Origin: Pirellulales bacterium
GTDB lineage: Bacteria > Planctomycetota > Planctomycetia > Pirellulales > PALSA-1355
DNA length: 64,000 nucleotides
Reading direction: 5' to 3'
NCBI GenBank assembly: GCA_022844125.1
Contig: JALHMI010000016.1
Location: forward strand, 1 to 64,000
Made by a program: the position numbers and the translations under genes. The notes beneath the pieces were generated by a model that was not told where the DNA came from, did not search any database, and saw only the letters and a list, made by a program, of their open reading frames with translations. Positions 1-64,000 of this stretch are shown here, piece after piece (position 1 is the stretch's first letter; each line of letters begins with the position of its first letter).

Positions 1-319
1 GACTCCGCGATGCAATAACGCGTAACGGGCCTAACCAGCTCCAGAATTATTCGCGTTCACATCGCCGGAGTCTCGTTTTTTACCCACTGCTAGCACGCTG
101 GCGCAACTTCAAAGCGCGTAAGCGAGGTGAATTCACGTGAAAACATTCTGCTAAGCCGTAGTTGATCCCAGTGCATCCTCGCTCACGCGCCTCACGCGTC
201 GGGTTGGGATTTTCAAGATCCACAAGCCTTGCACGCCAGTCCCATTGGGCGGAAAATGGACCGATTACCAATCCCCCACCCCAGCGATCATTATCCTTCC
301 GAAACTGAGAGAGCTTTCC
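1..319. other. intergenic region upstream of the DUF1080 gene
   Basis: No credible gene is visible. A possible promoter for the downstream gene is TTGCAC (229-234), a 17-base spacer and GAAAAT (252-257), which is a weak match. Around 116-205 there are degenerate GCGTAAGCGAGG and CCTCGCTCACGC motifs. They resemble the AACCCG/GCGTGAGCGAG palindromic repeat family seen more clearly near 24.9 and 60.2 kb. Confidence 0.4.
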
Positions 320-1294
320 ATGCCGCACCGCCTTGCACTCACTTCGCTAGCCCTGCTGTTCCTCGCCTCCGGCCTCGCTCTCGCCTCGGGCGAAAAGGTT
401 TCGAGCGCCGATGATCCCGACTTCGCCGTGCAAGGCGAATACACGGGCGAGATCAAAGACCCGGGCGGCGAGGTAATTCCAGTCGGCGTGCAGGTGATCG
501 CCCGCGGTGGTGGAAAGTTCCACGCCGTGGCCTACTTCGGCGGCTTGCCCGGCGCGGGTTGGCTGGGTGAAGCGAAGTTCGATGTCGATGGCGAACGGAA
601 AGAAGACATCGTGGTGTTCGGCTCGAACGATGGCCGGGCCGAAGTGAAAGGCGAAGATCTCAAGATCTATGGCCCCGACGGCAACGTGCTGGCTGAACTG
701 AAGAAGACCGAACGCAAAAGCCCGACGCTCGGCGCAGCGCCGCCCGAAGGCGCGGTCGTGCTGTTCGATGGCAAGAGTGCCGACGCCTTTGAAGGTGGCA
801 AGCTCAACGAAGACGGCACGCTCGCCGCCGGCGTGACCAGCAAAAAGAAGTTTGGCAGTTGCACGCTGCACGTCGAGTTTCAGTTGCCGTTCATGCCCGC
901 ATCCAGCGGCCAGGCGCGCGGCAACAGTGGCTGCTACCTGCAAGGCCGCTACGAGGTGCAAATGCTCGATTCGTTCGGCCTCAAGGGCGAAGACAACGAA
1001 TGCGGCGGCATCTACAGCATCAAGGCGCCGGACATGAACCTCTGCTTTCCGCCGCTCGCCTGGCAGACCTACGACATCGACTACACGGCGGCTGAGTACG
1101 AAGGCGAGAAAAAGGTGAAGAACGCCCGGATCACGGTGAAGCACAACGGGGAAACGATTCACGAAGACGTGGAACTGCCGCACGCCACGACTGCCGCGCC
1201 GTTGGCCGAAGGTCCTGAACCCGGCCCGATCTTCCTGCAGGACCACGGCGACCCGGTCCGCTACCGGAACATCTGGGTGGTGGAGAAGAAGTAG
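320..1294 (+). CDS. secreted DUF1080 (3-keto-disaccharide hydrolase-like) protein
   Basis: The protein has 324 residues and is probably exported: residues 1-21 form a signal peptide with a Leu/Ala-rich core ending in ALAS. The C-terminal half, from about residue 140, is a DUF1080 domain with a concanavalin-like fold. It shows VVLFDGKS at its start, GNSGCYLQGRYEVQ in the middle and GPIFLQDHGDPVRYRNIWV at the end. Members of this family act on keto-disaccharides or bind glycans and are greatly expanded in planctomycetes. The first ~120 residues after the signal are a separate uncharacterised domain that sometimes precedes DUF1080. The ATG at 320 was chosen because it begins the signal peptide; the reading frame continues upstream without a better start. 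The exact substrate cannot be read from the sequence. Confidence 0.85.
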   Translation: MPHRLALTSLALLFLASGLALASGEKVSSADDPDFAVQGEYTGEIKDPGGEVIPVGVQVIARGGGKFHAVAYFGGLPGAGWLGEAKFDVDGERKEDIVVFGSNDGRAEVKGEDLKIYGPDGNVLAELKKTERKSPTLGAAPPEGAVVLFDGKSADAFEGGKLNEDGTLAAGVTSKKKFGSCTLHVEFQLPFMPASSGQARGNSGCYLQGRYEVQMLDSFGLKGEDNECGGIYSIKAPDMNLCFPPLAWQTYDIDYTAAEYEGEKKVKNARITVKHNGETIHEDVELPHATTAAPLAEGPEPGPIFLQDHGDPVRYRNIWVVEKK

Positions 1295-1321
1295 GAACTC
1301 AATCGAGCCGCTACTCCTCAT

Positions 1322-1400
1322 AAAGCCCAGGGAATACTTTCCCTGGGAACCTTGAATCGCTCACACTTCATTTCCAGGGGAATGTATTCCCCTGGCTTGA
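1322..1400. repeat. BIME-like twin-hairpin repeat, copy 1
   Basis: Two perfect palindromic hairpins lie in the gap between convergent genes. The first (1326-1347) has arms CCCAGGGAA and TTCCCTGGG. The second (1374-1395) has arms CCAGGGGAAT and ATTCCCCTGG. They are 26 bases apart. The whole unit starts with AAAGCC and ends with GGCTT, so its ends are inverted too. The same two-hairpin unit recurs at 13.69 and 30.89 kb, and a single hairpin occurs at 19.58 kb. Confidence 0.8.
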
Positions 1401-1435
1401 ATGGCGTTCACCGCATCACGATACTGCCGCGATAA

Positions 1436-1458
1436 AACAAACGGTTCCTGGCACCGTT
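1436..1458 (-). terminator. hairpin terminator after the PLP enzyme gene, with GGTGCCAGGAACC motif
   Basis: It lies directly after the stop codon of the minus-strand aminotransferase-like gene. On the minus strand it reads AAACGGT, loop GCCAGGA, then ACCGTTT followed by a T-rich stretch, which gives an intrinsic terminator. The core GGTGCCAGGAACC recurs twice at 9362-9398. Confidence 0.6.
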
Positions 1459-1460
1459 TT

Positions 1461-2609
1461 CTACAGCGCCGCGATCAGTCGCTCGATGTCGGCCTCATTG
1501 TTGTAGCAGTGCGCCGCGAAGCGCAGTTTGCCGCCGCGGGCGCTGCTGACGACGCCAGCCCGCAGTAGCTGCTGCTTGATGGCCAACGAATCGCGCCCGG
1601 GGAACTCGCAGGAGACGATGCCCGAGCGGCGGTCGCCTTCCCGCAGCGTGTACAGTTCCGCGCCAGCGGCCTGCAATTGTTCGCAAAGCAGATCGGTCGT
1701 GGCGAGGATCCGCTCGCCGATCGCGGCTTGTCCCGCGCCAACCAGCAGCTCCAGGCTCTCGGCCAGCCCCAGGAAGCCGACCATGTTCTGCGTACCCCCT
1801 TCGTAGCGCGCGGCCGAGGGCTTGTAGTTGAGCTCGATTCGGCTGTAGTCCGAGGCGTGTGCGACGCTGTGCCAGCCAACGCCGATCGGCCGCAGCAAAT
1901 CCAGATGTTCACGCCGCAGGTAGAAGAGTCCCGCGCCCTCGGGCCCAAGCATCCACTTGTGTCCATCGGCGGCGAGAAAGTCGATTGGCGTTCGTTTCAC
2001 GTCGAGCGGAAACACGCCGAGGCCTTGGATCGCATCGACGAACAAGAGCACGCCGCGGCGCTTGGCCAGCGCCACCAGCTCATCGAGATCCGCTCGCCAG
2101 CCGCTCACATAACCAACCCAGCTCACCGAGAGAATCCGCGTACGCGTGTCGATCGCCGCGTCGAGCTTCGCCAGATCGATCCGGCCCCCCTGCTCTGCCG
2201 GCACGCGGCGCGTCTCCACGCCGCGCGTGGCGAGGTTCAGCCAGGGGTATTGATTCGAGGGGAACTCGTTGTCCAGCGTCACGACGTTGTCTCCCTGCTG
2301 CCAGGGATAACCCTCGGCCACCAGGCCTATCCCTTCACTCGTGCTGTGGACGAGCGCCACCTCGGCCGTGTCGGCGTTGAGCATCCGCGCCGCGAGCGAG
2401 CGGCACTCTTCGACGCGCTTGGCCCAGGTTGGCCAGACGGTGTCGCCGAGCGTGGCGGCCTCCTCCACCCAGCGCGTAATCGCGGCGTGCGCCGCGCGCG
2501 GCAGCGGCGCCACGGCGGCGTGATCGAAGTAGGCGAAGCGCTCCGCAATCGGCATCTGCCGGCGGAAGGCTTCCCAGGGATTCTCGGCGGTCGATTGGCT
2601 GGCGCTCAT
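1461..2609 (-). CDS. aminotransferase class V family PLP enzyme (cysteine desulfurase / isopenicillin-N epimerase-like)
   Basis: A 382-residue fold-type I PLP enzyme of the class V aminotransferase family. Visible family features are FDHAAVAPLPRAA near the N-terminus, the phosphate-binding VHSTSEGIG region, SWVGYVSGWRADLDEL, and the Schiff-base lysine in AADGHKWMLGPEGAG (about residue 218). The C-terminal RFAAHCYNNEADIERLI motif is typical of the CsdA/epimerase-like branch. No Isc or Suf partner genes are adjacent, so a role in iron-sulfur assembly is unsupported; a desulfurase, selenocysteine lyase or epimerase activity is equally possible. The ATG at 2609 has GGAGA eleven bases upstream. 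A hairpin terminator follows the stop codon. Confidence 0.85.
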   Translation of the reverse strand: MSASQSTAENPWEAFRRQMPIAERFAYFDHAAVAPLPRAAHAAITRWVEEAATLGDTVWPTWAKRVEECRSLAARMLNADTAEVALVHSTSEGIGLVAEGYPWQQGDNVVTLDNEFPSNQYPWLNLATRGVETRRVPAEQGGRIDLAKLDAAIDTRTRILSVSWVGYVSGWRADLDELVALAKRRGVLLFVDAIQGLGVFPLDVKRTPIDFLAADGHKWMLGPEGAGLFYLRREHLDLLRPIGVGWHSVAHASDYSRIELNYKPSAARYEGGTQNMVGFLGLAESLELLVGAGQAAIGERILATTDLLCEQLQAAGAELYTLREGDRRSGIVSCEFPGRDSLAIKQQLLRAGVVSSARGGKLRFAAHCYNNEADIERLIAAL

Positions 2610-2755
2610 GGTAGGTAAGTCTCCGCCATGAGAGCGGCCCTGGGCAAGTGGTAGCGCTACGATTGTCTGCGCGAACCAGCAGCCGCTGGATATGCCCCTC
2701 GCAGCAGGTGGTGCAACTGTGCCGCCTGGCCGGAGTTTGCCGGGAATTCCGGTAG

Positions 2756-2784
2756 TTTCCGCGCCAGTGAGGGTGAACTATACT
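2756..2784 (+). promoter_or_regulatory. candidate sigma70-type promoter of the small membrane protein
   Basis: A TATACT -10 hexamer (2779-2784) lies 17 bases after a weak -35 hexamer TTTCCG (2756-2761) and about 50 bases upstream of the small ORF at 2833. The -10 box is strong and the -35 box poor. Confidence 0.4.
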
Positions 2785-2832
2785 AGTGTGCTTTGACGCT
2801 ACTTGACCGCGATTTCCAGGACCGCCACAGAA

Positions 2833-3015
2833 ATGCCCAAGGTGCTCGCCATTTCAGGCATGGCCATTGCCGGCCTGTTGGTCCTGATGTTCGGCCTCGA
2901 TCTGGCAATCCAGATCCCGTTCGGCCGTGCGAGCGCGATGATGGACATCATGCTGCTCATCTGCGGCGCGATGCTCGCCTACATGAGCTGGACGACGTAT
3001 CGCGAAGTGGCGTAG
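2833..3015 (+). CDS. small two-helix membrane protein
   Basis: A 60-residue hydrophobic protein with two predicted membrane helices: about residues 4-24 (VLAISGMAIAGLLVLMFGLD) and 35-53 (MMDIMLLICGAMLAYMSW). An IPFGRAS loop separates them. The ATG at 2833 is preferred over an in-frame start at 2803 because the protein then begins just before the first helix and has CCAGGA upstream. Proteins of this size and pattern occur in Pirellulales as conserved hypotheticals; that is recollection, not a search. The function is unknown. The gene stands alone between divergent and convergent neighbours and has its own candidate promoter. Confidence 0.65.
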   Translation: MPKVLAISGMAIAGLLVLMFGLDLAIQIPFGRASAMMDIMLLICGAMLAYMSWTTYREVA

Positions 3016-3038
3016 GTGCCCGTGCTTTCTCTTTAGTG

Positions 3039-3218
3039 TACCGCAGGTGGCCGCGTCGCGGCTCACCTGTGCCTGTTTCGCCTGAGAACACTCGGCGTGT
3101 CTTGTGCTCGGCTGCAAGCAGAGATTTGCCCGCACAGCAGTAGGCACGCATTCGGCATGGATAACTTGGAATGGACGCCAACACAGGTGAGCCGCCACGC
3201 GGCCACCCGTGCCACCCA
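3039..3218. repeat. MITE-like element bounded by inverted 27-bp copies of a palindromic repeat
   Basis: The left end (3045-3071) reads AGGTGGCCGCGTCGCGG followed by CTCACCTGTG. The right end (3182-3208 and flank) is its inverted copy, matching at 25 of 27 positions. About 110 bases of non-coding DNA lie between. The left-end sequence is repeated exactly at 58657-58683. No transposase is present, so if mobile the element depends on one elsewhere. Confidence 0.65.
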
Positions 3219-3239
3219 ACTTCAATCGTGCGTCGGCGC

Positions 3240-4016
3240 CTAGGCTGCCGGTCGCAAGATCGAACGCGACGGCTGTGCGATGTTATCGCCTGCCAGGCGA
3301 CCGGCAATCGCCCCCAGCGTGAGCACCTGAATCAGGCTCGCGTCGCGCCGCCGCGCTGCATGTGCGAGCACGCGCTCGACGATGCGCATGCTTGATGCGC
3401 CGCGTTCTGCAAGTTGCGCCGCATCGATCGCCAGGTGCGCCTGTGCCCGATCGGCAATCGCCCGATCGATCGCCAGCTTCGCGCTGCGTAGCCCGCCGCC
3501 GCCGGGCAGCCAGCGGCTGGTGCCCGGGAGCGCCGCTTGCGCCGAGAAGCCCCACAGGCCAAAGCGCACCTTCTGCACGGGCCGCGGCGCGCCTGCGGAA
3601 AGCGGCTGCCGCAGCGCCAGGATGCCTTCCTTGATCGCCAGGTCCGCGTGCTCGAGCGGCAGCTCCTCGCGCAAGGCCAGGCACGTCACGTCGAGACCTT
3701 CGCTGCGGGCATGCGTCACGCGCCGCACCAGTTCGCGACCAAACCGGCTGCGGCCGGCCGCACTGCCCACCCAGCGCGCGTCACCAAGGATCGCCAGTTC
3801 GTGCCCCACGCGCGGCGACTCGAGCCGCGAGCGAATGGCCGAGACCGCCGGATCGGCCACGCTCCAGGTGGCCGGCAACCGGTGGCGGGCGAACAGCTCC
3901 ACCAGCGATAGCGAAACCTCGTCCAAGGCGCGTTGCTCGGTCAGGCTCGCGCCGACATGGTCCGGCTCAAGATCGACGGATATCGACAGCGCAGCGTGCA
4001 GCGGGCGCGTGCTCAT
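3240..4016 (-). CDS. polysaccharide deacetylase-like (NodB-fold) protein, probably degenerate
   Basis: A 258-residue protein resembling the NodB/polysaccharide-deacetylase fold. It opens with ALSISVDLEPDHVGAS, where the Asp-Leu-Glu strand matches the first catalytic motif. LPATWSVADPAVSAI follows, as in deacetylases where a T-W-F motif precedes the second helix, and then VGHELAILGDARWVG sits at the place of the metal-binding His motif. The usual H-x(3)-H pair is not clear (only GHELAIL), so catalysis is doubtful. The start is the ATG at 4016; the longer reading frame back to 4376 overlaps cobA-hemD and is not believed. It lies downstream of cobA-hemD on the same strand, with a repeat between them. 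Confidence 0.6.
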   Translation of the reverse strand: MSTRPLHAALSISVDLEPDHVGASLTEQRALDEVSLSLVELFARHRLPATWSVADPAVSAIRSRLESPRVGHELAILGDARWVGSAAGRSRFGRELVRRVTHARSEGLDVTCLALREELPLEHADLAIKEGILALRQPLSAGAPRPVQKVRFGLWGFSAQAALPGTSRWLPGGGGLRSAKLAIDRAIADRAQAHLAIDAAQLAERGASSMRIVERVLAHAARRRDASLIQVLTLGAIAGRLAGDNIAQPSRSILRPAA

Positions 4017-4133
4017 GGTGGGTGGGTCTCCGCGGAAGGAAGCTGAAGGCGGGCAGTCTGGCCTATCTAAGCTTCGGCTTTCAGCGCTAGAGCACTCGAT
4101 GAAAATCTGATGGCAGAGGCGTGCTAGCACGCC

Positions 4134-4168
4134 TAAGTGCCGCTGGGGACTGTCCCCCTGGCACACTT
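4134..4168. repeat. palindromic intergenic repeat (GTGCC...GGCAC)
   Basis: An inverted repeat in the 158-base gap after cobA-hemD: AAGTGCC, then GGGGAC and GTCCCC as an inner stem, then GGCACACTT. Similar GGGGACAGTCCCC-type spacers are common between planctomycete genes (recollection). It could act as a terminator for cobA-hemD but lacks a T tract. Confidence 0.5.
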
Positions 4169-4174
4169 TGGCGG

Positions 4175-5680
4175 TCACTTTCCTTCCGCGGCCAAGAGCG
4201 CGGCCACCAGGCCCGCCATCGTGTAGGGCTTCGCCTCGGCGCTCACTTCGTGGCCCAGTTCGGCCAGCGCCCCCGAGGTGATCGGGCTGATCGAAACCAG
4301 TCGCGTCCGGCGCAAGCCTTCGCCCAGCAGCCGCACCACCGACCGGGCAATTGCCGAACTGGTCACCGTGACCCAATCGATCTTACCGGCGGCCAGTTGC
4401 GAGAGGATCTCCGGCTCGGCCGTGGCCACGTCGCGACTGGTGTAGACGACCACCTGTTCGACGTGTCCCCCCTGCCCTGCCAGTTGCTCGGCCAGCACCT
4501 CGCGGCCGCGGCTCGCGCGGATGAGCAGGAACCTTGCTCCGCGGGCTGCTTCGCTCTTGAGAGACTCCGCCAAGGCTTCAGCTCGATACTCTTCGGGCAC
4601 GACATCCGCCCGCAGGTGATAGCGCGAAAGTTCCTCGGCGCTGCCCGGGCCGATGGCAGCGATCCGCAGGCCCGCGAGCGCCCGCAGATCGCGGGTTTCC
4701 AGCAGCCGACCAAGAAAGCTGCGGACGCCGTTGGAGCTACTGAACACCAGCCAGTCGAGGCCCGGCAAACGTTTGATCGCATGATCGACCGGACTCCAAT
4801 CGTCCGGCGGGCCGATCTCAATGGCCGGCTGGACGAGCACGTCTGCCCCGAGCGCCGAGAGCTGGGTGACGAGCTCCGGCGCTTGATGCGCCGCGCGCGT
4901 CACGAGCACGCGCTTGCCGAACAGTGGCCGCGCGCTGAACCAGTCGTGCAAAGTGGCGGCGCGGGCAACGTCGCCGACGATGATCAGCGCTGGCGGACGG
5001 AGCTTGTGCTGTTTGATTTCGGCTGCGACGGTCGCCAACGTGCACTGAATCGTCTGCTGATCGGGCATCGAGACGCGGCGCACGATTGCGACCGGCGTCT
5101 GGGGCGACTTGCCTTCGGCGATGAGTGCGGCTGCCCAGTGCTCGGCCGTCGTGATGCCCATATAGAATACGAGCGTGCCGGGAAAGCGGGCTAGCCCGGC
5201 ATAGTCGAGCGGCTGCGGCTTGTCGTCGCGCTCGTGACCGGTAACCAGGGCCACGGCGCTCGCGGCATCACCTTGCGTGAGCGGGATGCCGGCGTAGCTA
5301 CCCACCGCCAGCGCGGCCGTGATGCCGGGAACAATTTCGAACGGGACGCCGGCAGCTTCAATCGCGGCGATTTCCTCGGCGATCCGGGCGAAGACGATCG
5401 GGTCGCCCCCTTTGAGCCGCACGACCTGCTTGCCGCTCTGCGCGTGCCCGACCATGAGTGCGTTGATTTCATCCTGCGAGAGGATGCGATCGCGGCCGTG
5501 CCGACCCACGCAGATCAGCTCGGCCGTCTCTCGTGCATGCGCGAGCACGTTGGGATTGATCAGGTAGTCGTAAAGCACGACGTCGGCCGCGGCGAGACAC
5601 TGCGCACCGCGCAGCGTGAGCAGGTCCGGATCGCCCGGCCCACCGCCCACGAGAAAGACTTTGCCGCGTGTGTGTGACAT
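4175..5680 (-). CDS. cobA-hemD: uroporphyrinogen-III C-methyltransferase / uroporphyrinogen-III synthase fusion
   Basis: A 501-residue bifunctional tetrapyrrole enzyme. Residues about 6-245 are the SAM-dependent methyltransferase (CobA/SUMT). It shows VFLVGGGPGDPDLLTLRG at the start, VRLKGGDPIVFARIAEE, VPGITAALAVGSYAGIPLT and the YMGI strand. It converts uroporphyrinogen III to precorrin-2 for siroheme or cobalamin. Residues about 255-500 are HemD, which closes the linear tetrapyrrole; it shows GKRVLVTRAAHQAPELV, WLVFSSSNGVRSF, AAIGPGSAEEL and TVTSSAIARSVV. The fusion is known in several phyla, including planctomycetes. It has an ATG at 5680. The next gene downstream, at 4016, is separated by a repeat, so co-transcription is uncertain. 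Confidence 0.93.
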   Translation of the reverse strand: MSHTRGKVFLVGGGPGDPDLLTLRGAQCLAAADVVLYDYLINPNVLAHARETAELICVGRHGRDRILSQDEINALMVGHAQSGKQVVRLKGGDPIVFARIAEEIAAIEAAGVPFEIVPGITAALAVGSYAGIPLTQGDAASAVALVTGHERDDKPQPLDYAGLARFPGTLVFYMGITTAEHWAAALIAEGKSPQTPVAIVRRVSMPDQQTIQCTLATVAAEIKQHKLRPPALIIVGDVARAATLHDWFSARPLFGKRVLVTRAAHQAPELVTQLSALGADVLVQPAIEIGPPDDWSPVDHAIKRLPGLDWLVFSSSNGVRSFLGRLLETRDLRALAGLRIAAIGPGSAEELSRYHLRADVVPEEYRAEALAESLKSEAARGARFLLIRASRGREVLAEQLAGQGGHVEQVVVYTSRDVATAEPEILSQLAAGKIDWVTVTSSAIARSVVRLLGEGLRRTRLVSISPITSGALAELGHEVSAEAKPYTMAGLVAALLAAEGK

Positions 5681-5725
5681 GGGCTCTATGGTGGGCCATG
5701 CCGGGCGGCGCGTCGAGAGGCGACG

Positions 5726-6403
5726 TTACTTTTTTGCGGGTTGCTGCGTTTCTCGCGGAACCCAAAACGAGCAGCTTTCATCCGAACTGGAAATCCCGTA
5801 AAAGCCGCCGGAATGCGGGCCGGTCTTCGGTGGAAATCGAGGATCGACTGAAAAGTAATTCGGAGCTTCCGGTCCCGCCGCCCATGCCGTGCGTGTTTCG
5901 AGTGGTGCCTCGAAAAAATACCAAGATCGTCGCCGCTTTCTATTCATGGCTTCTTTCAGGGTGAGCTCTTCAAGCAGATAGTGTGCGGCCGGAGTCCCGG
6001 CGATCGCACTGTCGCCATCGAAGCCATTGGGACATGTAAACAATGGCGGACGCTTTCGCACAAGCGGAGAAACATTTTCACCAGTCAATGCCGGCCGCGC
6101 CTTGAGCTCATCCTGCAGAGCCTGTTCTTCAAGAAACGGCAATAACTCGACAACCCAGCCACTTGCCTGGCCCGAAGTCGCAAGGTCGGGATAACGTTTG
6201 CGCGCCTCGACATACATGCGCATTGCCATCGAAAGCTGCCGGAGGTTGTTCTGGCACACTGTCCGCCGCGCCGCCTCGCGCGAGTACTGCACGGCCACCA
6301 AGAGCAGCGCCGTCAGAATCGCGATGATCGCCAACACCACCAGGAGCTCGATCAGCGAAGCTCCGCGGTGGCGTCGGCGTGATCGTGCGCGATTGGTCAT
6401 CAT
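5726..6403 (-). CDS. type II secretion/type IV pilin-like protein (DUF1559-related, short)
   Basis: A 225-residue pseudopilin-like protein. After a basic leader ([11 protein letters not shown]) comes the prepilin motif [17 protein letters not shown], with cleavage expected after Gly and Glu at position +5. The segment [20 protein letters not shown] that follows is typical of planctomycete DUF1559 proteins, but this one is shorter than the usual ~300 residues. No clear C-terminal H-x9-DG motif is visible. It would be processed by a prepilin peptidase such as the one at 27403-28698. The start is the ATG at 6403, preceded by AAGGGC; the open frame continues to 6574 without a start of that quality. 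It is divergent from the TPR gene at 6583. Confidence 0.75.
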
Positions 6404-6582
6404 GCCCTTGAATCTAGCAGAAAATGCCGGTTTCAAGCTGGCGTGCCCGCAGCTCCCCGCGTTGTTTCCCGCGATCTTGCGGACTACAATAAAGGGTTGC
6501 CGGCAATCGCCATAAGCTTCGACCGTAAGCGGGCTTCTGGCAGCAGACTTCCAGACTGAAACGCACCCCAGCACGACCTTCG

Positions 6583-8025
6583 ATGGCTGACGTACCCCCA
6601 GGCCGACAACCGATCAATGCAGCCACCCGGCAGCGCTTGCAGAAGTGCTTTGAGCAGGGAAGCAAGAGCTCCACGCAGGGGCAGTTCAAGTACGCCTTCG
6701 ACATGTTCGACATGTGCGTGAAGGGAGACCCGGCCAACGCGCTCTACATCAAGCAGTATCTGGCTGCGATCGGCAAGTCGTACAACGACAACAAAAAGGG
6801 GGCCGGGATGATGAGCGCCCCCAAAATGAAAATGATCCAGGGCGGACTCAAAAAAGCCTCGCTCTCGAAGGATCACAAGGGGGTGCTCGACAGCGGCTGG
6901 GAGGCCCTGAAGCTCAACCCCTGGGACATCTGGACGCTCTCGGCAATGGGCGACGCGGCCGGCGCGCTGGGCATGAACGAAGCCCAGCTCGTGTACCTCA
7001 AGCAAGCGCTCGACGTGAACCCCAAGGACGCCGAGACCAATCGCAAGTGCGGCCGCGCGCTCGCCGAACAGGGCGCTTTCGATCAGGCCATTTCCTGCTG
7101 GAACCGCGTGATGGCCGCCAAGCCCGGCGACCAGGAAGCCGCCCGAGCGCTGGGCGACCTGGCCGTCGAGAGAACCATCTCCAAGGGTAAGTACGAAGAC
7201 GCCGAAAGCGGCCAGGATGTGCGGGCTGACAAGTTCGAGCAGATTGCGGGGGGCGACGACAACAAGTTCACGCCGCAACAGCGGCTCGAAAGGCACCTGG
7301 CCAAGAACCCAGGCGATATTGCCAAGTACTTTGAGCTCGCCGATCTGCACACCCGCGAAGAGCGGCACGCCGATGCCGAGGCCGTGATCGCCAAGGCGCT
7401 GGAAGCCTCGGGCGGCGAAATCGTCGTCCGCGAACGGCTCGAGGACGCCCAGCTCCGCACGGCCCGGGCGAACCTCGACATTGCCCGCAAGAAGGCCGAG
7501 AAGGAGCGCACCCAGGACACCGTGAACCTGTTCAACCAGTTCAAGAAGGAACTGCGGGCGCGGGAGCTGGAGTATTACCGCAGCCGCAGCGAACGATATC
7601 CGAACAAGTTGAACTTCAAATATGAACTGGCCGTGCGGCTGAAGAAGGCCGGCGAGACGGCCGAGGCGATCAAGATGTTTCAGGCGGCCCTGGGAGACCC
7701 CAAGACCAAGGGGAAATGCCACCTGGAGCTCGGCGAATGCTTCCAGATGATCAAGCAGTACAAGCTGGCCATGCAGAACTACGAGGCCGCCCTGGAGGCC
7801 ATCAACGAGCGCGAAGTGGACGACCGCAAGCTGGGGCTGTATCGGGCCGGGAAGCTCTCCCTGGGGCTCGCCAGCAAACTCCTGGCCGAAAAGCAGACCG
7901 CCCCGGGCATGGAAGAGCTGGATCGGGCCGAAAAGCATCTGAGCGAGCTGGCGGGGCTGGAATTCGGCTACGAGGACGTCCCACAACTACTGGACAAGAT
8001 CGCCAAGATTCGTCATAAAGGGTGA
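6583..8025 (+). CDS. cytoplasmic TPR-repeat protein, planctomycete-specific
   Basis: A 480-residue protein rich in Lys, Glu and Ala, without a signal peptide. Tetratricopeptide-like helical repeats are visible around residues 20-60 ([20 protein letters not shown]), 95-190 ([48 protein letters not shown]) and 340-420 ([28 protein letters not shown]). The middle, about residues 225-330, is highly charged and probably a coiled coil. TPR proteins act as protein-protein adaptors; the partner is unknown. It lies just upstream of rpsT on the same strand, with its stop 86 bases before the S20 start, so the two may share a transcript. Confidence 0.75.
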
Positions 8026-8111
8026 TTCGCCGGCCGCAGCCGCCTCCCCATGAGTCGGGGCAGTCATCGCTGCGTGCCACATTCCCTCGTTACGAACACC
8101 GACCAGCTCCC

Positions 8112-8381
8112 ATGCCGAATTCCAAAAGCGCCAAGAAACGCCTTCGCCAAGACGCCGTCCGCCGCACGCGCAATCGTGCCGTAAAGAGCACCATCAAGAC
8201 GCAGGTCCGCAAGGTCCGCGAGGCGATCACCGCCGGCGACGTCGCCACGGCCGAGACTGAACTCCGCCTGGCCGCCAAGCGCGTCGACAAGGCCGCTGCC
8301 GCCGGCGTCGTGCACGCCAATATGGCCGCCCGTGTGAAGTCGCGATTGAGCGCCGCCGTGAAAACGGCCAAGGGCAAATAG
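8112..8381 (+). CDS. rpsT: 30S ribosomal protein S20
   Basis: An 89-residue, very basic protein that binds 16S rRNA in the small subunit. MPNSKSAKKRLRQ at the N-terminus and RNRAVKSTIKTQVRKVREA are diagnostic of bacterial S20. Length and helical pattern are normal. The ATG at 8112 was chosen over the longer open frame because MPNSKSAKKR is the family's usual start. It is followed by a strong intrinsic terminator 40 bases downstream. Confidence 0.97.
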   Translation: MPNSKSAKKRLRQDAVRRTRNRAVKSTIKTQVRKVREAITAGDVATAETELRLAAKRVDKAAAAGVVHANMAARVKSRLSAAVKTAKGK

Positions 8382-8420
8382 TAGCAGCCTGCAAGATTGG
8401 CTGCTCAGACGCAAGCGATC

Positions 8421-8454
8421 AGGACGCCCCACACCATGGGCGTCCTTTTTCTTT
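8421..8454 (+). terminator. rho-independent terminator of rpsT
   Basis: A perfect 9-bp stem, AGGACGCCC (8421-8429) with GGGCGTCCT (8438-8446), has an 8-base loop and is followed by TTTTCTTT. Confidence 0.9.
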
Positions 8455-8475
8455 GCCCCAACCGCACGTTAAGAG

Positions 8476-9345
8476 CTACCACTCGATCCGGGCAGAGTCG
8501 AAGATCGGCCCCTCGACGCACGTCCGCTTATAGTCCCACGTGCCGTCCTCGCCGCGAACCTTCGCCACGCAGCTAAAGCAGATGCCAATCCCACAGGCCA
8601 TGGGCGTCTCCAGCGATACCTGGCACGGCACGCCACGTTCGGCCGCGACGTGAGCCACGGCCTCCATCATCGGCTCCGGACCGCAGCAGACGATCCGTGC
8701 ACGGTCCGCTTCGTCGAGCACTTGCGTCAAGAGATCGGTCACTAGCCCATGATGACCGGCTGAGCCGTCGTCGGTGCTCGTGTGCAAGTCGACGCCCAAT
8801 TGTTTGAAGTCTTCCAGCCCGGCCAGGTAATCTGCCGAGCGGGCGCCATAGCAGAGCGTGATCTTCTTCACGGGGGAGACTTTTCGCGGCGGATCGCCGT
8901 AGGTGCGCTTACCGAGGTGCTCGCGTGCCAGAGCCGGAAACGGCGTTTGGCCGATGCCGCCGGCGACCATGATCAGGTGTTCGGTCTCTTGCGGTGGGAA
9001 GCCGTTTCCCAGCGGTCCCCAGGCATCGAGTTCCTGGCCCGGAACCATCTCGCTCAGCCGGCGAGTCATCTTGCCGAGCACCAGGTACACGAGGTCGATG
9101 CCGATCGCCGCTTCGCCCGGCCAGAGCACGGTGTCGTACAGCGCGAGCGGGCGGCCCAGCAGCGGATCGTTGAACCCCGCGATCTTCAGCATCACGAACT
9201 GCCCGGGGGTGATCTGCCGGGCGAGCTGCGGACACTCGAACCGCACGCGGTAGGTATCCCGTGCGAGCCGCACGTTTTCGACGATGCGCACGCGCGAGGC
9301 GCTGGCTCGATCGGCAAAGTGGGCGGCGTGCAGCGGATTGGCCAT
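8476..9345 (-). CDS. pyrK: dihydroorotate dehydrogenase electron-transfer subunit (PyrK-type flavoprotein)
   Basis: A 289-residue FAD/[2Fe-2S] oxidoreductase of the ferredoxin-reductase family. An FAD-binding barrel comes first (ITPGQFVMLKI, DPLLGRPLALYD). The NAD-binding domain follows, with MVAGGIGQTPFPALA and ARIVCCGPEPMMEAV. The C-terminal iron-sulfur cluster segment is ACGIGICFSCVAKV...TCVEGP, with four cysteines in the PyrK spacing. In type 1B dihydroorotate dehydrogenases PyrK passes electrons from PyrD to NAD+. No pyrD is adjacent, so another partner flavoenzyme cannot be excluded. The ATG at 9345 was chosen; the upstream extension would run into the repeat at 9358-9405. Confidence 0.87.
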   Translation of the reverse strand: MANPLHAAHFADRASASRVRIVENVRLARDTYRVRFECPQLARQITPGQFVMLKIAGFNDPLLGRPLALYDTVLWPGEAAIGIDLVYLVLGKMTRRLSEMVPGQELDAWGPLGNGFPPQETEHLIMVAGGIGQTPFPALAREHLGKRTYGDPPRKVSPVKKITLCYGARSADYLAGLEDFKQLGVDLHTSTDDGSAGHHGLVTDLLTQVLDEADRARIVCCGPEPMMEAVAHVAAERGVPCQVSLETPMACGIGICFSCVAKVRGEDGTWDYKRTCVEGPIFDSARIEW

Positions 9346-9357
9346 ATCATGTCCCGA

Positions 9358-9405
9358 AAACGGTGCCAGGAACCTTTCCAAAAAAGGCGCCAGGAACCTT
9401 TTTCG
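9358..9405. repeat. two tandem GGTGCCAGGAACC-type repeats
   Basis: GGTGCCAGGAACC (9362-9374) is followed after 11 bases by GGCGCCAGGAACC (9386-9398), each flanked by A and T runs. The same 13-mer occurs inverted in the terminator at 1436-1458. The motif recurs between genes in many planctomycetes (recollection) and may be a REP-type element. Confidence 0.65.
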
Positions 9406-9497
9406 GACGCGGGCGGGGCAGCGTCGCCATCCTATCGCTCGCCACGCGGCTTGCCAATGACCGGCTAGAGAGACGGCGACTCGCGCAAGGCAGACGC

Positions 9498-10616
9498 TTA
9501 GCCGCGCTGCGGGCGACCGGCTTTTCCGGCAGGGCGAAACTTCTTCGCTGCGCCAGCTTTGCCCACCGGGCGACCCGACTTATGCGGACTGCCTTTGCCC
9601 ACAGGGCGACCTGTCTTTTGCAGTCCTGTCTTGCCCGCCGGACGACCAGGTTTATTCGGACGAGGCTTGCCGGCGGCAGCTTTGCGCGCGGCCGTTCCGG
9701 AAGTGTCGCCGCCAATGACGGTACGTGCCGGCGGCTGCGGCGGCATTGCCTTGACGGGCTTCTTCGGCCCGCGCCGCACTTTCGGTTTCGTCTTGCCGGT
9801 GCTGCCGCGCGAGGCTTGTTTGAGTGCCTTCAACTCGTCGCGCTCCAGCGGACGCGATTGCCCGAGCGGAAGCTCACCGAGTCGCAAGGGCCCAATCGCG
9901 ATCCGCTGCAGTCGTTCGACCTTGTGCCCAATTCGCGCGAGGATCCGCCGCACTTCGCGATTGCGTCCTTCGCTGAGCACGATCTCCAAGAGCGTGCTGT
10001 GCTTGTATTGCCGAACCACCTTCGCGGCCACGGCTCGGGCCATGCCTTCGGCCAGGTGAATGCCTTTGAGCAGCGGGGCGAGGTCTTTCCGCTCGAGTGT
10101 ACCGGCCACTTCGACTTTGTAAGTCTTGTCGACGCCGTAACGCGGATGCGTCAGTCGGTCGGCCAGGTCGCCGTCGTTCGTGACCAGGATCAAGCCTTCG
10201 CTCGACTTGTCGAGCCGACCAACCGTGAACACGCGGCCGTCGTAAGGCACCAGGTCGATCACCCGCGGACGACCCGAGGGGTCGTTGCTGGTGGAGATAA
10301 TTCCCGGCGGCTTATTGACCATGAAGTACACGAGCCGCGTTTTGGGAAGCTTCACGCCGTCGACGCGCACTTCCTGCGTCTCGGGATCGGCTTTGGCGCC
10401 CAGCTCGGTAACGAGTTGTCGATCGACTTCGACGCGGCCGGTTTCAATCAGTTCCTCGCACTGCCGGCGGCTGCCCAACCCCGCCGCGGCCAGAATCTTT
10501 TGCAGGCGCATGCCGCCCGACGAATCTCCGGTGCTCTCTTTAACGGCAGTCGGGCGGGTGCGGCGACGCTTGGACGGGCGAATGCCAGGATAAGGACGCG
10601 GGTTCGAGCGAGTCAT
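9498..10616 (-). CDS. rluB: RsuA/RluB-family 23S rRNA pseudouridine synthase with a basic repetitive tail
   Basis: A 372-residue protein. Residues about 36-85 are an S4 RNA-binding domain (RLQKILAAAGLGSRRQCEELIETG). The catalytic pseudouridine synthase domain follows, with the active-site Asp in VGRLDKSSEGLILVTNDGDLA and the later SEGRNREVRRILARIGHKVERL. These motifs place it in the RluB/RluE/RsuA group, which modifies helix 89 or nearby rRNA; RluB is the best guess. After about residue 260 the protein becomes a Lys/Gly/Pro/Arg-rich tail of more than 100 residues ending in several GRPxGK repeats, far longer than in E. coli RluB. The start is the ATG at 10616. Confidence 0.88.
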   Translation of the reverse strand: MTRSNPRPYPGIRPSKRRRTRPTAVKESTGDSSGGMRLQKILAAAGLGSRRQCEELIETGRVEVDRQLVTELGAKADPETQEVRVDGVKLPKTRLVYFMVNKPPGIISTSNDPSGRPRVIDLVPYDGRVFTVGRLDKSSEGLILVTNDGDLADRLTHPRYGVDKTYKVEVAGTLERKDLAPLLKGIHLAEGMARAVAAKVVRQYKHSTLLEIVLSEGRNREVRRILARIGHKVERLQRIAIGPLRLGELPLGQSRPLERDELKALKQASRGSTGKTKPKVRRGPKKPVKAMPPQPPARTVIGGDTSGTAARKAAAGKPRPNKPGRPAGKTGLQKTGRPVGKGSPHKSGRPVGKAGAAKKFRPAGKAGRPQRG

Positions 10617-10726
10617 TGGAAACCGAGGTGAAGCTGCGAGGTCGTGCGGATTCAAACGTGCAATCATACCGCGCCGTTGGCCACAGCGGGCGATTCGATG
10701 GGGGGTACCTGGCGAGAACCGCGTTC

Positions 10727-11083
10727 TTACGGCACAAATACCGGCGAAGTGCTCTGATATAGAGGCGCCATCGGAGCAATCGGCACCGCGCTGCCAGGCA
10801 TGCCTCGCGGCGGGCGATAGATGCCCGGCGGGGGCGACTGGCGGAAACGCTCGAAGTACGACTCGGCGTTTTGCACCCGTTCGGTGTCCGGTTGCGGTAG
10901 CAAGAAACCGCGCGGCCGGGCTTCGGTCGGCGGTCCCAGCTCCGGCAGCGGATAAGGATCAAAGTTCTCCGCTCGATCGCGCTGCATTTGGGCAGTGCCC
11001 GGATGAAGGATTGGCGGCGGTTCGATCGTGGCGCAGCCGACCACCAGCGCGAGCGCAAACAGCGAGCACAACGCTAAGAGCAA
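10727..11083 (-). CDS. small proline-rich lipoprotein
   Basis: A 118-residue protein with a lipoprotein signal peptide, LLALCSLFALALVVGC, whose Cys would be acylated at about residue 17. The mature part is Pro-rich (EPPPILHPG, FDPYPLPELGPP, SPPPGIYRPPRGMPG) and has no known domain. Similar short secreted proteins with an FDPYP-like motif are found in Pirellulales (recollection). The start appears to be TTG at 11083, because no in-frame ATG precedes the signal peptide; AGGTGA lies about 13 bases upstream. A candidate -10 box TATAAT is at 11170-11175. Confidence 0.6.
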   Translation of the reverse strand: MLLALCSLFALALVVGCATIEPPPILHPGTAQMQRDRAENFDPYPLPELGPPTEARPRGFLLPQPDTERVQNAESYFERFRQSPPPGIYRPPRGMPGSAVPIAPMAPLYQSTSPVFVP

Positions 11084-11169
11084 CGGTCTGATGGAGTCAC
11101 CTGCAGATGTGAAACAAGACGTGCCGCCGGCGGGCGTCCGCGAACGGGGCGCACAGCCAAGGGCGGCGG

Positions 11170-11175
11170 ATTATA
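11170..11175 (-). promoter_or_regulatory. candidate -10 box (TATAAT) for the small lipoprotein gene
   Basis: There is a perfect TATAAT on the minus strand, 87 bases upstream of the start at 11083. No good -35 hexamer is seen at 16-18 bases. Confidence 0.35.
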
Positions 11176-11256
11176 GGGGCGGCCCGGCCAGCGGAGAAGG
11201 CAGCTTCGCGGCTGAATGTGCGATCGCTGGCAACCTGCTGCTAGCAGTGGTCAGCA

Positions 11257-12225
11257 CTACGGCAGCTTCGCTTCCAACCACGTGGCCTCGACTCTGGGCG
11301 TTACTTCGACCGCGCCAACCACCGCGGGCAGCAGAGCCACGTCGCCGGCAATCAGGGGCGTGCCCAGCGGATCGCCGGCGAGGGTGAGTTCCCCATCGAT
11401 CACTGCCAGGATATGAAACTGCTCATCGCCACCAATCTTAAGCGGACTGCGCGAACGACCCCGATTGAGCACAAACTTCTCGCAGTTGACCAGGCACTGC
11501 ACACCGGGCACATGCGTCGGTTTCGGCTGCTGGGCGTGAACCGGCCCGTGGGCAAAGTCGATGCATTCGAGTGCCTGGTCGACGTGCAGCGTCCGCGGTT
11601 TGCCATCAGGGCCCACGCGATCGTAATCGTACAGGCGGTACGTCGTGTCGCTGGCCTGCTGGATCTCGGCCACCAGCAAGCCTGGCCCAATCGCGTGCAC
11701 CACGCCGGGCGGCAGGAAGTAACAATCGCCCACGGAGGGCTCCACACGGTGGCAACTCAGCTCGGCCGTGTGACGTTCGAGTTCGCCGGCCAGAATCTCG
11801 AGCGTCGTGCCACGTCGTAACCCGGCATACAGAAAACTACGCGGCTCTTTGTCAAGAATTACCCAGGCTTCCATCTTGCCGAGGTCGGGCGGATCGAGCA
11901 GAGCGGCCCGCGCGTCGTCTGGATGCACCTGCACCGAGAGCCGATCGTTGGCGTCCAGAAACTTGAACAGCAGCGGAAAGGACGGATAACCCACGTCGCG
12001 GCCGAAGAGCTCCCGAGCATGTGATTTCACAAGTTCGCCCAGCGTCGTTCCGGCGAGCGGCCCTGCCAGGACCACGCTTTGGTCGGCGCCGTGGTCGACG
12101 ATCTCCCAGCTCTCGGCGTAGTCGTTTCCGGGCCCGAGCTGCTTGCCAAGCGATTCCAGGCGGCGCGAGCCCCAGAGATATCGCCGCAGGATCGGGCGAA
12201 ATCGGAGCGGATAGAGCGAACGCAT
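11257..12225 (-). CDS. manA: mannose-6-phosphate isomerase, class I (ManA-type)
   Basis: A 322-residue zinc-dependent cupin enzyme interconverting fructose-6-P and mannose-6-P, which supplies mannose for glycans. Family motifs are the YLWGSRRL start, RLSVQVHPDD with metal ligands Gln and His, GKMEAWVILD, and GDCYFLPPGVVHAIGPGLLVAEIQQASDTTYRLYDY. It resembles the shorter bacterial ManA/YvyI-type forms. The ATG at 12225, with GGAGA nine bases upstream, is preferred over a start at 12375. It is divergent from tatC. Given the glycosyltransferase operon in the window a link to protein glycosylation is possible, but distance makes this pure inference. Confidence 0.9.
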   Translation of the reverse strand: MRSLYPLRFRPILRRYLWGSRRLESLGKQLGPGNDYAESWEIVDHGADQSVVLAGPLAGTTLGELVKSHARELFGRDVGYPSFPLLFKFLDANDRLSVQVHPDDARAALLDPPDLGKMEAWVILDKEPRSFLYAGLRRGTTLEILAGELERHTAELSCHRVEPSVGDCYFLPPGVVHAIGPGLLVAEIQQASDTTYRLYDYDRVGPDGKPRTLHVDQALECIDFAHGPVHAQQPKPTHVPGVQCLVNCEKFVLNRGRSRSPLKIGGDEQFHILAVIDGELTLAGDPLGTPLIAGDVALLPAVVGAVEVTPRVEATWLEAKLP

Positions 12226-12401
12226 GCGGAGTCTCCTCGAACGCCGATGAATCGACGAATCCCTGTGCGATCCGGAAGCGAACTTCTCTCGCCGGGCGGG
12301 GAGTGGAGGGGCGAGAATTCTCTCTGGGCAACTGGTGGGCGGGCCGATTCTGGACGATTCGCGACCTTTCAGCAAGCCCCCGACCTCCCTTCGCCTCCTT
12401 G

Positions 12402-12430
12402 TTGCCGACGGTTTGGCCGGCTGCTATGAT
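12402..12430 (+). promoter_or_regulatory. candidate sigma70-type promoter of tatC
   Basis: TTGCCG (12402-12407), a 17-base spacer and TATGAT (12425-12430) lie 75 bases upstream of the tatC ATG. Spacing and both hexamers are good. Confidence 0.5.
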
Positions 12431-12504
12431 CGAACGTACGCCTTCCCCGACGGCACGTCTGCCGTGCCCTCGCAACTCGAATCTTCTGCTTGCGAGGTGA
12501 TTCC

Positions 12505-13656
12505 ATGGTTCCAGCTCACGACGATGATCTATTTCAGCACACGTCCATGACCTTCGGGGAACACCTCGAAGAGCTTCGCGTGGCGCTGTTTAAAGCCGTG
12601 CTCGCCCTGGTGATCGGCTTCGGCATCGGGCTGTTTTTCGCCGCACCGATCGTGCGGGCAATCGAGACACCGCTCAAGGACGCGCTGGCGGATTTCTATC
12701 AGAAGAAGGCGTACGAACAGTTGAAGGGCGAATTGCCACCAGACCTGGTCAATGATCCGGCAATGAGCGAAGCGCTGTCCAAGCTGATCTACCAGGATGG
12801 GCTGATGCCGGAGGAGCGGTTTGTGGCTCCGGGGGCGTTGCTCGATATGCTCCGCGGACGCTATCCGGAGACGTTCAAGGACGTGGAGCTGCCTGAGGAA
12901 AAGCCGCCGGCCGCGGAGGCTGAGAAGGCAGTACCCGCGGAAGCACCCGCTGCGAAAGATTCGCCGCCCGCGGCTGAAAAGGCCCAGGAGGCGCTCGCGA
13001 AAGCTCCGCCAGAGCTGTCGAAGGATAACCTGGTCCGGCTGCTGCTTTGGCGGCCGTTGGCCGACGACGAACGCATGAAACTCGACGCGCTGGGCGTGCA
13101 GGAACCGTTCGTAATCTACATCAAGGCGGGTTTTCTGGCTGGTGCGGTGATCAGCAGCCCGTTCGTGTTCTACTTTATGTGGCAGTTCGTGGCAGCGGGT
13201 TTGTATCCGCACGAGAAGAAGTACATCCACGTGTTCCTGCCGTTTTCGCTGGCCCTATTTCTGGCCGGCGCGTCCCTGGCGTTCTTCTTCGTGTTCCCGC
13301 CGGTGTTGAACTTCTTTTTCAACATCGCCGAGTCTTTGGGGACCGAGATGCGGCCCCGGCTCACCGACTGGCTCAGCTTCGTGCTGCTCTTGCCGCTGGG
13401 GTTTGGGGTCAGTTTCCAGTTGCCGCTGGTCATGTTGTTTCTCAACCGGATCAACGTGTTCAGCGTCGAGATGTATCTCTCGAAATGGCGGATCGCCGTG
13501 CTCGTGATGGCCGTGGCCTCGATGCTGCTCTCGCCAGGCGGCGATCCCTACAGCATGCTGATGATGCTGATTCCGCTGGTCGGGCTGTACTTTGCCGGAG
13601 TGGGGCTGTGCAAATGGATGCCCAGCCGCAGGGGCCCGGCCGTGAAACCGGCGTAG
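12505..13656 (+). CDS. tatC: twin-arginine translocase subunit TatC with a large periplasmic insertion
   Basis: A 383-residue inner-membrane protein that recognises twin-arginine signal peptides. The family signature FGEHLEELRVALFK precedes the first helix (about residues 28-48). Later family segments are EPFVIYIKAGFLAG, SPFVFYFMWQFVAAGLYPHEKKY, FFVFPPVLNFFF and the final helices ending SPGGDPYSMLMMLIPL. Typical TatC has about 250 residues. Here roughly 135 extra residues (61-195) sit in the first periplasmic loop; residues 128-171 of the insert are Pro/Ala/Glu/Lys-rich. The ATG at 12505 has GAGGTGA upstream; a TTG at 12490 is less likely. No tatA or tatB is adjacent. Confidence 0.93.
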   Translation: MVPAHDDDLFQHTSMTFGEHLEELRVALFKAVLALVIGFGIGLFFAAPIVRAIETPLKDALADFYQKKAYEQLKGELPPDLVNDPAMSEALSKLIYQDGLMPEERFVAPGALLDMLRGRYPETFKDVELPEEKPPAAEAEKAVPAEAPAAKDSPPAAEKAQEALAKAPPELSKDNLVRLLLWRPLADDERMKLDALGVQEPFVIYIKAGFLAGAVISSPFVFYFMWQFVAAGLYPHEKKYIHVFLPFSLALFLAGASLAFFFVFPPVLNFFFNIAESLGTEMRPRLTDWLSFVLLLPLGFGVSFQLPLVMLFLNRINVFSVEMYLSKWRIAVLVMAVASMLLSPGGDPYSMLMMLIPLVGLYFAGVGLCKWMPSRRGPAVKPA

Positions 13657-13687
13657 GATGGCGCAGCGCCGTCTTGTGCTGGCGCCC

Positions 13688-13766
13688 AAAGCCAGGGGAA
13701 TACCTTCCCCTGGAAATGCATCCACGAACAGCACAAGTTCCCATGGAAAGTATTCCATGGGCTTTA
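13688..13766. repeat. BIME-like twin-hairpin repeat, copy 2
   Basis: It lies between the convergent tatC and P-II genes. The first hairpin (13692-13713) has arms CCAGGGGAA and TTCCCCTGG. The second (13740-13761) has arms CCCATGGAA and TTCCATGGG. Relative to the other copies the second has changed on both sides of the stem (AGGG to ATGG, CCCT to CCAT), so pairing is preserved. Ends are AAAGCC and GGGCTTT. Confidence 0.8.
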
Positions 13767-13792
13767 GCAGGCAATCGAGAGTGGCGCGCTGC

Positions 13793-14140
13793 TTAAATCG
13801 CTTCGCCGCCGCGCTCGCCGGTGCGAATGCGAATGCAATCTTCGAGCGGCAGGACGAAGATCTTGCCGTCGCCAATCTCGCCGGCCTTGCCCGTGCGGCC
13901 GCCCTTGATGATCGCGTTCACGGTCGGTTCCACGAACTCGTCGTTGACCGCGATTTGCAGTTGCACCTTGCGGAGCAGGTTCACGGTCACCTCGTGGCCG
14001 CGATAGACCTCGGTATGACCCTTCTGCCGTCCGAAGCCCTGCACGTCCATGACCGTGAGTCGAAATACCTCGACGTCGGAGAGGGCAGCTTTCACCGCTT
14101 CCAGCCGCGTGGGCTGGATTATGGCGATGATCAATTTCAT
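13793..14140 (-). CDS. glnB: P-II family nitrogen regulatory protein
   Basis: A 115-residue P-II signal protein that senses 2-oxoglutarate, ATP and ADP and controls glutamine synthetase, AmtB or other targets. It begins MKLIIAIIQPTRLEAVKAAL. The T-loop reads FGRQKGHTEVYRGHEV, with the uridylylation-site Tyr present. The ATP-binding B-loop is TGKAGEIGDGKIFV and the C-loop CIRIRTGERGGEAI. Length is normal. No amtB, glnA or glnD is adjacent. The ATG at 14140 begins the family consensus; the frame extends to 14173 without support. A TATAAT box lies about 75 bases upstream. Confidence 0.93.
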   Translation of the reverse strand: MKLIIAIIQPTRLEAVKAALSDVEVFRLTVMDVQGFGRQKGHTEVYRGHEVTVNLLRKVQLQIAVNDEFVEPTVNAIIKGGRTGKAGEIGDGKIFVLPLEDCIRIRTGERGGEAI

Positions 14141-14214
14141 GGAACCGGTTCTCCAGACTTGGTCGGCAGGCACTTAATCGGCTGAGAGTGCGACCATGGT
14201 GAGGTCGCTCGTGA

Positions 14215-14220
14215 ATTATA
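14215..14220 (-). promoter_or_regulatory. candidate -10 box (TATAAT) of the P-II gene
   Basis: There is a perfect TATAAT on the minus strand, 75 bases upstream of the P-II ATG. No convincing -35 hexamer or sigma54 GG/GC pair is seen. Confidence 0.4.
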
Positions 14221-14351
14221 GTTCTAACGACAGCCCGCAGCGGGGGCAACGAGCCACGACTGGGAGCCCCTCAGAGCTTTGCCAGGCACTCTGCCAGGCG
14301 AGGCTGCAGGTAGGGGCACGAGAACTCTGCTGGAAACTGCTGAGGGGAAAC

Positions 14352-14407
14352 AAAAAAGGCCCCTGGCTTGGGCAGGTTAGGCGGATACCTACCCAAGCCA
14401 AAGGGGC
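14352..14407 (-). terminator. strong minus-strand intrinsic terminator with no recognised gene in front of it
   Basis: On the minus strand the stem arms are GCCCCTTTGGCTTGGG-TAGGT (14407-14387) and ACCTGCCCAAGCCAGGGGCC (14377-14358), followed by TTTTTTG. It is oriented to end a transcript coming from 14.4-14.86 kb, where no protein gene is convincing. Confidence 0.75.
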
Positions 14408-14864
14408 ATCCTTCTGGCCCAGGCAAGAGCCGAAGTCTTCGCCAATGTTTTGTCAACAAGCGAGTCTCGCGGTCTCTTCGTCGACTCGCGGCCTCGTGTG
14501 GTGGAGAGGGGCGTTTGCAAGCGCCGTGCCACGATCCCGCAGCCGACGCCGGCGTGGTTCGACCGCCGGAGGCATCCTTCCGTCTCTGAAGTACTTACGA
14601 TTTTGAATTGCATGTTTCCGCAGGCCGCCGCTCGCGATTTTTCGACAGCCGATCCCGCGGACGATGCCCAAGCGCGCATCAGGCATCGCATGCGCTTTGA
14701 GCAAAAGCCAAAACTGAAAACCTCGTTATGCCAGCGGGATGGCATCGAACGTGCACGTAATTACGGTCGCAACCGTTATCCCTTCCACCTGGCCGCCCGT
14801 GCACGTTCAGCTTCCACAGTCTTCGGCGTGCCTGGCGCGGCCCTCAGTCCGAGAGGAGCCAACC
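14408..14864. other. gene-free region, possible minus-strand non-coding RNA
   Basis: No ORF here has recognisable protein features; overlapping frames on both strands look like by-products of high GC content. Because a strong terminator faces it from 14352-14407, a short non-coding RNA on the minus strand is plausible. I compared it by eye with tmRNA, RNase P RNA and SRP RNA signatures and found none. Confidence 0.35.
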
Positions 14865-15353
14865 ATGCGCGCGACAATTTTCACCCTGGCCCTTAGTGTA
14901 GCCCTCTTCGCTCGGGCGGCGTTCGCCGTGGAGCCCGACCAGCAAGCCACTGGCGCCGCACAGCCGGCCGTGCAGGGGCAAGAGCGACCCTCCCAGCAGC
15001 AGACACACGGGCAAGACCACGCCGGTCGAGGGCGCTCCTCCGATCCCAACTACCGCTGGCACAATGGCCGCTGGTGGTACAGGCAGGACGACGATTGGCT
15101 GATGTGGGACGGCGGCCGTTGGCTCAACCGGCAGGAGCGAGTGGACAGTCCTGCACCCCGCCGGTCGTTTTCGTACACCGTCGAGGCGACTCCTCTCACC
15201 CCGGGCTACGTTCCCACGTACGCGGGCTTACCCGAGTCGAATGCCAGCGGCCTCAGGCGCAGAACGGTCGGCCCCTATTCCGTCTACTATCAGCGGGTCC
15301 TGCCGTCCTACGGCGTGCGTTCGGCCGGCTCAAAAGTGTTGGGCATCTACTGA
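14865..15353 (+). CDS. secreted protein with RWHNGRWW motif, planctomycete-specific
   Basis: A 162-residue exported protein. Residues 1-21 are a signal peptide (ATIFTLALSVALFARAAFA). A Gln/Gly/His-rich stretch of about 35 residues follows. The Trp-rich block NYRWHNGRWWYRQDDDWLMWDGGRWLNRQ (two pieces, residues about 64-92) is a motif I associate with Pirellulales secreted proteins. The C-terminal part is Tyr/Pro/Ser-rich. The ATG at 14865 has GAGAGGAG six bases upstream. Function is unknown; the Trp/Arg block could bind carbohydrate or a surface polymer, but this is inference. Confidence 0.7.
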   Translation: MRATIFTLALSVALFARAAFAVEPDQQATGAAQPAVQGQERPSQQQTHGQDHAGRGRSSDPNYRWHNGRWWYRQDDDWLMWDGGRWLNRQERVDSPAPRRSFSYTVEATPLTPGYVPTYAGLPESNASGLRRRTVGPYSVYYQRVLPSYGVRSAGSKVLGIY

Positions 15354-15557
15354 CCCAGGTGGCCAGCCAGGCCTGGATCGCATGAGGTAGGTTTTGATTG
15401 CGGGGCCCAGGCGACCGCCCTTCGGCCCTGGAACTTGCTTGGCGGAAGCCGCGTGCACCGATCATGCGAGAGTTCGGAGAGTTCGGTTAGCCGTGGTGCG
15501 AGCGGCCGTGGCACAAACAGGGGCGGTACTGGTCCGCAATTGAAAAAGATAACTGTG

Positions 15558-15595
15558 AAAAACAAAAGAGCGGGGTGGCCAAGTGGCCACCCCGC
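15558..15595 (-). terminator. rho-independent terminator of the porin gene
   Basis: A perfect 11-bp stem (GCGGGGTGGCC, 15570-15580, with GGCCACCCCGC, 15585-15595) has a four-base loop. On the minus strand it is followed by CTCTTTTGTTTTT. It lies about 57 bases after the porin stop codon. Confidence 0.92.
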
Positions 15596-15652
15596 CTTCC
15601 GTTTGAGCAAAGTTTTGGAGCTCGATGGTACGAGCCGCCGCAATTCTCTTCG

Positions 15653-17128
15653 TTAGAAGATCGTCACGATGTCGCCACCGATCAAGGTCTGGCTGTTGCC
15701 AGTACCGTTGTCGAAGGGGAGCAGGCCCGGGCCACCGGCCGAGGTGCCGCTGAACCAGTCGAACCGGACGTAGGGGCGAACCGTGGTGTTCGCGCTGTAC
15801 TTCCAGTTGGCGCCGAACGTGACTTCGTAGAAGCTGCCGGCATAGCCAAAGCGGTCGCCCGCCAGACCACGCGTCGAGCCGTCCGGAGTCGTGCCCAAGA
15901 AGCCGCCCACACGGGTACCTTCCTGGTCGCGGAACCATTCGGCCCGGACACCGTAGCTCATGCAATCGCTGGCCTTGTAGAACAGGTACTGGTTAAGGCC
16001 GTACCACAGGGCCGTGCTGTTGTCAGTCGGGTCACCATTTTGCTGGTAACCGAAGTCGCTCTGAGCCACGTAGTTCAGGCGATCGCTGATCGCCGCCAAC
16101 GGACGGCTGTAGACGACCGTCTGCAAGTAGCGGGGACGATTGCCGAGAGCCGCGTCCAGAACCGGCTCGTTACCGGCGACGGCCGTGTAGGCCAACGAAG
16201 CTCCATCCGAGAAGTTCTCGACGTAGGTCACGTTGAACCCGGTGTTCGGGTTTCCGCCAGCGTCGAGGTTATCCCAACCCTGTTGAATACCACCGCCGAT
16301 CGCTACGGTCTCGGAGTACTGCCAGGTGGCCTGCACGCCAGTGAACGTAAACGGTTCGCCGTATTGGAAGGTATAAGGTAGGTTGGGGAAGAAGTTGCCG
16401 GTTGTCGGCACAACTTCGTACCCTACCGGTGCATAGTAGTGACCGACTTTGACTTTCAAGTCGTTATACGCACCTTCGAGGTAGAACTGGGGCAGCGCCG
16501 GGCCGTAAAACCGCTGCGTGCTCCATTTCGGATCCTGGAAGTACCCGCGGGTTTCCAAGTGCTGCGTAGTCGTGAAGCGAGCGTCCGTACCATACATGCC
16601 GTCGATGCGGAAACCCCAGTCGAACCCGCATCCGCCTGTGTCGGTCGCCTTTTCCGCGAACAGGTAGAGCTGATTCATCGTGGTTTCGTTCGAGCGGTCC
16701 GTCCAGGTCACCGGGCCGTTGAAGCGGTCCGACGGGTTTGACGTGTTCCACGTGAACGGGTTCCAGCCGATCCACCCGTTGACCGTGATTCCACGGCAAT
16801 CGAGCGCATCGCAATTGAAAATTCGCCACTCGTCGCCGAGGTTGCAGCAAGGATTCAGGAGAGTGCCGGCACCGTTGCCAAAGCTCTCTTCTGCGTCTTC
16901 GCTGGAAACATCAGGCTGGCTAGGAAGTGCTTGCGGATCGGCTTCGCCTTCCACGCCGCGCTCTTTCGCGCCGGCACGCTCATCGTAGTCTTGAGCGTAG
17001 TAGCTGTTGTACTCGAATGCTGTCTGTTGCACGGAAGAGGGTTGCCCTAATCCGCTTTGGGCGTAGGCGGTCCCGCACGACAGCAGACCAGCGATGGCGC
17101 TGGCCAATGCCATCTTCGAGAGTTTCAT
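15653..17128 (-). CDS. outer-membrane beta-barrel porin (BBP2/OmpL-like family)
   Basis: A 491-residue exported protein. The signal peptide (KLSKMALASAIAGLLSCGTAYA) ends at about residue 23. After an acidic linker comes the Cys-rich segment NPCCNLGDEWRIFNCDALDC (about residues 74-93). Alternating aromatic strands typical of the putative beta-barrel porin-2 family follow (GYFQDPKWSTQRFYG, VKVGHYYAPVGYEV, QYSETVAIGGGIQQGW). The protein ends IGGDIVTIF, with the terminal Phe expected for outer-membrane insertion. It would form a diffusion channel. The ATG at 17128 has GGAGAAC upstream. A 20-base hairpin (17159-17178) lies in its leader, and a strong terminator follows. Confidence 0.85.
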   Translation of the reverse strand: MKLSKMALASAIAGLLSCGTAYAQSGLGQPSSVQQTAFEYNSYYAQDYDERAGAKERGVEGEADPQALPSQPDVSSEDAEESFGNGAGTLLNPCCNLGDEWRIFNCDALDCRGITVNGWIGWNPFTWNTSNPSDRFNGPVTWTDRSNETTMNQLYLFAEKATDTGGCGFDWGFRIDGMYGTDARFTTTQHLETRGYFQDPKWSTQRFYGPALPQFYLEGAYNDLKVKVGHYYAPVGYEVVPTTGNFFPNLPYTFQYGEPFTFTGVQATWQYSETVAIGGGIQQGWDNLDAGGNPNTGFNVTYVENFSDGASLAYTAVAGNEPVLDAALGNRPRYLQTVVYSRPLAAISDRLNYVAQSDFGYQQNGDPTDNSTALWYGLNQYLFYKASDCMSYGVRAEWFRDQEGTRVGGFLGTTPDGSTRGLAGDRFGYAGSFYEVTFGANWKYSANTTVRPYVRFDWFSGTSAGGPGLLPFDNGTGNSQTLIGGDIVTIF

Positions 17129-17556
17129 ATCCGTTCTCCAATCCTTTGAAACGGGTGCGAGTGCTTTTGGGAGCACTCAGGTGGGCTTCGATGGTGCGCC
17201 AGCGCGAGGGGGAATGGCCGCCTAGTCTCCACTTCGGCTACGCACTGCTGCTATCGACTTGTCGAACGAAGCGAATTGACATGAAGCACGGCATAATCGG
17301 GCCGCAGGACGCGTCCGAGGCGGAGACTGGGGAAACCTTGCGGCCTGCGAAGAGCCTGCCGACCCTGGCCTGAATAAGCCCCGCTGGAATCGCCAGCAAA
17401 CTACCTCCAGTTTGCCACCGCGCTGGCCGGCAAATAAGCACCGCAAAGCGATGCTAGGGGTCGTTCACAAGGGGTATGCCAGCACCAGCGGCCGCGCCAC
17501 CCGCACCAGCCAACCGGCCCGCCGGCTCCCTCGAACTGGCGCCGCCGCGAGGCCGG
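17129..17556. other. intergenic region upstream of the porin gene
   Basis: No gene is seen in 428 bases. On the minus strand it is the leader/promoter region of the porin. A hairpin, GAGTGCT / AGCACTC with a 6-base loop (17159-17178), lies 31 bases before the porin start and could be a translational control or stability element. No confident promoter hexamers were found. Confidence 0.4.
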
Positions 17557-18492
17557 CTACTTTCCGGCCGAGCCGTCCAGGTCGTCGAACAGCGCGTCGA
17601 CGAACTCGTCCGGCTTGAAGAGCGTGATGTCCTCCGGCTTCTCGCCCACGCCCACATACTTCACGGGCAGCCCGACGCTCTGCCGAATCGCCACGACGAC
17701 GCCGCCTTTGGCCGTCCCATCGAGCTTCGCGAGCACGATGCCGCTACACTTTACCGCGTCGGTAAAGTGCTTCGCCTGGCTGATTCCATTCTGCCCTGTC
17801 GTGGCGTCCAGCACGAGCAGCACCTCGTGCGGCGCCGCGGGAATCTGCTTGCCGATCACGCGATGGATCTTCGTCAGTTCCTGCATCAGGTTCTGCTGCG
17901 TCTGGAGCCTGCCGGCCGTATCGATGATGCAGACGTCCGCGCCGCTCTCGATCGCGCGGGCGACCGCCCGATGGGCCACGCTGGCCGGATCGCTCCCCTG
18001 CTCGCCCTTGACAATCTCGGCTCCCAGGCGGCCCGCCCAGATCGTGAGCTGCTCGACCGCGGCCGCGCGGAACGTATCGCCCGCGCCGAGGACGACCTTC
18101 TTACCCTGCGCGCTGAGGAGCGACGTGAGTTTAGCGATCGAAGTGGTTTTACCGGCGCCGTTCACGCCCGCCACCATGATCACCGTGGGGCCGCTCTGTG
18201 CAAAGCGAATCGGCGCCTCGGGCTGGGCCATCAGTTCCTTGAGCTTCACCTTGACCGTGGCCAGGGCATCCTCAATGTGAATTACGCGAGCCCGGAAGTT
18301 CACGGCGATCTCGTCGACCAGGGCCTGGGCAGATTGCACGCCCATGTCGGTCTTGATGAAGACGGCCAGCAGCTCTTCAAGAAACTCGTCATCCACCAGC
18401 CGGCCCTGTTTTTTGAACAGGTCGCGGACGTCGGTGTTCAGAAGCTGCTTGGTCTTGGTCAGACCTTCTTTGATCTTGCTGAAAAAGCCCAT
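17557..18492 (-). CDS. ftsY: signal recognition particle receptor FtsY
   Basis: A 311-residue SRP GTPase that docks ribosome-SRP complexes at the membrane. It has a short N-terminal helical region (GFFSKIKEGLTKTKQLL), then the NG domain. Motifs are G1 GVNGAGKTTSIAKL, GAGDTFRAAAVEQL, DTAGRLQTQQNLMQEL, and G4/G5 AKLDGTAKGGVVVAI with VGVGEKPEDITLF near the end. It lacks the long acidic A domain of E. coli FtsY, as in many phyla. The ATG is at 18492. It is the last gene of the polA-coaE-rho-ribH-nusB-ftsY row on the minus strand. Confidence 0.97.
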   Translation of the reverse strand: MGFFSKIKEGLTKTKQLLNTDVRDLFKKQGRLVDDEFLEELLAVFIKTDMGVQSAQALVDEIAVNFRARVIHIEDALATVKVKLKELMAQPEAPIRFAQSGPTVIMVAGVNGAGKTTSIAKLTSLLSAQGKKVVLGAGDTFRAAAVEQLTIWAGRLGAEIVKGEQGSDPASVAHRAVARAIESGADVCIIDTAGRLQTQQNLMQELTKIHRVIGKQIPAAPHEVLLVLDATTGQNGISQAKHFTDAVKCSGIVLAKLDGTAKGGVVVAIRQSVGLPVKYVGVGEKPEDITLFKPDEFVDALFDDLDGSAGK

Positions 18493-18632
18493 GAGTCAAA
18501 CTGCGCGAAGGGTCTCGGCGGCCATGCGCAAATCGCGCGTGTCAGCGGCCATCAGTAAGAGCCCTCCGGCCAAGCCGGGGGCTACGAGATCGCGGGACCA
18601 ACCGAAACGGCTCGCCCCGCCTTCGACCACCA

Positions 18633-19040
18633 TTATTGTTTTTCGTGGTCGGCTAGCAACCGGTCGAGGATGCCGTTGACGAATTGGGCCGATTGCCGGG
18701 TGCCGAAGCGTTTGGCCAGTTCCACCGCTTCGTTGATCGCCACGCGACCGGGCGTCTCGAAATACAGAATCTCGAACGCGCCCAGGCGCAGCACGTTGCG
18801 ATCCGTGGCGGCCATCCGCTCGAGGCTCCAGTGGTCGGCGGTTTTGGAGAGCAGCGCATCGAGCTCGCCCCGGTTGCGGCGCACGCCCGCCACGAGCGAC
18901 GTGGTGAACTGGACGAGTTCCTCACCCTGCAGCCGACCCTGGATGAATTTGTCGTCATCCGCCGGATTGTGGCGAGGATTCAAATCGTCTTGATATAGAA
19001 CTTGCAGCGCCACTTCGCGGGCGCGGGTGCGACGGGCCAT
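18633..19040 (-). CDS. nusB: transcription antitermination factor NusB
   Basis: A 135-residue RNA-binding helical protein that works with NusE (S10) at boxA in rRNA antitermination. It begins with the diagnostic ARRTRAREVALQVLYQ; later motifs are DRNVLRLGAFEILYFETPGRVAINEAVELAKRFG and FVNGILDRLL. Length is normal. The start at 19040 lies 9 bases after the ribH stop codon, so it is translationally linked. A ribH-nusB pair is a classic bacterial arrangement. Confidence 0.97.
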   Translation of the reverse strand: MARRTRAREVALQVLYQDDLNPRHNPADDDKFIQGRLQGEELVQFTTSLVAGVRRNRGELDALLSKTADHWSLERMAATDRNVLRLGAFEILYFETPGRVAINEAVELAKRFGTRQSAQFVNGILDRLLADHEKQ

Positions 19041-19049
19041 GTACGACTC

Positions 19050-19532
19050 TTACTCCTCGGTTGCATTCATCAATTTAGCCATCAGATCAATCATCTCGAG
19101 CGCAGCATCCGCGCATTCACTCCCTTTATTGCCTACGTTGCCGCCACTGCGATGGATCGCCTGCTCGACGGTTTCGCAAGTGAGCAGACCAAACAACACC
19201 GGCACGCCGGTATCGAGACTGATCTCGGCCAGGCTGCTGCTCACCGCGCGATTGATGTGCTGGTCGTGCGTGGTTTCGCCGCGGATCACAGCGCCCAGGC
19301 AGATCACGGCCAGGTAACGCCCGCTGGCGGCCAGTTCGGCCGCCACGATTGGCAGTTCCCAGGCGCCCGGCACATAAGCCACGTCGATCTGCTCGTCCGG
19401 TACGTCGCGCCGCCGGAGCGTATCGAGCGCGCCGGCCAGCAAGTTGCCGGTGATCGATTCGTTGTATCGCGACACGACAATCGCCAACGAACCATCCGGC
19501 GCGACCGCCTCACCTTCGAACTTACGTCCCAC
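19050..19532 (-). CDS. ribH: 6,7-dimethyl-8-ribityllumazine synthase
   Basis: A 160-residue lumazine synthase, the penultimate step of riboflavin synthesis. Motifs are [54 protein letters not shown] with the catalytic His, and [31 protein letters not shown]. The start codon is GTG at 19532 (encoding MGRKFEG), with GGGTGA upstream. It follows rho with a 69-base gap that contains a hairpin, and precedes nusB by 9 bases. Confidence 0.97.
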
Positions 19533-19571
19533 GAATCACCCGCTCAAAACCGCTTGGAATCACCACTGCGT

Positions 19572-19601
19572 TTGTTTCAGGGGAAAGTATTCCCCTGGCT
19601 T
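19572..19601. repeat. single BIME-like hairpin downstream of rho
   Basis: CAGGGGAAAGTATTCCCCTG (19579-19598) is a near-perfect palindrome lying 3 bases after the rho stop codon. It is the same family as the twin-hairpin repeats at 1.3, 13.7 and 30.9 kb, but only one hairpin is present. Confidence 0.75.
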
Positions 19602-21038
19602 TCAGCTTTTCATGCTCATCAGGAACTCGGCGTTGGTCTTGGTCTTGGCCAGCCGCGTGGTGAGCAGTTCCATCGCGTCCGGTCCGTTCATGTCGTTCAG
19701 CACGCGCCGCAGAATGCTGATCCGGCGGTACTCCTCCGGATCCATCAGCATCTCTTCGCGGCGCGTGCCGCTCCGGCCAATGTCGATCGCCGGCCAGATC
19801 CGCTTATCCACCAGCTTGCGATCAAGCACGATTTCCAGGTTGCCGGTCCCCTTGAACTCCTCGAAGATCACCTCGTCCATCTTGCTGCCGGTGTCGATCA
19901 GGGCCGTGGCGATGATCGTCAGCGAGCCCCCCTCCTCCACCTTGCGGGCCGAACCGAAGAACCGCTTCGGCCGCTGGAGGGCGTTCGCGTCCACACCGCC
20001 GGACAGAATCTTGCCCGAGTGCGGGCACTCGCTGTTCCAGGCACGCGCCAGCCGCGTGATTGAATCCAGGAAGATGATCACGTCGTAGCCGTACTCGACC
20101 ATCCGCTTGGCCTTTTCGATTACCATCTCGCTCACCTGGATGTGCCGCGAGGCGGGTTCGTCGAACGTACTGCTGATGACTTCGCAGTTGGGTCCTTTGA
20201 CCTGCCGCTCCATGTCCGTCACTTCTTCCGGACGCTCGTCGATCAGCAGCATGATCACGTAGCACTCGGGATGATTCGTGAGCACGCTCTTGGCCATCTT
20301 CTGCAGCAGGATCGTCTTGCCGGCCCGCGGCGGGCTGACAATCAACCCACGCTGGCCGAATCCGATCGGCACGATCAGGTCGACCACCCGCATCGCAATC
20401 TCTTCGGGCGTGGTTTCCAGCACCACGCGCTTGTCCGGATGCAGTGGCGTCAGGTCGTCGAAGAACACCTTCTCTGAGAGCTTGTTGGGGTCTTCGTAGT
20501 TGATCGCCTCGACCCGCAGGAGCGCGAAGTAGCGTTCGTTCTCTTTCGGCGGCCGAATCTGGCCCGAAACGGTCGCGCCGGTTCGCAAGCCGAAGCGGCG
20601 AATCTGGCTCGGCGAAACATAAATGTCATCCGGGCAAGACAGGTAGTGATAGTCGGGGCTCCGCAGGAAGCCGAACCCGTCGGGCAGGATTTCGAGCGTG
20701 CCTTCGCCGAACATCAGGCCGTTCAGCTTCACGCGCTCTTTGAGGATCTTGAAAATCAGATCCTGCTTCTTGATGCCCGTGATCTCGGCCAGGTTCTCTT
20801 TGCGAGCCTGCTCGATCAGCTGCGGCATGGTCATCCGCTGCAACTCGGCAATGTGGATGTCACCCTGTTTGATCTGTTCGTAGCGATCGTCCGTCTCGTC
20901 GCTGAGGCCAGCGGCTTCATCGGCGAGTTCTTCGGCCAGGCTCAAGGGTTCGCCGTCGCTGGCTCCGAAGTCGGAACGCCCGAGGGAGTTTTTATTCTCC
21001 GTCGGTTTGCGTGTGCCGGTGCTGCGAGTTTCGGCCAT
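19602..21038 (-). CDS. rho: transcription termination factor Rho
   Basis: A 478-residue hexameric RNA helicase. An acidic N-terminal extension of ~55 residues comes first, then the Rho N domain ([27 protein letters not shown]). The cold-shock-like RNA-binding domain follows ([39 protein letters not shown]). The ATPase core has Walker A PPRAGKT, Walker [15 protein letters not shown] and the Q/R-loop [20 protein letters not shown]. The ATG at 21038 has AGGAG eight bases upstream. A possible TACAAT -10 box (minus strand, 21203-21208) lies in the 199-base gap after coaE. Confidence 0.98.
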
Positions 21039-21237
21039 GGGTCAGCTCCTGAAAAGGCATCGGGCCAACACGCGGAAGGTGTCGGCGGAGGGGTCACTGG
21101 GGGCTTGTGTGGAAAGTCGGCTGCTGGCCGGTGGAGGTGATTGCGATCAGTAGAATCGAAAACAGGCTTTGAGAAAAGGCGAGCCTGAGCGGATCGTCCC
21201 GTATTGTACGCGAGATTTCTGGAAGTGGGCACAAGAA

Positions 21238-21882
21238 CTATCGGGGAGGCTGTTTCAACGAGCGCCAGAAACCCTCGACCTGCGCCTGGGTCGATTGCTT
21301 GTTGGTGGAATTGTCGATCACGACATGGGATTGGGAACGTTTGCTATCGAGGGGCAGTTGAGCCGCCTCGCGCCGGTCAAACTCCTCGGCACTCCAGCCC
21401 CGGGCCGCGGCACGCGCCAGGCGCGCCTCGCGCGGGGCATCCACGAAAATCACGGTATCGCAAAATTCGTTCCAGCCGGATTCAAAGAGCAAGGGTACGT
21501 CCAGCACGATGGCCTGCGTCCGCTCGTTCGATGCTAGCTGTTCGATCTGCCGCCGGATGATCTGGCGGACGGGAGGGTGGACTAACTGCTCCAGGTATTC
21601 TAACTCCGCCGGACCGCCAGGGGGCTCGGCAAATACGATTTTTCCCAGCCGCGGCCGGTCGATCTCGCCGCCCGCGCCAAAGATCCCCTCCCCCCACCGC
21701 TCGCGGGCGGCTCGTTTCACCTCTTCTAATTTTAGGACATCGTGGGCGGCCGCGTCGGCCACAATCACATCCGCCCCCAGGGCCGCCAGCTGCTCAGTAA
21801 CCAGGCTCTTTCCGCTGGCAATTCCACCAGCGACCCCCAGGATCGGAATCTTTCGCGGATTCTGCGGGACGTCTAATCCCAT
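21238..21882 (-). CDS. coaE: dephospho-CoA kinase
   Basis: A 214-residue kinase for the last step of coenzyme A synthesis. The P-loop is GVAGGIASGKSLVTEQL; DVIVADAAAHDVL replaces the common DADxI/xAR region; VLDVPLLFESGW and VFVDAPREARLARAAARGWSAEEFDRREAAQLPL are family motifs. The start is the ATG at 21882, 40 bases after the polA stop, so it is probably in the same transcript. The polA-coaE-rho order is, to my recollection, conserved in planctomycetes. Confidence 0.95.
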   Translation of the reverse strand: MGLDVPQNPRKIPILGVAGGIASGKSLVTEQLAALGADVIVADAAAHDVLKLEEVKRAARERWGEGIFGAGGEIDRPRLGKIVFAEPPGGPAELEYLEQLVHPPVRQIIRRQIEQLASNERTQAIVLDVPLLFESGWNEFCDTVIFVDAPREARLARAAARGWSAEEFDRREAAQLPLDSKRSQSHVVIDNSTNKQSTQAQVEGFWRSLKQPPR

Positions 21883-21921
21883 GGCCGCTTGGCTTTCCAG
21901 AAGAATCTCGAAATGTCCACA

Positions 21922-24777
21922 CTATCCCTGGCAATCCGCCCAGTTGTCGCCCGACTTCAGGTCCACCTTCAGCGGCACGGCCAGCGCCATCACGCCGGAC
22001 ATCTCCTGGCGGACCATCTCGCCCAGCGCTCCCTGCTCCTCCGGCGGAACCTCGAACACCAGTTCGTCGTGGATCTGCAGCAGCATCCGCGCGCGCCACT
22101 TCTCGGCGCGCAACCGGCGGTGAATCGCGATCATCGCGAGCTTAATCAGATCGGCCGCCGAACCTTGGATGACCGTGTTGATCGCCGTGCGTTCGGGAAG
22201 GTTTCGCTGCCGGCTCGTGACGCGGCGAATGCCGCTGATCGCACGTCGCCGACCGAGGATCGTGCTAACATAACCCGCCCGCGCGCAGTCTTCCAGTATC
22301 CGGGTCAGGAATTCGTCCACGCCTCGATAACGGGCGAAATACGCATCGATGAACGCCGCGGCTTCGCCCTTGTCGATGTCCAGCGCCTTGGCCAGCCCGA
22401 ACGGACTCTGACCATAGATCACGCCAAAGTTGACCGCCTTGGCCCCGCGCCGCTGATCGGCAGTGACCTCGGCCAGTGGCACGCCATAGACCTCGCTCGC
22501 CACGCGCGCGTGAATGTCTTCGTCGTTGTGAAACGAATTGCACAGGGTCTGGTCGCCCGAGAAGTGCGCCAGCACGCGCAGCTCGATTTGCGAGTAGTCG
22601 GCGGCGAGCAGTTTCCAGCCCGGCTGACCCGGCAGGAACGCGGCGCGAATCTCGCGTCCGCGCTGACTGCGGACCGGAATGTTCTGCAGGTTCGGATCGT
22701 GTGAACTCAGGCGCCCCGTGGCGGCCACCACCTGGTTGAAAGAAGCGTGCACACGCTGCGTCTGGGGATGCACGAGTTGCGGCAAGGCATCAACGTACGT
22801 GCTCTTGAGTTTGGCATACTGCCGGTACTCGAGAATTTTGGCGGGCAGCGGGTGCTGCTTGGCCAGTTCCTCGAGCACGTCGGCGTCGGTGCTGCCGCCG
22901 CTCTTGTTGCGCTTGAGCATCGGCAGCTTGTGCTCGTCGAACAGGATCTCGCCAAGCTGTTTGGGCGAACCGATGTTGAACTCGCGGCCGGCCAGTTCGT
23001 AAATCTCGCGCTCCACGCGCTGGAGCACTTCGCCGTACTCGCCGCTCAAGCGATTGAGCACATCCACGTCGATCTTGATGCCGTTCGACTCCAGCTCGAC
23101 CAGCACATCGACCAGCGGCATCTCCAGCTCATCGAACAGCTTAGTCAGCTCCGAACCTTCCAGCCGCTTGCTGAGCGGCTCGCGCAGCCGCCAGGCCACG
23201 TCGGCATCCTCGGCCGCATAGGGTGTGATCTGCGCGAGCGGCACTTCGTCCATCCGCTTCTGGTTGCGCCCCGTGCCGATCAGCTCTTCGATCTTGATCG
23301 TCGTATGATTCAAATATCGCAGCGCAAGTTCGTCGAGCCCGTGGTTGCGTTCGCCGGCGTCGAGCAGGTAGCTGGCGATCATGCTGTCGAAGCTGGCGCC
23401 TTCGACGTGCACACCCACATTCCGCAGCACGATTATGTCGTACTTCAGATTCTGCCCCAGCTTGGCGATCTCGGGGTTCTCGAACACGGGCCGCAAAGCT
23501 TCAAGCGTGGCATTCGCGTCGAGCTGCGGCTCGCCCGGCGGGGCCTTCACCGGCACGTAGTACGCCTCGCCGTCTTTCCAAGAAAAAGAGTAGCCCACGA
23601 TCTCGGCGAAGCGCGGATGAACGCTGGTCGTCTCGGTGTCGAAAGCGATCGCCGGCTGCTGCGACATTTCACTCACAAGCCATGTCAGCCGCTCCGGCGA
23701 ATCGATCGTCTGGTAGTTGGCCGCCCACTGCTCGACGGTTTTCTTTTCAGGCAGCGCCGCGAACTTCTGCCCGAAGCTGTGGAAACCCAGCTCGGCGAAC
23801 AGCGCGGCCAGTGCCTCGCGATCCACGCCGCTCACGTGCGCGGCCGCCCAATCGATGTCCATCGGCACGTGCCGCTCGAGCCGTACCAGGTCGCGGCTCA
23901 AGAGCGCCTGATCGCGCATCTTGATCAGATTGTCTTTGCGCTTGCCCTTGGGCAGCTCAGCGGCGTGCTCCAGCAAATTGTCGAGCGTGTCGTATTTCTG
24001 CAGGTATTCGCTGGCGATTTTCGGTCCAATCAGCGGCACACCCGGCACGTTGTCGACGCTGTCGCCAACCAGGGCCTGATAGTCGACCACTTGCTCCGGG
24101 CGCACGCCCCAATCGGCCAAGAGCTCGGCTGCGCCATAGACCAGGTCTTTACGAATGTTGTAGACCTTCACCCGATCGGTGATGAGCTGGCGAATGTCCT
24201 TGTCGCCAGTCACGAGGTAGCAACAGCCGTCGCGCTCATGTACTTCGTGGGCGATCGTGGCCAGGATGTCGTCCGCTTCGTACGTTTCGCATTCCAGGAT
24301 CGGCACGTTGAGACCGGCGAGCAGGCGGCGAATCGGCTCGAACTGCGGGATCAGATCGACCGGCATCTCGCTGCGCGTGCCCTTATAGGCTTCGTACATC
24401 GCGTGGCGAAACGTCGGCTCATGCCCGTCGAAGGCCACCAGCAGGTAGTCCGGCTTTTTTGTCTCAAGCAGGAACAGCATGTCGCGCGTGAAGCCGTACA
24501 CGGCCGACACCGGTTCGCCGCGTGGGCTGGTCATTTCCGGGATCGCGTGAAACACCTGAAAGATCAGCGAGTTGGCATCCACCACCCACACGCTCTGCCC
24601 GGCGAGCGAGGCCGGTGGCACGAAGCGCTCGAGTCCCACGGGCACGGGCGCTGCGGGAGGCCCTTTGATAGGTTTCACGGTTGCAGCATCGCCCTGCGCG
24701 GGCACGCCGGCCGACTCTGGCAGATCATCCGCCGGTTCCATTCCGGGAAACATGCCTTGTCGCATGGTCTTAGCCAT
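21922..24777 (-). CDS. polA: DNA polymerase I
   Basis: A 951-residue enzyme with all three activities. The 5'-3' exonuclease domain (about 65-350) shows VVDANSLIFQVFHA, YEADDILATIA and DYQALVGDSVDNVPGVPLIG. The 3'-5' proofreading domain keeps its metal ligands: IAFDTETTSV, GQNLKYDIIVLRN and YAAEDADVAW. The polymerase domain has motif A DYSQIELRVLAHFSGD, motif B RRGAKAVNFGVIYGQS and motif C QIHDELVFEVP. The ATG at 24777 is chosen; the open frame continues to 24879 with low-quality sequence, and a second ATG at 24753 is possible. It heads the polA-coaE-rho row. No ribosome-binding site is strong. Confidence 0.96.
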   Translation of the reverse strand: MAKTMRQGMFPGMEPADDLPESAGVPAQGDAATVKPIKGPPAAPVPVGLERFVPPASLAGQSVWVVDANSLIFQVFHAIPEMTSPRGEPVSAVYGFTRDMLFLLETKKPDYLLVAFDGHEPTFRHAMYEAYKGTRSEMPVDLIPQFEPIRRLLAGLNVPILECETYEADDILATIAHEVHERDGCCYLVTGDKDIRQLITDRVKVYNIRKDLVYGAAELLADWGVRPEQVVDYQALVGDSVDNVPGVPLIGPKIASEYLQKYDTLDNLLEHAAELPKGKRKDNLIKMRDQALLSRDLVRLERHVPMDIDWAAAHVSGVDREALAALFAELGFHSFGQKFAALPEKKTVEQWAANYQTIDSPERLTWLVSEMSQQPAIAFDTETTSVHPRFAEIVGYSFSWKDGEAYYVPVKAPPGEPQLDANATLEALRPVFENPEIAKLGQNLKYDIIVLRNVGVHVEGASFDSMIASYLLDAGERNHGLDELALRYLNHTTIKIEELIGTGRNQKRMDEVPLAQITPYAAEDADVAWRLREPLSKRLEGSELTKLFDELEMPLVDVLVELESNGIKIDVDVLNRLSGEYGEVLQRVEREIYELAGREFNIGSPKQLGEILFDEHKLPMLKRNKSGGSTDADVLEELAKQHPLPAKILEYRQYAKLKSTYVDALPQLVHPQTQRVHASFNQVVAATGRLSSHDPNLQNIPVRSQRGREIRAAFLPGQPGWKLLAADYSQIELRVLAHFSGDQTLCNSFHNDEDIHARVASEVYGVPLAEVTADQRRGAKAVNFGVIYGQSPFGLAKALDIDKGEAAAFIDAYFARYRGVDEFLTRILEDCARAGYVSTILGRRRAISGIRRVTSRQRNLPERTAINTVIQGSAADLIKLAMIAIHRRLRAEKWRARMLLQIHDELVFEVPPEEQGALGEMVRQEMSGVMALAVPLKVDLKSGDNWADCQG

Positions 24778-24888
24778 GAGCAGAAAATCGCGCAGCCAGT
24801 GAGGGCGGCCGCTTTCAGGAGGGGAATTTGGGGACGGGTCAGCCCAAATCCTAGGGCTTGCGCCGTGGGTGTCAAGCACGCGGCCTCA

Positions 24889-24946
24889 TAACCCGCAGCG
24901 TGAGCGAGGTACTGAGCGCGCACGGCCTCACTCACGCTGCGGGTTA
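24889..24946. repeat. palindromic repeat of the AACCCG-AGCGTGAGCGAG family
   Basis: Perfect 16-base inverted arms TAACCCGCAGCGTGAG (24889-24904) and CTCACGCTGCGGGTTA (24931-24946) flank 26 bases containing GCGCGC. It lies between hisH (stop at 24986) and the polA start. A related copy is at 60191-60247. Confidence 0.75.
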
Positions 24947-24985
24947 CTTAGTGTCGCGAGATGCACACCGCCTGCACGGCACGCG

Positions 24986-25612
24986 CTACGCGGCTTCTTG
25001 CGCCACCGACAGCTCGGCAAAGTTCTGTAAGATCCGCAGCCCGTCGGCCTGACTCTTTTCAGGATGGAATTGCGTGGCGTACAGATTGTCGCGCCAGATC
25101 ATCGAACAGAACGGTCCGCCGTAGTCGGTCTCGGTAGCGATCACCGACCGGTCTTCCGGCACGACATAGTACGAGTGCACGAAGTAGCAATAAGTGCCAT
25201 TGGCCAGTCCCGCCAACAGTGGCGGCGAAGAGCGCATCTGCAATTGATTCCAGCCCATGTGCGGCACTTTGTATTCGCTGGGCAAATGGAACCGCACGAC
25301 CTTGCCGCGCAAAATGCCCAGCCCTTCGTGCTCGCCCCCTTCGTAGCCCACGTCGAACAAGAGTTGCAAGCCGAGACAGATACCCAAGAACGGCTTGCCT
25401 GAAGCCACGAGATCGTGAATCGGTCCGACCAGGTCGCGACGCCTGAGTTCGGCAATCGCATCGCCGAACGCACCGACACCCGGCAGCACCACGCGCTCGG
25501 CCCGCATCAGTTCGGCCGGGTCGCTGGTGATCGTCGCGGCGTGACCGACTTTTTCGAACCCCTTTTGAACGCTCCGCAAGTTCCCCATCTGGTAATCAAT
25601 AATCGCGATCAT
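24986..25612 (-). CDS. hisH: imidazole glycerol phosphate synthase, glutaminase subunit HisH
   Basis: A 208-residue class I glutamine amidotransferase that feeds ammonia to HisF in histidine synthesis. It begins [15 protein letters not shown]. The oxyanion strand is [10 protein letters not shown], the nucleophile elbow [15 protein letters not shown] (Cys at about 80), the MGWNQL motif is typical of HisH, and the His-Glu pair is in [10 protein letters not shown]. No other his genes are adjacent, so the pathway is dispersed. ATG 25612 is chosen over GTG at 25621. A TATAAT box lies about 100 bases upstream. Confidence 0.96.
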
Positions 25613-25713
25613 CACGCACACACGAGTGGGAAAGTCGAGAGGTTATCGTTCCGGCAATGCAGCTTGGGGGGCTGCTGGTGGGACAAGCCTGGCGGGCGGT
25701 TGGTTCGCCGGTC

Positions 25714-25719
25714 ATTATA
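25714..25719 (-). promoter_or_regulatory. candidate -10 box (TATAAT) of hisH
   Basis: There is a perfect TATAAT on the minus strand, about 102 bases upstream of the hisH ATG. The -35 region is GC-rich and unconvincing. Confidence 0.4.
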
Positions 25720-25807
25720 ACCGCACGAATCCGCCCGCAGCAGGGCTCCCGAACGAGACTCGGGAGAGTGCTCGCAGGAAGCGCGGGGGCACAGACCCCG
25801 GCTCCAG

Positions 25808-26632
25808 CTACTGGGCCGCTTTCTCGGGATAAACCACGAGTTCCACGCGGTTGTTCCGCTCGCGGCCGGCCGCCGTGGCGTTCGAAACCACGGGATGATT
25901 GCTGCCATGACCGACGATAAACATCCGAGTCGCCGGAATCTGCCCTCGAGCAACCAGGTACTGGTACACGGCCGTGGCCCGGGCGACCGAAAGTTGCTGA
26001 TGGTCGCCCACGCCGGGAGTTTGAATGAACTCGTTGTCGGTGTGGCCTTCGATGCCGATCGTCTGCTGCGGATAGTTCCGCGCCAGCTCGGCCGCCACCA
26101 TGTCGAGCGTCCCGCCGGCCACGGGTTGCAGCGCGCTTGAACCCATTTGGAAGAGTTTCGTCGAGGGGAGTTCCACGCGAATCACGTCGCCATCGGCCCG
26201 CACCTCGATGCCTGGCAGATTCAGCGTCGAGAGATTTTTCTGCAGGCTGCTGTTGGCCGTGATCTGGGCGCCCGCCCGCTTGCGGGCCGAAGCCATCAGG
26301 GCTTCGGTCTGTTTTTCGGTGAGCTGTTTCTCGTCGCGGACTTGCGCGAGCTGCGTCGTTGCGGTCGAAAGTTGCTCGCGGACGGCCGCCAGTTGATCTT
26401 CAACGATCTTCGACTGTTGCCGGGTCTGGGCGAGCAGCGATTGCAGTTCCTGATTGTTACGGTCGAAGTCGGCGGCCCGGGCCTGCAGTTCCGTGTTCCG
26501 CTGCTGCAGGGCGATCTGCTGTTGCTGCAGGGCCTGGGTTTGATTCTTGAGCGCAACGGAGTTCTCCGCGCAGCCCTGAAGCAGCACGAGAAAACCGAAA
26601 ACCAGCGATGTCGTCCCACTGACGACCCGCAT
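25808..26632 (-). CDS. OmpA-family peptidoglycan-binding lipoprotein with coiled coil
   Basis: A 274-residue envelope protein. The N-terminal signal ends in a lipobox, VLLQGC (Cys at about 21). Residues about 25-125 are a Gln/Leu/Glu-rich coiled coil (ALQQQQIALQQRNTELQARA). The C-terminal OmpA domain (about 150-270) carries GIEGHTDNEFI and the peptidoglycan-binding LSVARATAVYQYLVARG ... ERNNRVELVVYP pattern. It would tether the outer membrane to the cell wall; this matters because planctomycetes were once thought to lack peptidoglycan. The ATG at 26632 has AAGGAG nine bases upstream, so the longer frame to 26863 is rejected. Hairpins with arms CTCCCG/CGGGAG follow the stop. Confidence 0.88.
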   Translation of the reverse strand: MRVVSGTTSLVFGFLVLLQGCAENSVALKNQTQALQQQQIALQQRNTELQARAADFDRNNQELQSLLAQTRQQSKIVEDQLAAVREQLSTATTQLAQVRDEKQLTEKQTEALMASARKRAGAQITANSSLQKNLSTLNLPGIEVRADGDVIRVELPSTKLFQMGSSALQPVAGGTLDMVAAELARNYPQQTIGIEGHTDNEFIQTPGVGDHQQLSVARATAVYQYLVARGQIPATRMFIVGHGSNHPVVSNATAAGRERNNRVELVVYPEKAAQ

Positions 26633-26870
26633 AGGGTTCACTCCTTGAACACTCATTGGGGACGGAACGTCCGCATCGAAGGGACCTCGTCGCGCAGGTG
26701 CGCTCCGAGATGAGGGCGGGATGGTAGTGCCCCCCGCGCACCGCTGCAAGAGCAGTTTGTAACGACTCTGACCACCCGCTCCGAGATTAGTCCGAAGCGC
26801 GAGCGAGGGTACCCCGCCGCATCGTAATCGCCCGCTCATCGACTTCCCTCCCTCGATTTCCACACTTCAT

Positions 26871-27380
26871 TCATCGTGCTGCTAGCAACTCTTCTTGATC
26901 GACTTCTTTCCGCTCCGGATACACCCCGTAGAACCGTTTGATGAAGTTGCGATGCCAGGCCTGCGGCTTGTGCGGCTCCCAGCCCCAGCGGGCAAACAGC
27001 CGGTCCGAAATCCGCAGGTTCCAGGCGTCGCACAGGATCGCGTCAGACCGCTTGATCCGAGCCACCTCATCCAGCGTCTGCAGCGCCTGGCGGAAGCTGG
27101 CAAAGCTGGTGTCGCGACTCGAAAGAATGTAAGTCAGGGCCAGGTAATTCGGACAGCGCCGCGGTTGGTTGTAATACAGCAGGCATTGATCGCCTGCGCG
27201 ACGCTCGTGATAACGGCGACCCCACCACTCGCTCTCCAGCACCGAGGCGAGCTTCGGCCATGGGCGCAAGTGAATCGCGGTCAGCTGGCCGCTCCGGGTT
27301 TCGATGACGCCGTAACGTCCGCGCGCGAGCTGTGCCGCAGCGGCGCCCAGCGGATCGGTGAGTGTCTTGGCAAACAGCAT
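26871..27380 (-). CDS. uncharacterised conserved protein (possible acyltransferase-like fold)
   Basis: I do not recognise this 169-residue protein with certainty. It has no signal peptide or membrane helix. Notable segments are GVIETRSGQLTAIHLRPWPK, an Arg/Trp-rich WWGRRYHER, ALTYILSSRDTSFASFRQAL, ILCDAWNLRISDRLFARWGW and WHRNFIKRFYGVYPE. The last two resemble the distal part of GNAT acetyltransferases, but the acetyl-CoA motif is not evident. Similar sequences occur in Pirellulales (recollection). The ATG at 27380, with AAGGA upstream, begins just after the prepilin peptidase stop at 27403, so the two are probably co-transcribed. Confidence 0.65.
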   Translation of the reverse strand: MLFAKTLTDPLGAAAAQLARGRYGVIETRSGQLTAIHLRPWPKLASVLESEWWGRRYHERRAGDQCLLYYNQPRRCPNYLALTYILSSRDTSFASFRQALQTLDEVARIKRSDAILCDAWNLRISDRLFARWGWEPHKPQAWHRNFIKRFYGVYPERKEVDQEELLAAR

Positions 27381-27402
27381 CGGGCGTCCTTTCGCTAGCG
27401 GC

Positions 27403-28698
27403 TCAGCTGCGATCCAACTTACGTCGCACAATTTCGTACCCGCCCAGCATCACTGCCATCAGCACCAGGCAGATCACGATCATCGCCGGCACGAACCAGC
27501 CGAGCTCAAACACGCCGGCCGTGGCTTCCCAGCAGCCCACCCAGCGCACGATGACCGTCATCGCTCCCAGGCACAAGAAGGGCCCGTAGGGAATCTCGCG
27601 CTCGCGATGCAGTACCCAGTTGCCCACCGCGAACAGGATCGCGAAGAACGGCGCGACGAAGAACACGATCAGCGAAGCTTGCCAACCGACAAACGTGCCA
27701 ATCATCGCCATCAGCGTGACGTCGCCAAAGCCCATCGCCTCGCGCTTGAGGACATAGGTGCCGATCAATCGCACGGCCCAGATCACGCCTGCTCCGCCGG
27801 CCAACCCCGCGAGCGCGCTCACGAGCGCGGCCCGCTGCTCGCGCGGCAAGGCCGGACCGAACAGCGCTAGCCCTACGGCGCCAAGGATCCAGCCGATCAG
27901 AATCAGGTACGTGATGCGCTCCGCCCGCAGACGATGCAAGAACACGCGCACCGCCGTGCCCCAGCCGCGACGCGTGTTCCAACGCCGCGGCAACAGTGCA
28001 AAGCACCACAGCGACCAGCAACCGAGCGCCAGCCACATGCCTTGGACGCCGTTGAGCGGGAGCGGCCAGAAGTTCGGCGACGCCAGCGTCAGGAACTCTT
28101 CGAGCGTCTGCCCCCCGTGCGTAAAGTGCGCGGCCGGCAGCAGCGACCAGGGATACACCACAGCCAGCGCAATCCCCAGCAGCGTGCCCGGCACCGTGAT
28201 CGAGTCGGGAATTGTTTTTTCATCGAGATCGATCAGCGACGCGGCCAGCATCATTCCCAGCAGCAGCCCGTGCGACACGAACCGCAGGTGCTCGGCCAGC
28301 GCGATGTTCGCAGTCAGGAACTCCGGTGGCGGCAGCAGCATGCCCCGGGGCGCCCACAGCCGCTGGGCGGCTTGCGTTTCCCAGGTGTAGAGCACGGCCA
28401 GCGCTACGCCGGTCCCCAACTCGACCAGCATGGGCCGCAGCCAGAATCGGGCGCCGTGCGCGCGAACCTCGCGCGCGAGCCCCCACCAGCCGTAGACCGG
28501 AATGCGATCGCTCCAGACGCGCGGCGGCACGCCATTCGGTGCGGCACTCCAGGGGCTGATCCGCCGCTGGTTCCAGGCTAGGCGGTAAGTCGCCAGGTTA
28601 ATCGCGCTGCCGGCCATCGCTCCCACCAGCGTGAGTAGCAGCAGCCGCAGGGGCAGCGGAATGGCGAGGATTACATCCACACGAAGTCCCGAGCGCAA
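27403..28698 (-). CDS. prepilin peptidase (type IV leader peptidase, A24 family)
   Basis: A 431-residue polytopic membrane aspartyl protease that cleaves pilin-like leader peptides such as that of the protein at 5726-6403. The two catalytic aspartates are in SLIDLDEKTIPD and in MGFGDVTLMAMIGTFVGW. It is longer than the ~270-residue norm because of a loop region of about 80 residues between the two halves (around 190-270). The cysteine motif of the N-methyltransferase domain is absent. There is no in-frame ATG: the start is TTG at 28698 or GTG at 28680 (VDVILAIPL). It follows aroK by 33 bases on the same strand. Confidence 0.85.
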   Translation of the reverse strand: MRSGLRVDVILAIPLPLRLLLLTLVGAMAGSAINLATYRLAWNQRRISPWSAAPNGVPPRVWSDRIPVYGWWGLAREVRAHGARFWLRPMLVELGTGVALAVLYTWETQAAQRLWAPRGMLLPPPEFLTANIALAEHLRFVSHGLLLGMMLAASLIDLDEKTIPDSITVPGTLLGIALAVVYPWSLLPAAHFTHGGQTLEEFLTLASPNFWPLPLNGVQGMWLALGCWSLWCFALLPRRWNTRRGWGTAVRVFLHRLRAERITYLILIGWILGAVGLALFGPALPREQRAALVSALAGLAGGAGVIWAVRLIGTYVLKREAMGFGDVTLMAMIGTFVGWQASLIVFFVAPFFAILFAVGNWVLHREREIPYGPFLCLGAMTVIVRWVGCWEATAGVFELGWFVPAMIVICLVLMAVMLGGYEIVRRKLDRS

Positions 28699-28731
28699 GG
28701 GAAGGACGAGCGCAGGCGGGAAACCGCGCGC

Positions 28732-29253
28732 TTAACTCGCGAGTCCCAGCCCCACAAGAATAGCGTCGGCAACCTGGGCGGGTGTTTTCCCCTCGGTGTC
28801 GACCTCCAGGTCGGCACAAGCGCGATAAATGGCACGCCGGGCGTCGAGCGTAGCGATGATCTCGTTTATGCCGCCAGTGGTCGAGAGGTTCGGCCGCCGG
28901 CTGGCCGTGAGCTTGTCCGACTCGATCCGTTGCCAGAGCGTCTGGGGCGAAGCCGTCAGCCAGGCGACTTTGCCCCGGCCGGCGAGCGCCGCGCGATTCT
29001 CCTCGCGAACCACCGCACCGCCACCCAGCGCGAGCACGGCCGCACTCTTATCGGCCAGTTCCGCCACGACCTGCGACTCCAGGTCGCGGAAAGCCGTTTC
29101 GCCATCCTCGGCAAAAAGCTGCTTGATCGATTTGCCAGCCCGCTGTTCGATGAGCGCATCGGCATCGAACCACTCCCAGCCCAGGCGCTCGGCCAGCACC
29201 GCGGCGACAGAAGTCTTGCCGGTCCCTCGCAGTCCGATCAGCACGAGATTCAT
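28732..29253 (-). CDS. aroK: shikimate kinase
   Basis: A 173-residue NMP-kinase-fold enzyme that phosphorylates shikimate. It has Walker A GLRGTGKTSVA, the shikimate-binding WEWFDADALIEQRAGKSI, AFRDLESQVVAEL, LGGGAVVREENR, and the lid LTASRRPNLS. Length is standard. It starts 21 bases downstream of aroDE, so consecutive steps (dehydratase, dehydrogenase, kinase) are co-transcribed. Confidence 0.96.
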   Translation of the reverse strand: MNLVLIGLRGTGKTSVAAVLAERLGWEWFDADALIEQRAGKSIKQLFAEDGETAFRDLESQVVAELADKSAAVLALGGGAVVREENRAALAGRGKVAWLTASPQTLWQRIESDKLTASRRPNLSTTGGINEIIATLDARRAIYRACADLEVDTEGKTPAQVADAILVGLGLAS

Positions 29254-29274
29254 GTGCGATGCGTCCCGCGCTGG

Positions 29275-30765
29275 TTAGTACTTGGCCGGACCGATCGCCC
29301 GCTTCAGCACGTCGCGCATCAGCTCGGCCGGCGGATCCTGGCCCGTGAACTGCTGGAACTGCAACCGAGCCTGCCGGACGAACATTTCCACGCCGCTCAC
29401 CACCGTGCAGCTCTGGCTGCGAGCCTCCTTCAGCAGCAGCGTGTTCTCGGGATTGTACACCGTGTCGAACACGATCATCGATGGCCGCAGATGATGCTTG
29501 TCGTAAGGCGTGGCATCGACGTTGGGGTGCATGCCGACCGGCGTGCAGTTCACGATCACGTCAGGATGCACCGAGTAGCGCGAGTTCCAATCGACCGTTT
29601 TGCACTCGAGCGACTTGGCAAGCTGCTCGGCACGCTCGGAAGTGCGCCCGGAGATGACCACAGCCGCGCCGATTTTCTTGAGTCCATAGGCGATCGCCTT
29701 GGCGGCGCCACCCGCGCCCAGCACCAGCGCGGTCTGATGCGCGAGCGTCGCGTCGGCGCGGCCGAAATGTTCGGCGATCGCTTCTTCCAGGCTGCCGAGA
29801 GCCGCGCGACAGTCGGTGTTGTAGCCGGTGATCTTGCCGTCTTTGAACAGCAGCGTGTTCGCGGCGCCGATGCCGGTCAGGCTTTCGTCCGCCACGTCGA
29901 GCTTCTTGGCCACGGCTTCCTTGTGGGGAATCGTGACGCTCAGACCATGAATGTCCAGCTTGGGCGCGTCGAGCAGGAACTGATCCAGATGTTCGCGCGG
30001 CACGCGGAACGGTACGTACACGGCGTTGATGTCCAGCCGCCGGAAGGCCGCGTTATGCACGATCGGACTCAAACTATGGCCGATCGGATCGCCGATCACG
30101 CCATAGACCTTCGTCTCGGCGTTCAAGCGGTTGTAGTGATAGATGTCGTTCATCTGCGTGAAACTGAGCTGACCCGGGGCCAGCGTCCGTTCGTGATGAA
30201 ACGTGGCAAACGTGAACGGAGCGCCGAACTTGCCGGCCAGAATCCGCGACGGCGTGCCGACGTCTCCCATGCAGATGCCGACCGTGGGCACCTTGCTGTT
30301 CTTGATCAGCGACAGAATTCGCAAGTTGTCGTGCGGCGTGTTGCCCATCGTGGCCAGCTTCACGATGTCGGCGTCGAGGCTCGCCAGCCGGGCATGAATC
30401 TCTTCGAGGTTGTCCGGCGTGCGGCGAAAGTCGTGCAGGCTGATGACCCGCTTGGTCTTACCATAACGCGGGATCGAACCGGCGATGTCGTCTTCCAGGT
30501 CGACGTACTCAACCCCCTCGGCGATCGCGCTCCGCAGCAGCATCAGCCGCTGCTCTTCGGTGCCGGGCCACTTGCCGCCGTCGCGCTCGCGGCGGCAGGT
30601 GATCACCACCGGCGAAGGCCGATCGGCCAACAGCCGCTTGAGGTTCACCTCGCCGTTGATGTAATCCAGCCGCAACTCGACCAGCTTCGCCCCCTGCGAA
30701 ACCAGGTGGCGATGCTCGGCGATCATGTGGCGATGGCGGCCGCGGGCAATGCTGACGCAGATCAT
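29275..30765 (-). CDS. aroDE: bifunctional 3-dehydroquinate dehydratase / shikimate dehydrogenase
   Basis: A 496-residue fusion of two consecutive shikimate-pathway enzymes. Residues about 1-225 are a type I dehydroquinase with catalytic residues in YVDLEDD, VISLHDFRRTP (His) and DIVKLATMGNTP (Schiff-base Lys). Residues about 230-495 are shikimate dehydrogenase: GVIGDPIGHSLSPIVHNAAF, GLSVTIPHKEAV (Lys), GAANTLL, GYNTDCRAAL (Asp), and the NADP-binding GAGGAAKAIAYGL. This order is the one known from plants and chlamydiae. The ATG is at 30765, with a TATAAT 56 bases upstream. It leads the aroDE-aroK-prepilin peptidase-26871 gene row. Confidence 0.96.
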   Translation of the reverse strand: MICVSIARGRHRHMIAEHRHLVSQGAKLVELRLDYINGEVNLKRLLADRPSPVVITCRRERDGGKWPGTEEQRLMLLRSAIAEGVEYVDLEDDIAGSIPRYGKTKRVISLHDFRRTPDNLEEIHARLASLDADIVKLATMGNTPHDNLRILSLIKNSKVPTVGICMGDVGTPSRILAGKFGAPFTFATFHHERTLAPGQLSFTQMNDIYHYNRLNAETKVYGVIGDPIGHSLSPIVHNAAFRRLDINAVYVPFRVPREHLDQFLLDAPKLDIHGLSVTIPHKEAVAKKLDVADESLTGIGAANTLLFKDGKITGYNTDCRAALGSLEEAIAEHFGRADATLAHQTALVLGAGGAAKAIAYGLKKIGAAVVISGRTSERAEQLAKSLECKTVDWNSRYSVHPDVIVNCTPVGMHPNVDATPYDKHHLRPSMIVFDTVYNPENTLLLKEARSQSCTVVSGVEMFVRQARLQFQQFTGQDPPAELMRDVLKRAIGPAKY

Positions 30766-30820
30766 GGCTGGCAGGGCTTGTTCCGGACGAAATGAGTGAA
30801 TAAGGGGGGTGAGCCGATCA

Positions 30821-30826
30821 ATTATA
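30821..30826 (-). promoter_or_regulatory. candidate -10 box (TATAAT) of the aroDE operon
   Basis: There is a perfect TATAAT on the minus strand, 56 bases upstream of the aroDE ATG. The -35 region is GC-rich and unclear. No leader peptide or terminator-like structure was seen between it and aroDE, unlike aroF. Confidence 0.45.
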
Positions 30827-30888
30827 GCCCCGGCCGGCTGAGGTCGTTAGAGGCTGTGAACTCGCCGTCTATTCGACCGTTACCCAAG

Positions 30889-30960
30889 CGCAGGGGATGC
30901 TTTCCCTGGGCTTCTGGACTCGCCGCAGCTGCCGAACCCCGGAAATGCATTTCCTGGGCT
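30889..30960. repeat. BIME-like twin-hairpin repeat, copy 3
   Basis: It lies downstream of the mutL stop. The first hairpin (30891-30910) has arms CAGGGGA and TCCCTGGG. The second (30937-30958) has arms CCCCGGAAA and TTTCCTGGG, with one mismatch. They are 26 bases apart, as in copies 1 and 2, and the unit again ends in GGGCTT. Confidence 0.7.
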
Positions 30961-31005
30961 TAACGAGGCGCTGCACAAGCAGCCAGGTTCGCGCTCGCCG
31001 GCAAG

Positions 31006-32913
31006 CTAAATTCGCATGAACTGCCGGTCCAGCTCTTCGCGGCTGAAGAATAGCGCCGTCGGGCGGCCGTGCGGGCAGTGGTGCGTGTCCTGGGCCAGGT
31101 GCCGCTGCTCCAGCAGGGCCGCGATCTCGCCCGGCGTGAGCTTGTCCCCCGCCTTGATCGCCGCCTTGCAACTGATCATGTGCAAGAGTGAATCCAAAAG
31201 GTCGCGCCGCTCCGGCTTCTTGCCACCGCTCATCAGGTGATCCACCAGGTCGCGCAGCACCTCGGCCGGCCGCATGTTCGCCAGCATCGCCGGATAGCTC
31301 GAAACCAGAATCGTGTCTCCACCGAACGGTTCGACCGTCACACCAAGCTGCGCGAGCAGATCCTGCGCCTCGAGCACCGCCGCCGCTTCGGCGGGACTCA
31401 AGTCCACCGGTTCCGGCACGAGCAGCGCTTGCGACTCGAGCGCCCCGGCCAGCACCTTCTCGCGCAGGAACTCATACAGAATCCGCTCGTGCAGGGCGTG
31501 CTGATCGATGACGACCATCCCTTCCGCATTCTCAGTCACCAGGTATCGGTTGTGCAGTTGCAGCGCGGTCACTCCCGCCGCCGGGGGATCGACACGATGC
31601 TCGCGCGCCGCACTGCCTGCCAATGGCTCATCGGATGAAGCCGGCCCGTGATAGTCCGGCGCATGATAGTCTGGGACAGCCTGCCAGCGGCGATCGAGCG
31701 TGCTCAGCTCCAGCGGCGCGCGAGGGCGCTGCCACTGGTCGTCAAAGCTGGCCTGGGTCTGCGGCGCCGGCTCGCGCTGCCCATTGCCATCGCCCGTGCC
31801 GTCGAAGGCCGCCAGTTCCCCCTTGGCCCAATCCACCAGCTCGCGGCGCATCTGCTCGGCTTGCTGCGGATCGACGGCGGCGGCCGCTTCGCCCGTCGTC
31901 ACGGGCTGCAGTCGAGCCGTCAGATCGGTCGAGAGAAACTTCGTCCGCAGCGTGCCCAGGAGCTGACCATAGAGTTTGCCCGACTCCTGAAAGCGCACCT
32001 CCAGCTTCGTGGGATGCACGTTCACGTCGACCAGTTCGGCGGGCATTTCAATCCGCAGGAACGCGATCGGATAGCGTCCTGTCAGCAGCAGCCCGCGATA
32101 GGCCTCGCTGAGCGCGTGCTGCAGCGAGCGATCGCGAATCGCCCGGCCGTTGAGAAACAGGTACTGCAGCCGCGGATTGCTGCGGCTGTGGCTGGGGCTT
32201 GCCGCATAGCCGCTCAGCCGCACCTGGTCGTCCTGGCTGGAAAGCGGTATCAGATCAGCGGCCAGGTCGTGCCCGAAGAATGCCGCGATCCGGTCGCGCC
32301 AATCCACCGCCGGCGGCAGGTCGTACACGCTGCGGCCGTTGTGCTTGAGCGTGCAGTGCACCTTGGGATAGGCCAGCGCCACCCGCGTGAACGCCTCACC
32401 AACGTGCCCCATCTCGGTTTGAGTCGAGCGCTGAAACTTTCTCCGTACGGGCGTGTTGTAGAACAACTGCCGGATTTCGATTGTCGTGCCGCAAGGAGTT
32501 CCGCAGGGCCCAATCGGCGAGGCGTGTCCACCGGCGACTTCCAGCTCGTGCCCGCTGGTCGCATCGTGCGGGCGGCTGCGAATCGTGAGCCGGCTGATTT
32601 CGGCGATCGAAGCCAGTGCCTCGCCGCGAAACCCCAGTGTGCCCACGCGGAACAGATCGTCGGCATCAGCGATCTTGCTCGTGGCATGACTGGCCACGGC
32701 CAGCGGCAACTGTTCGGCCGAGATCCCGCAGCCGTCGTCGCTCACGCGCACCAGGTCCAGCCCCCCCTGCTCCACCGCGACGTCGACCCGCGTAGCGCCC
32801 GAATCGATCGAGTTCTCCATCAGCTCTTTCACGACACTGGCCGGTCGCTCGATGACTTCGCCCGCGGCGATCTTGTTGATCACGCTGGCGGAAAGCTGAC
32901 GAATGGTGGGCAT
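31006..32913 (-). CDS. mutL: DNA mismatch repair protein MutL (nicking endonuclease type)
   Basis: A 635-residue GHKL ATPase that links mismatch recognition to strand removal. It begins MPTIRQLSASVINKIAAGEV. ATPase motifs are ELMENSIDSGA, VSDDGCGI, SHATSKI and GFRGEALASI. The C-terminal domain carries the endonuclease motif DQHALHERILYE, which matches DQHA(x)2E(x)4E exactly, and CPHGRP with its metal-binding Cys and His. It should therefore nick DNA itself, unlike E. coli MutL. The linker, about 370-450, is Gln/Pro-rich. The ATG at 32913 is used instead of a TTG at 32940. It starts 60 bases after the sigma54 activator. Confidence 0.97.
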   Translation of the reverse strand: MPTIRQLSASVINKIAAGEVIERPASVVKELMENSIDSGATRVDVAVEQGGLDLVRVSDDGCGISAEQLPLAVASHATSKIADADDLFRVGTLGFRGEALASIAEISRLTIRSRPHDATSGHELEVAGGHASPIGPCGTPCGTTIEIRQLFYNTPVRRKFQRSTQTEMGHVGEAFTRVALAYPKVHCTLKHNGRSVYDLPPAVDWRDRIAAFFGHDLAADLIPLSSQDDQVRLSGYAASPSHSRSNPRLQYLFLNGRAIRDRSLQHALSEAYRGLLLTGRYPIAFLRIEMPAELVDVNVHPTKLEVRFQESGKLYGQLLGTLRTKFLSTDLTARLQPVTTGEAAAAVDPQQAEQMRRELVDWAKGELAAFDGTGDGNGQREPAPQTQASFDDQWQRPRAPLELSTLDRRWQAVPDYHAPDYHGPASSDEPLAGSAAREHRVDPPAAGVTALQLHNRYLVTENAEGMVVIDQHALHERILYEFLREKVLAGALESQALLVPEPVDLSPAEAAAVLEAQDLLAQLGVTVEPFGGDTILVSSYPAMLANMRPAEVLRDLVDHLMSGGKKPERRDLLDSLLHMISCKAAIKAGDKLTPGEIAALLEQRHLAQDTHHCPHGRPTALFFSREELDRQFMRI

Positions 32914-32973
32914 CGGACGAGTCACGGCGGAATAGCTCAAGGCTGCGGATGACTTTGGCGGGGCCGAATGCGA

Positions 32974-34377
32974 TTACAGCCCGTACTCTTTAATCTTGCG
33001 ATACAGCGTGCGTTCGCCGATGCCGAGCATTTCGGCCGCGGCTTCGCGATTGCCGCCCGTTTGCTCAAGCGTTTCGGTGATGAACAGCCGCTCGATCTCG
33101 CTCAGCGGCTTGCCGACCAGCGAGCCGAGGTTCGAGCCGCGGGCGTCTTCCGTCTGCTCGACCGGAGCAGCCAGTTCGCTCGGCAGGTCGTCCACGTCGA
33201 GCACGCCGTCGTAGTCGACCACGACCATGCTCTCGATCACGTTGCGAAGCTGCCGCACGTTGCCGGGCCAGTCGTAAGCCATCAGCGCCCGCCGCGCGGC
33301 GGTCGACACGCTGTCGATCTTCTTATGATGCCGCTTGGCAAACTGCTTGATGAAGTGCTCCATCAGCAGCGGAATATCCTGGCTGCGGTCGGCCAGCCGC
33401 GGCAAGTCGATCGTCACCACTTTCAGGCGATGATACAGGTCGCTGCGAAACGTGCCGGCTGCGATCGAGTCTTCCAGGTTGCGGTTCGTGGCCGAGAGAA
33501 TTCGCACGTTCACTTTGGTCATATCATTCGACCCGACGCGCGTGATCTCGCTGCTTTCCAGCACCCGGAGCAGTTTGATCTGCGTGGCCAGCGGCATGTC
33601 GCCGACTTCGTCGAGAAACAGCGTCCCGCCGTTGGCGTATTCGAATTTGCCCACTCGATCGCTCGAAGCATCGGTGAATGCGCCGCGGACGTGGCCGAAC
33701 AATTCGCTTTCCAGAATGTTCTCGCTGAGCGCGGCGCAGTTGAGGGCCACGAACGGCTTGTTCTTGCGCGGACTATTCTGATGGATCGCCTGGGCGACGA
33801 GTTCCTTGCCGGTGCCCGTGGCCCCCTGGATCAGCACGCTGGCGTCGGTCGGCGCGATCCGCTTGAGCCGATCGATGACGTCGTGCATTTGCCGGCTGTT
33901 GCCGATCACGCCTTCAAAACCGAACCGTTCGTCGAGCCGGCGATTGAGCTCGATGTTCTGCTGTCGCAGGCGCAGGCTTTCCGAAGCGCGCTCGGCGACC
34001 GCCCGAAGTTGATTCAAATCGAGCGGCTTGAGCAGGTAGTTGAAAGCCCCCTGCTGCATCGCCGTCACGGCCGAGGGAACCGTGCCGTGACCGGTGACCA
34101 GGATCACCTCGGCGTCGGGCAGTTGTTCCTTGGTGTGGGCCAGAATCGCCAGGCCATCGACCTCGTTCATCATCAGGTCGGTGATCACCAAGTCGAACGC
34201 GCCGTCGTCGATGGCCTTGATGCCTTGCGGGCCGCTCGTGGCCACGGTGCACTCGTAGCCCACGCGTTCCAGGCTCTCGGCAACGGCCTGCGCATGGGCC
34301 GCTTCGTTATCGACGATGAGCACGCGAATGGGCCCACTTTCGCCGCGTGCCCGCCTGGTGAGTGCATCCGTTGCCAT
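32974..34377 (-). CDS. NtrC-family sigma54-dependent response regulator with a variant GAFTDA loop
   Basis: A 467-residue transcription activator. It has a receiver domain (about 17-130, phospho-acceptor Asp in [14 protein letters not shown], Lys in YLLKPLD). The AAA+ domain (about 155-390) has Walker [12 protein letters not shown], Walker [13 protein letters not shown] and the arginine finger region FRSDLYHRL. The C-terminal Fis-type helix-turn-helix is [25 protein letters not shown] (two pieces). The sigma54-contacting loop reads GAFTDA (codons at 33667-33684) instead of GAFTGA. It is probably phosphorylated by the kinase encoded just upstream at 34741-35481. The ATG at 34377 is used. Targets are unknown. 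Confidence 0.93.
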
Positions 34378-34440
34378 GCCGCCGATCTTACAACATGCGC
34401 CGAACGCGCACCAGCGCTGGGCAATTCTAAGAAATACAGG

Positions 34441-34712
34441 ACGAACCGCGGAGGTCGCGGAGAAACGCAGAGGAGAGGACAGAGGAGAAAGCAAACAGGA
34501 ACTGGTTTAGCCCAGAGGCATCGCCGACGGCGTGGTACTGGACGAGCCCCATCGATTCGAAGAGAAGCACGGATGAAATCCAGAAGAAAGATCAACTGAA
34601 CCGGCTTCTACTGCCATCCTGATCCGTATTCGTCAGTGGTAATTTTTAATTTGGCACCCTTCCGCTTCTCCTCTGTCCTCTCCTCTGCGTCCCTCCGCGT
34701 ACTCTGCGGTGA
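34441..34712. repeat. terminal-inverted-repeat pair between the kinase and the regulator genes
   Basis: A perfect 24-base inverted repeat: CGCAGAGGAGAGGACAGAGG and four more bases (34466-34489), and its complement (34666-34689). Both outer flanks continue as ACCGCGGAGG/CGCGGAG and CCGCGTACTCTGCGGT, so similarity extends to about 45 bases. The 176 bases between hold no credible gene. This matches the CTCTGCGGT-type purine-rich repeats scattered in many bacterial genomes and looks like a MITE. It makes up most of the 363-base gap. Confidence 0.7.
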
Positions 34713-34740
34713 ATCCGTCTTTAACCCAGTCAAAGCGGGA

Positions 34741-35481
34741 CTACTCCGCCGCCAGTCGCGCCGGCAGCGGCAGTTCGATCGCGAAGCGCGTGCCGCGGCC
34801 CGGCTCGCTCTGCACATAGATCAACCCGCCGTGCGCTTCGACGATCTTGCGCACCGTCGGCAGCCCCAACCCCGAACCGCCCGGCTTGGTCGAATAGAAC
34901 GCCTCGAAGATGTGCGCCGCGGTGTTCGCATCCATCCCGACACCCGTATCGATCAACTCCAGCACCACACCGCTGCCGGCCGTCTTCGTGCGCACCACGA
35001 GCTGGCCGCCGTCGGGCATCGCCTGCTGGGCGTTGAGCACCAGGTTGATCAGGGCCCCGTGAAACGACTCGCGATCGAGCACCACGCTCGGCAGATCCGG
35101 ATCGAGGTAGCAAATCACGTCGACCTTCGCCTCGGCTGCCATGGGCTCGAAGAACTCGAGCACCTTGCGGACCTCTTCATTCAGGTCCGAGGCCTCGAAC
35201 TTCACGGTCCGCACCTTCGTGTAGTTCAGGAAGTTATCCAGCAGGCTCTGCAGCCGCCGGCACTCCTGCTGGACCACGGCAATCTTGGCCGCCGCCCGGC
35301 GATCGCGCGGATTCTGCGGATCGGCGAAGTCCTCGGCCAACAGCTCCATGTTCAACCCGATCGTCGAGAGCGGGTTCTTAATCTCGTGCGCAAGGCCTCC
35401 GGCCAGCGCTGCAATCTCGGTGTACTGGGCGATCAGCCGCTGATTGACTTCTTCGGCGGAGGGTGGATGCGAAGGGTTCAT
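34741..35481 (-). CDS. soluble NtrB-like sensor histidine kinase without a sensor domain
   Basis: A 246-residue histidine kinase of the NtrB/HisKA class. The H box is GGLAHEIKNPLSTIGLNMELL (phospho-accepting His at about 32). The catalytic ATPase domain follows: N box INLVLNAQQAM, G1 LIDTGVGMD, F box IFEAFYSTKPGGSGLGLPTV, G2 GSGLGL. Only about 25 residues precede the H box, and no PAS, GAF or membrane segment is present, so the signal must come from a partner protein. It is likely the partner of the regulator encoded next (34377-32974), despite the 363-base gap. The ATG is at 35481. Confidence 0.92.
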   Translation of the reverse strand: MNPSHPPSAEEVNQRLIAQYTEIAALAGGLAHEIKNPLSTIGLNMELLAEDFADPQNPRDRRAAAKIAVVQQECRRLQSLLDNFLNYTKVRTVKFEASDLNEEVRKVLEFFEPMAAEAKVDVICYLDPDLPSVVLDRESFHGALINLVLNAQQAMPDGGQLVVRTKTAGSGVVLELIDTGVGMDANTAAHIFEAFYSTKPGGSGLGLPTVRKIVEAHGGLIYVQSEPGRGTRFAIELPLPARLAAE

Positions 35482-35557
35482 CGTCTGACAGCTCGACGCA
35501 GGACTTGGGGGACACGCCCCTGGAATGACTCACATTGTAGCCAGCGGGCATCAAACG

Positions 35558-35593
35558 CCAGACGCCCCCGTGCTGTGGCACAGGGGCGTCTGG
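35558..35593 (-). terminator. hairpin after pnp, probable terminator
   Basis: Perfect arms CCAGACGCCCC (35558-35568) and GGGGCGTCTGG (35583-35593), with a shorter inner TGTG/CACA stem, lie 31 bases after the pnp stop. The T tract on the minus strand is poor, so it may instead protect the mRNA 3' end. Confidence 0.6.
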
Positions 35594-35623
35594 CTGTTCA
35601 CTCACAAAGACTCTGGGAGCCGA

Positions 35624-37723
35624 TCAGGCGTCAGCCGGGGCTTCCTGGTCCTTCATGGCCTGTTTGCGGCTCAGCTTGACGCGATCTTGCTCGTCGACGG
35701 CGATGACCTTCACGACCATCTCGTCGCCCACGCTGCAGACTTCCGCCACGCTGTTGACGTAGCCGTCGGCCAACTCGCTGATGTGCACCAGGCCATCCTT
35801 ACCGGGCACGATCTCGACGAACGCACCGAAGTCCTTGATGCTGGTCACGCGGCCGTGATAGATCCGGCCGACCTGCACGCTGGCAGTGATCGCCTCGACC
35901 TTGGCCAGTGCGAGCTGGGCGCTCTCGCCGTCGCTCGCGGCGATAGTCACCGTGCCGTCATCGTCAACTTCGATGACCGCTCCGGTCGATTCCTGGATGC
36001 CGCGAATGTTCTTGCCGCCCGGACCAATGAGGGCGCCGATCTTCTCCGGATTGATGTGCGTGCGGAGCAGTCGCGGGGCCCAGGGCGAGATCTCCGGCTT
36101 GGGCCGCGGAATCGCGGTCAGCATCTTTCGCAGGATCTCGATGCGGGCATCGCGGCTCTGGGCCAGCGTGGCCTTGATGATCTCGGCGTCGATGCCCTTG
36201 ATCTTCAAGTCGAGCTGAATGCCCGTAATGCCGTTCTGGGTGCCGGCGATCTTGAAATCCATGTCGCCGAAGTGATCTTCGTCACCGATGATGTCGGTGA
36301 GCAAGGTCCACTTGTTGTCTTCCTTCACCAGGCCGACCGAGATGCCGGCCACGGGATTGGTGATCGGCACGCCGGCGGCCATCAGGCCGAGCGTTGCGCC
36401 GCAGACGCTCGCCATCGAACTCGAACCGTTCGATTCGAGAATGTCCGAGATCACGCGGATCGTGTAGGGGAACACTTCCGGATCCGGCAGAATCGGCTTC
36501 ACGCTGCGTTCGGCCAGGGCACCGTGACCGATCTCGCGACGGCCAGGGCCACGGATTGGACGCACTTCGCCGACCGAGAAGGACGGGAAGTTGTAGTCGA
36601 GCATGAACTTCTTGGAGTATTCGTCGATCAGGCCATCCACGCGCTGTTCGTCGCGGCCGGTACCGAGCGTGACGGTGATCAGAGCCTGCGTCTCACCACG
36701 CTGGAACATGGCCGAGCCGTGTACGCGGGGCAGGAGATCGACCGCACATTCGATCGCTCGCAAAGTCTTGTGGTCGCGACCGTCCGAACGCGTGCCAGCC
36801 AGAATCAAGTCGCGCACAGCGACTTCTTCCATGTCGTGCCAGGCCTTCGAGAACGAATGAGCGACGACCGCGTCGTTCGGATCGTTGATCAGGGCTTCGG
36901 CAGCCTTCTTCTTGACGGCCGAAACGGCCTCGGCCCGGTCCTGCTTGCCAACGGTCTGCTTCGCGGCGCGGAGTTCCTTGTAGAAACCCGCCTTGAGCCG
37001 ATCCAACATCCCGTCGCCGGGCGGAATTTCGTAGTGCCGCTTTTCGACGTTCGCCTTGTTGAACAGCTCGATCTGCAGGTCGCAAATCTCACGCACGTAC
37101 TGATGCGCCACTTCCAGCGCTTCGAGCATCCGCTCTTCGGGCATTTCGCGGGCGAAACCTTCGATCATCAGGATCGCGTCTTTCGTGCCCGAGATCACCA
37201 GGTCGAGGTCGCTGTCTTCGAGCTGTTCGACGGTGGGGAACGGCACGAACTTGCCGTCGATGTGGCCCAGGCGGACCGAGCCCAGTGGGCCCTGGAACGG
37301 CAGCGGCGAAACGATCAGTGCGGCGCTGGCGGCATTCATCGCCAGCACGTCGCCATCGGTCTGCCGGTCGCTGGCCATCACAAAGGCCTGAATCTGGACT
37401 TCGTCGTAATACCACGAGGGGAACATCGGCCGGATCGGGCGGTCCATCAGCCGCGCGGTCAGCGTTTCCTTCATCGTGGGGCGGCCTTCGCGCTTGAGGA
37501 AGCCGCCGGGAAACTTGCCGGCCGCGGCGGTTCGCTCGCGATAGTCGCACGTCAGCGGAAAGAAGTCCGCAAAGGCGTTGCGCGGCGGGCCGTCAGCCAC
37601 GGCGCACAGCACCACGGTTTCAGCGTACTGGACAAGCACGCTGCCGGCCGCCTGTTTGGCCAGTAATCCGGTTTCGATCGAAAGAGTGCCGTCGCCGATT
37701 TTTCGTTCTACTCGTACTTTCAC
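35624..37723 (-). CDS. pnp: polyribonucleotide nucleotidyltransferase (PNPase)
   Basis: A 699-residue phosphorolytic 3'-5' exoribonuclease of the RNA degradosome. It has two RNase PH domains (about 1-230 and 310-545, with GRPTMKETLTARLMDRPIRPMFP and TRSDGRDHKTLRAIEC, LGTGRDEQRVDGL). A KH domain follows (IGALIGPGGKNIRGIQESTG), then an S1 domain (GRIYHGRVTSIKDFGAFVEIVPGKDGLVHISEL, two pieces). The start codon is GTG at 37723 (MKVRVERKI), with AGAGGTAAGGA upstream. The order rpsO-pnp is the classic bacterial arrangement. Confidence 0.97.
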   Translation of the reverse strand: MKVRVERKIGDGTLSIETGLLAKQAAGSVLVQYAETVVLCAVADGPPRNAFADFFPLTCDYRERTAAAGKFPGGFLKREGRPTMKETLTARLMDRPIRPMFPSWYYDEVQIQAFVMASDRQTDGDVLAMNAASAALIVSPLPFQGPLGSVRLGHIDGKFVPFPTVEQLEDSDLDLVISGTKDAILMIEGFAREMPEERMLEALEVAHQYVREICDLQIELFNKANVEKRHYEIPPGDGMLDRLKAGFYKELRAAKQTVGKQDRAEAVSAVKKKAAEALINDPNDAVVAHSFSKAWHDMEEVAVRDLILAGTRSDGRDHKTLRAIECAVDLLPRVHGSAMFQRGETQALITVTLGTGRDEQRVDGLIDEYSKKFMLDYNFPSFSVGEVRPIRGPGRREIGHGALAERSVKPILPDPEVFPYTIRVISDILESNGSSSMASVCGATLGLMAAGVPITNPVAGISVGLVKEDNKWTLLTDIIGDEDHFGDMDFKIAGTQNGITGIQLDLKIKGIDAEIIKATLAQSRDARIEILRKMLTAIPRPKPEISPWAPRLLRTHINPEKIGALIGPGGKNIRGIQESTGAVIEVDDDGTVTIAASDGESAQLALAKVEAITASVQVGRIYHGRVTSIKDFGAFVEIVPGKDGLVHISELADGYVNSVAEVCSVGDEMVVKVIAVDEQDRVKLSRKQAMKDQEAPADA

Positions 37724-38107
37724 TTGTTTTGGTCCTTACCTCTTTTTGGCAAACTTCAAGCTTGGCGAGGCGGCTTCGGCGCGCGAGATGTCCGGCTGTC
37801 GATCAGCAGGGTCGGTGCGAAGCTCGTCGGCCCAACCAGACAGAATCACAGCCGAAAGAAGGCGGTCCGGAGCCTGGCGGCGGAGCGGCCGGCGAAGTGC
37901 TGAGCTTGGCACAGAGAAAATCGAACGCGAAGGAAGTCGTTGGCGGCGAATCTCGATGTTCACCGAACTTCGCCCGGCGAAACAGCAAGGCCACGGCAAA
38001 CGACCGCTTGTCCCAGGCAAACCGACAGTTCGACTCCCGGCTCCAGCAAGTGGCGAAAGACGATTCGCCACCGAAACACCAACTGCTCCGGAGCAAACTG
38101 CTTTGCC
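37724..38107 (-). promoter_or_regulatory. rpsO-pnp spacer with RNA hairpins
   Basis: A 384-base gap in which no protein gene is credible. On the transcript, a hairpin GTGGCGAA / TTCGCCAC with a six-base loop (38050-38071) and the palindrome TGCTCCGGAGCA (38084-38095) lie close after the rpsO stop. In E. coli the equivalent region holds a terminator and RNase III/RNase E processing sites that control pnp. A similar role here is inference. Confidence 0.5.
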
Positions 38108-38377
38108 TTACTTGCGAATATCCAGGCGACCAATCACGTCGAGGTAACGCTGCGGATCAATCCTCTTCAGATAATCCAACAGCCGACGCCGGCGACTCAC
38201 CATCGCCAACAGGCCACGCCGGCTGGCGTAATCCTTCTTGTGCGTTCGCAGGTGCTCCGTCAGTTCGGCAACGCGAGTTGTCAGAATGGCGATCTGCACC
38301 TCCGGCGACCCGGTGTCGCCTTCGCCGCGCTTGTAATCGCCGATCAAGACCTGTTTACGTTCTTTCGTGAGCGACAT
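38108..38377 (-). CDS. rpsO: 30S ribosomal protein S15
   Basis: An 89-residue rRNA-binding protein. [38 protein letters not shown] and the [20 protein letters not shown] helix are diagnostic. Length is exactly normal. The ATG at 38377 is chosen at the family start; the frame's extension to 38497 is not supported. S15 represses its own translation in several bacteria. The leader of this gene (38378-38689) is long enough for such control, but I could not define a structure. Confidence 0.98.
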
Positions 38378-38689
38378 CTGCAATCGCAAATTCTCTGCGT
38401 TAGCTCGTTTCGCTAGTGCTTCCGCGTTTTGCCTTAAGCACCGAAACTGCCAGCTAGCTTGAACTTGTCCTACTTCAAAACGGGTTATTCGAAACAAACT
38501 TTAAGACGGCCATCTTACCAGTGCCGGGGGCTCTTGCAACCTCAAAAATCGGTAGCACGAGCGTTCCCTTGGCCGACAACCAGCAACTTTGCCGGATATG
38601 CCGCCGAGGGGTGCCCGAGCGCCTAAACACCCGAACGACAGACATGAGCGGCGAGGGTCAGGGAGCAAAGGCCTGAGGTTCCAGTTCCC
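38378..38689. other. gap upstream of rpsO
   Basis: It contains no recognisable gene. It holds the 3' end region of the desaturase transcript and the leader/promoter of rpsO. The AT-richer stretch at about 38470-38510 is the likeliest promoter position, but I could not match hexamers with confidence. Confidence 0.4.
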
Positions 38690-39709
38690 TTACGCCGGAT
38701 TGCCGTGCTTCGGCGGGTCTTTGACGACGTCCCACACCAGGCCGACCTTCTCGAGGGCCAGAATCTCCCAGTAGGTCATGTCGATTTCCCACCACTTGTG
38801 CCCGGCCTTGGCCATCCGCTGGAAGGCGTGGTGGTTGTTGTGCCACCCCTCGCCGAAGGCCAGGATGCCAACCCACCACAGGTTCTTGCTGTCGTCCGTG
38901 GTCTCGTAGGTCCGGTAACCCCACAGGTGCGTGGCCGAATTGACGAACCAGGTCACGTGCAGCACATATACCAGGCGGACGAACATGCCCCACACGACAA
39001 ACGACCAGCCGGTGTAGGCGTCCCAGCCAAAGTAGCCCCAGGCAAACAAGGCGATGCCCGTCAGGATGTGCGAGGGCAGAAACATCTTGTGCAGGAAGTG
39101 CATCATCGGATCCTTGGCCAGATCCGGAGCGAACCGCTCCAGCATCGTCCGGTGATGTTTCTTGCCAAAGTCCGGCATGAACCAGAACATGTGGCTCCAC
39201 CATTTGCCGTCGCGCGGGCTGTGCGGGTCGCCTTCCTTGTCGCTGAACATGTGATGCTTGCGATGGTTGGCCACCCAGGTGAGCGCCGAGCCTTCGCCCG
39301 ACAAGCCGCCCACAAAGGCCAGGAACCAGCGGAACGGCCGCGAACAGCGGAAGCTGCCGTGCGTGAGCTGACGATGGTAACCCATGCACACGCCGACCGA
39401 ACCCGTGAACCACGAGAGGAAGGCGCAAATCGCCACGGCCTTCCAGGTGAAGAAGAACGGAGCAGCCAGGGCGCCCAGATGCACGATCACGATCCAGGCC
39501 ACGATCGGCCAGTCGAGACCGAGATTCGGAACGTCCTTCACCGACTTCAGGTCGTCCTGATGCTTGCGAATTCGCTCCGGAGCTTCAAGCGTGCTGACTC
39601 CGCCTGATTCTTCATGCCACGCGACCGCGTCGGCGATCTCATCCTGAAGCTGCCAGTCGTCGCTAACTCGACGGTTGCTAACTCGCTGGTCACTGATCTT
39701 GGTTGCCAT
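38690..39709 (-). CDS. acyl-CoA delta-9-type fatty acid desaturase
   Basis: A 339-residue integral membrane di-iron desaturase. The three histidine boxes are intact: HRQLTH, HRKHH and HNNHH. Hydrophobic segments lie at about 70-115 and 190-240, in the usual two-pair topology. The TGSVGVCMGYHRQ and EGWHNNHHAF contexts match the stearoyl-CoA desaturase class. It would introduce a cis double bond into saturated acyl chains to adjust membrane fluidity. The first ~50 residues are a hydrophilic extension. The ATG at 39709 has AGGGGG upstream. Confidence 0.93.
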   Translation of the reverse strand: MATKISDQRVSNRRVSDDWQLQDEIADAVAWHEESGGVSTLEAPERIRKHQDDLKSVKDVPNLGLDWPIVAWIVIVHLGALAAPFFFTWKAVAICAFLSWFTGSVGVCMGYHRQLTHGSFRCSRPFRWFLAFVGGLSGEGSALTWVANHRKHHMFSDKEGDPHSPRDGKWWSHMFWFMPDFGKKHHRTMLERFAPDLAKDPMMHFLHKMFLPSHILTGIALFAWGYFGWDAYTGWSFVVWGMFVRLVYVLHVTWFVNSATHLWGYRTYETTDDSKNLWWVGILAFGEGWHNNHHAFQRMAKAGHKWWEIDMTYWEILALEKVGLVWDVVKDPPKHGNPA

Positions 39710-39983
39710 GGCCCCCTGATGCTCCTCTTACGTATTTTCCATTCGCCTGCTGCGCTCCGCCCGCGGTACATTCCGCGGCGGTGCTCACATGCAGGTCGTG
39801 TGCCTAGTGGTATCACTCGACAGATTCTAAGGAGCGGAGCGAAGCTGGTTGTCACGGGCAAGTCCCGGGAATGTAAAAACGGCGTAAAATTCACCAGCCG
39901 CCGGAAAACACGGAGAAAACAGCCAACTTACGCGGCAAAGAACGCAGATTGCGCACGACCGCAGCACGCAGGCAGGGGGGGAG

Positions 39984-40490
39984 TCAGCGCGTCGTCGCAA
40001 CAGCCACTGGCACGGCTGCCTCGGCCGGCACGATGAAGCTCAAGTGCAGTTCGGCGTGTCGCAAATGAAACTGATCCCACTCGGCAAGATTCATCTGCCC
40101 GAACACGGGATGGGCAATGCGGCGATCCGAAGCTTTGAGCGTGGCGATGCCAGATTCCAAAGTTGCCAAACCGTCTTCGAAGGCAACCGGCGGGGGAATC
40201 AACCGCTCGCCGCCGCGAGGTATCTGAAAGCCGCGCGGCAGCCCGCGCTTCAGGATCCGCGGACGAATCCAAGGCCCAACCATTCTCAGCCATAACGGCG
40301 CCGTGAAAATTTTGTCGCCCCAGGCGGACTCACGCATGCCGATACCCAGGTGCTGGCAGATCTGACCGAGGGACCAGTTGCCGAGCTGCCGCGTGGGGCG
40401 CGCGTTCAAAGCGCGCACCTCCGCCAAAAGCTGATCGAAGTTGTCAAAACGCCGCTGGCAGTGACCAGTTGCCTGCTTGCTCGCAGCCAT
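39984..40490 (-). CDS. DUF1569 (DinB-like) protein, copy 1
   Basis: A 168-residue protein of the DUF1569 family, related to the DinB/YfiT four-helix metal-binding fold. Conserved pieces shared with the next gene are LGNWSLGQICQHLGIGM, the WLRMVGPWI helix, FGQMNLAEWDQFHLRHAELHLSFIVP. Histidines in ICQHL and in FHLRHAELHLSF fit the three-His metal site of DinB-like proteins. Substrate unknown. The ATG at 40490 has GGAGAG upstream. The stop is followed by desaturase upstream DNA. Confidence 0.85.
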   Translation of the reverse strand: MAASKQATGHCQRRFDNFDQLLAEVRALNARPTRQLGNWSLGQICQHLGIGMRESAWGDKIFTAPLWLRMVGPWIRPRILKRGLPRGFQIPRGGERLIPPPVAFEDGLATLESGIATLKASDRRIAHPVFGQMNLAEWDQFHLRHAELHLSFIVPAEAAVPVAVATTR

Positions 40491-40540
40491 CGATCTCTCC
40501 TCTCAGGCATCGGGCGATGCGAAAATGTGCCGGGAGCAAT

Positions 40541-41008
40541 TTACTCCGGCACCACGAAGCTCAAGTGCATCTCGGCGTGCCGGAAGTTCAGTTGATCATA
40601 CTCCTCGCGCGTCATCGGCCCGAAGATCGCGTGCGGCTTGAGCGTCGGCGATTGCAGATACAGCGCGACCGCCTTTTCCAACCGCTCGATCCCCACGGCC
40701 GCGTCCGTGTTCACCGGCAAATACTCGGCCGCTGATTTCGGCAGTTTGAAGCCGGGCTTCATCGGCCGCGTGATGATGCGTTTTTTCAGCCAGGGGCCAA
40801 CCGTGCGCAAGTACCAGGGAAGCGTGAACGGCGCACCATCGACTTCATACTCGATCGCCTTGGCCAGGTGCTCGCAGATCTGCCCCAGCGACCAGTTGCC
40901 CAAGTGACGCGTGGGCTGCGAGTTCATCGCCCGGGCATCGGCCAGAATCTCGTCATAGCTCTTGAAGCTGAGCGTTCGCCGCCCGGGAACTTGTGCCGTC
41001 TCGACCAT
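40541..41008 (-). CDS. DUF1569 (DinB-like) protein, copy 2
   Basis: A 155-residue paralogue of the neighbouring DUF1569 protein. Identical stretches include LGNWSLGQIC and RHAEMHLSFVVPE versus RHAELHLSFIVPA. It has the same expected His ligands (CEHLAKAIEY, FRHAEMHLSF). It lies 50 bases upstream of copy 1 on the same strand, so the pair arose by tandem duplication and is probably co-transcribed. The ATG at 41008 has GGGAGATGATCG upstream. It lies 53 bases after the last gene of the TPR-glycosyltransferase cluster. Confidence 0.87.
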   Translation of the reverse strand: MVETAQVPGRRTLSFKSYDEILADARAMNSQPTRHLGNWSLGQICEHLAKAIEYEVDGAPFTLPWYLRTVGPWLKKRIITRPMKPGFKLPKSAAEYLPVNTDAAVGIERLEKAVALYLQSPTLKPHAIFGPMTREEYDQLNFRHAEMHLSFVVPE

Positions 41009-41061
41009 CGATCATCTCCCTGCGACATGAATCACTATGGCGCGCTGCAGACGCGGCCCAG

Positions 41062-43641
41062 TCACTGACCAGCGAACTCGGCCAGCGCCGATTGGATGCG
41101 GACGAAGACGCCGGTCCAATCGCCGGCCGCCTGTTGCCGGAACAAGCGCCCGGTAGGATACCAGGGGCTATCCTCCCGATCCAGCATCCACCGCCAGTCG
41201 GGTGAAAATGAGAGCGCGATCCACGTGGGTACGCCCAGCGCTCCGGCCAGGTGCGCGATCGATGTATCCGACGTGATCACCAGGTCCAGATTCTTCATCA
41301 CGGCAGCAGTGTCCAGAAACGCCCGTTCCCCTTCGTCGAGTTCTGGACCGAAGGCTTCAGCGGGCCAGTCGATGTTCTCCAGTTGCTCGCTGCCGAAGCC
41401 CTTTTGCAGGCTGAACAACTTCACGCCCGGCACTCTGGCGAGCGGGGCGAACTCGGCCAGCGGGATCGAACGCACGGCATCCATTGCATACTTGGCGCTC
41501 CCCTGCCAGGCGATGCCGATCCGCAGCCGACCGACCGCCGGCAGTCGCTCGCGCCAGGCGGTCACCAGCTCCGCAGGCGGCGACAGATATGGCACGGCGG
41601 CCGGAATCGAAGCCAGGTCGGTTTGGAAGATGCCCGGCAGGCTCATCAGCGCCGCATGCACGTCATAGCGCGGCGGATCATCGTCGTCCTCTCCGTAAAG
41701 CTGATCGATGCCGGCGCAACTCGACAGCAGCGGGATCAACTTCTTCGGGCACCCAAGGATCACTCGTCCGCCACGCGCCTTGACCAGCGGTGCATAGCGA
41801 ATGAACTGCAGCGTGTCGCCCAGGCCCTGCTCGGGATAGAGCAGGATCGTACGGCCTGCGAGCGGTTCGCCTTGCCACGCTTCACCGTGTGGCCGCTTGC
41901 GGACGTTCGCCAGTTGCCACCGCCACTCGTATTCCGGCCACCCTTGGACGAAGTTGCCCGTCAGCAGCCACACGATCGCGCGATTGTACCGCGCCGAAAC
42001 CGACTCGGGCGCTGCCTGCGCTGCGCGTTCATAGCGTGCAAGTGCCGCCGCGGAATCGCCGTGTTCGATCAGAATTCGCCCAATGTTCCCATGGGCTTCG
42101 GCATAGTCAGGCTTCAGCGATAATGCTTTCTCGAACGCAGCCTGGGCCTCTTCCGTTTGTCCTTGGGCGTAGAGTACCGAACCCAGTCCGTTGTGGGCCT
42201 CGGCCAGCGAGTCGTTCAGCCGCAGCGCTTCCTCGAAACAAACCACCGCTTCGCTGCTGCGACCGAGCGACTTGAGCGTTCCCCCCAGATTGTTGTATGC
42301 CACCGCAAACTCGGGCGCCAGCCGAATTGCTTCGCGAAAGCTGGCCTCTGCTTCCGTGTGCTTGCCGATCGTTTCGAGCGTCACTCCCAGGGCATTGTGC
42401 GCGGCAGCGAGCGTCGGCCTGAAGCCGATCGCTTTGCGGTGGGCTTGCATCGCCGCCTCGTACTGTCGCTGATCGTGCCGCACGTAACCCAGGTTCACAT
42501 ACGCTTCGGCGCATTCGGCGTCGACCGCGATCGCCCGCAAGCAATACGCCGCCGCGACATCCAGATGTCCGGCCGACCGCATCGTGACCGCCAGGTTGTT
42601 GAGCCCCTCGAGCGATTCGGGCTGCAGGCGGAGCAGCTCTTCGTAACACTTGATCGCGGCCGCAGGTTGCCCCGAATCGCGCAGCAGGTTTGCAAGCCCC
42701 AGTTGGGCCTCGACGAGCGAGGGCTTCAAGCGAATTGCTTCGCGATAGTGGGCCTCGGCCCGGCGCGGTTCGTTCACAGCCCGCAACACGCCGGCCAATT
42801 GATGATGGGCCTCGGCGAAATCTGGCTTCTGCTGCAACACAATTTCCAGGGCCTCGCGGGCCTCGGGAAACAGTCCCTGGGTTTTGAACAAGTTGCCCAG
42901 ATTGAAGCGGGCTTCGAAGAAAGCTGGCCGAATCCGCAGTGCTTCGCGATATTCGGCGATCGCTTCGTCCAGTTGGCCCAGCTCTTTAAAGGTGATCGCC
43001 AGATTGAAGTGGGCCTCGACATAGTCCGGCGCCCGCCGCAAGGCCTCGCGATACTGGCGAATCGCCTCCTCGGCGTTTCCCATCGTCTTGAGCGTGTTCG
43101 CCAGGTTGCTATACGATTGCACCAGTTCCGGTGAGAGCCGAATCGCCGCGCGAAAGCACTGGGCCGCCTCGGGCCAGCACTGCTGATGGTTAAGCACGTT
43201 GCCCAGGTTGTTGTGCGCCGGGCCGTAGTCGGGCTGCAGCGCAAGGACGCGGCGAAAGCACGCTTCCGCGCCGGCCCAGTCACCTTGCGATGCGAGCAGC
43301 ACCCCCAGATCGTTATGCCCCTTGGCATACTCGGGCGCAAGCTGCGTCACGGTCTGCATCGCGGCGACGGCGTTTTTCCCGCTGCCGGCGCCCACGTACG
43401 CCATCGCCAGGTCCGCGTGAAACTGCGGCTGATTCGGCGCGAGCTCGATCGCGCGCCGCAAGTACTCGACCGCCTGCACGTGCTCGCGCTGCTGGTGCAG
43501 CGCCACGCCCAGCAAGTGCAACACCTGTGCATTGTTCGGCGCGGCCGCCAGCACTTGCCGGTACAGCCGCGCGGCCTCGGCGGCCTGACCGGCCCGATGC
43601 AGCTCAACGGCTTTCTGCAGGATTTCGTCCGTCGTTGCCAT
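41062..43641 (-). CDS. TPR protein with C-terminal GT9/heptosyltransferase-like domain, copy A
   Basis: An 859-residue protein. Residues about 1-560 are some sixteen tandem TPR units (for example EYLRRAIELAPNQPQFHADLA, AIAEYREALRIRPAFFEARF). Residues about 570-859 form a GT-B domain: EWRWQLA, LLYPEQGLGDTLQFIRYAPL, GIAWQGSAKYAMDAVRSIPL, LFSLQKGFGSEQL, ITSDTSIAHLAGALGVPTWIAL. The last motif resembles the ADP-heptose site of GT9 heptosyltransferases. No signal peptide. It is the last gene of a five-gene row. The donor is unknown; a protein-linked or envelope-glycan transfer is inferred from the TPR-GT design. Confidence 0.85.
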   Translation of the reverse strand: MATTDEILQKAVELHRAGQAAEAARLYRQVLAAAPNNAQVLHLLGVALHQQREHVQAVEYLRRAIELAPNQPQFHADLAMAYVGAGSGKNAVAAMQTVTQLAPEYAKGHNDLGVLLASQGDWAGAEACFRRVLALQPDYGPAHNNLGNVLNHQQCWPEAAQCFRAAIRLSPELVQSYSNLANTLKTMGNAEEAIRQYREALRRAPDYVEAHFNLAITFKELGQLDEAIAEYREALRIRPAFFEARFNLGNLFKTQGLFPEAREALEIVLQQKPDFAEAHHQLAGVLRAVNEPRRAEAHYREAIRLKPSLVEAQLGLANLLRDSGQPAAAIKCYEELLRLQPESLEGLNNLAVTMRSAGHLDVAAAYCLRAIAVDAECAEAYVNLGYVRHDQRQYEAAMQAHRKAIGFRPTLAAAHNALGVTLETIGKHTEAEASFREAIRLAPEFAVAYNNLGGTLKSLGRSSEAVVCFEEALRLNDSLAEAHNGLGSVLYAQGQTEEAQAAFEKALSLKPDYAEAHGNIGRILIEHGDSAAALARYERAAQAAPESVSARYNRAIVWLLTGNFVQGWPEYEWRWQLANVRKRPHGEAWQGEPLAGRTILLYPEQGLGDTLQFIRYAPLVKARGGRVILGCPKKLIPLLSSCAGIDQLYGEDDDDPPRYDVHAALMSLPGIFQTDLASIPAAVPYLSPPAELVTAWRERLPAVGRLRIGIAWQGSAKYAMDAVRSIPLAEFAPLARVPGVKLFSLQKGFGSEQLENIDWPAEAFGPELDEGERAFLDTAAVMKNLDLVITSDTSIAHLAGALGVPTWIALSFSPDWRWMLDREDSPWYPTGRLFRQQAAGDWTGVFVRIQSALAEFAGQ

Positions 43642-43730
43642 ACGTCCGGTCGAGTTGTCGCTGGGGATGAATCTTTGATGATGGCGGTGCTAGATCGTAA
43701 GCCCTCGGCCAGCGCGAATCAAACCGGCGG

Positions 43731-46004
43731 CTACTTCCCGCTCTGTTCGCCGAGCGCAGCCGCAATCCGCGCGAAGACGTCGTCCCAATCCCCTCCCGTG
43801 CGCTGACGGAAGAGCCGCATGCTCGCGTACCACGGCGAGTCCTCACGCTCGCGAAACCACCGCCAGTCGGGCACCAGCGGCAGCGCCACCCAGACCGGCA
43901 CGCCGAGCGCCCCGGCCAGATGTGCGATTCCGGTATCCGATGTAATCACCAGATCAAGCGACTGCATCGCGGCCGCGGTGTCCAGAAAAGCGCCGCCTTC
44001 GTTGTCGAGTTCCGCCGCCAGATCCAGCACCGGCCACGCGTCGCGAACCTCGGCGAGTTGCTCCGAGCCGTAACCCTTCTGCAGACTAACGAGCGACACG
44101 CCGGCCAACTTAGCCAGCGGTGCGAAGTGTGCCAGTGGAATCGAACGCCAGCGATCGGTGACGTAGTCGCGGTTACCCTGCCAGGCGATTCCGACTTTGC
44201 ATCCCGAGACCCCCGCAAGCCGCTGCCGCCACGTCTCGATGCGTGCCTCGTCCGCCTTGAGATACGGCTCGCCCGCGATTGCCGTGGTCGATGTCACGAA
44301 CACGGACGCCAGGTCCAAAAGCGGCACGTGTGCGTCTGCGCGCGGCAACTCTGCACCGCTGGCAGTCGCCTCCGGAAAGCCCGACTGCGCCAGCAGCGGC
44401 ACGAGCTGCGGTTGCACTTGAAGCACAACGCGACTCACGCGCTCGCGGACTTGCGAGAGAAAGCGAACGAACTGGATCGTATCGCCAAAGCCCTGCTCGG
44501 CGTGCACCAGCAGCGTTCCGCCGGAAAGCGGCTCTCCGTTCCACAGTGCCCCGGCGTACTCGCGCCGCGGATAGTTCTTGCACGACGCACGCCAGGCAAA
44601 CTCCGGCCAGCCTTCGGCGAATCGCTCGCGCGCGAGCAACATTAGGCCGCGGTTGTAGTGCGGTTCGGCGACGTTCGGATCAAGCTCGATGCTCCGCTCG
44701 AACGCCGCCAGGGCGTCGGCTTCGCGATTCATGTCGCGCAGGGCCGTTCCCAGGTTGTTGTAAACCTCGCTGCTGGCGGAGTTGAGCTGCATCGCCTGGT
44801 CGTAGCACCCCAGCGCCTTCTCCAGCGAACCGCGCTCGTGCCAGGCCGAACCCAGGTTGATCAGCGTCTGAGCATTCTGCGGATCGAACTCGAGCGACTT
44901 GTGGTAACACGCAATCGCCTGTTCCAGCTCGCGCTGTTCGCGGAGCACGTTGCCCAGGTTGTTGTGCGCGAGCGCGTAAGTTGGTCGCCAGCGAAGCGCC
45001 TCCTGATAGGCAGCACGCGCCTCAGGCAGTTTGCGCGCCCGCTGGAGTAGCGTTCCCAGGTTGAAGTGCGCTTCAGGAAAGTTTGGCTTCGCGGCAATCG
45101 CCAATTGATATCTGGCCAGCGCCGCGTCGAGGTTCCCCCGCAGCTTCAGCAGGGTCCCCTGGTTGTAGATCGCCTCGGCATAGTGGGGGTTTGCCGCCAG
45201 TGCCCGCTCGTACATCGCCGCCGCTTCGTCGAGTTGTCCGATGCTCTGCAGCAATGAGCCCAGGCTGCTGGCAGCCTCGGCCCAGTTCGGGCGGAGCGCC
45301 AGCGCCCGCTCGTACTCGATCCGGGCCCGCTCGGTTTGCCCCAGTTGCTGGTGCGTCATCGCCAGTGCGTAGTGCGCTTCGGCATAATCCGGCGCCGCCT
45401 CAATTGCCTGCGACAGCGCGTGAATCGCTTCCTCGCGCATTCCCCGCCGCGCCAGGTTCACACCCAGGTTGTAATGCCCGCGGGCGTAGCGCGGTTCGAT
45501 TTCAATGGCCCGGCGAAAACACTCGGCCGCGGCGAGCGAGTCTCCCTGTTTTTCCAACGCAATTCCCAGGTTGTTATGAGGATCCGGATAGCCGGGGTGC
45601 TGGGCGGCCGCGCGCCGGTAGCAATCGATCGCGGCCGGCAGATTCCCCTGGGCTTCCTGGATCGTGCCCAGGTTGTTGTAGGCCGCGGGATTTTGCGGAG
45701 TGATTGCCAGGGCCTGTTCATACGCCCGCCGGGCTTCATCCAACTGCCCCAACACGCGCAGGGCCTCGGCCAGGTTCGTGTGATAGGTCGCCCGATCGCC
45801 GGCGATACGAATGGCGGCCGAAATATACTCGACCGCCACCTGAGCGTGCCCGCATTGCAGAGCCAGCACTCCCAGCAGATGCAGCGCATCGGCATTGCGG
45901 GGTTCCGCCCCGAGCACCTGGCGGTAATGCTGTTCGGCCTGCTGGAGTCGGCCGGCCTCGTGATGCGCGAGCCCCGCTTGCAGCATCTCGGAGGAATCGC
46001 TCAT
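43731..46004 (-). CDS. TPR protein with C-terminal GT9/heptosyltransferase-like domain, copy B
   Basis: A 757-residue paralogue of the gene at 41062. TPR units fill about residues 1-455 (LQAGLAHHEAGRLQQAEQHYR at the start). The GT-B domain covers about 466-757, with FAWRASCKNYPRREY, LLVHAEQGFGDTIQFVRFLS, VGIAWQGNRDYVTDRWRSIPL, LVSLQKGYGSEQL and ITSDTGIAHLAGALGVPVWVAL. It has fewer TPRs than copy A. ATG 46004 is used; a TTG at 46025 is less likely. It starts 30 bases after the TPR-only gene and ends 89 bases before copy A, so it is probably in the same transcript. Confidence 0.85.
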   Translation of the reverse strand: MSDSSEMLQAGLAHHEAGRLQQAEQHYRQVLGAEPRNADALHLLGVLALQCGHAQVAVEYISAAIRIAGDRATYHTNLAEALRVLGQLDEARRAYEQALAITPQNPAAYNNLGTIQEAQGNLPAAIDCYRRAAAQHPGYPDPHNNLGIALEKQGDSLAAAECFRRAIEIEPRYARGHYNLGVNLARRGMREEAIHALSQAIEAAPDYAEAHYALAMTHQQLGQTERARIEYERALALRPNWAEAASSLGSLLQSIGQLDEAAAMYERALAANPHYAEAIYNQGTLLKLRGNLDAALARYQLAIAAKPNFPEAHFNLGTLLQRARKLPEARAAYQEALRWRPTYALAHNNLGNVLREQRELEQAIACYHKSLEFDPQNAQTLINLGSAWHERGSLEKALGCYDQAMQLNSASSEVYNNLGTALRDMNREADALAAFERSIELDPNVAEPHYNRGLMLLARERFAEGWPEFAWRASCKNYPRREYAGALWNGEPLSGGTLLVHAEQGFGDTIQFVRFLSQVRERVSRVVLQVQPQLVPLLAQSGFPEATASGAELPRADAHVPLLDLASVFVTSTTAIAGEPYLKADEARIETWRQRLAGVSGCKVGIAWQGNRDYVTDRWRSIPLAHFAPLAKLAGVSLVSLQKGYGSEQLAEVRDAWPVLDLAAELDNEGGAFLDTAAAMQSLDLVITSDTGIAHLAGALGVPVWVALPLVPDWRWFREREDSPWYASMRLFRQRTGGDWDDVFARIAAALGEQSGK

Positions 46005-46034
46005 GCCCGTGACCCAACGCCTCAAACCATGCTG

Positions 46035-46709
46035 CTACGACTGCGCCAGCGCCGCCCGCGCCTCGTCGTACAATCGCTGCGCATCGACGTGATCGGGCTC
46101 CAGCCGGCGGACCTTCTGATAGCAGGCGATCGCATCCAGCCACTTGTGTTGAGCGTGTAAACAGCGCCCCAGTTGCAGGTAGATCTCCGGATTGTGGGGC
46201 GCCAGGTGCACGGCTTGCTCGAGCATTCGCTGCGCCTCTTCGATCTCTCCCTGCTCCTGCATGGCGATGCCCAGAAACGCGTGCGCGCCGGCATAGTCGG
46301 GGTCGATTTCGAGCGCCTTGCGATAGCAGTCCACGGCTTCATCCAACTTTCCCAGGGTCTGCAACAGCGAACCGTAATGCGTCCAGGTGTCGGCCATCTC
46401 GGGATTCACCTCAAGGGCCTTGCGATACGCGGCAATCGAATCATCCGTTCGCTCCAGCGCGCGATAGACCTCGGCCAGATCGGCCCAGAACGGCGCGTGA
46501 AACGCATCGACCGAGATCGCCGCTTCGATGAACTGCAGCGAGAGATCAATCTTGCCGGCCTGAAATGCCACGAGGCCCAGCAGATGCATGGCCTGCGCGT
46601 TGCGCGGGTGCATCTCGAGCACCTTGCGGTAATCACGTTCCGCCTCGGGCAGCCGGCCAGCCCGATGATGAGCCAGGCCCGCCTGGAGCGTTTCGACGAT
46701 ATCGGTCAT
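46035..46709 (-). CDS. TPR-only protein of the glycosyltransferase cluster
   Basis: A 224-residue protein made of about six TPR units and nothing else. Its start, LQAGLAHHRAGRLPEAERDYR, is almost the same as in the flanking TPR-glycosyltransferases, so it is a family member without the catalytic part. It ends cleanly after a full repeat (AIACYQKVRRLEPDHVDAQR), so a regulatory or adaptor role is as likely as decay. The ATG at 46709, with GAGGCAGTG upstream, lies 7 bases after the stop of the GT41 gene at 46717. Confidence 0.85.
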   Translation of the reverse strand: MTDIVETLQAGLAHHRAGRLPEAERDYRKVLEMHPRNAQAMHLLGLVAFQAGKIDLSLQFIEAAISVDAFHAPFWADLAEVYRALERTDDSIAAYRKALEVNPEMADTWTHYGSLLQTLGKLDEAVDCYRKALEIDPDYAGAHAFLGIAMQEQGEIEEAQRMLEQAVHLAPHNPEIYLQLGRCLHAQHKWLDAIACYQKVRRLEPDHVDAQRLYDEARAALAQS

Positions 46710-46716
46710 CACTGCC

Positions 46717-49011
46717 TCATGCACTTGCTGTCGAACCTGTTGCACACCATGCGCGCCACATTTCACGGTAGGCTTGTTCAACCTGGGAGGCAAATCTGCG
46801 GGCATCGACCAGCGGCGACGCAGCGAACCGCTCGCGCAGCGTGCGGCGAAGTTCCCCCAGTCGCTCGCGATCCTCGGCCAGCGCAACCGCCAACTCGACG
46901 TACTGGCCTTCACTACGAGCGATCAACTCCCCAAGTCCCACGCCCAGCAGCGTGCTGCCGCCGAACCGTGACGCATAGCCTTCTCCCTCTAGCATAATCG
47001 AAGGAACTCCCATCCACAGCGCATCGCAGACGGTGGTGTGTCCATTGAAGGGAAAGGAGTCGAGTGCCAAGTCAATTTCGTTGTGTAATTCGAGATATTC
47101 GCGGCGTGGTCGCTTGTCGACCACCTGCACCCGGCTCCCCTCAATGCCCTCTCCTGCCAGCATCTCGCGCACATTTCGCTCGAAAACACCCCCCGCGTAC
47201 CCCAGCACCATCAAGCGCGAGTTCGGCGCCCGGGCCAACACCGCTCCCCACACGCGAAAGTTTTGCGGCCTGAGCTTGGGAATATTATTCAGCGAACCGA
47301 ACGTCACGAACCCATTTCGCTCCGCCGGCAAACGCCCAACGGGGGGTGCGTCTGCGGGGGGCTGAAAAACAAAAAACGCCTCGGGCAGCCGAATCAGCTT
47401 CTCCGTGTAGAAACGATCGGTCGCTCCCGGCGGATCGGCATGCGCGTCAGTCAGCCGATAGTCCATCGCCGACATGCCGGTCGTGTTCTGATAGCCGAGG
47501 TATGTCACCTGCACCGGCGCCGGCTTGCGCGCGAACACCAGCAGCCGGTTGCCACCGATGTGACCGGCCGCGTCCACCAGAATGTCGACTTCGTCCGCGC
47601 GAATCATCGCGGCTACTTCATCATCAGACAAATCGGAAACGTCCCGCCAGCCGTCCACCAGCGTCTTGAACCGCGCGGTCACTTCGTCGGGCTGCAGCAC
47701 GTCCGAATAGCAGAACAGCTCAACCGCCGCGCGATCGTGTCCCGCGATCAGCGGTTCCAGAAAGAATGCCACGGCATGCGTCTTGAAGTGCGCCGAGACA
47801 TAACCCACCCGCAGCCGCTTCTGCGGATCGCGCTCGTTCTTGTGCGGCGCGGCTGCCGCGGTCAGCCGCTCGGCGTGTTGCCGGGCCCAGCGCAGATGCT
47901 CCTCGTAAAGCGACTGCGCCTCGATGTCGGGCGAGAAGTTGAGCGTGTACAGCAGGTTGCTGTGATTCGGATAGTCGCCCGAGTGCAGTTCCACTGCGGT
48001 GCGATAGGCGGCGATGGCGCCAAGCATGTCCCCTTGCAGTTGCAAGGCCGCGGCCAGGTTCCCCATCACCGAGTGCGAGCGCGGCTGCAGCTCCTGGGCC
48101 TTGCGGGCCGCCTCGACTGCCTCGTCCGGCAGCATCACGCCGACCAGCGCGTTCGCCAGGTTCGACCAGGCCGGGCCCAGCCGCGGATGGAGCTCGGTGG
48201 CTCGCTGATAAGCCCGCGCGGCTTCGGCGTCGTTGCCCATGCTTTGAAGCAGGGTCCCCAGGTTGTAGTGTGCTTCGGCAAAGTCGGGGGCCAGCTCGAT
48301 CGCTCGCAGATAACAAGCCATCGCGGCCGGGTGGTTCCCCATCGCCTGGTGCCCCACGCCGATCGCACACTCCACCTGCGGCGAATCGGGATGTGTGACC
48401 GCCAGCTTGTTGAACTGCGCGAGCGCTTGTTCGGTATGCCCCCCGGCCTGCAGCATGCCGGCCCAGGCGATCGTGGCTTCGAAGTGCCCCGGCTCGATCC
48501 GCACCGCTTCGCCAAAGGCGTGGGCCGCTTCGTCGAATTCGCCGCGCTGCTGATGCGCGAGCCCCTGGTTGTACCAAGGTGCGAAGTAGTTGCCGCTGAG
48601 CGCCGTGGCCTGCCGGTAGCAGGCGATCGCGCCCGGCAGATCACCTTGCGATTGCAGCAAAGTACCGAGACCGTTGTGAAACTCGGCGTGACGGCCGTTC
48701 AGCTTCAGCGCCTGGCGATAACACTCGATGGCTTCAGGAATCCTGCCCACCACGCGAAACGATTCGCCCAGCCGGGCATGAAACGTCGGTTGCCGACCGT
48801 CGAGACGAATCGCCTGACTGATCAGTCCAATCGCCAGATCGACCTTCCGCACCTGGTGCGCGAGCAGTCCCAGCAAGTACGTCGCCTTGGCGTTTCGCGG
48901 ATTCACGCGCAGCACTTCGCAGTAGTGTCGCTCGGCGCCTTGCAGATCGCCCGCATCGTGGCAGCGAATGCCCGCCGCAAGCGTTTGTTCCTGCATGTCG
49001 GTCGTCATCAT
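46717..49011 (-). CDS. TPR-containing O-GlcNAc-transferase-like protein (GT41/SPINDLY family), copy B
   Basis: A 764-residue protein. TPRs fill about residues 1-370. The GT41 catalytic domain starts at about 398: KRLRVGYVSAHFKTHAVAFF, VDILVDAAGHIGGNRLLVFA, RKPAPVQVTYLGYQNTTGMS, DYRLTDAHADPPG, FVTFGSLNNIPKLRPQNFRVW, DSFPFNGHTTVCDALWMGVPSIM. These match the nucleotide-sugar-binding segments of OGT: the Lys in NNIPKLRP sits at the place of human Lys842, and the HTT motif at His920. It should transfer a sugar to Ser/Thr of proteins; SPINDLY homologues can use GDP-fucose. The ATG at 49011 overlaps the stop of copy A (ATGATGA), so translation is coupled. Confidence 0.9.
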   Translation of the reverse strand: MMTTDMQEQTLAAGIRCHDAGDLQGAERHYCEVLRVNPRNAKATYLLGLLAHQVRKVDLAIGLISQAIRLDGRQPTFHARLGESFRVVGRIPEAIECYRQALKLNGRHAEFHNGLGTLLQSQGDLPGAIACYRQATALSGNYFAPWYNQGLAHQQRGEFDEAAHAFGEAVRIEPGHFEATIAWAGMLQAGGHTEQALAQFNKLAVTHPDSPQVECAIGVGHQAMGNHPAAMACYLRAIELAPDFAEAHYNLGTLLQSMGNDAEAARAYQRATELHPRLGPAWSNLANALVGVMLPDEAVEAARKAQELQPRSHSVMGNLAAALQLQGDMLGAIAAYRTAVELHSGDYPNHSNLLYTLNFSPDIEAQSLYEEHLRWARQHAERLTAAAAPHKNERDPQKRLRVGYVSAHFKTHAVAFFLEPLIAGHDRAAVELFCYSDVLQPDEVTARFKTLVDGWRDVSDLSDDEVAAMIRADEVDILVDAAGHIGGNRLLVFARKPAPVQVTYLGYQNTTGMSAMDYRLTDAHADPPGATDRFYTEKLIRLPEAFFVFQPPADAPPVGRLPAERNGFVTFGSLNNIPKLRPQNFRVWGAVLARAPNSRLMVLGYAGGVFERNVREMLAGEGIEGSRVQVVDKRPRREYLELHNEIDLALDSFPFNGHTTVCDALWMGVPSIMLEGEGYASRFGGSTLLGVGLGELIARSEGQYVELAVALAEDRERLGELRRTLRERFAASPLVDARRFASQVEQAYREMWRAWCATGSTASA

Positions 49012-51587
49012 TTTAGTTCCCCGCGGCACCACGTCTCCCACATGTGACGATACGCCGCTTCCACGTCCCGGGCAAAATGGGCAAAGTCCAGCAGCACCGA
49101 AGCGGTCATTCGCTGCCGCAATTCTCCGCGCAAACGCACCAGCCCGCCCACATCGCCGGCCAGCGCCACCGCTCTCTCGATATATTCGTGCTCCGAGCGC
49201 GTGATATTCGCGTCCAGCCCAACCGGCGCCAAGACGCCCGACGCATAACGAGTTACGTACGTCTCACCCAGCAGCATCACGGTCGGCAATCCCAGCCAGG
49301 TCTGGTCGCAGGTCGTCGTATGCCCGTTGAACGGAAACGGATCGAGCGCGATGTCCGCCCGCTGAATCAGTTCGAAGTACTTTCGCCGCGGCATTCGGTT
49401 GAACAGTTCGATCCGCGCCGGATCGAGGCCGGCCTCGCGGGCCTTACGCGCAAATTGCGCTGCGACATAACCCCCGCGATTAGCGAGCACGACCAGGCGG
49501 GAACGATCCACCCGGCGAAGGATCTCGATCCAGGCGTCCATCGCGCACGGCGTGACCTTGGTGAAGTTATTGAACGAGCCGAACGTGACGTAGCCGTTCT
49601 CCACCGCCGGCGGCGCGACGGGCTCCGGCGACTCGGCCACCGGGCGATAGACGAAGTACGTCCGCGGCAGACGATACAGCTTCTCGCTGTAGTATCGCTC
49701 CGTTCCCGGCGGGTCGACCCGCGCGTCGGTCAGCCGATAGTCCATCGCGCTCATCCCGGTCGTGTCCTGGTAACCGATATAGGTCACCTGCACGGGAGCC
49801 GGCTTCCGCGCGAACGCGAGCAATCGATGCAGCGCGATGTGTCCGGTGAGATCGACAAGAACGTCGATCTGGTCCTCGCGTACTTGCTCTGCCAGTTCAG
49901 CATCGGACAGATACCGCACGTCGCGCCACACGGCGGCCGCCGCGCGGAAGCGGTCGGTCACTTCGTCGTTTCGCCGGTTGTCGCTGTACAGATACAGCTC
50001 GACCGCCCCGTGATCGTGCGAGGTGATCAGGGGCTCGCTGAAGAAACTCACCGCGTGATCGCGAAAATACGGCGAAACATAACCCACCCGCAGCCGGCGG
50101 TTCGGATCGCGGTCTCTGACGGGCTTAGGCGCGACCACGGTGAGCGGCTCGGCATGCCGGCGTGCCCACTCCAAGTGTTCTTGGTAGATTGCCTGCGGAT
50201 CCTGATCCGGCAGGTAGTGCAGAGCATACAGCAGATTGCTGTAGGCCTCGCTGCTCTCGGGTTCGCGCTGGACCGCCTCACGTGCCGTGTCGATCGCTTC
50301 TTGTTGACGCCCTTGATGCGTCAGCGCCGTGGCCAGGTTCGCCAAGAGTGCCGGCGCCGCCGCGTGATGAGCCAGACCCTGCCGGCACAGCCGTTCGGCT
50401 TCATCCGGCTGTCCGCGATCGGCATAGATCATTGCCAGGTTGTTGTACGCTTCGGAAAAGTCCGGTTTGAGTTGGATCGCCCGCTGGTACCCGGCCACGG
50501 CCTCGGCGTGCCGGCCCGTGTGCTCGCAGATGTCGGCCCAGGCCAGTTGTGCGGCCGGCAGCTGCGGGTCGATTGACACCGCGCTTTCGGCCAGTTGAGC
50601 TGCTTCGGTCAGTTGGCCCTTGCGCTGGTTGCTCCGTGCGAGCCGTACGAGTGCCTTGGCGAACCGCGCGTCGCACGCGAGGGCCCGCTCGTACGCGGCG
50701 TTCGCTTTCTCAGCATCGCCAATCGCTTCCAGCACCGTCCCCAGGTTGTAATGCGCGTCCGCCAATTGCGGCGCGAGCGCGAGCGCCCGCTCGAGCATCG
50801 CCCGGCCTTCTTCCAATTGGCCTTGTTCGTGCAGCCCTGCGCCGAGGTTGTTGAGCGCCGGCGGCGAGTCAGGCTCAAGTCGCAATGCTTCGCGATAACA
50901 ACTTATCGCCTCTTCCAGGCGGCGTTGCTCCTGGCGCACGGTGCCGAGGTTCAGGTGCGCGCTGGCGGCCGTGGGGACGAGCCGGATCGCCGCGAGATAG
51001 GCTTCCGCAGCCTCGTCCAGGTGATGCTGCGCCTTGAGCGCGGTGCCCAGATTGTTATAGGCGTCGAAGTACTGTGGGTTGATTGCCAGTGCGCGGCGGT
51101 AATGTTCGATCGCCGCGTCGAGCGCTCCGCGTCGATGCAAGATCGTCCCCAGGTTGTTGTGCGGGTCGGCCGCGTTCGGCTTGAGCTCGATCGCCCGGGC
51201 GTAAGCCGAGGCCGCGGCCTCGATGTTGCCGCGATCGAGCTGGATGTTGCCCAGGTTGTTGTGCGCATCCGCGAGGTTGGGATCGAGCTGCAGGGCTCTG
51301 AGCGCTGCTTGCTCCGCACGCTCCAAGTGGCCGGCGGCACGCAGCGCGTGGGCCAGGTGTGAATGATACGGCGCGCGACCGCCCGCCAGGCCGATGGCCC
51401 GGCTGATGCATTGCTCCGCGGCATCGGGGCGGCCGGCCTGCAGCGCCAAGAGCCCCATCAGGTGCCAGGCGTCGGCCTGCTGCGGATCGACGGACAGCAC
51501 CTGGCGATAGAGCGTCTCGGCCTCGCGCAGCCGACCGGCCTGGTGATGCGCAAAACCGGCCTGCAAGTTTTCCAGCGGAGTCGCCAT
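49008..51587 (-). CDS. TPR-containing O-GlcNAc-transferase-like protein (GT41/SPINDLY family), copy A
   Basis: An 859-residue protein and first gene of the cluster. TPR units cover about 1-470, including textbook repeats (ADPHNNLGTILHRRGALDAA, FDAYNNLGTALKAQHHLDEA). The GT41 domain starts at about 495: RRLRVGYVSPYFRDHAVSFF, DVLVDLTGHIALHRLLAFA, PAPVQVTYIGYQDTTGMS, DYRLTDARVDPPGTERYYSE, GYVTFGSFNNFTKVTP (Lys as in human Lys842), DPFPFNGHTTTCDQTWLGLP. Both halves are complete, so it is expected to be active. No signal peptide: it acts in the cytoplasm or on nascent proteins. The ATG is at 51587; the ribosome-binding site is weak. Confidence 0.92.
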   Translation of the reverse strand: MATPLENLQAGFAHHQAGRLREAETLYRQVLSVDPQQADAWHLMGLLALQAGRPDAAEQCISRAIGLAGGRAPYHSHLAHALRAAGHLERAEQAALRALQLDPNLADAHNNLGNIQLDRGNIEAAASAYARAIELKPNAADPHNNLGTILHRRGALDAAIEHYRRALAINPQYFDAYNNLGTALKAQHHLDEAAEAYLAAIRLVPTAASAHLNLGTVRQEQRRLEEAISCYREALRLEPDSPPALNNLGAGLHEQGQLEEGRAMLERALALAPQLADAHYNLGTVLEAIGDAEKANAAYERALACDARFAKALVRLARSNQRKGQLTEAAQLAESAVSIDPQLPAAQLAWADICEHTGRHAEAVAGYQRAIQLKPDFSEAYNNLAMIYADRGQPDEAERLCRQGLAHHAAAPALLANLATALTHQGRQQEAIDTAREAVQREPESSEAYSNLLYALHYLPDQDPQAIYQEHLEWARRHAEPLTVVAPKPVRDRDPNRRLRVGYVSPYFRDHAVSFFSEPLITSHDHGAVELYLYSDNRRNDEVTDRFRAAAAVWRDVRYLSDAELAEQVREDQIDVLVDLTGHIALHRLLAFARKPAPVQVTYIGYQDTTGMSAMDYRLTDARVDPPGTERYYSEKLYRLPRTYFVYRPVAESPEPVAPPAVENGYVTFGSFNNFTKVTPCAMDAWIEILRRVDRSRLVVLANRGGYVAAQFARKAREAGLDPARIELFNRMPRRKYFELIQRADIALDPFPFNGHTTTCDQTWLGLPTVMLLGETYVTRYASGVLAPVGLDANITRSEHEYIERAVALAGDVGGLVRLRGELRQRMTASVLLDFAHFARDVEAAYRHMWETWCRGELK

Positions 51588-51770
51588 GAACGGGCCGAAA
51601 GGTTGCCGGCAGAATGGACGGGCGGCGCACCGGTGCGCTTCTTACCCAGCATAGGCCAAAAGCCGCCGTTTTTCACAGGGGGCCACACAAGGCAGGCGGC
51701 CGCCGGTCAGGTAGACAGCAGTTAAACAGCTATTGGGTTCACTCCCTCGCTCCCCTGCTAGAATGCCCCT

Positions 51771-51968
51771 ATGAGCGACCTTGAATCCAAAGCCGCAAAA
51801 ATTCGCCGGTGGAACGGGCTAGTCAACGGCCCCATCCTCGTACTCGGGGGTGTGTTCCTCTTGGTAGCGTTTGCCGAGCAGCCAAGATCAATGGCCTTCG
51901 TCACTGGCGGGCTGTTTGTTGCTGGTGGATCCGCCATGTTTTGTTGGGCTCGCCGACTTCGCGCATAG
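51771..51968 (+). CDS. small two-helix membrane protein
   Basis: A 65-residue protein with two hydrophobic segments, NGPILVLGGVFLLVAFA and MAFVTGGLFVAGGSAMFCW, between charged ends (SDLESKAAKIRR; RRLRA). It begins with an ATG at 51771, without a clear ribosome-binding site. It resembles small conserved planctomycete membrane proteins in size only; I do not recognise a family. It is divergent from the TPR-glycosyltransferase row, in the 600-base gap before the pseudokinase. Confidence 0.5.
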   Translation: MSDLESKAAKIRRWNGLVNGPILVLGGVFLLVAFAEQPRSMAFVTGGLFVAGGSAMFCWARRLRA

Positions 51969-52044
51969 GCATTGCCCGCGCCTCGCCTGGCCAGCAACAC
52001 ACTGCTTAAGACAACTGTTAAGACACCTCGCCCGCCCCGGCCTT

Positions 52045-52074
52045 TGCTTCTCCCAATCGCCGCGTGGTAGATTA
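52045..52074 (+). promoter_or_regulatory. candidate sigma70-type promoter of the pseudokinase gene
   Basis: TTGCTT (52045-52050), an 18-base spacer and TAGATT (52069-52074) lie 114 bases before the ATG at 52188. Confidence 0.35.
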
Positions 52075-52187
52075 GGGTCGGAATCAGAGAAACGACATCC
52101 TTGTTGCACAGCAACTCCGTCCGAGCGGCTTTCTGCCCCGGACCCCGCTGCGCCGACAGGACCAGGCAGCCAAACCAGCGCGGCGCA

Positions 52188-55163
52188 ATGCAAGTCTCGA
52201 TCGATGACTTCTGGCAACTTCTGGCCGCGAGCGAGCTGCTTTCGTCCGCCCAGTGCGAGGCCCTCCGTAGCAGCTTCGCCCAGCTCAAAGGGGCGGGCCA
52301 GCGGGCCAGCGCCCCCCTCGCGGCCGAGTGGCTCGTCGCCGAGCGAAAGCTCACCCGCTATCAGGCCGACGTCCTGCTCTCCGGGCGCCCTGGGCCATTC
52401 GTGTTCGGCCCCTTCACGGTCGTCGACCGCCTTGCGCAGGGACGACTTGAGCGTGTGTTCCGCGCCAGCTACGAAGGCAATCAGCAGGTCATGTTTCTGC
52501 CGCTGGTGGAACTGACCAATGATCCTGACGAGTACGGGCAGTATGGCGAGCTGGCCACGCTGTGTGCGGCCGTGAAAAGCCCGCACGTCACGCGTACGTA
52601 TCGCGCCACAAGGCAGCGTGGCCAGGCCCTGGTTGTGTTCGAATCGCTCAGCGGCCAGACGCTGATCGAGGCCCTCGCCGGCAAACAGCTCCCGATTCCT
52701 ACCGCGTGCCAGCTCGCCGTACAGCTCGCGCTTGGGCTGGTGGCCATTCACGAACAACAACTGACGCACGGCAGCATCGCGCCGCAAAACGTCTGGGTCA
52801 CGCCACAAGGTTCGCTCAAGCTTCTACAGTTTCCGCTGGTCGCTCCCGCGGCCCGGGCTCGCGTGTTCGAGATGCCGCTCGCGGATTACGTCGCGCCCGA
52901 ATTGCTGGAACGCCGCGCGCTTCCCAATGCGTTGACCGACGTCTATTCGCTCGGCTGCCTGGTGTTTCAACTTCTCGCGGGCAGCCCTCCCTTCGCCGGC
53001 GGCGGACCGCGCGAAAAGTTCGTCCGGCATCGCGACGAGATTCCACAGCGTCTCGACGGGCTCGTTCCCAAGCTGCCTTACGACCTGGCAGAGATCGTTG
53101 ACGACATGCTGCAGAAAGATCCGCTGCTGCGCTGCCAGACGGCCAACGAAGCCGCGCAGATCCTGGCCCGCTTCGCCACGAGCGGCCGGGCCGCTCCGCC
53201 GCCGGGAAGCGCAGGTCTGATGCCCGGCTACGGCGCCTGGCAAGCCACTGCCTGGGCCGAACCGCCCAAGCAACCGGGCGCCGCGCCTGCTCCCACACCC
53301 AGGCAGCCGCCCGCCAAGACTCCCCTGGCCGGCGATCCCACCCCGACCACGCCGGCAATTGGCGAGACAACCAAACGTCCAGCGAGCCAGACCCGTCCTG
53401 CTCCCAAGTCGGCCGGTGCTCCTGTCATCAAAGTGGAACCGGACCCGCGCGTTGGCGCGACCTCGCCCGCACCTTCGATCGTCATCGACGTGCCTGACGA
53501 AGCGAAGCCGAACTCCGAAAATCGCGCGGGCGAAATGCCGTTCGTCGTCACGGATTCGGCCGGATCGACGGTGCGTTCCACTCGCAAGTCGTCGTCACCA
53601 CGCGGCGTCTGGTGGCTCGTCGGTGCGGCGGCCGCGGCCATGCTTGTCCTGGCGTTCGGCGTCGTCTGGTATCAAAACTCGAGTGAACAGCCAACCACTT
53701 CGACCACCAGTTCAACGCCTCCTCCGCCGATCGGCGAGAGCCCCGTAAACACCGAGCCCGCGGACGCAGCCGCGCCGCCCGTGGAAACGGCCACCGCGAA
53801 CCTCATCGAGGACGACGGCCGCACGCTGTGGGAGTCGCCGACCGATGGGGCGCCGCTCGAACTGCGCTATCTGCCCAGCGGCGCGCAGGTCATCTTTGTC
53901 TGGCGACCCTACCACCTATTGAATGACCCTGAGGGTCCCAAGATCATCGCCGCGCTTGGGCCCGCGGCAGAATCGCGGCTCGACCACCTGCACCGCACCA
54001 TGGGAGTTCCGCTAGCCGAGATCGAACAGCTTGTCGTGGCCTTTGCCGCTGATGAATCGCTCGCTCCGCGCGCGTCATATGTGGCAACTCTCGCGGGCGA
54101 TGCAGATCAGGCCGCGCTCGTCAAAGCCTGGGGCGATCCCGTGCCCGTCGAACACGCCGGCAAGCGATACTTCGAGCGCGACGGAACGGCGTTTTACTTG
54201 CCCGAGGGCGAAGCGCGCACCGTGGTTGTCAGCACCACGGCCTGGATGCGGGAAATCCTCGATCTTGATGGTCCGCCGCTCCTGCGCAGCAGCCTCGAAC
54301 AGTTGCTCGCCGCGAGCGACTCGCAGCGCAGCTTTACTCTGCTGGCCGTTCCCGGCTTCGTGTTCACCGATGGCAGCTCGCTGCTTGCCGGCCAGCTGGC
54401 CCCGCTGCTTGGCCCACTGCGAACCTTTCTCGGCCCCGACATCGAAGCCGTGTCGCTGAGCGCCAATCTTGACACCGACCTCTTCGTCGAGCTTCGCGCC
54501 CTAGCTCCGGTCGACCGCAAGCCGTCGGTCGTGCTGGGCGAGCTGCGCACGCGCTGGGAATCGCTGCCCGAACAGTTGGAAAGCCACTTCGCAGCGGTAC
54601 CGCCTCGGCCGCATGCCGCCGAAGTCCTCAAGCAGTTTCCGGCAATGCTCCGCGCAGCTCGCAACTACACGCGCAGCGGCCTCGATTCACGGCAGCTCGT
54701 GATGTCGGCCTACCTGCCCGGCGTGGCGGCCCATAACCTGCTGCTTGCCTCGGAGCTGGCGCTCTCCGAGCACGTTCCGCAATCAGCGTCGCTCGCCTCC
54801 GCCACCGCACCGACAAAGACGATCTCCGCCACCGAGGCCCTCAGCCGCAAGGTGACGCTCCGCTTCCCCCGCGAAACGCTCGAAGGAGCCCTCGGCATTC
54901 TAGCCCGCGAGATCGAGCTGCCGATTATTTTTCAGGGCAACGACCTGCAGCTCGAAGGCATCACGCGCAATCAATCGCTGAATGACTTCGAGGCCCGCCA
55001 GCAGCCAGCCGCCGAGGTTCTCGGCCAGCTGCTCATGCTGGCGAACCCCGACGGCAAGTTGGTCTACCAGGTGAAGACCGACGCCGCGGGCCGTTCTACG
55101 ATCTTCGTCACCACTCGCTCCGCGGTGAATCGCCGCGGCGAGCTACCGGCCGAAAGCTTCTAA
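52188..55163 (+). CDS. membrane-anchored pseudokinase (Ser/Thr kinase fold without catalytic residues)
   Basis: A 991-residue protein. Residues 1-65 are a short helical region (FWQLLAASELLSSAQCEAL...LTRYQADVLL) common at the front of planctomycete kinases. Residues about 74-350 have a Ser/Thr kinase fold, but the key residues are lost: the ATP-anchoring Lys region reads QVMFLPLVEL; HGSIAPQNVWV replaces HRDLKPxN; LLQFPLVAP replaces DFG. Structural motifs YVAPELL and TDVYSLGCLVFQLLAG are kept. A Pro/Thr-rich linker follows, then one membrane helix (about 472-496, WWLVGAAAAAMLVLAFGVVWY) and a large periplasmic part. The last ~100 residues (TLEGALGILAREIELPIIFQG) resemble secretin STN domains. 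ATG 52188 is used; the TTG at 52101 is not needed. Confidence 0.82.
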   Translation: MQVSIDDFWQLLAASELLSSAQCEALRSSFAQLKGAGQRASAPLAAEWLVAERKLTRYQADVLLSGRPGPFVFGPFTVVDRLAQGRLERVFRASYEGNQQVMFLPLVELTNDPDEYGQYGELATLCAAVKSPHVTRTYRATRQRGQALVVFESLSGQTLIEALAGKQLPIPTACQLAVQLALGLVAIHEQQLTHGSIAPQNVWVTPQGSLKLLQFPLVAPAARARVFEMPLADYVAPELLERRALPNALTDVYSLGCLVFQLLAGSPPFAGGGPREKFVRHRDEIPQRLDGLVPKLPYDLAEIVDDMLQKDPLLRCQTANEAAQILARFATSGRAAPPPGSAGLMPGYGAWQATAWAEPPKQPGAAPAPTPRQPPAKTPLAGDPTPTTPAIGETTKRPASQTRPAPKSAGAPVIKVEPDPRVGATSPAPSIVIDVPDEAKPNSENRAGEMPFVVTDSAGSTVRSTRKSSSPRGVWWLVGAAAAAMLVLAFGVVWYQNSSEQPTTSTTSSTPPPPIGESPVNTEPADAAAPPVETATANLIEDDGRTLWESPTDGAPLELRYLPSGAQVIFVWRPYHLLNDPEGPKIIAALGPAAESRLDHLHRTMGVPLAEIEQLVVAFAADESLAPRASYVATLAGDADQAALVKAWGDPVPVEHAGKRYFERDGTAFYLPEGEARTVVVSTTAWMREILDLDGPPLLRSSLEQLLAASDSQRSFTLLAVPGFVFTDGSSLLAGQLAPLLGPLRTFLGPDIEAVSLSANLDTDLFVELRALAPVDRKPSVVLGELRTRWESLPEQLESHFAAVPPRPHAAEVLKQFPAMLRAARNYTRSGLDSRQLVMSAYLPGVAAHNLLLASELALSEHVPQSASLASATAPTKTISATEALSRKVTLRFPRETLEGALGILAREIELPIIFQGNDLQLEGITRNQSLNDFEARQQPAAEVLGQLLMLANPDGKLVYQVKTDAAGRSTIFVTTRSAVNRRGELPAESF

Positions 55164-55345
55164 CTGGGCCCACTCGGCCGAAAAAGGCCGCAAAATCGCT
55201 AGCATCCACCGATGGACACCGCCGCGGACACTATACTGGAGACTCAAGGAAACACCCGTCGCAGCAGTTTCGTCCGCCCGCGCGTCAGGCACAACGCGAA
55301 TAGCGCGGATCACCGCACTCCAATCCAAGAGCGGACCACACGCCC

Positions 55346-56614
55346 GTGGAACTCTTCGCCATCCACTGCACGACATGCAAGGCGCGACTGATCGTCAAGG
55401 ACGAATCGGTCATCGGGGACATTCTGTCCTGCCCCAAGTGTCACAGCATGGTGCAAATTGTGCCGCCGCCCGGTTGGAGTTCTCCAAGCGTATCGCAGCA
55501 GCCCGCGCTCGCCGCGAAGCCCACGCCCGCGCCGACGGCGAAGAGGGTTCCCGCAAAAGCCGCTCCCACGAACGCAGCCGTAGCGCCCGCGAAGATGCAC
55601 GCCACGCCACCCTCCATCGCCGCATCGCTCGCGCCCCCGGCACTTCCGCCGCGCGTGAGCACCTCGGTCGCGGCAGCCGCAATCGACACGCCTGCTGCGC
55701 CCGTCGATGTCACCAGCGTGCCGAGTGGCGAGCCGGCTGCCGAGATCGTTGCTGCTGGCAAGCCGCGCGACTGGACGCACATCGCAGCCGGCATTGGCGG
55801 CGGAGTCTTGCTGGGGGCAATCGGCTGGCTCGTCATCTGGCTTGCGTCGCCAGATGAAGTCAGCGTGGCGTCGACACCAACCGCAACCGCGCAAGGTGCC
55901 GCGCCGGAAGAAACACCAGCACCGAGCGCCGCGGCGCGAGTCCCTGCGGACAAACCACCTGCGCCGGTAGCTCCCACCACCGAAGCGCAGCCGCTGCCGA
56001 CTGCCACCGACGCGGTAACTTCCGAATCACTACCCGCGGGCATTCCCGTCGCGGACCTGCCGACCAGTGTCGAACCAACCGAGGAACCGGCCGCGGACGC
56101 AGCGCTCGCCGAACGACCTTCCACGCCGACGACGGATCCTCAGCCCGAACTGAAACTTGATCCGGTTGCGCCGCAGCCCGCCGCACCGACGGATGCTGAT
56201 CCGGCCGCCGATTCGCTCGGCGAAGCAGCCGCCGATGACGAACCAGCCGGCAACACCGACGCCCAACCGGCCACCGACGAAAACCTTCCCGCGGTTGTTG
56301 ACGCTTCGCCTGGCGAACCCGCGCCGCTGCCGGTCGCCGAGATCCAGCGGCGTCTGGGCGTAGGCATCTCACGCGTCGACTTCAGCGGCGTGCCGCTGGG
56401 GCATCTGGCTGCTTTTCTGAGCGATGTCAGTGGCGCGCGCGTCGTGCTCGACGAAACCTCGCTCGCCAGGTCGGGCAAAGGTCGCAAGACGCCCGTGACT
56501 GTGAAGCTCACCGGCGGCACCGCACTCGCCATTCTCGAAGCCGCCGCCGAACAGGCAGGGCTCGACTACAAGATCGAGCCCGACCGGATCACGCTTTCGG
56601 GGCGCGGCCCGTAG
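55346..56614 (+). CDS. zinc-ribbon, single-pass membrane protein with C-terminal STN-like domain
   Basis: A 422-residue protein. Cys8-x2-Cys11 and Cys29-x2-Cys32 (HCTTCKARL, LSCPKCHSM) form a zinc ribbon. An Ala/Pro-rich linker follows, then one membrane helix (about 145-168, GGGVLLGAIGWLVIWLA), a long Pro/Ala/Thr/Glu-rich stalk to about 330, and a final ~85-residue domain (ISRVDFSGVPLGHLAAFLSDVSGARVVLDETSL, two pieces) resembling the STN-like end of the preceding pseudokinase. The start is GTG at 55346, because the zinc ribbon begins at once. A TATACT box lies at 55232-55237. It probably works with the upstream gene in envelope signalling; that is inference. Confidence 0.75.
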   Translation: MELFAIHCTTCKARLIVKDESVIGDILSCPKCHSMVQIVPPPGWSSPSVSQQPALAAKPTPAPTAKRVPAKAAPTNAAVAPAKMHATPPSIAASLAPPALPPRVSTSVAAAAIDTPAAPVDVTSVPSGEPAAEIVAAGKPRDWTHIAAGIGGGVLLGAIGWLVIWLASPDEVSVASTPTATAQGAAPEETPAPSAAARVPADKPPAPVAPTTEAQPLPTATDAVTSESLPAGIPVADLPTSVEPTEEPAADAALAERPSTPTTDPQPELKLDPVAPQPAAPTDADPAADSLGEAAADDEPAGNTDAQPATDENLPAVVDASPGEPAPLPVAEIQRRLGVGISRVDFSGVPLGHLAAFLSDVSGARVVLDETSLARSGKGRKTPVTVKLTGGTALAILEAAAEQAGLDYKIEPDRITLSGRGP

Positions 56615-56824
56615 CGCCTCGCCGCTCGCTGCGGCCCCCAGTCAGTTCTTGTGCAATACGCCTCCGGCGTGCGCACTCCGCTTGGGATTGGTCCTCTGGG
56701 GGCGATCGGATAAGTTGGGCCGTAACCAATCGCTCGCCTGTGCGTGGCTCGCGCCGGGCACAGCTTCTCACTTCGACTTCTCGCGGCGCTGGCCTGTTAA
56801 GGGCCAAGAACGGATGCCCTCGCG

Positions 56825-58579
56825 ATGCACAACATCGACCTGATTCTCACACTCACGACCGGCCTGGCGATTGCGCTGGTGCTCGGCTACATCACCCATC
56901 GCCTCGGGCTTTCGCCGATCGTGGGCTACCTGCTTGCAGGACTCGTCGTCAGTCCGCAAACGCCCGGCCTCGTGGCCGATCAGGGCATTGCCGAACAGCT
57001 CGCCGAAGTCGGGGTGATCCTATTGATGTTTGGCGTGGGGCTCGAGTTTCACCTGAACGAACTGCTGGCCGTGCGCAAAGTGGCCATTCCCGGCGCGGCC
57101 GTCCAGTGCACCGTAGCCACGCTGCTCGGCGTGCTGGCCGCGCATTACTTCTTCGATTGGAGCTGGTCGGCCGGCTTGATCTTCGGCCTCGCCATTTCCG
57201 TGGCCAGCACGGTCGTGCTCTTGCGCGTGCTCACCGACAACCGCGACCTGCACACGCCCACCGGCCACATCGCGGTGGGCTGGCTGGTGGTCGAAGATCT
57301 GTTCACGGTCCTGGTGCTCGTGCTACTGCCGGCGATGTTCGGCGGCGGCCCACAAGCCAGCGGTCCGCTCTGGCTCGCCCTTGTTGTCGCGCTGGTGAAG
57401 GTCTCCGCACTTGTCGCCGCCGTATTCGTGATCGGCGGGCGGGTCGTGCCGTGGCTGCTGCATCGCGTCGCGCTCACCCAATCGCGCGAGCTGTTCACGC
57501 TCACCGTGCTGGTCGTGGCGCTGGGGATCGCGGTGGGTTCGGCCACCGTGTTCGGAGTCTCCATGGCCCTGGGCGCCTTCCTGGCCGGCATGATCGTCGG
57601 CCGGAGCGACTTCAGCCTTCGCGCAGCGACCGAGGCCCTGCCCATGCGCGACGCCTTCGCCGTGCTGTTCTTCGTCTCGGTCGGCATGCTGCTCAACCCC
57701 AAGACCGTCTTCGATTCGCCCGGCCTGATCGCCATCACGATGGCGATCATCCTCGTGGGCAAGCCGCTGGCGGCCTGGGTCATCGTGGTCCTGATGGGAT
57801 ATCCGTTCAAAGCGGCCCTGGGCGTCGCCGTGGCGCTGGCCCAGATCGGCGAATTCTCGTTCATCGTGGCGACGGTGGGTCGCGATCTGGAACTCTTGCC
57901 GCCCGAGGGCACCCAGGCGCTCGTGGCCGCGGCCATCCTGTCCATTTCCATCAACCCCCTGCTGTACCGCGCCGTCGATCCGATCTCGTTCTGGGTCCTG
58001 CAGAACGAACGGCTGCGCGAGTGGTTCAAGCCACGCCGCCGGCTGGCCGACAAGCAGGAGGAAGACGACGAGCCATCGCCCTATCGCACGGTCATCGTCG
58101 GCTACGGGCCAATCGGCCGGACGCTGGTGCGGCTGCTGCGTGAGAACGAAGTAGAGCCGAGCGTCATCGATCTGAATTTCGAGGCCGTGCAAACTGCCAA
58201 GAGCCAGGGTATTCCGGCCATCTATGGCGATGCCATGCAGCCCAACATCCTGCGTGAAGCCGAGACCCATCTCGCCGGCACGCTCATCCTGAGCTCCTCG
58301 AACATGCATGGCATTGCCGAAGTTACACGGCTGGCCCGCCGACTGAACCCCAAGATCCGCGTGCTCGCGCGCGTCGGCTACGTCAGCGAGTTACGGACCG
58401 TGAAGCAGGCTGGCGCGGACATGGTTTTCTCCGGCGAAGGCGAAGTCGCCCTGGCCATGACGGCTGCGGTGCTTCAGGAACTCGGCGCCAGCGGCGAACA
58501 AATCGATCGCGAGCGCGCCCGCGTCCGCAAAGAACTGACCGAAGTGCAAAACGTCAGCCAGACGGCCAGCGCGAGTTGA
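56825..58579 (+). CDS. KefB/YbaL-type monovalent cation:proton antiporter with RCK (TrkA-N) domain
   Basis: A 584-residue CPA2 transporter. Residues about 5-390 hold the membrane part: ALVLGYITHRLGLSPIVGYLLAGLVV, LLMFGVGLEFHLNEL, SVASTVVLLRVL, HIAVGWLVVEDLFTVLVLV with the conserved Glu-Asp pair, FLAGMIVG, ALAQIGEFSFIVATVG. Residues about 415-540 are the NAD-binding RCK domain (RTVIVGYGPIGRTLVRLLRENE, GIPAIYGDAMQPNIL). It exports K+ (or Na+) against protons, gated by nucleotide, as in glutathione-regulated Kef or YbaL. No kefF or kefG partner is adjacent. The C-terminal tail is Glu/Arg-rich. The ATG is at 56825. Confidence 0.92.
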   Translation: MHNIDLILTLTTGLAIALVLGYITHRLGLSPIVGYLLAGLVVSPQTPGLVADQGIAEQLAEVGVILLMFGVGLEFHLNELLAVRKVAIPGAAVQCTVATLLGVLAAHYFFDWSWSAGLIFGLAISVASTVVLLRVLTDNRDLHTPTGHIAVGWLVVEDLFTVLVLVLLPAMFGGGPQASGPLWLALVVALVKVSALVAAVFVIGGRVVPWLLHRVALTQSRELFTLTVLVVALGIAVGSATVFGVSMALGAFLAGMIVGRSDFSLRAATEALPMRDAFAVLFFVSVGMLLNPKTVFDSPGLIAITMAIILVGKPLAAWVIVVLMGYPFKAALGVAVALAQIGEFSFIVATVGRDLELLPPEGTQALVAAAILSISINPLLYRAVDPISFWVLQNERLREWFKPRRRLADKQEEDDEPSPYRTVIVGYGPIGRTLVRLLRENEVEPSVIDLNFEAVQTAKSQGIPAIYGDAMQPNILREAETHLAGTLILSSSNMHGIAEVTRLARRLNPKIRVLARVGYVSELRTVKQAGADMVFSGEGEVALAMTAAVLQELGASGEQIDRERARVRKELTEVQNVSQTASAS

Positions 58580-58656
58580 GCGACAACGCAGTGTTGTAGG
58601 GGGGGATACTGGCCCGAATCGTAAGCTGTCCGGGGCAGTCAACGGAAGGGTGCCAC

Positions 58657-58683
58657 AGGTGGCCGCGTCGCGGCTCACCTGTG
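58657..58683. repeat. isolated copy of the AGGTGGCCGCGTCGCGG repeat
   Basis: Identical at all 27 positions to the left end of the MITE-like element at 3045-3071. It is itself partly palindromic (AGGTG...CACCT; GCCGCG/CGCGGC). It lies in the gap between the convergent antiporter and aroF genes. Confidence 0.75.
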
Positions 58684-58787
58684 CGCGACACATATCCACC
58701 GTCGCTGACGCCGAAAGTATCTGCCTGATAATACAACGCGACCCGCGCAACTTGGCGCCTCAGTCAAAAAACACATCGACAACAATA

Positions 58788-58820
58788 GGGCCGCGTACTT
58801 CATTTCGAAGCACGCGGCCC
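58788..58820 (-). terminator. hairpin terminator of aroF
   Basis: Arms GGGCCGCGT (58788-58796) and ACGCGGCCC (58812-58820) enclose an inner CTTC/GAAG stem with one A-C mismatch, 49 bases after the aroF stop. On the minus strand it is followed by TATTGTTGT, a modest U-rich tract. Confidence 0.6.
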
Positions 58821-58868
58821 TCAGAAAAATCCACTTGCCGTTCCGTACAGGACAGTCCTCTAGCAGCT

Positions 58869-59882
58869 TTACATCTTCTGTCCCAGCGCCCCGGCCACCT
58901 TGCGGCACATCTCCATCGTCGCCGCGAACTGCTCGAAGTTCAGCGACTGGTAACCATCGGACATCGCCCGTTCCGGATCGGGATGCACTTCCAGGATCAA
59001 GCCGTCCGCGCCGGCGGCCACACTCGCCGCGGCCATCTGCGGCACCAGGTAGGTGTGGCCCGTGCCGTGGCTCGGATCGACCACCACCGGCAAGTGCGTC
59101 TTGGCGTGCAGGTAGACCACCGTCGCCAGCGGGAGCGTGAACCGGGTATGCGTCTCGAACGTGCGAATCCCGCGCTCGCAGAGCATCACGTTCGGGTTGC
59201 CGCCGTTCAGGATATATTCGGCCGCGAGCAGCAGCTCGTCGATCGTGGCGCTGGGGCCGCGCTTCAGCAGCACGGGCCGATCGGTCGCGCCGACCGCCTC
59301 CAGCAGGCGGTAGTTCTGCATGTTCCGCGCGCCAATCTGCAGCACGTCCGCATACTTCGCCACCAGCGGCACGTCTTCGCTGGCCACAACTTCGGTCACC
59401 ACGGCCAGGCCCGTCGCATCGCGCGCCGCGGCCAAGAGCTTCAGGCCGTCTTCCTTCATCCCCTGGAAACTGTAGGGGCTCGTGCGCGGCTTGAACGCTC
59501 CGCCGCGCAGCGCCGTCGCGCCGGCCTTCTTCACCGCCCGCGCACATTGCAGAATCTGCTCTTCGCTCTCCACCGAACACGGACCGGCAATCACGCCGAT
59601 CGTCCCCGCGCCCACCGTCAGGCTGCCGGCCTTGATCTGGGTCGGCTCGGGCTTCAGTTCCAGGCTGGCCCGTTTGTAGGGCGCGAGGATCGGCATCACC
59701 TCGGCCACGCCCGGGCCGCTCTCGAGCGATTCCTTGTGCGTCTTGCGATCGTCGCCGACCGCGGCGATCACCGTCCGCTCGGTGCCGACAATCACATGCG
59801 CCTTGAGGCCCAGCGATTCGATTCGCTGGACCATATGGTTGACGTCGGCGGGCGTCGCTTCTTTCTTCATCACCACGATCAC
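58869..59882 (-). CDS. aroF: 3-deoxy-7-phosphoheptulonate (DAHP) synthase, type I-beta with N-terminal regulatory domain
   Basis: A 337-residue enzyme that condenses PEP and erythrose-4-P, the first step of aromatic amino-acid synthesis. Residues about 1-70 are the ferredoxin-like (FL) domain ([39 protein letters not shown]) that mediates Tyr/Phe feedback inhibition in the Thermotoga enzyme. The barrel follows: [69 protein letters not shown] with metal ligands. The start is GTG at 59882, with GGAGAC seven bases upstream. A leader peptide and attenuator precede it. Confidence 0.97.
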
Positions 59883-59969
59883 GATAAGTCTCCAGTCACA
59901 AGTAGAAGGTTGATTGGCTTGGCAGAAGCGATCCCAGTTGGTAACCGTCAGGACTCATCCCGGAGCAAC

Positions 59970-60006
59970 AAAAAAAGCCCCGAGACTTCTGGTGAGTCTC
60001 GGGGCC
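59970..60006 (-). terminator. attenuator terminator in the aroF leader
   Basis: A perfect 11-bp stem in the leader RNA: AGTCTCGGGGC (coordinates 60005-59995 read as complement) with its partner at 59987-59977. The loop has 7 bases and seven uridines follow (59976-59970). It ends 88 bases before the aroF start, so it would stop transcription before the gene. Its 5' arm (59993-60006) can pair instead with 60051-60064. Confidence 0.92.
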
Positions 60007-60035
60007 TTTGTTCGTCGCTTCCTCAGGATGGAATC

Positions 60036-60110
60036 TTACGTTCCTCCTCCGGCCCCGCGACTCAGCGGGCTAAAAAAGAACCAATAATACGCGCGGAGGA
60101 AGTTGTTCAT
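60036..60110 (-). CDS. aroF leader peptide rich in Tyr, Trp and Phe
   Basis: A 24-codon ORF with ATG at 60110-60108 and TAA at 60038-60036. It begins MNNFLRA and then has Tyr-Tyr-Trp-Phe-Phe-Phe (codons 8-13, 60089-60072), then SPLSRGAGGGT. All three aromatic amino acids are tested by six consecutive codons, plus a Phe at codon 4. It is followed after 30 bases by a strong terminator and then by aroF, whose product starts aromatic amino-acid synthesis. Position and composition match trp/phe-type leader peptides. The ribosome-binding site is weak (GGA five bases upstream); a possible promoter places the transcript start very near the ATG, so it may be translated leaderless. Too short for standard gene finders. 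Confidence 0.88.
   Translation of the reverse strand: MNNFLRAYYWFFFSPLSRGAGGGT
60051..60064 (-). promoter_or_regulatory. antiterminator strand within the aroF leader ORF
   Basis: In the RNA this reads UGAGUCGCGGGGCC. It pairs with the 5' arm of the terminator and the bases beside it, GGCCCCGAGACUCA (60006-59993), at 13 of 14 positions with one G-A mismatch, longer than the terminator stem itself. It lies over codons 16-20 of the leader ORF. A ribosome stalled at the Tyr-Tyr-Trp-Phe codons would leave it free, and a ribosome reaching the stop codon would cover part of it. Confidence 0.85.
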
Positions 60111-60116
60111 GTCCGT

Positions 60117-60145
60117 ATTCTGGCTTGCGGCCTCCGGCATTTCAA
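60117..60145 (-). promoter_or_regulatory. candidate promoter of the aroF leader
   Basis: On the minus strand TTGAAA (60145-60140), a 17-base spacer and CAGAAT (60122-60117) place the start of transcription at or next to the leader ATG. The -10 match is 4 of 6. Confidence 0.35.
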
Positions 60146-60190
60146 GAGCGTGAGATTGTGCCCGGCAGCATTTTCCGCCGGCTCCATCAA

Positions 60191-60247
60191 AACCCGAAGC
60201 GTGAGCGAGACCTGCCTACGCTGCTCGCCTCGCTCGCGCATCGGGTT
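60191..60247. repeat. palindromic repeat of the AACCCG-AGCGTGAGCGAG family
   Basis: AACCCGAAGCGTGAGCGAG (60191-60209) is followed by the imperfect inverted arm CTCGCTCGCGCATCGGGTT (60229-60247). It is the same family as the copy at 24889-24946. It lies just after the stop of the lipoprotein gene at 60271 and upstream of the aroF promoter region, so it may end the upstream transcript. Confidence 0.7.
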
Positions 60248-60270
60248 AGGAGAATCTCGCTGATCAGGCG

Positions 60271-61068
60271 CTACCGGGCAGCATACGGCTGCGGTTTTTC
60301 GGCCACTTGCGCCGCCGGACCGCCGCCAGTTTTGGCCACTATGTCCCGGTACGCCCGGACGCTGGCAATCGCCTGGCTGGGTTCGCCGCTGATGGCCGAG
60401 GGGCGCAAGTAGGCCACCAGCCGCCCCTGGCTTCGCGCCTGCTGGGCCAGGGCGTTAAACTCGGCCTGCGAGTTCCACGGTTTTTGCACCTTCCGGCCGT
60501 CCATCGTCACCGTGACATACGCGGCGGCATTTTCCGGCGGCAAGTTATTCTCGTAGAAGCCCTGCTTCGAGAGCACGCCGAACAGGCGATCCGCCTCGGC
60601 CGCCGGCACGTCCAGCGCCCAGGTTTCGTGCACCTCTTCGTGATGCCCGATCCGCGGCGGCTTCTCGCGCACCTTCAGTAGATCCCAGCCCGAGCGCGCC
60701 TCCGATGCCGACTCGTCGCTGTCGATCGAGAACGTCACCCGGGCGAAACCTTCGCGTCCGGCCGGATGCGGCTTTTCGACCGTGAGCGTGCCGATCGAGC
60801 GCCCCGCGAGCGGGCTGCTGGCAATCTGCTCGTAGTTCACCTGCCGGCCGTCGATGCTGAGCACCTCCAACGGCTGACCGAGCTTGCCCGCGTCGAGGCG
60901 ATATTCGAGCTTCGCCTGGTTATAGAACCCCGCCGAAACATCGCGCGTCACCGGCGCCCAAGGCAGCTCCGGCAGCGAAGCGCAAGAAGATAACAGAACG
61001 GGCAGAAGCGCCGCGCAAAGCCACCTGGCATTGGCTGCGAAGGACGATCTGACTTGCGTCGTGTTCAT
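60271..61068 (-). CDS. uncharacterised lipoprotein
   Basis: A 265-residue envelope protein of unknown family. The N-terminal signal ends in LLPVLLSSCASLPELP, a lipobox with Cys at about 29. The mature part is about 235 residues with alternating beta segments (GQPLEVLSIDGRQVNYEQI, AGRSIGTLTVEKPHPAG, AAYVTVTMDGRKVQKPWNS). No catalytic motif is seen. A C-terminal Ala/Gly/Pro-rich tail follows. The ATG at 61068, with GAAGGCCGAAGG upstream, is chosen over a GTG at 61092 that would overlap the cupin stop codon at 61089. It is probably co-transcribed with the cupin gene. Confidence 0.7.
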   Translation of the reverse strand: MNTTQVRSSFAANARWLCAALLPVLLSSCASLPELPWAPVTRDVSAGFYNQAKLEYRLDAGKLGQPLEVLSIDGRQVNYEQIASSPLAGRSIGTLTVEKPHPAGREGFARVTFSIDSDESASEARSGWDLLKVREKPPRIGHHEEVHETWALDVPAAEADRLFGVLSKQGFYENNLPPENAAAYVTVTMDGRKVQKPWNSQAEFNALAQQARSQGRLVAYLRPSAISGEPSQAIASVRAYRDIVAKTGGGPAAQVAEKPQPYAAR

Positions 61069-61088
61069 CCTTCGGCCTTCATCCTTGA

Positions 61089-61418
61089 TCACAGATAGTC
61101 GTCGCGGATCGGATTAAACACGTCGAGCGCCCGCACTGCGCCGTCGACCGCCACCACCTTGTGCACGACACCGCCGGGGATCCGCCACATCTCGCCGGCC
61201 CGCATGCGCCGCGTCTGGTCGCCGATCGTGAAGTCGGCCACCCCTTCGAGCATCAATCCCATCTGCTCGTGCGGATGGCTGTGCTGCTCGACCACCGCTC
61301 CCGGTTCCATCTCCACGAGTGACAGCATCATCTGCTGGCAGGCCGTGGTGTAAATGTGCACGCCCGGGAAGATCTCGTGGTGCGAGCAATCTTTCTTATC
61401 GACGAAGTAGCTGAACAT
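61089..61418 (-). CDS. small single-domain cupin protein
   Basis: A 109-residue cupin. Motif 1 is GAVVEQHSHPHEQMGLMLEGVADFTIG, with His-x-His and Glu as metal ligands. Motif 2 is AGEMWRIPGGVVHKVVAVDG, with the fourth ligand His. Such small cupins bind a metal and a small ligand and serve as enzymes or sensors; this one gives no specific clue. ATG 61418 is chosen; the frame continues to 62681 only as an antisense shadow of the peptidase gene. It lies 122 bases after the S9 peptidase gene on the same strand. Confidence 0.88.
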   Translation of the reverse strand: MFSYFVDKKDCSHHEIFPGVHIYTTACQQMMLSLVEMEPGAVVEQHSHPHEQMGLMLEGVADFTIGDQTRRMRAGEMWRIPGGVVHKVVAVDGAVRALDVFNPIRDDYL

Positions 61419-61540
61419 CTTGAAAATCTCGCCTAACCGGCAGGGTCGGCCGTTTGGAAACTGGGTAGCACTGACGACTCGCTTGTCAGTGGGCCTCCGG
61501 CCCCAGAGGGATCTAGCCACGCGTTCCCGTAAACACAACC

Positions 61541-63823
61541 TTACTGCGGCGGATTCTTCTTCTCGAGTGCCTCGGCCACGCCAGGCACCTGGTCCGCCCC
61601 CTCGGGCACCGTGATCGACGAACCCTCGAACGCACCCTCGACCGGCTCGTAGCGCCCACCCAGTTGCTCGGCCAGAAATGCTTCCGCCACGGCATAAAAC
61701 GCCAGGTTGTTCTCTGGCCGGGCGAAGCCGTGCCCCTCGTCGGGGAACAGCACATAGGTCATCGGAATCTTCTTCTCCTTCATCGCCGCCACGATCTGGT
61801 CCGCCTCGGATTGCTTCACGCGCGGATCGTTCGCGCCTTGCGCAATGAGCAGCGGCTTGTTGATCTTCTCCACGTAGTTCAGCGGCGAGCGCTCGTCGAG
61901 CAGCTTTTTGCCCTCTTCGGTCGTCATGTCTCCCACGCGGTCCTTGAACATCTGGACCATCGGCGCCCAGTACGGCGGAATCGTGCTGAGCAGCGTGAAG
62001 ATGTTCGACGGCCCGACGATGTCCACGCCGCAGGCAAATTTCTCCGGCGTGAACGTCAGTCCTACCAGCGTGGCGTAGCCGCCGTAGCTGCCGCCCATGA
62101 TCGCCACGCGCGCCGGATCGGCGATCTTTTCGTTTACGGCCCAATCGACCGCGTCGATCAGGTCGTCGTGCATCTTGCCCGCCCATTCTTTGTTGCCGGC
62201 GTTGGTGAATTCCTTGCCAAGCCCCGTTGAGCCGCGATAGTTCACGCTCAAGACGGCATAGCCGCGGTTGGCCAGCAATTGATGCTCGGTGTCGTAGCCC
62301 CAACTGTCGCGCGCCCACGGCCCGCCATGCACCACCAGCACCATTGGCAGCGGTTCGTTCGGCCGGCCATCGCCGTCGGGATCCGATGCCACGGGCAGCG
62401 TCAGATAGCTCACCAGTTCCAAACCGTCGCGGGCCTTGATCACCTGCGGATGCATCTTCGCCAGCGGCTGCCCTTCCAGCGACTTGCGATTGGTGAACAG
62501 GAAGTCCGCCTTCTTGTTCGGCCGGTCGTACAGATAGTAGCGCACCGGGCCATCGTCCATCACGTAAGCGACGATCCACTTGGTGTCGTCCTGCGTCCGG
62601 CTGGCGATCTGCAGCTCGCCATCGGCCACGCTCTTCAAGTAGTCCAGGTCGCCTTGAATCGCCGGGTCGAGCACCTGCCACTCGGGCCGCGTGTAATCGA
62701 AGCTCACCGCCTGAATGTTCTTTTCGGTGGGATGCGCCACCACGCCGCTCAGATCGGCCTTGTCGCTCGAGGCCAGCACCTTCTGGGCGCCGTCGGCCAG
62801 ATCGATCTCCACCAGCGCGCTTGTGTTCCGGTCGCGGCTGTCAGTCAGGTACAGCTTTTGCCCGGTCTTGTCGAAGCCGGCAATCGCCGTGGTCAGCGTG
62901 TCGTCCGCGCCAACGTTGATGTAATCCTTCCAGCCCCCGTCGCCGTTCGGCTCCAGGTACTGCAGGCTGCCGTCCGGCATCATTTTGGAAGCGAACCGCA
63001 CCTTGAAGTCATCATCCACGACGTAGCCGGCGAACTCCGTGTTCTTCTCCAGCAGTTCCTTGTCGCCGGTGGCGATGTTGATCTTGTACAGATCGTGAAA
63101 CTGCGGATCACGGTCATTGATCCCCACGATGATCTCGCTGGGGAACTTCTCGCTGACCCCTTCGATCTGCGCGGCCACCCCCTTCATCGGCGTCAGGTCC
63201 TTCGTCTCGCCGCTCTCGAGGTCCACGCTATACACGTGCCAGTCTTCGTCCCCCTTCGAGTCCTGCACGTACAGGATGTGCTTGTTGTCGTAGGCCCAGG
63301 AGTACGAGCGGATACCGCGCTGCGTGTCGTTGGTCACCGGCTTGGCTTCATCGGGCTTGTCGACCGGTCCGACGAACACGTTCAGCACGCCGTCCTTCGG
63401 CGCGAGATAACTCAGCTTCGTGCCGTCGTGGCTCAGCCGGGCCGAAGCTTTGTCGGGATTGCCGAACAGCACCTGCCGCGGAATCAGCGGCGTGCCGTCC
63501 GCGGCCGACGGTTTCGCCGCCGGCTTGGCGGCTTCAGGCGCTGGCAGTGCGGCTTGAGCTTCGGCGGGCTTCTCTTCAGCCGACGGCTCGAGGTCCGCCG
63601 GACCGGGAAGGTCGAGCTGCGGCTCGCTCGCCGTTTCCGCGACAGCGGCAGCCGGCGCCGCCTCGGTTGCAGCAGCAGGCTCCGTCGCAGCAGGCTCCGT
63701 CGTATTCGCCGATTCTGCTGGCGGAATCTCTTCCGGCTCGGGCTTATTCGCCTTCGTGGCACAGCCCACGATCGCCGTCAGTACACAGACCGCCGCTAGT
63801 CGCCGAAGTTGTTCGCTGCTCAT
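61541..63823 (-). CDS. S9-family (prolyl oligopeptidase-like) serine peptidase, lipoprotein form
   Basis: A 760-residue secreted peptidase. The signal ends in a lipobox, TAIVGC (Cys at about 21), so the protein is likely anchored to a membrane. Residues about 25-115 are an Ala/Glu/Pro/Thr-rich stalk. Residues about 120-470 form a beta-propeller (ARLSHDGTKLSYLAP, YSWAYDNKHILYVQDSKGDEDW). The alpha/beta-hydrolase domain (about 480-720) has LVVHGGPWARDSWGY, the nucleophile GGSYGGYATL, the Asp in GANDPRVKQSEADQ, and the His in PDEGHGF. It would degrade peptides at the cell surface or in the periplasm. The ATG at 63823 has AAAGGAC upstream. Confidence 0.93.
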   Translation of the reverse strand: MSSEQLRRLAAVCVLTAIVGCATKANKPEPEEIPPAESANTTEPAATEPAAATEAAPAAAVAETASEPQLDLPGPADLEPSAEEKPAEAQAALPAPEAAKPAAKPSAADGTPLIPRQVLFGNPDKASARLSHDGTKLSYLAPKDGVLNVFVGPVDKPDEAKPVTNDTQRGIRSYSWAYDNKHILYVQDSKGDEDWHVYSVDLESGETKDLTPMKGVAAQIEGVSEKFPSEIIVGINDRDPQFHDLYKINIATGDKELLEKNTEFAGYVVDDDFKVRFASKMMPDGSLQYLEPNGDGGWKDYINVGADDTLTTAIAGFDKTGQKLYLTDSRDRNTSALVEIDLADGAQKVLASSDKADLSGVVAHPTEKNIQAVSFDYTRPEWQVLDPAIQGDLDYLKSVADGELQIASRTQDDTKWIVAYVMDDGPVRYYLYDRPNKKADFLFTNRKSLEGQPLAKMHPQVIKARDGLELVSYLTLPVASDPDGDGRPNEPLPMVLVVHGGPWARDSWGYDTEHQLLANRGYAVLSVNYRGSTGLGKEFTNAGNKEWAGKMHDDLIDAVDWAVNEKIADPARVAIMGGSYGGYATLVGLTFTPEKFACGVDIVGPSNIFTLLSTIPPYWAPMVQMFKDRVGDMTTEEGKKLLDERSPLNYVEKINKPLLIAQGANDPRVKQSEADQIVAAMKEKKIPMTYVLFPDEGHGFARPENNLAFYAVAEAFLAEQLGGRYEPVEGAFEGSSITVPEGADQVPGVAEALEKKNPPQ

Positions 63824-64000
63824 GGAAGTTCGTGTCCTTTCGAAAAAGCGATCGGGGCCATCTGGTTCCGAACCGTCGGGTTTCGCCCGTGGCCTAAAGC
63901 TTATCGCTCACCTGCCAAGTAGCCAAGTTTAGCAGCCGCTAAGTTTAGCGGTTCCCCACCACCCGGGTTACACTAGTAGTTCCCCTGGCGAATTGTTCTC

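Follow-up and report, generated by a model that had tools for sequence, protein, structure and literature searches.

The window analysed here is a stretch of 64,000 nucleotides (64 kb) from a Pirellulales bacterium, and all features described below lie on its minus strand. It carries an aroF gene (58869-59882) encoding a DAHP synthase with an N-terminal ferredoxin-like domain (PF00793, PF18152, NF006421 and TIGR01361), the GTG start codon of which has the sequence GGAG 7 nt upstream. An earlier note on this DNA had named both the enzyme and the domain, and the profile matches agree with it (PF00793 and TIGR01361 for the former, PF18152 for the latter). By analogy with other DAHP synthases, the ferredoxin-like domain may subject the enzyme to Tyr/Phe feedback.

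Directly upstream of the DAHP synthase gene lies a short ORF, MNNFLRAYYWFFFSPLSRGAGGGT (60036-60110), which runs for 24 codons from an ATG at 60110 to a TAA at 60038-60036 and is kept in relatives. It contains the codon block TAT TAT TGG TTC TTT TTT (60089-60072), specifying Tyr-Tyr-Trp-Phe-Phe-Phe; relatives keep the aromatic block with its order shuffled. The earlier note had described this ORF and its codon run, and direct reading of the DNA gave the same positions, length and residues. With six aromatic residues in eight, the aroF leader is unique among the 936 short ORFs of the window, the runner-up having four, and at most five in eight were reached in 40 copies of the window drawn from a first-order Markov model. 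ORFs with at least six aromatic residues in eight numbered 22 in 30 kb upstream of relatives' aroF genes, as against none in 283 kb of background from relatives. The aroF leader is thus far above chance expectation. Folding of the whole leader gave z = -4.3, none of 200 shuffles being equally stable. TTT makes up 71% of Phe codons in the leaders, compared with 24% in the bodies of aroF genes; the window's own aroF contains zero TTT codons and zero Trp codons.

Promoter and predicted start of the leader transcript

The sole promoter-like match in the region consists of a -35 box, TTGAAA (60140-60145), and a -10 box, CAGAAT (60117-60122), which ends 6 nt before the leader ATG. Relatives keep TTGNNN at 16-18 nt spacing, and the 6-7 nt spacing between -10 box and ATG recurs in most Pirellulales leaders. 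Transcription is predicted to start at about 60110-60111. A longer ORF of 34 codons would result from another in-frame ATG, at 60140; the ATG at 60110 is favoured because of the promoter spacing. Among 60 pooled leaders, a set that includes a few duplicate loci, 31 showed the -35/-10 arrangement 5-8 nt before the AUG, where 0.17 were expected and 500 Markov sets gave three at most. After deduplication to 72 leaders, a promoter stood 4-10 nt ahead of an in-frame start in 35, and in 28 of those the start was an ATG at 6-7 nt. The promoter-bearing leaders are mainly from Pirellulales, those of Planctomycetales and Gemmatales being mostly without such a promoter.

Shine-Dalgarno-like sequences precede only 6 of the 60 pooled leaders, which together with the promoter spacing suggests that the leader mRNA probably starts at the AUG and is translated leaderless. 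Neither this promoter nor the probable leaderless initiation had been mentioned in the earlier note. Leaderless attenuator peptides are known from Actinobacteria, namely leuL2, trpL1 and ilvL of S. lividans (PMC8079986) and the ilvB leader of C. glutamicum (PMC11857589), where the mRNA likewise begins at the AUG of the peptide; they differ from the window's leader in serving other pathways, and its own start is predicted from promoter spacing only.

Alternative structures of the leader RNA

Between the leader ORF and aroF lies an intrinsic terminator (59970-60005) with a perfect 11-bp stem, formed by GCCCCGAGACT (60005-59995) and AGTCTCGGGGC (59987-59977) and followed by TTTTTTT (59976-59970). 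A second helix can form between TGAGTCGCGGGGCC (60064-60051), which we call segment 2 and which lies inside the coding region over the Leu-Ser-Arg-Gly-Ala codons, and GGCCCCGAGACTCA (60006-59993), segment 3, which is common to antiterminator and terminator; 13 of the 14 positions pair. In addition, segment 1 (CCCGC, 60065-60069) can pair with 60058-60054 within segment 2, as a putative anti-antiterminator or pause hairpin. The stem with its seven U residues and the 13 of 14 complementary positions had both been reported in the earlier note and were found as described.

That note had further proposed that terminator and antiterminator exclude each other, and alignment of relatives bears this out in that both helices covary (0/500 shuffles each). 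The alignment comprised 35 sequences whose leaders had been picked by aromatic content, so that the aromatic content of the aligned leaders is partly circular, whereas pairing, promoter spacing and the test for all three residues given below are free of this circularity. For the terminator, 89.5% of cells held standard pairs and double-sided changes numbered 67, where 22 were expected (0/500 shuffles); the pairing was destroyed when the helix was slid. For the antiterminator, over which the alignment is imperfect (67% paired), percent paired, double-sided cells and covariation score all lay above every one of 500 shuffles. An alignment-free comparison, in which the strand of each leader was set against its own terminator arm and against those of other species, gave summed duplex energies of -1011 kcal/mol for own arms and -790 (sd 21) for permuted arms, with none of 20,000 permutations as low, a significance that is not an exact probability, as some of the sequences are related and share a common GC content. 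Composition alone is insufficient to account for these energies, because shuffled strands averaged -14 as against -23.5. The hairpin between segments 1 and 2 is weakly indicated, with 69.7% of cells paired and a covariation score reached by 2 of 500 shuffles but double-change counts no better than those of slid versions. RNAalifold recovered only the terminator from the alignment, as expected since the two structures are exclusive.

A thermodynamic model of ribosome position reproduced the mutual exclusion of terminator and antiterminator. In equilibrium folding the antiterminator can also form without any ribosome, a state in which termination is not favoured; this and the weakly indicated hairpin of segments 1 and 2 weigh against an attenuator. 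In most leaders, 12-23 nt separate the GGGGCC core of segment 2 from the stop codon behind it. Taken as a whole, the locus shows the marks of an attenuator: end-product codons clustered in a short ORF, a terminator between the ORF and the gene, and an excluding antiterminator in the region that a ribosome on the ORF would control. Because this anatomy is conserved among relatives and the exclusive helices covary, we regard the element as very probably a ribosome-mediated transcription attenuator of aroF.

Two readings dispense with the ribosome. The hairpin stands 3' of an unrelated gene on the same strand (60271-61092) and could be the ordinary terminator of that gene, with a chance ORF and no regulation; however, promoter, leader ORF and complementarity all fall within the interval from that gene to the terminator, and their conservation goes along with aroF. 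The covariation and the link to aroF refute this reading, to which we give virtually no weight. Riboswitches and T-boxes too end in terminator/antiterminator pairs, but at gathering thresholds no Rfam family, including the Trp, Phe, His, Leu and Thr leaders, T-box and riboswitches, matched in the window, and the best weak match of a relaxed search (E 0.09; 23.5 bits, cut-off 49) was to the His operon leader, itself a ribosome-mediated attenuator. A known element of that kind in place of a translated leader is therefore exceedingly improbable. Being absent from Rfam, the aroF attenuator is a candidate new family.

Distribution of the leader and of sister elements

The comparison drew on 80 loci with genes for close relatives of the window's DAHP synthase. 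Most planctomycete loci have a dense-aromatic ORF and then a strong terminator upstream of aroF, as in the leaders YFYTYFWFFFSLRGRRAGGGI, WFRYFWFFYFTGLCPGAGG and YYRFWFYFTPPVRGVVGG; the search of aroF upstream regions for such leaders with covarying arms, which the earlier note had named as a check, was thus positive. The same note had held that loss of the leader in relatives keeping aroF would count against it. Most planctomycete loci keep the leader, but a detectable leader was absent from some close relatives that retain aroF among the 80 loci (L014, L024, L029 and L032). At several of the loci lacking the leader ORF, aroF is placed directly behind another gene. At one further locus (L026), promoter and terminator of aroF are kept while leader ORF and antiterminator are missing, possibly a decayed attenuator.

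The order of Phe, Tyr and Trp varies among the relatives' leaders at constant aromatic density. This bears on an alternative in which stalling is brought about by the nascent peptide itself, through a small aromatic molecule that it binds in the ribosome tunnel, in the manner of TnaC or Erm peptides. Interactions between the tunnel and nascent peptides rich in aromatic residues are possible, and in Pirellulales the peptide has a conserved tail, GRGAGG; yet order and identity of the aromatic residues vary freely while their number is constant, and the tail is accounted for by the antiterminator strand encoded there, differing where that strand differs (L034, L037, L040 and L044). We consider such an arrest peptide very unlikely.

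A covariance model built from the alignment was run against 199 genomes of the class and, at E<=0.01, matched in 109 of them, representing 71 of 110 genera, a tally that includes some sister elements at leuA and cimA and perhaps plain terminators. Of the best 30 matches, two lay at contig ends and 28 before aroF orthologues, which share 65-80% identity with the window's enzyme; 20 further matches that we inspected lay before aroF (11), leuA (7) and cimA (2). The same architecture occurs before aroF orthologues throughout Planctomycetia; in other classes a few members have it. Those other classes of the phylum gave three matches before the same enzyme type and four before a DAHP synthase of the E. 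coli-like AroFGH type (TIGR00034). The AroFGH-type loci, L174, L177, L178 and L179 of another class, have aromatic leaders and terminators, for example MNVRNASGYYFYSFSYPWRDPGLRELT.

Within the window's own genome, a second aroF of the FXD type sits behind pheA. We looked for a leader at this pheA-aroF operon and at two trpE-type genes of the same genome and found none at either. Weak matches of the covariance model in this genome, on C14, C15 and C12, were rejected as resembling ordinary terminators.

The leaders at leuA (2-isopropylmalate synthase) surfaced as cross-matches of the aroF-leader model: seven loci of other Planctomycetia (L161, L163, L164, L166, L168, L169 and L170) have leader ORFs with runs of Leu codons, and terminators. 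The window's own genome has an Ile/Val-rich leader, MSRNGHPNQNLSPTAEKGVVAIEIIIREVRP followed by a stop, with a terminator before cimA (citramalate synthase, TIGR00977) at G000:C2:35586-35693 (L147, about 1450-1620); this cimA leader ends VVAIEIIIREVRP. At another locus (L167) the cimA leader reads IIGIIIG before its stop and again has a terminator. A leader-like ORF with a terminator, MKNYLLLNYLYLYLYILRKGRRGDGLS up to its stop, was also seen at G300:C1:1945139-1945260 (L176), with no amino-acid gene recognised downstream.

Amino-acid input and relation to known attenuators

The earlier note had read the leader as a sensor of all three aromatic amino acids, and the comparison of relatives supports this through the conserved leaders, the covarying arms and the retention of all three residues beyond permutation. 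The aromatic blocks of the 72 distinct leaders, which had been selected by total aromatic content and not for having all three residues, contain 242 Phe, 127 Tyr and 112 Trp. Phe, Tyr and Trp occur together in 62 of the 72; permutation of residues among leaders gave 49.7 (sd 3.4), with none of 5000 permutations reaching 62, and all three aromatics therefore seem to have been kept by selection.

The residues are not evenly placed, however. The last position of the block (position 0) is Phe in 57 of the 72 leaders and position -2 is Phe in 45, whereas Trp is commonest three codons before the last. In the window's leader, footprint geometry has a ribosome stalled at F11-F13 covering segment 1, one at W10 reaching its edge, and one at Y8-Y9 remaining upstream without coverage. 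Because the footprint over segment 1 differs in this way among Phe, Trp and Tyr codons, the three amino acids may be unequal in weight. An attenuator that senses mainly Phe, and perhaps Tyr, with Trp and the upstream Tyr codons of little effect, would fit both the Phe-rich positions and the restriction of segment 1 coverage to F11-F13. It has a precedent in the aroR-aroF attenuator of C. glutamicum, where the leader has Phe-Tyr-Phe and, as Neshat et al. 2014 are cited in PMC11802643 (see also PMC4046766), the system responds to Phe and not Tyr, transcription being raised by limitation of Phe but not of Tyr. Against a Phe sensor stand the retention of three aromatics beyond permutation and equilibrium folding, in which the antiterminator can form wherever the ribosome stalls up to codon 14. 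We regard a mainly Phe-sensing attenuator as possible, although unlikely.

From the sequence comparisons we infer that the ORF is translated, that ribosomes stall on it, that transcripts terminate, where they start, and that tRNA charging is sensed, and we propose the following for the three-amino-acid attenuator. RNA synthesis would start at the leader AUG or no more than 1-2 nt from it, and a ribosome would load straight on the 5' end. When charged Phe, Tyr or Trp tRNA is scarce, it would stall in the YYWFFF block, leaving segment 2 (60064-60051) free to capture the emerging segment 3 (60006-59993); this pairing would block the terminator, and RNA polymerase would continue into aroF. When all three are plentiful, the ribosome would reach the stop codon (60038-60036) and there cover the GGGGCC core of segment 2 with its footprint, so that segment 3 would pair with segment 4 and transcription would stop at the U tract; the resulting leader RNA would be about 141 nt long. 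In this feedback logic, any of three end products would act on the first step of the common aromatic pathway. We think it rather probable, if well short of assured, that one leaderless peptide is an OR sensor with three inputs, the charging of Phe-, Tyr- and Trp-tRNA, at the start of the shikimate pathway; that it is ancestral in Planctomycetota; and that it belongs to a phylum-wide set of ribosome-mediated attenuators (aromatic at aroF, Leu at leuA, Ile/Val at cimA) and stands before two DAHP synthase subfamilies in different classes.

The mechanism is textbook in outline. The trp, pheA and his leaders of E. coli likewise have stall codons in a leader ORF, an exclusive terminator and antiterminator, and a stop codon placed so that segment 2 is covered, but each reads one amino acid, initiates by Shine-Dalgarno sequences and serves other targets. 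Leaders that read several end products of a common pathway exist in E. coli, in ilvGMEDA (Ile/Val/Leu) and thr (Thr/Ile), for the branched-chain or threonine pathways and not the aromatic one. If correct, the present reading places classical translation-coupled attenuation in Planctomycetota, a phylum in which coupling of transcription and translation has been debated on account of planctomycete cell organisation. The leader would offer a conserved, compact reporter for tests of coupling and of leaderless initiation in the phylum. Naville and Gautheret 2010 noted that before their Firmicutes case leader-peptide systems had been shown only in Proteobacteria and Actinobacteria (PMC2965389).

The novelty assumed in the earlier note held in part. 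Attenuation of aroF is itself known, described in C. glutamicum (PMC11802643, PMC4046766) and proposed in Acholeplasma (PMC8632094), whereas the three-aromatic input logic and the phylum appear new: in the literature searched, with subscription papers mostly outside its scope, we found no earlier report of an aroF attenuator in planctomycetes, although an earlier computational mention is possible, and no described attenuator reading all three aromatic amino acids. The C. glutamicum aroR system resembles the window's leader in having an aromatic-codon leader peptide before a DAHP synthase gene and ribosome-mediated transcription attenuation; as portrayed in the sources cited above, it differs in reading Phe/Tyr only, with no Trp, and belongs to another phylum. 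The Acholeplasma uORFC-13-1 motif, proposed computationally from 24 representatives in one genus, also places a uORF with at least one Phe codon, a terminator and promoter boxes before aroF, but three-amino-acid input is not described there (PMC8632094). As the phyla are distant, the planctomycete leaders are likely to be independent in origin from both. Aromatic-rich short ORFs also lie upstream of DAHP synthase genes in MAGs of Acidobacteria and Deltaproteobacteria (L077 and L079), with the sequences IYFFGFTYRF and, with a terminator, RFFMFYYF, which suggests that similar attenuators may exist outside Planctomycetota.
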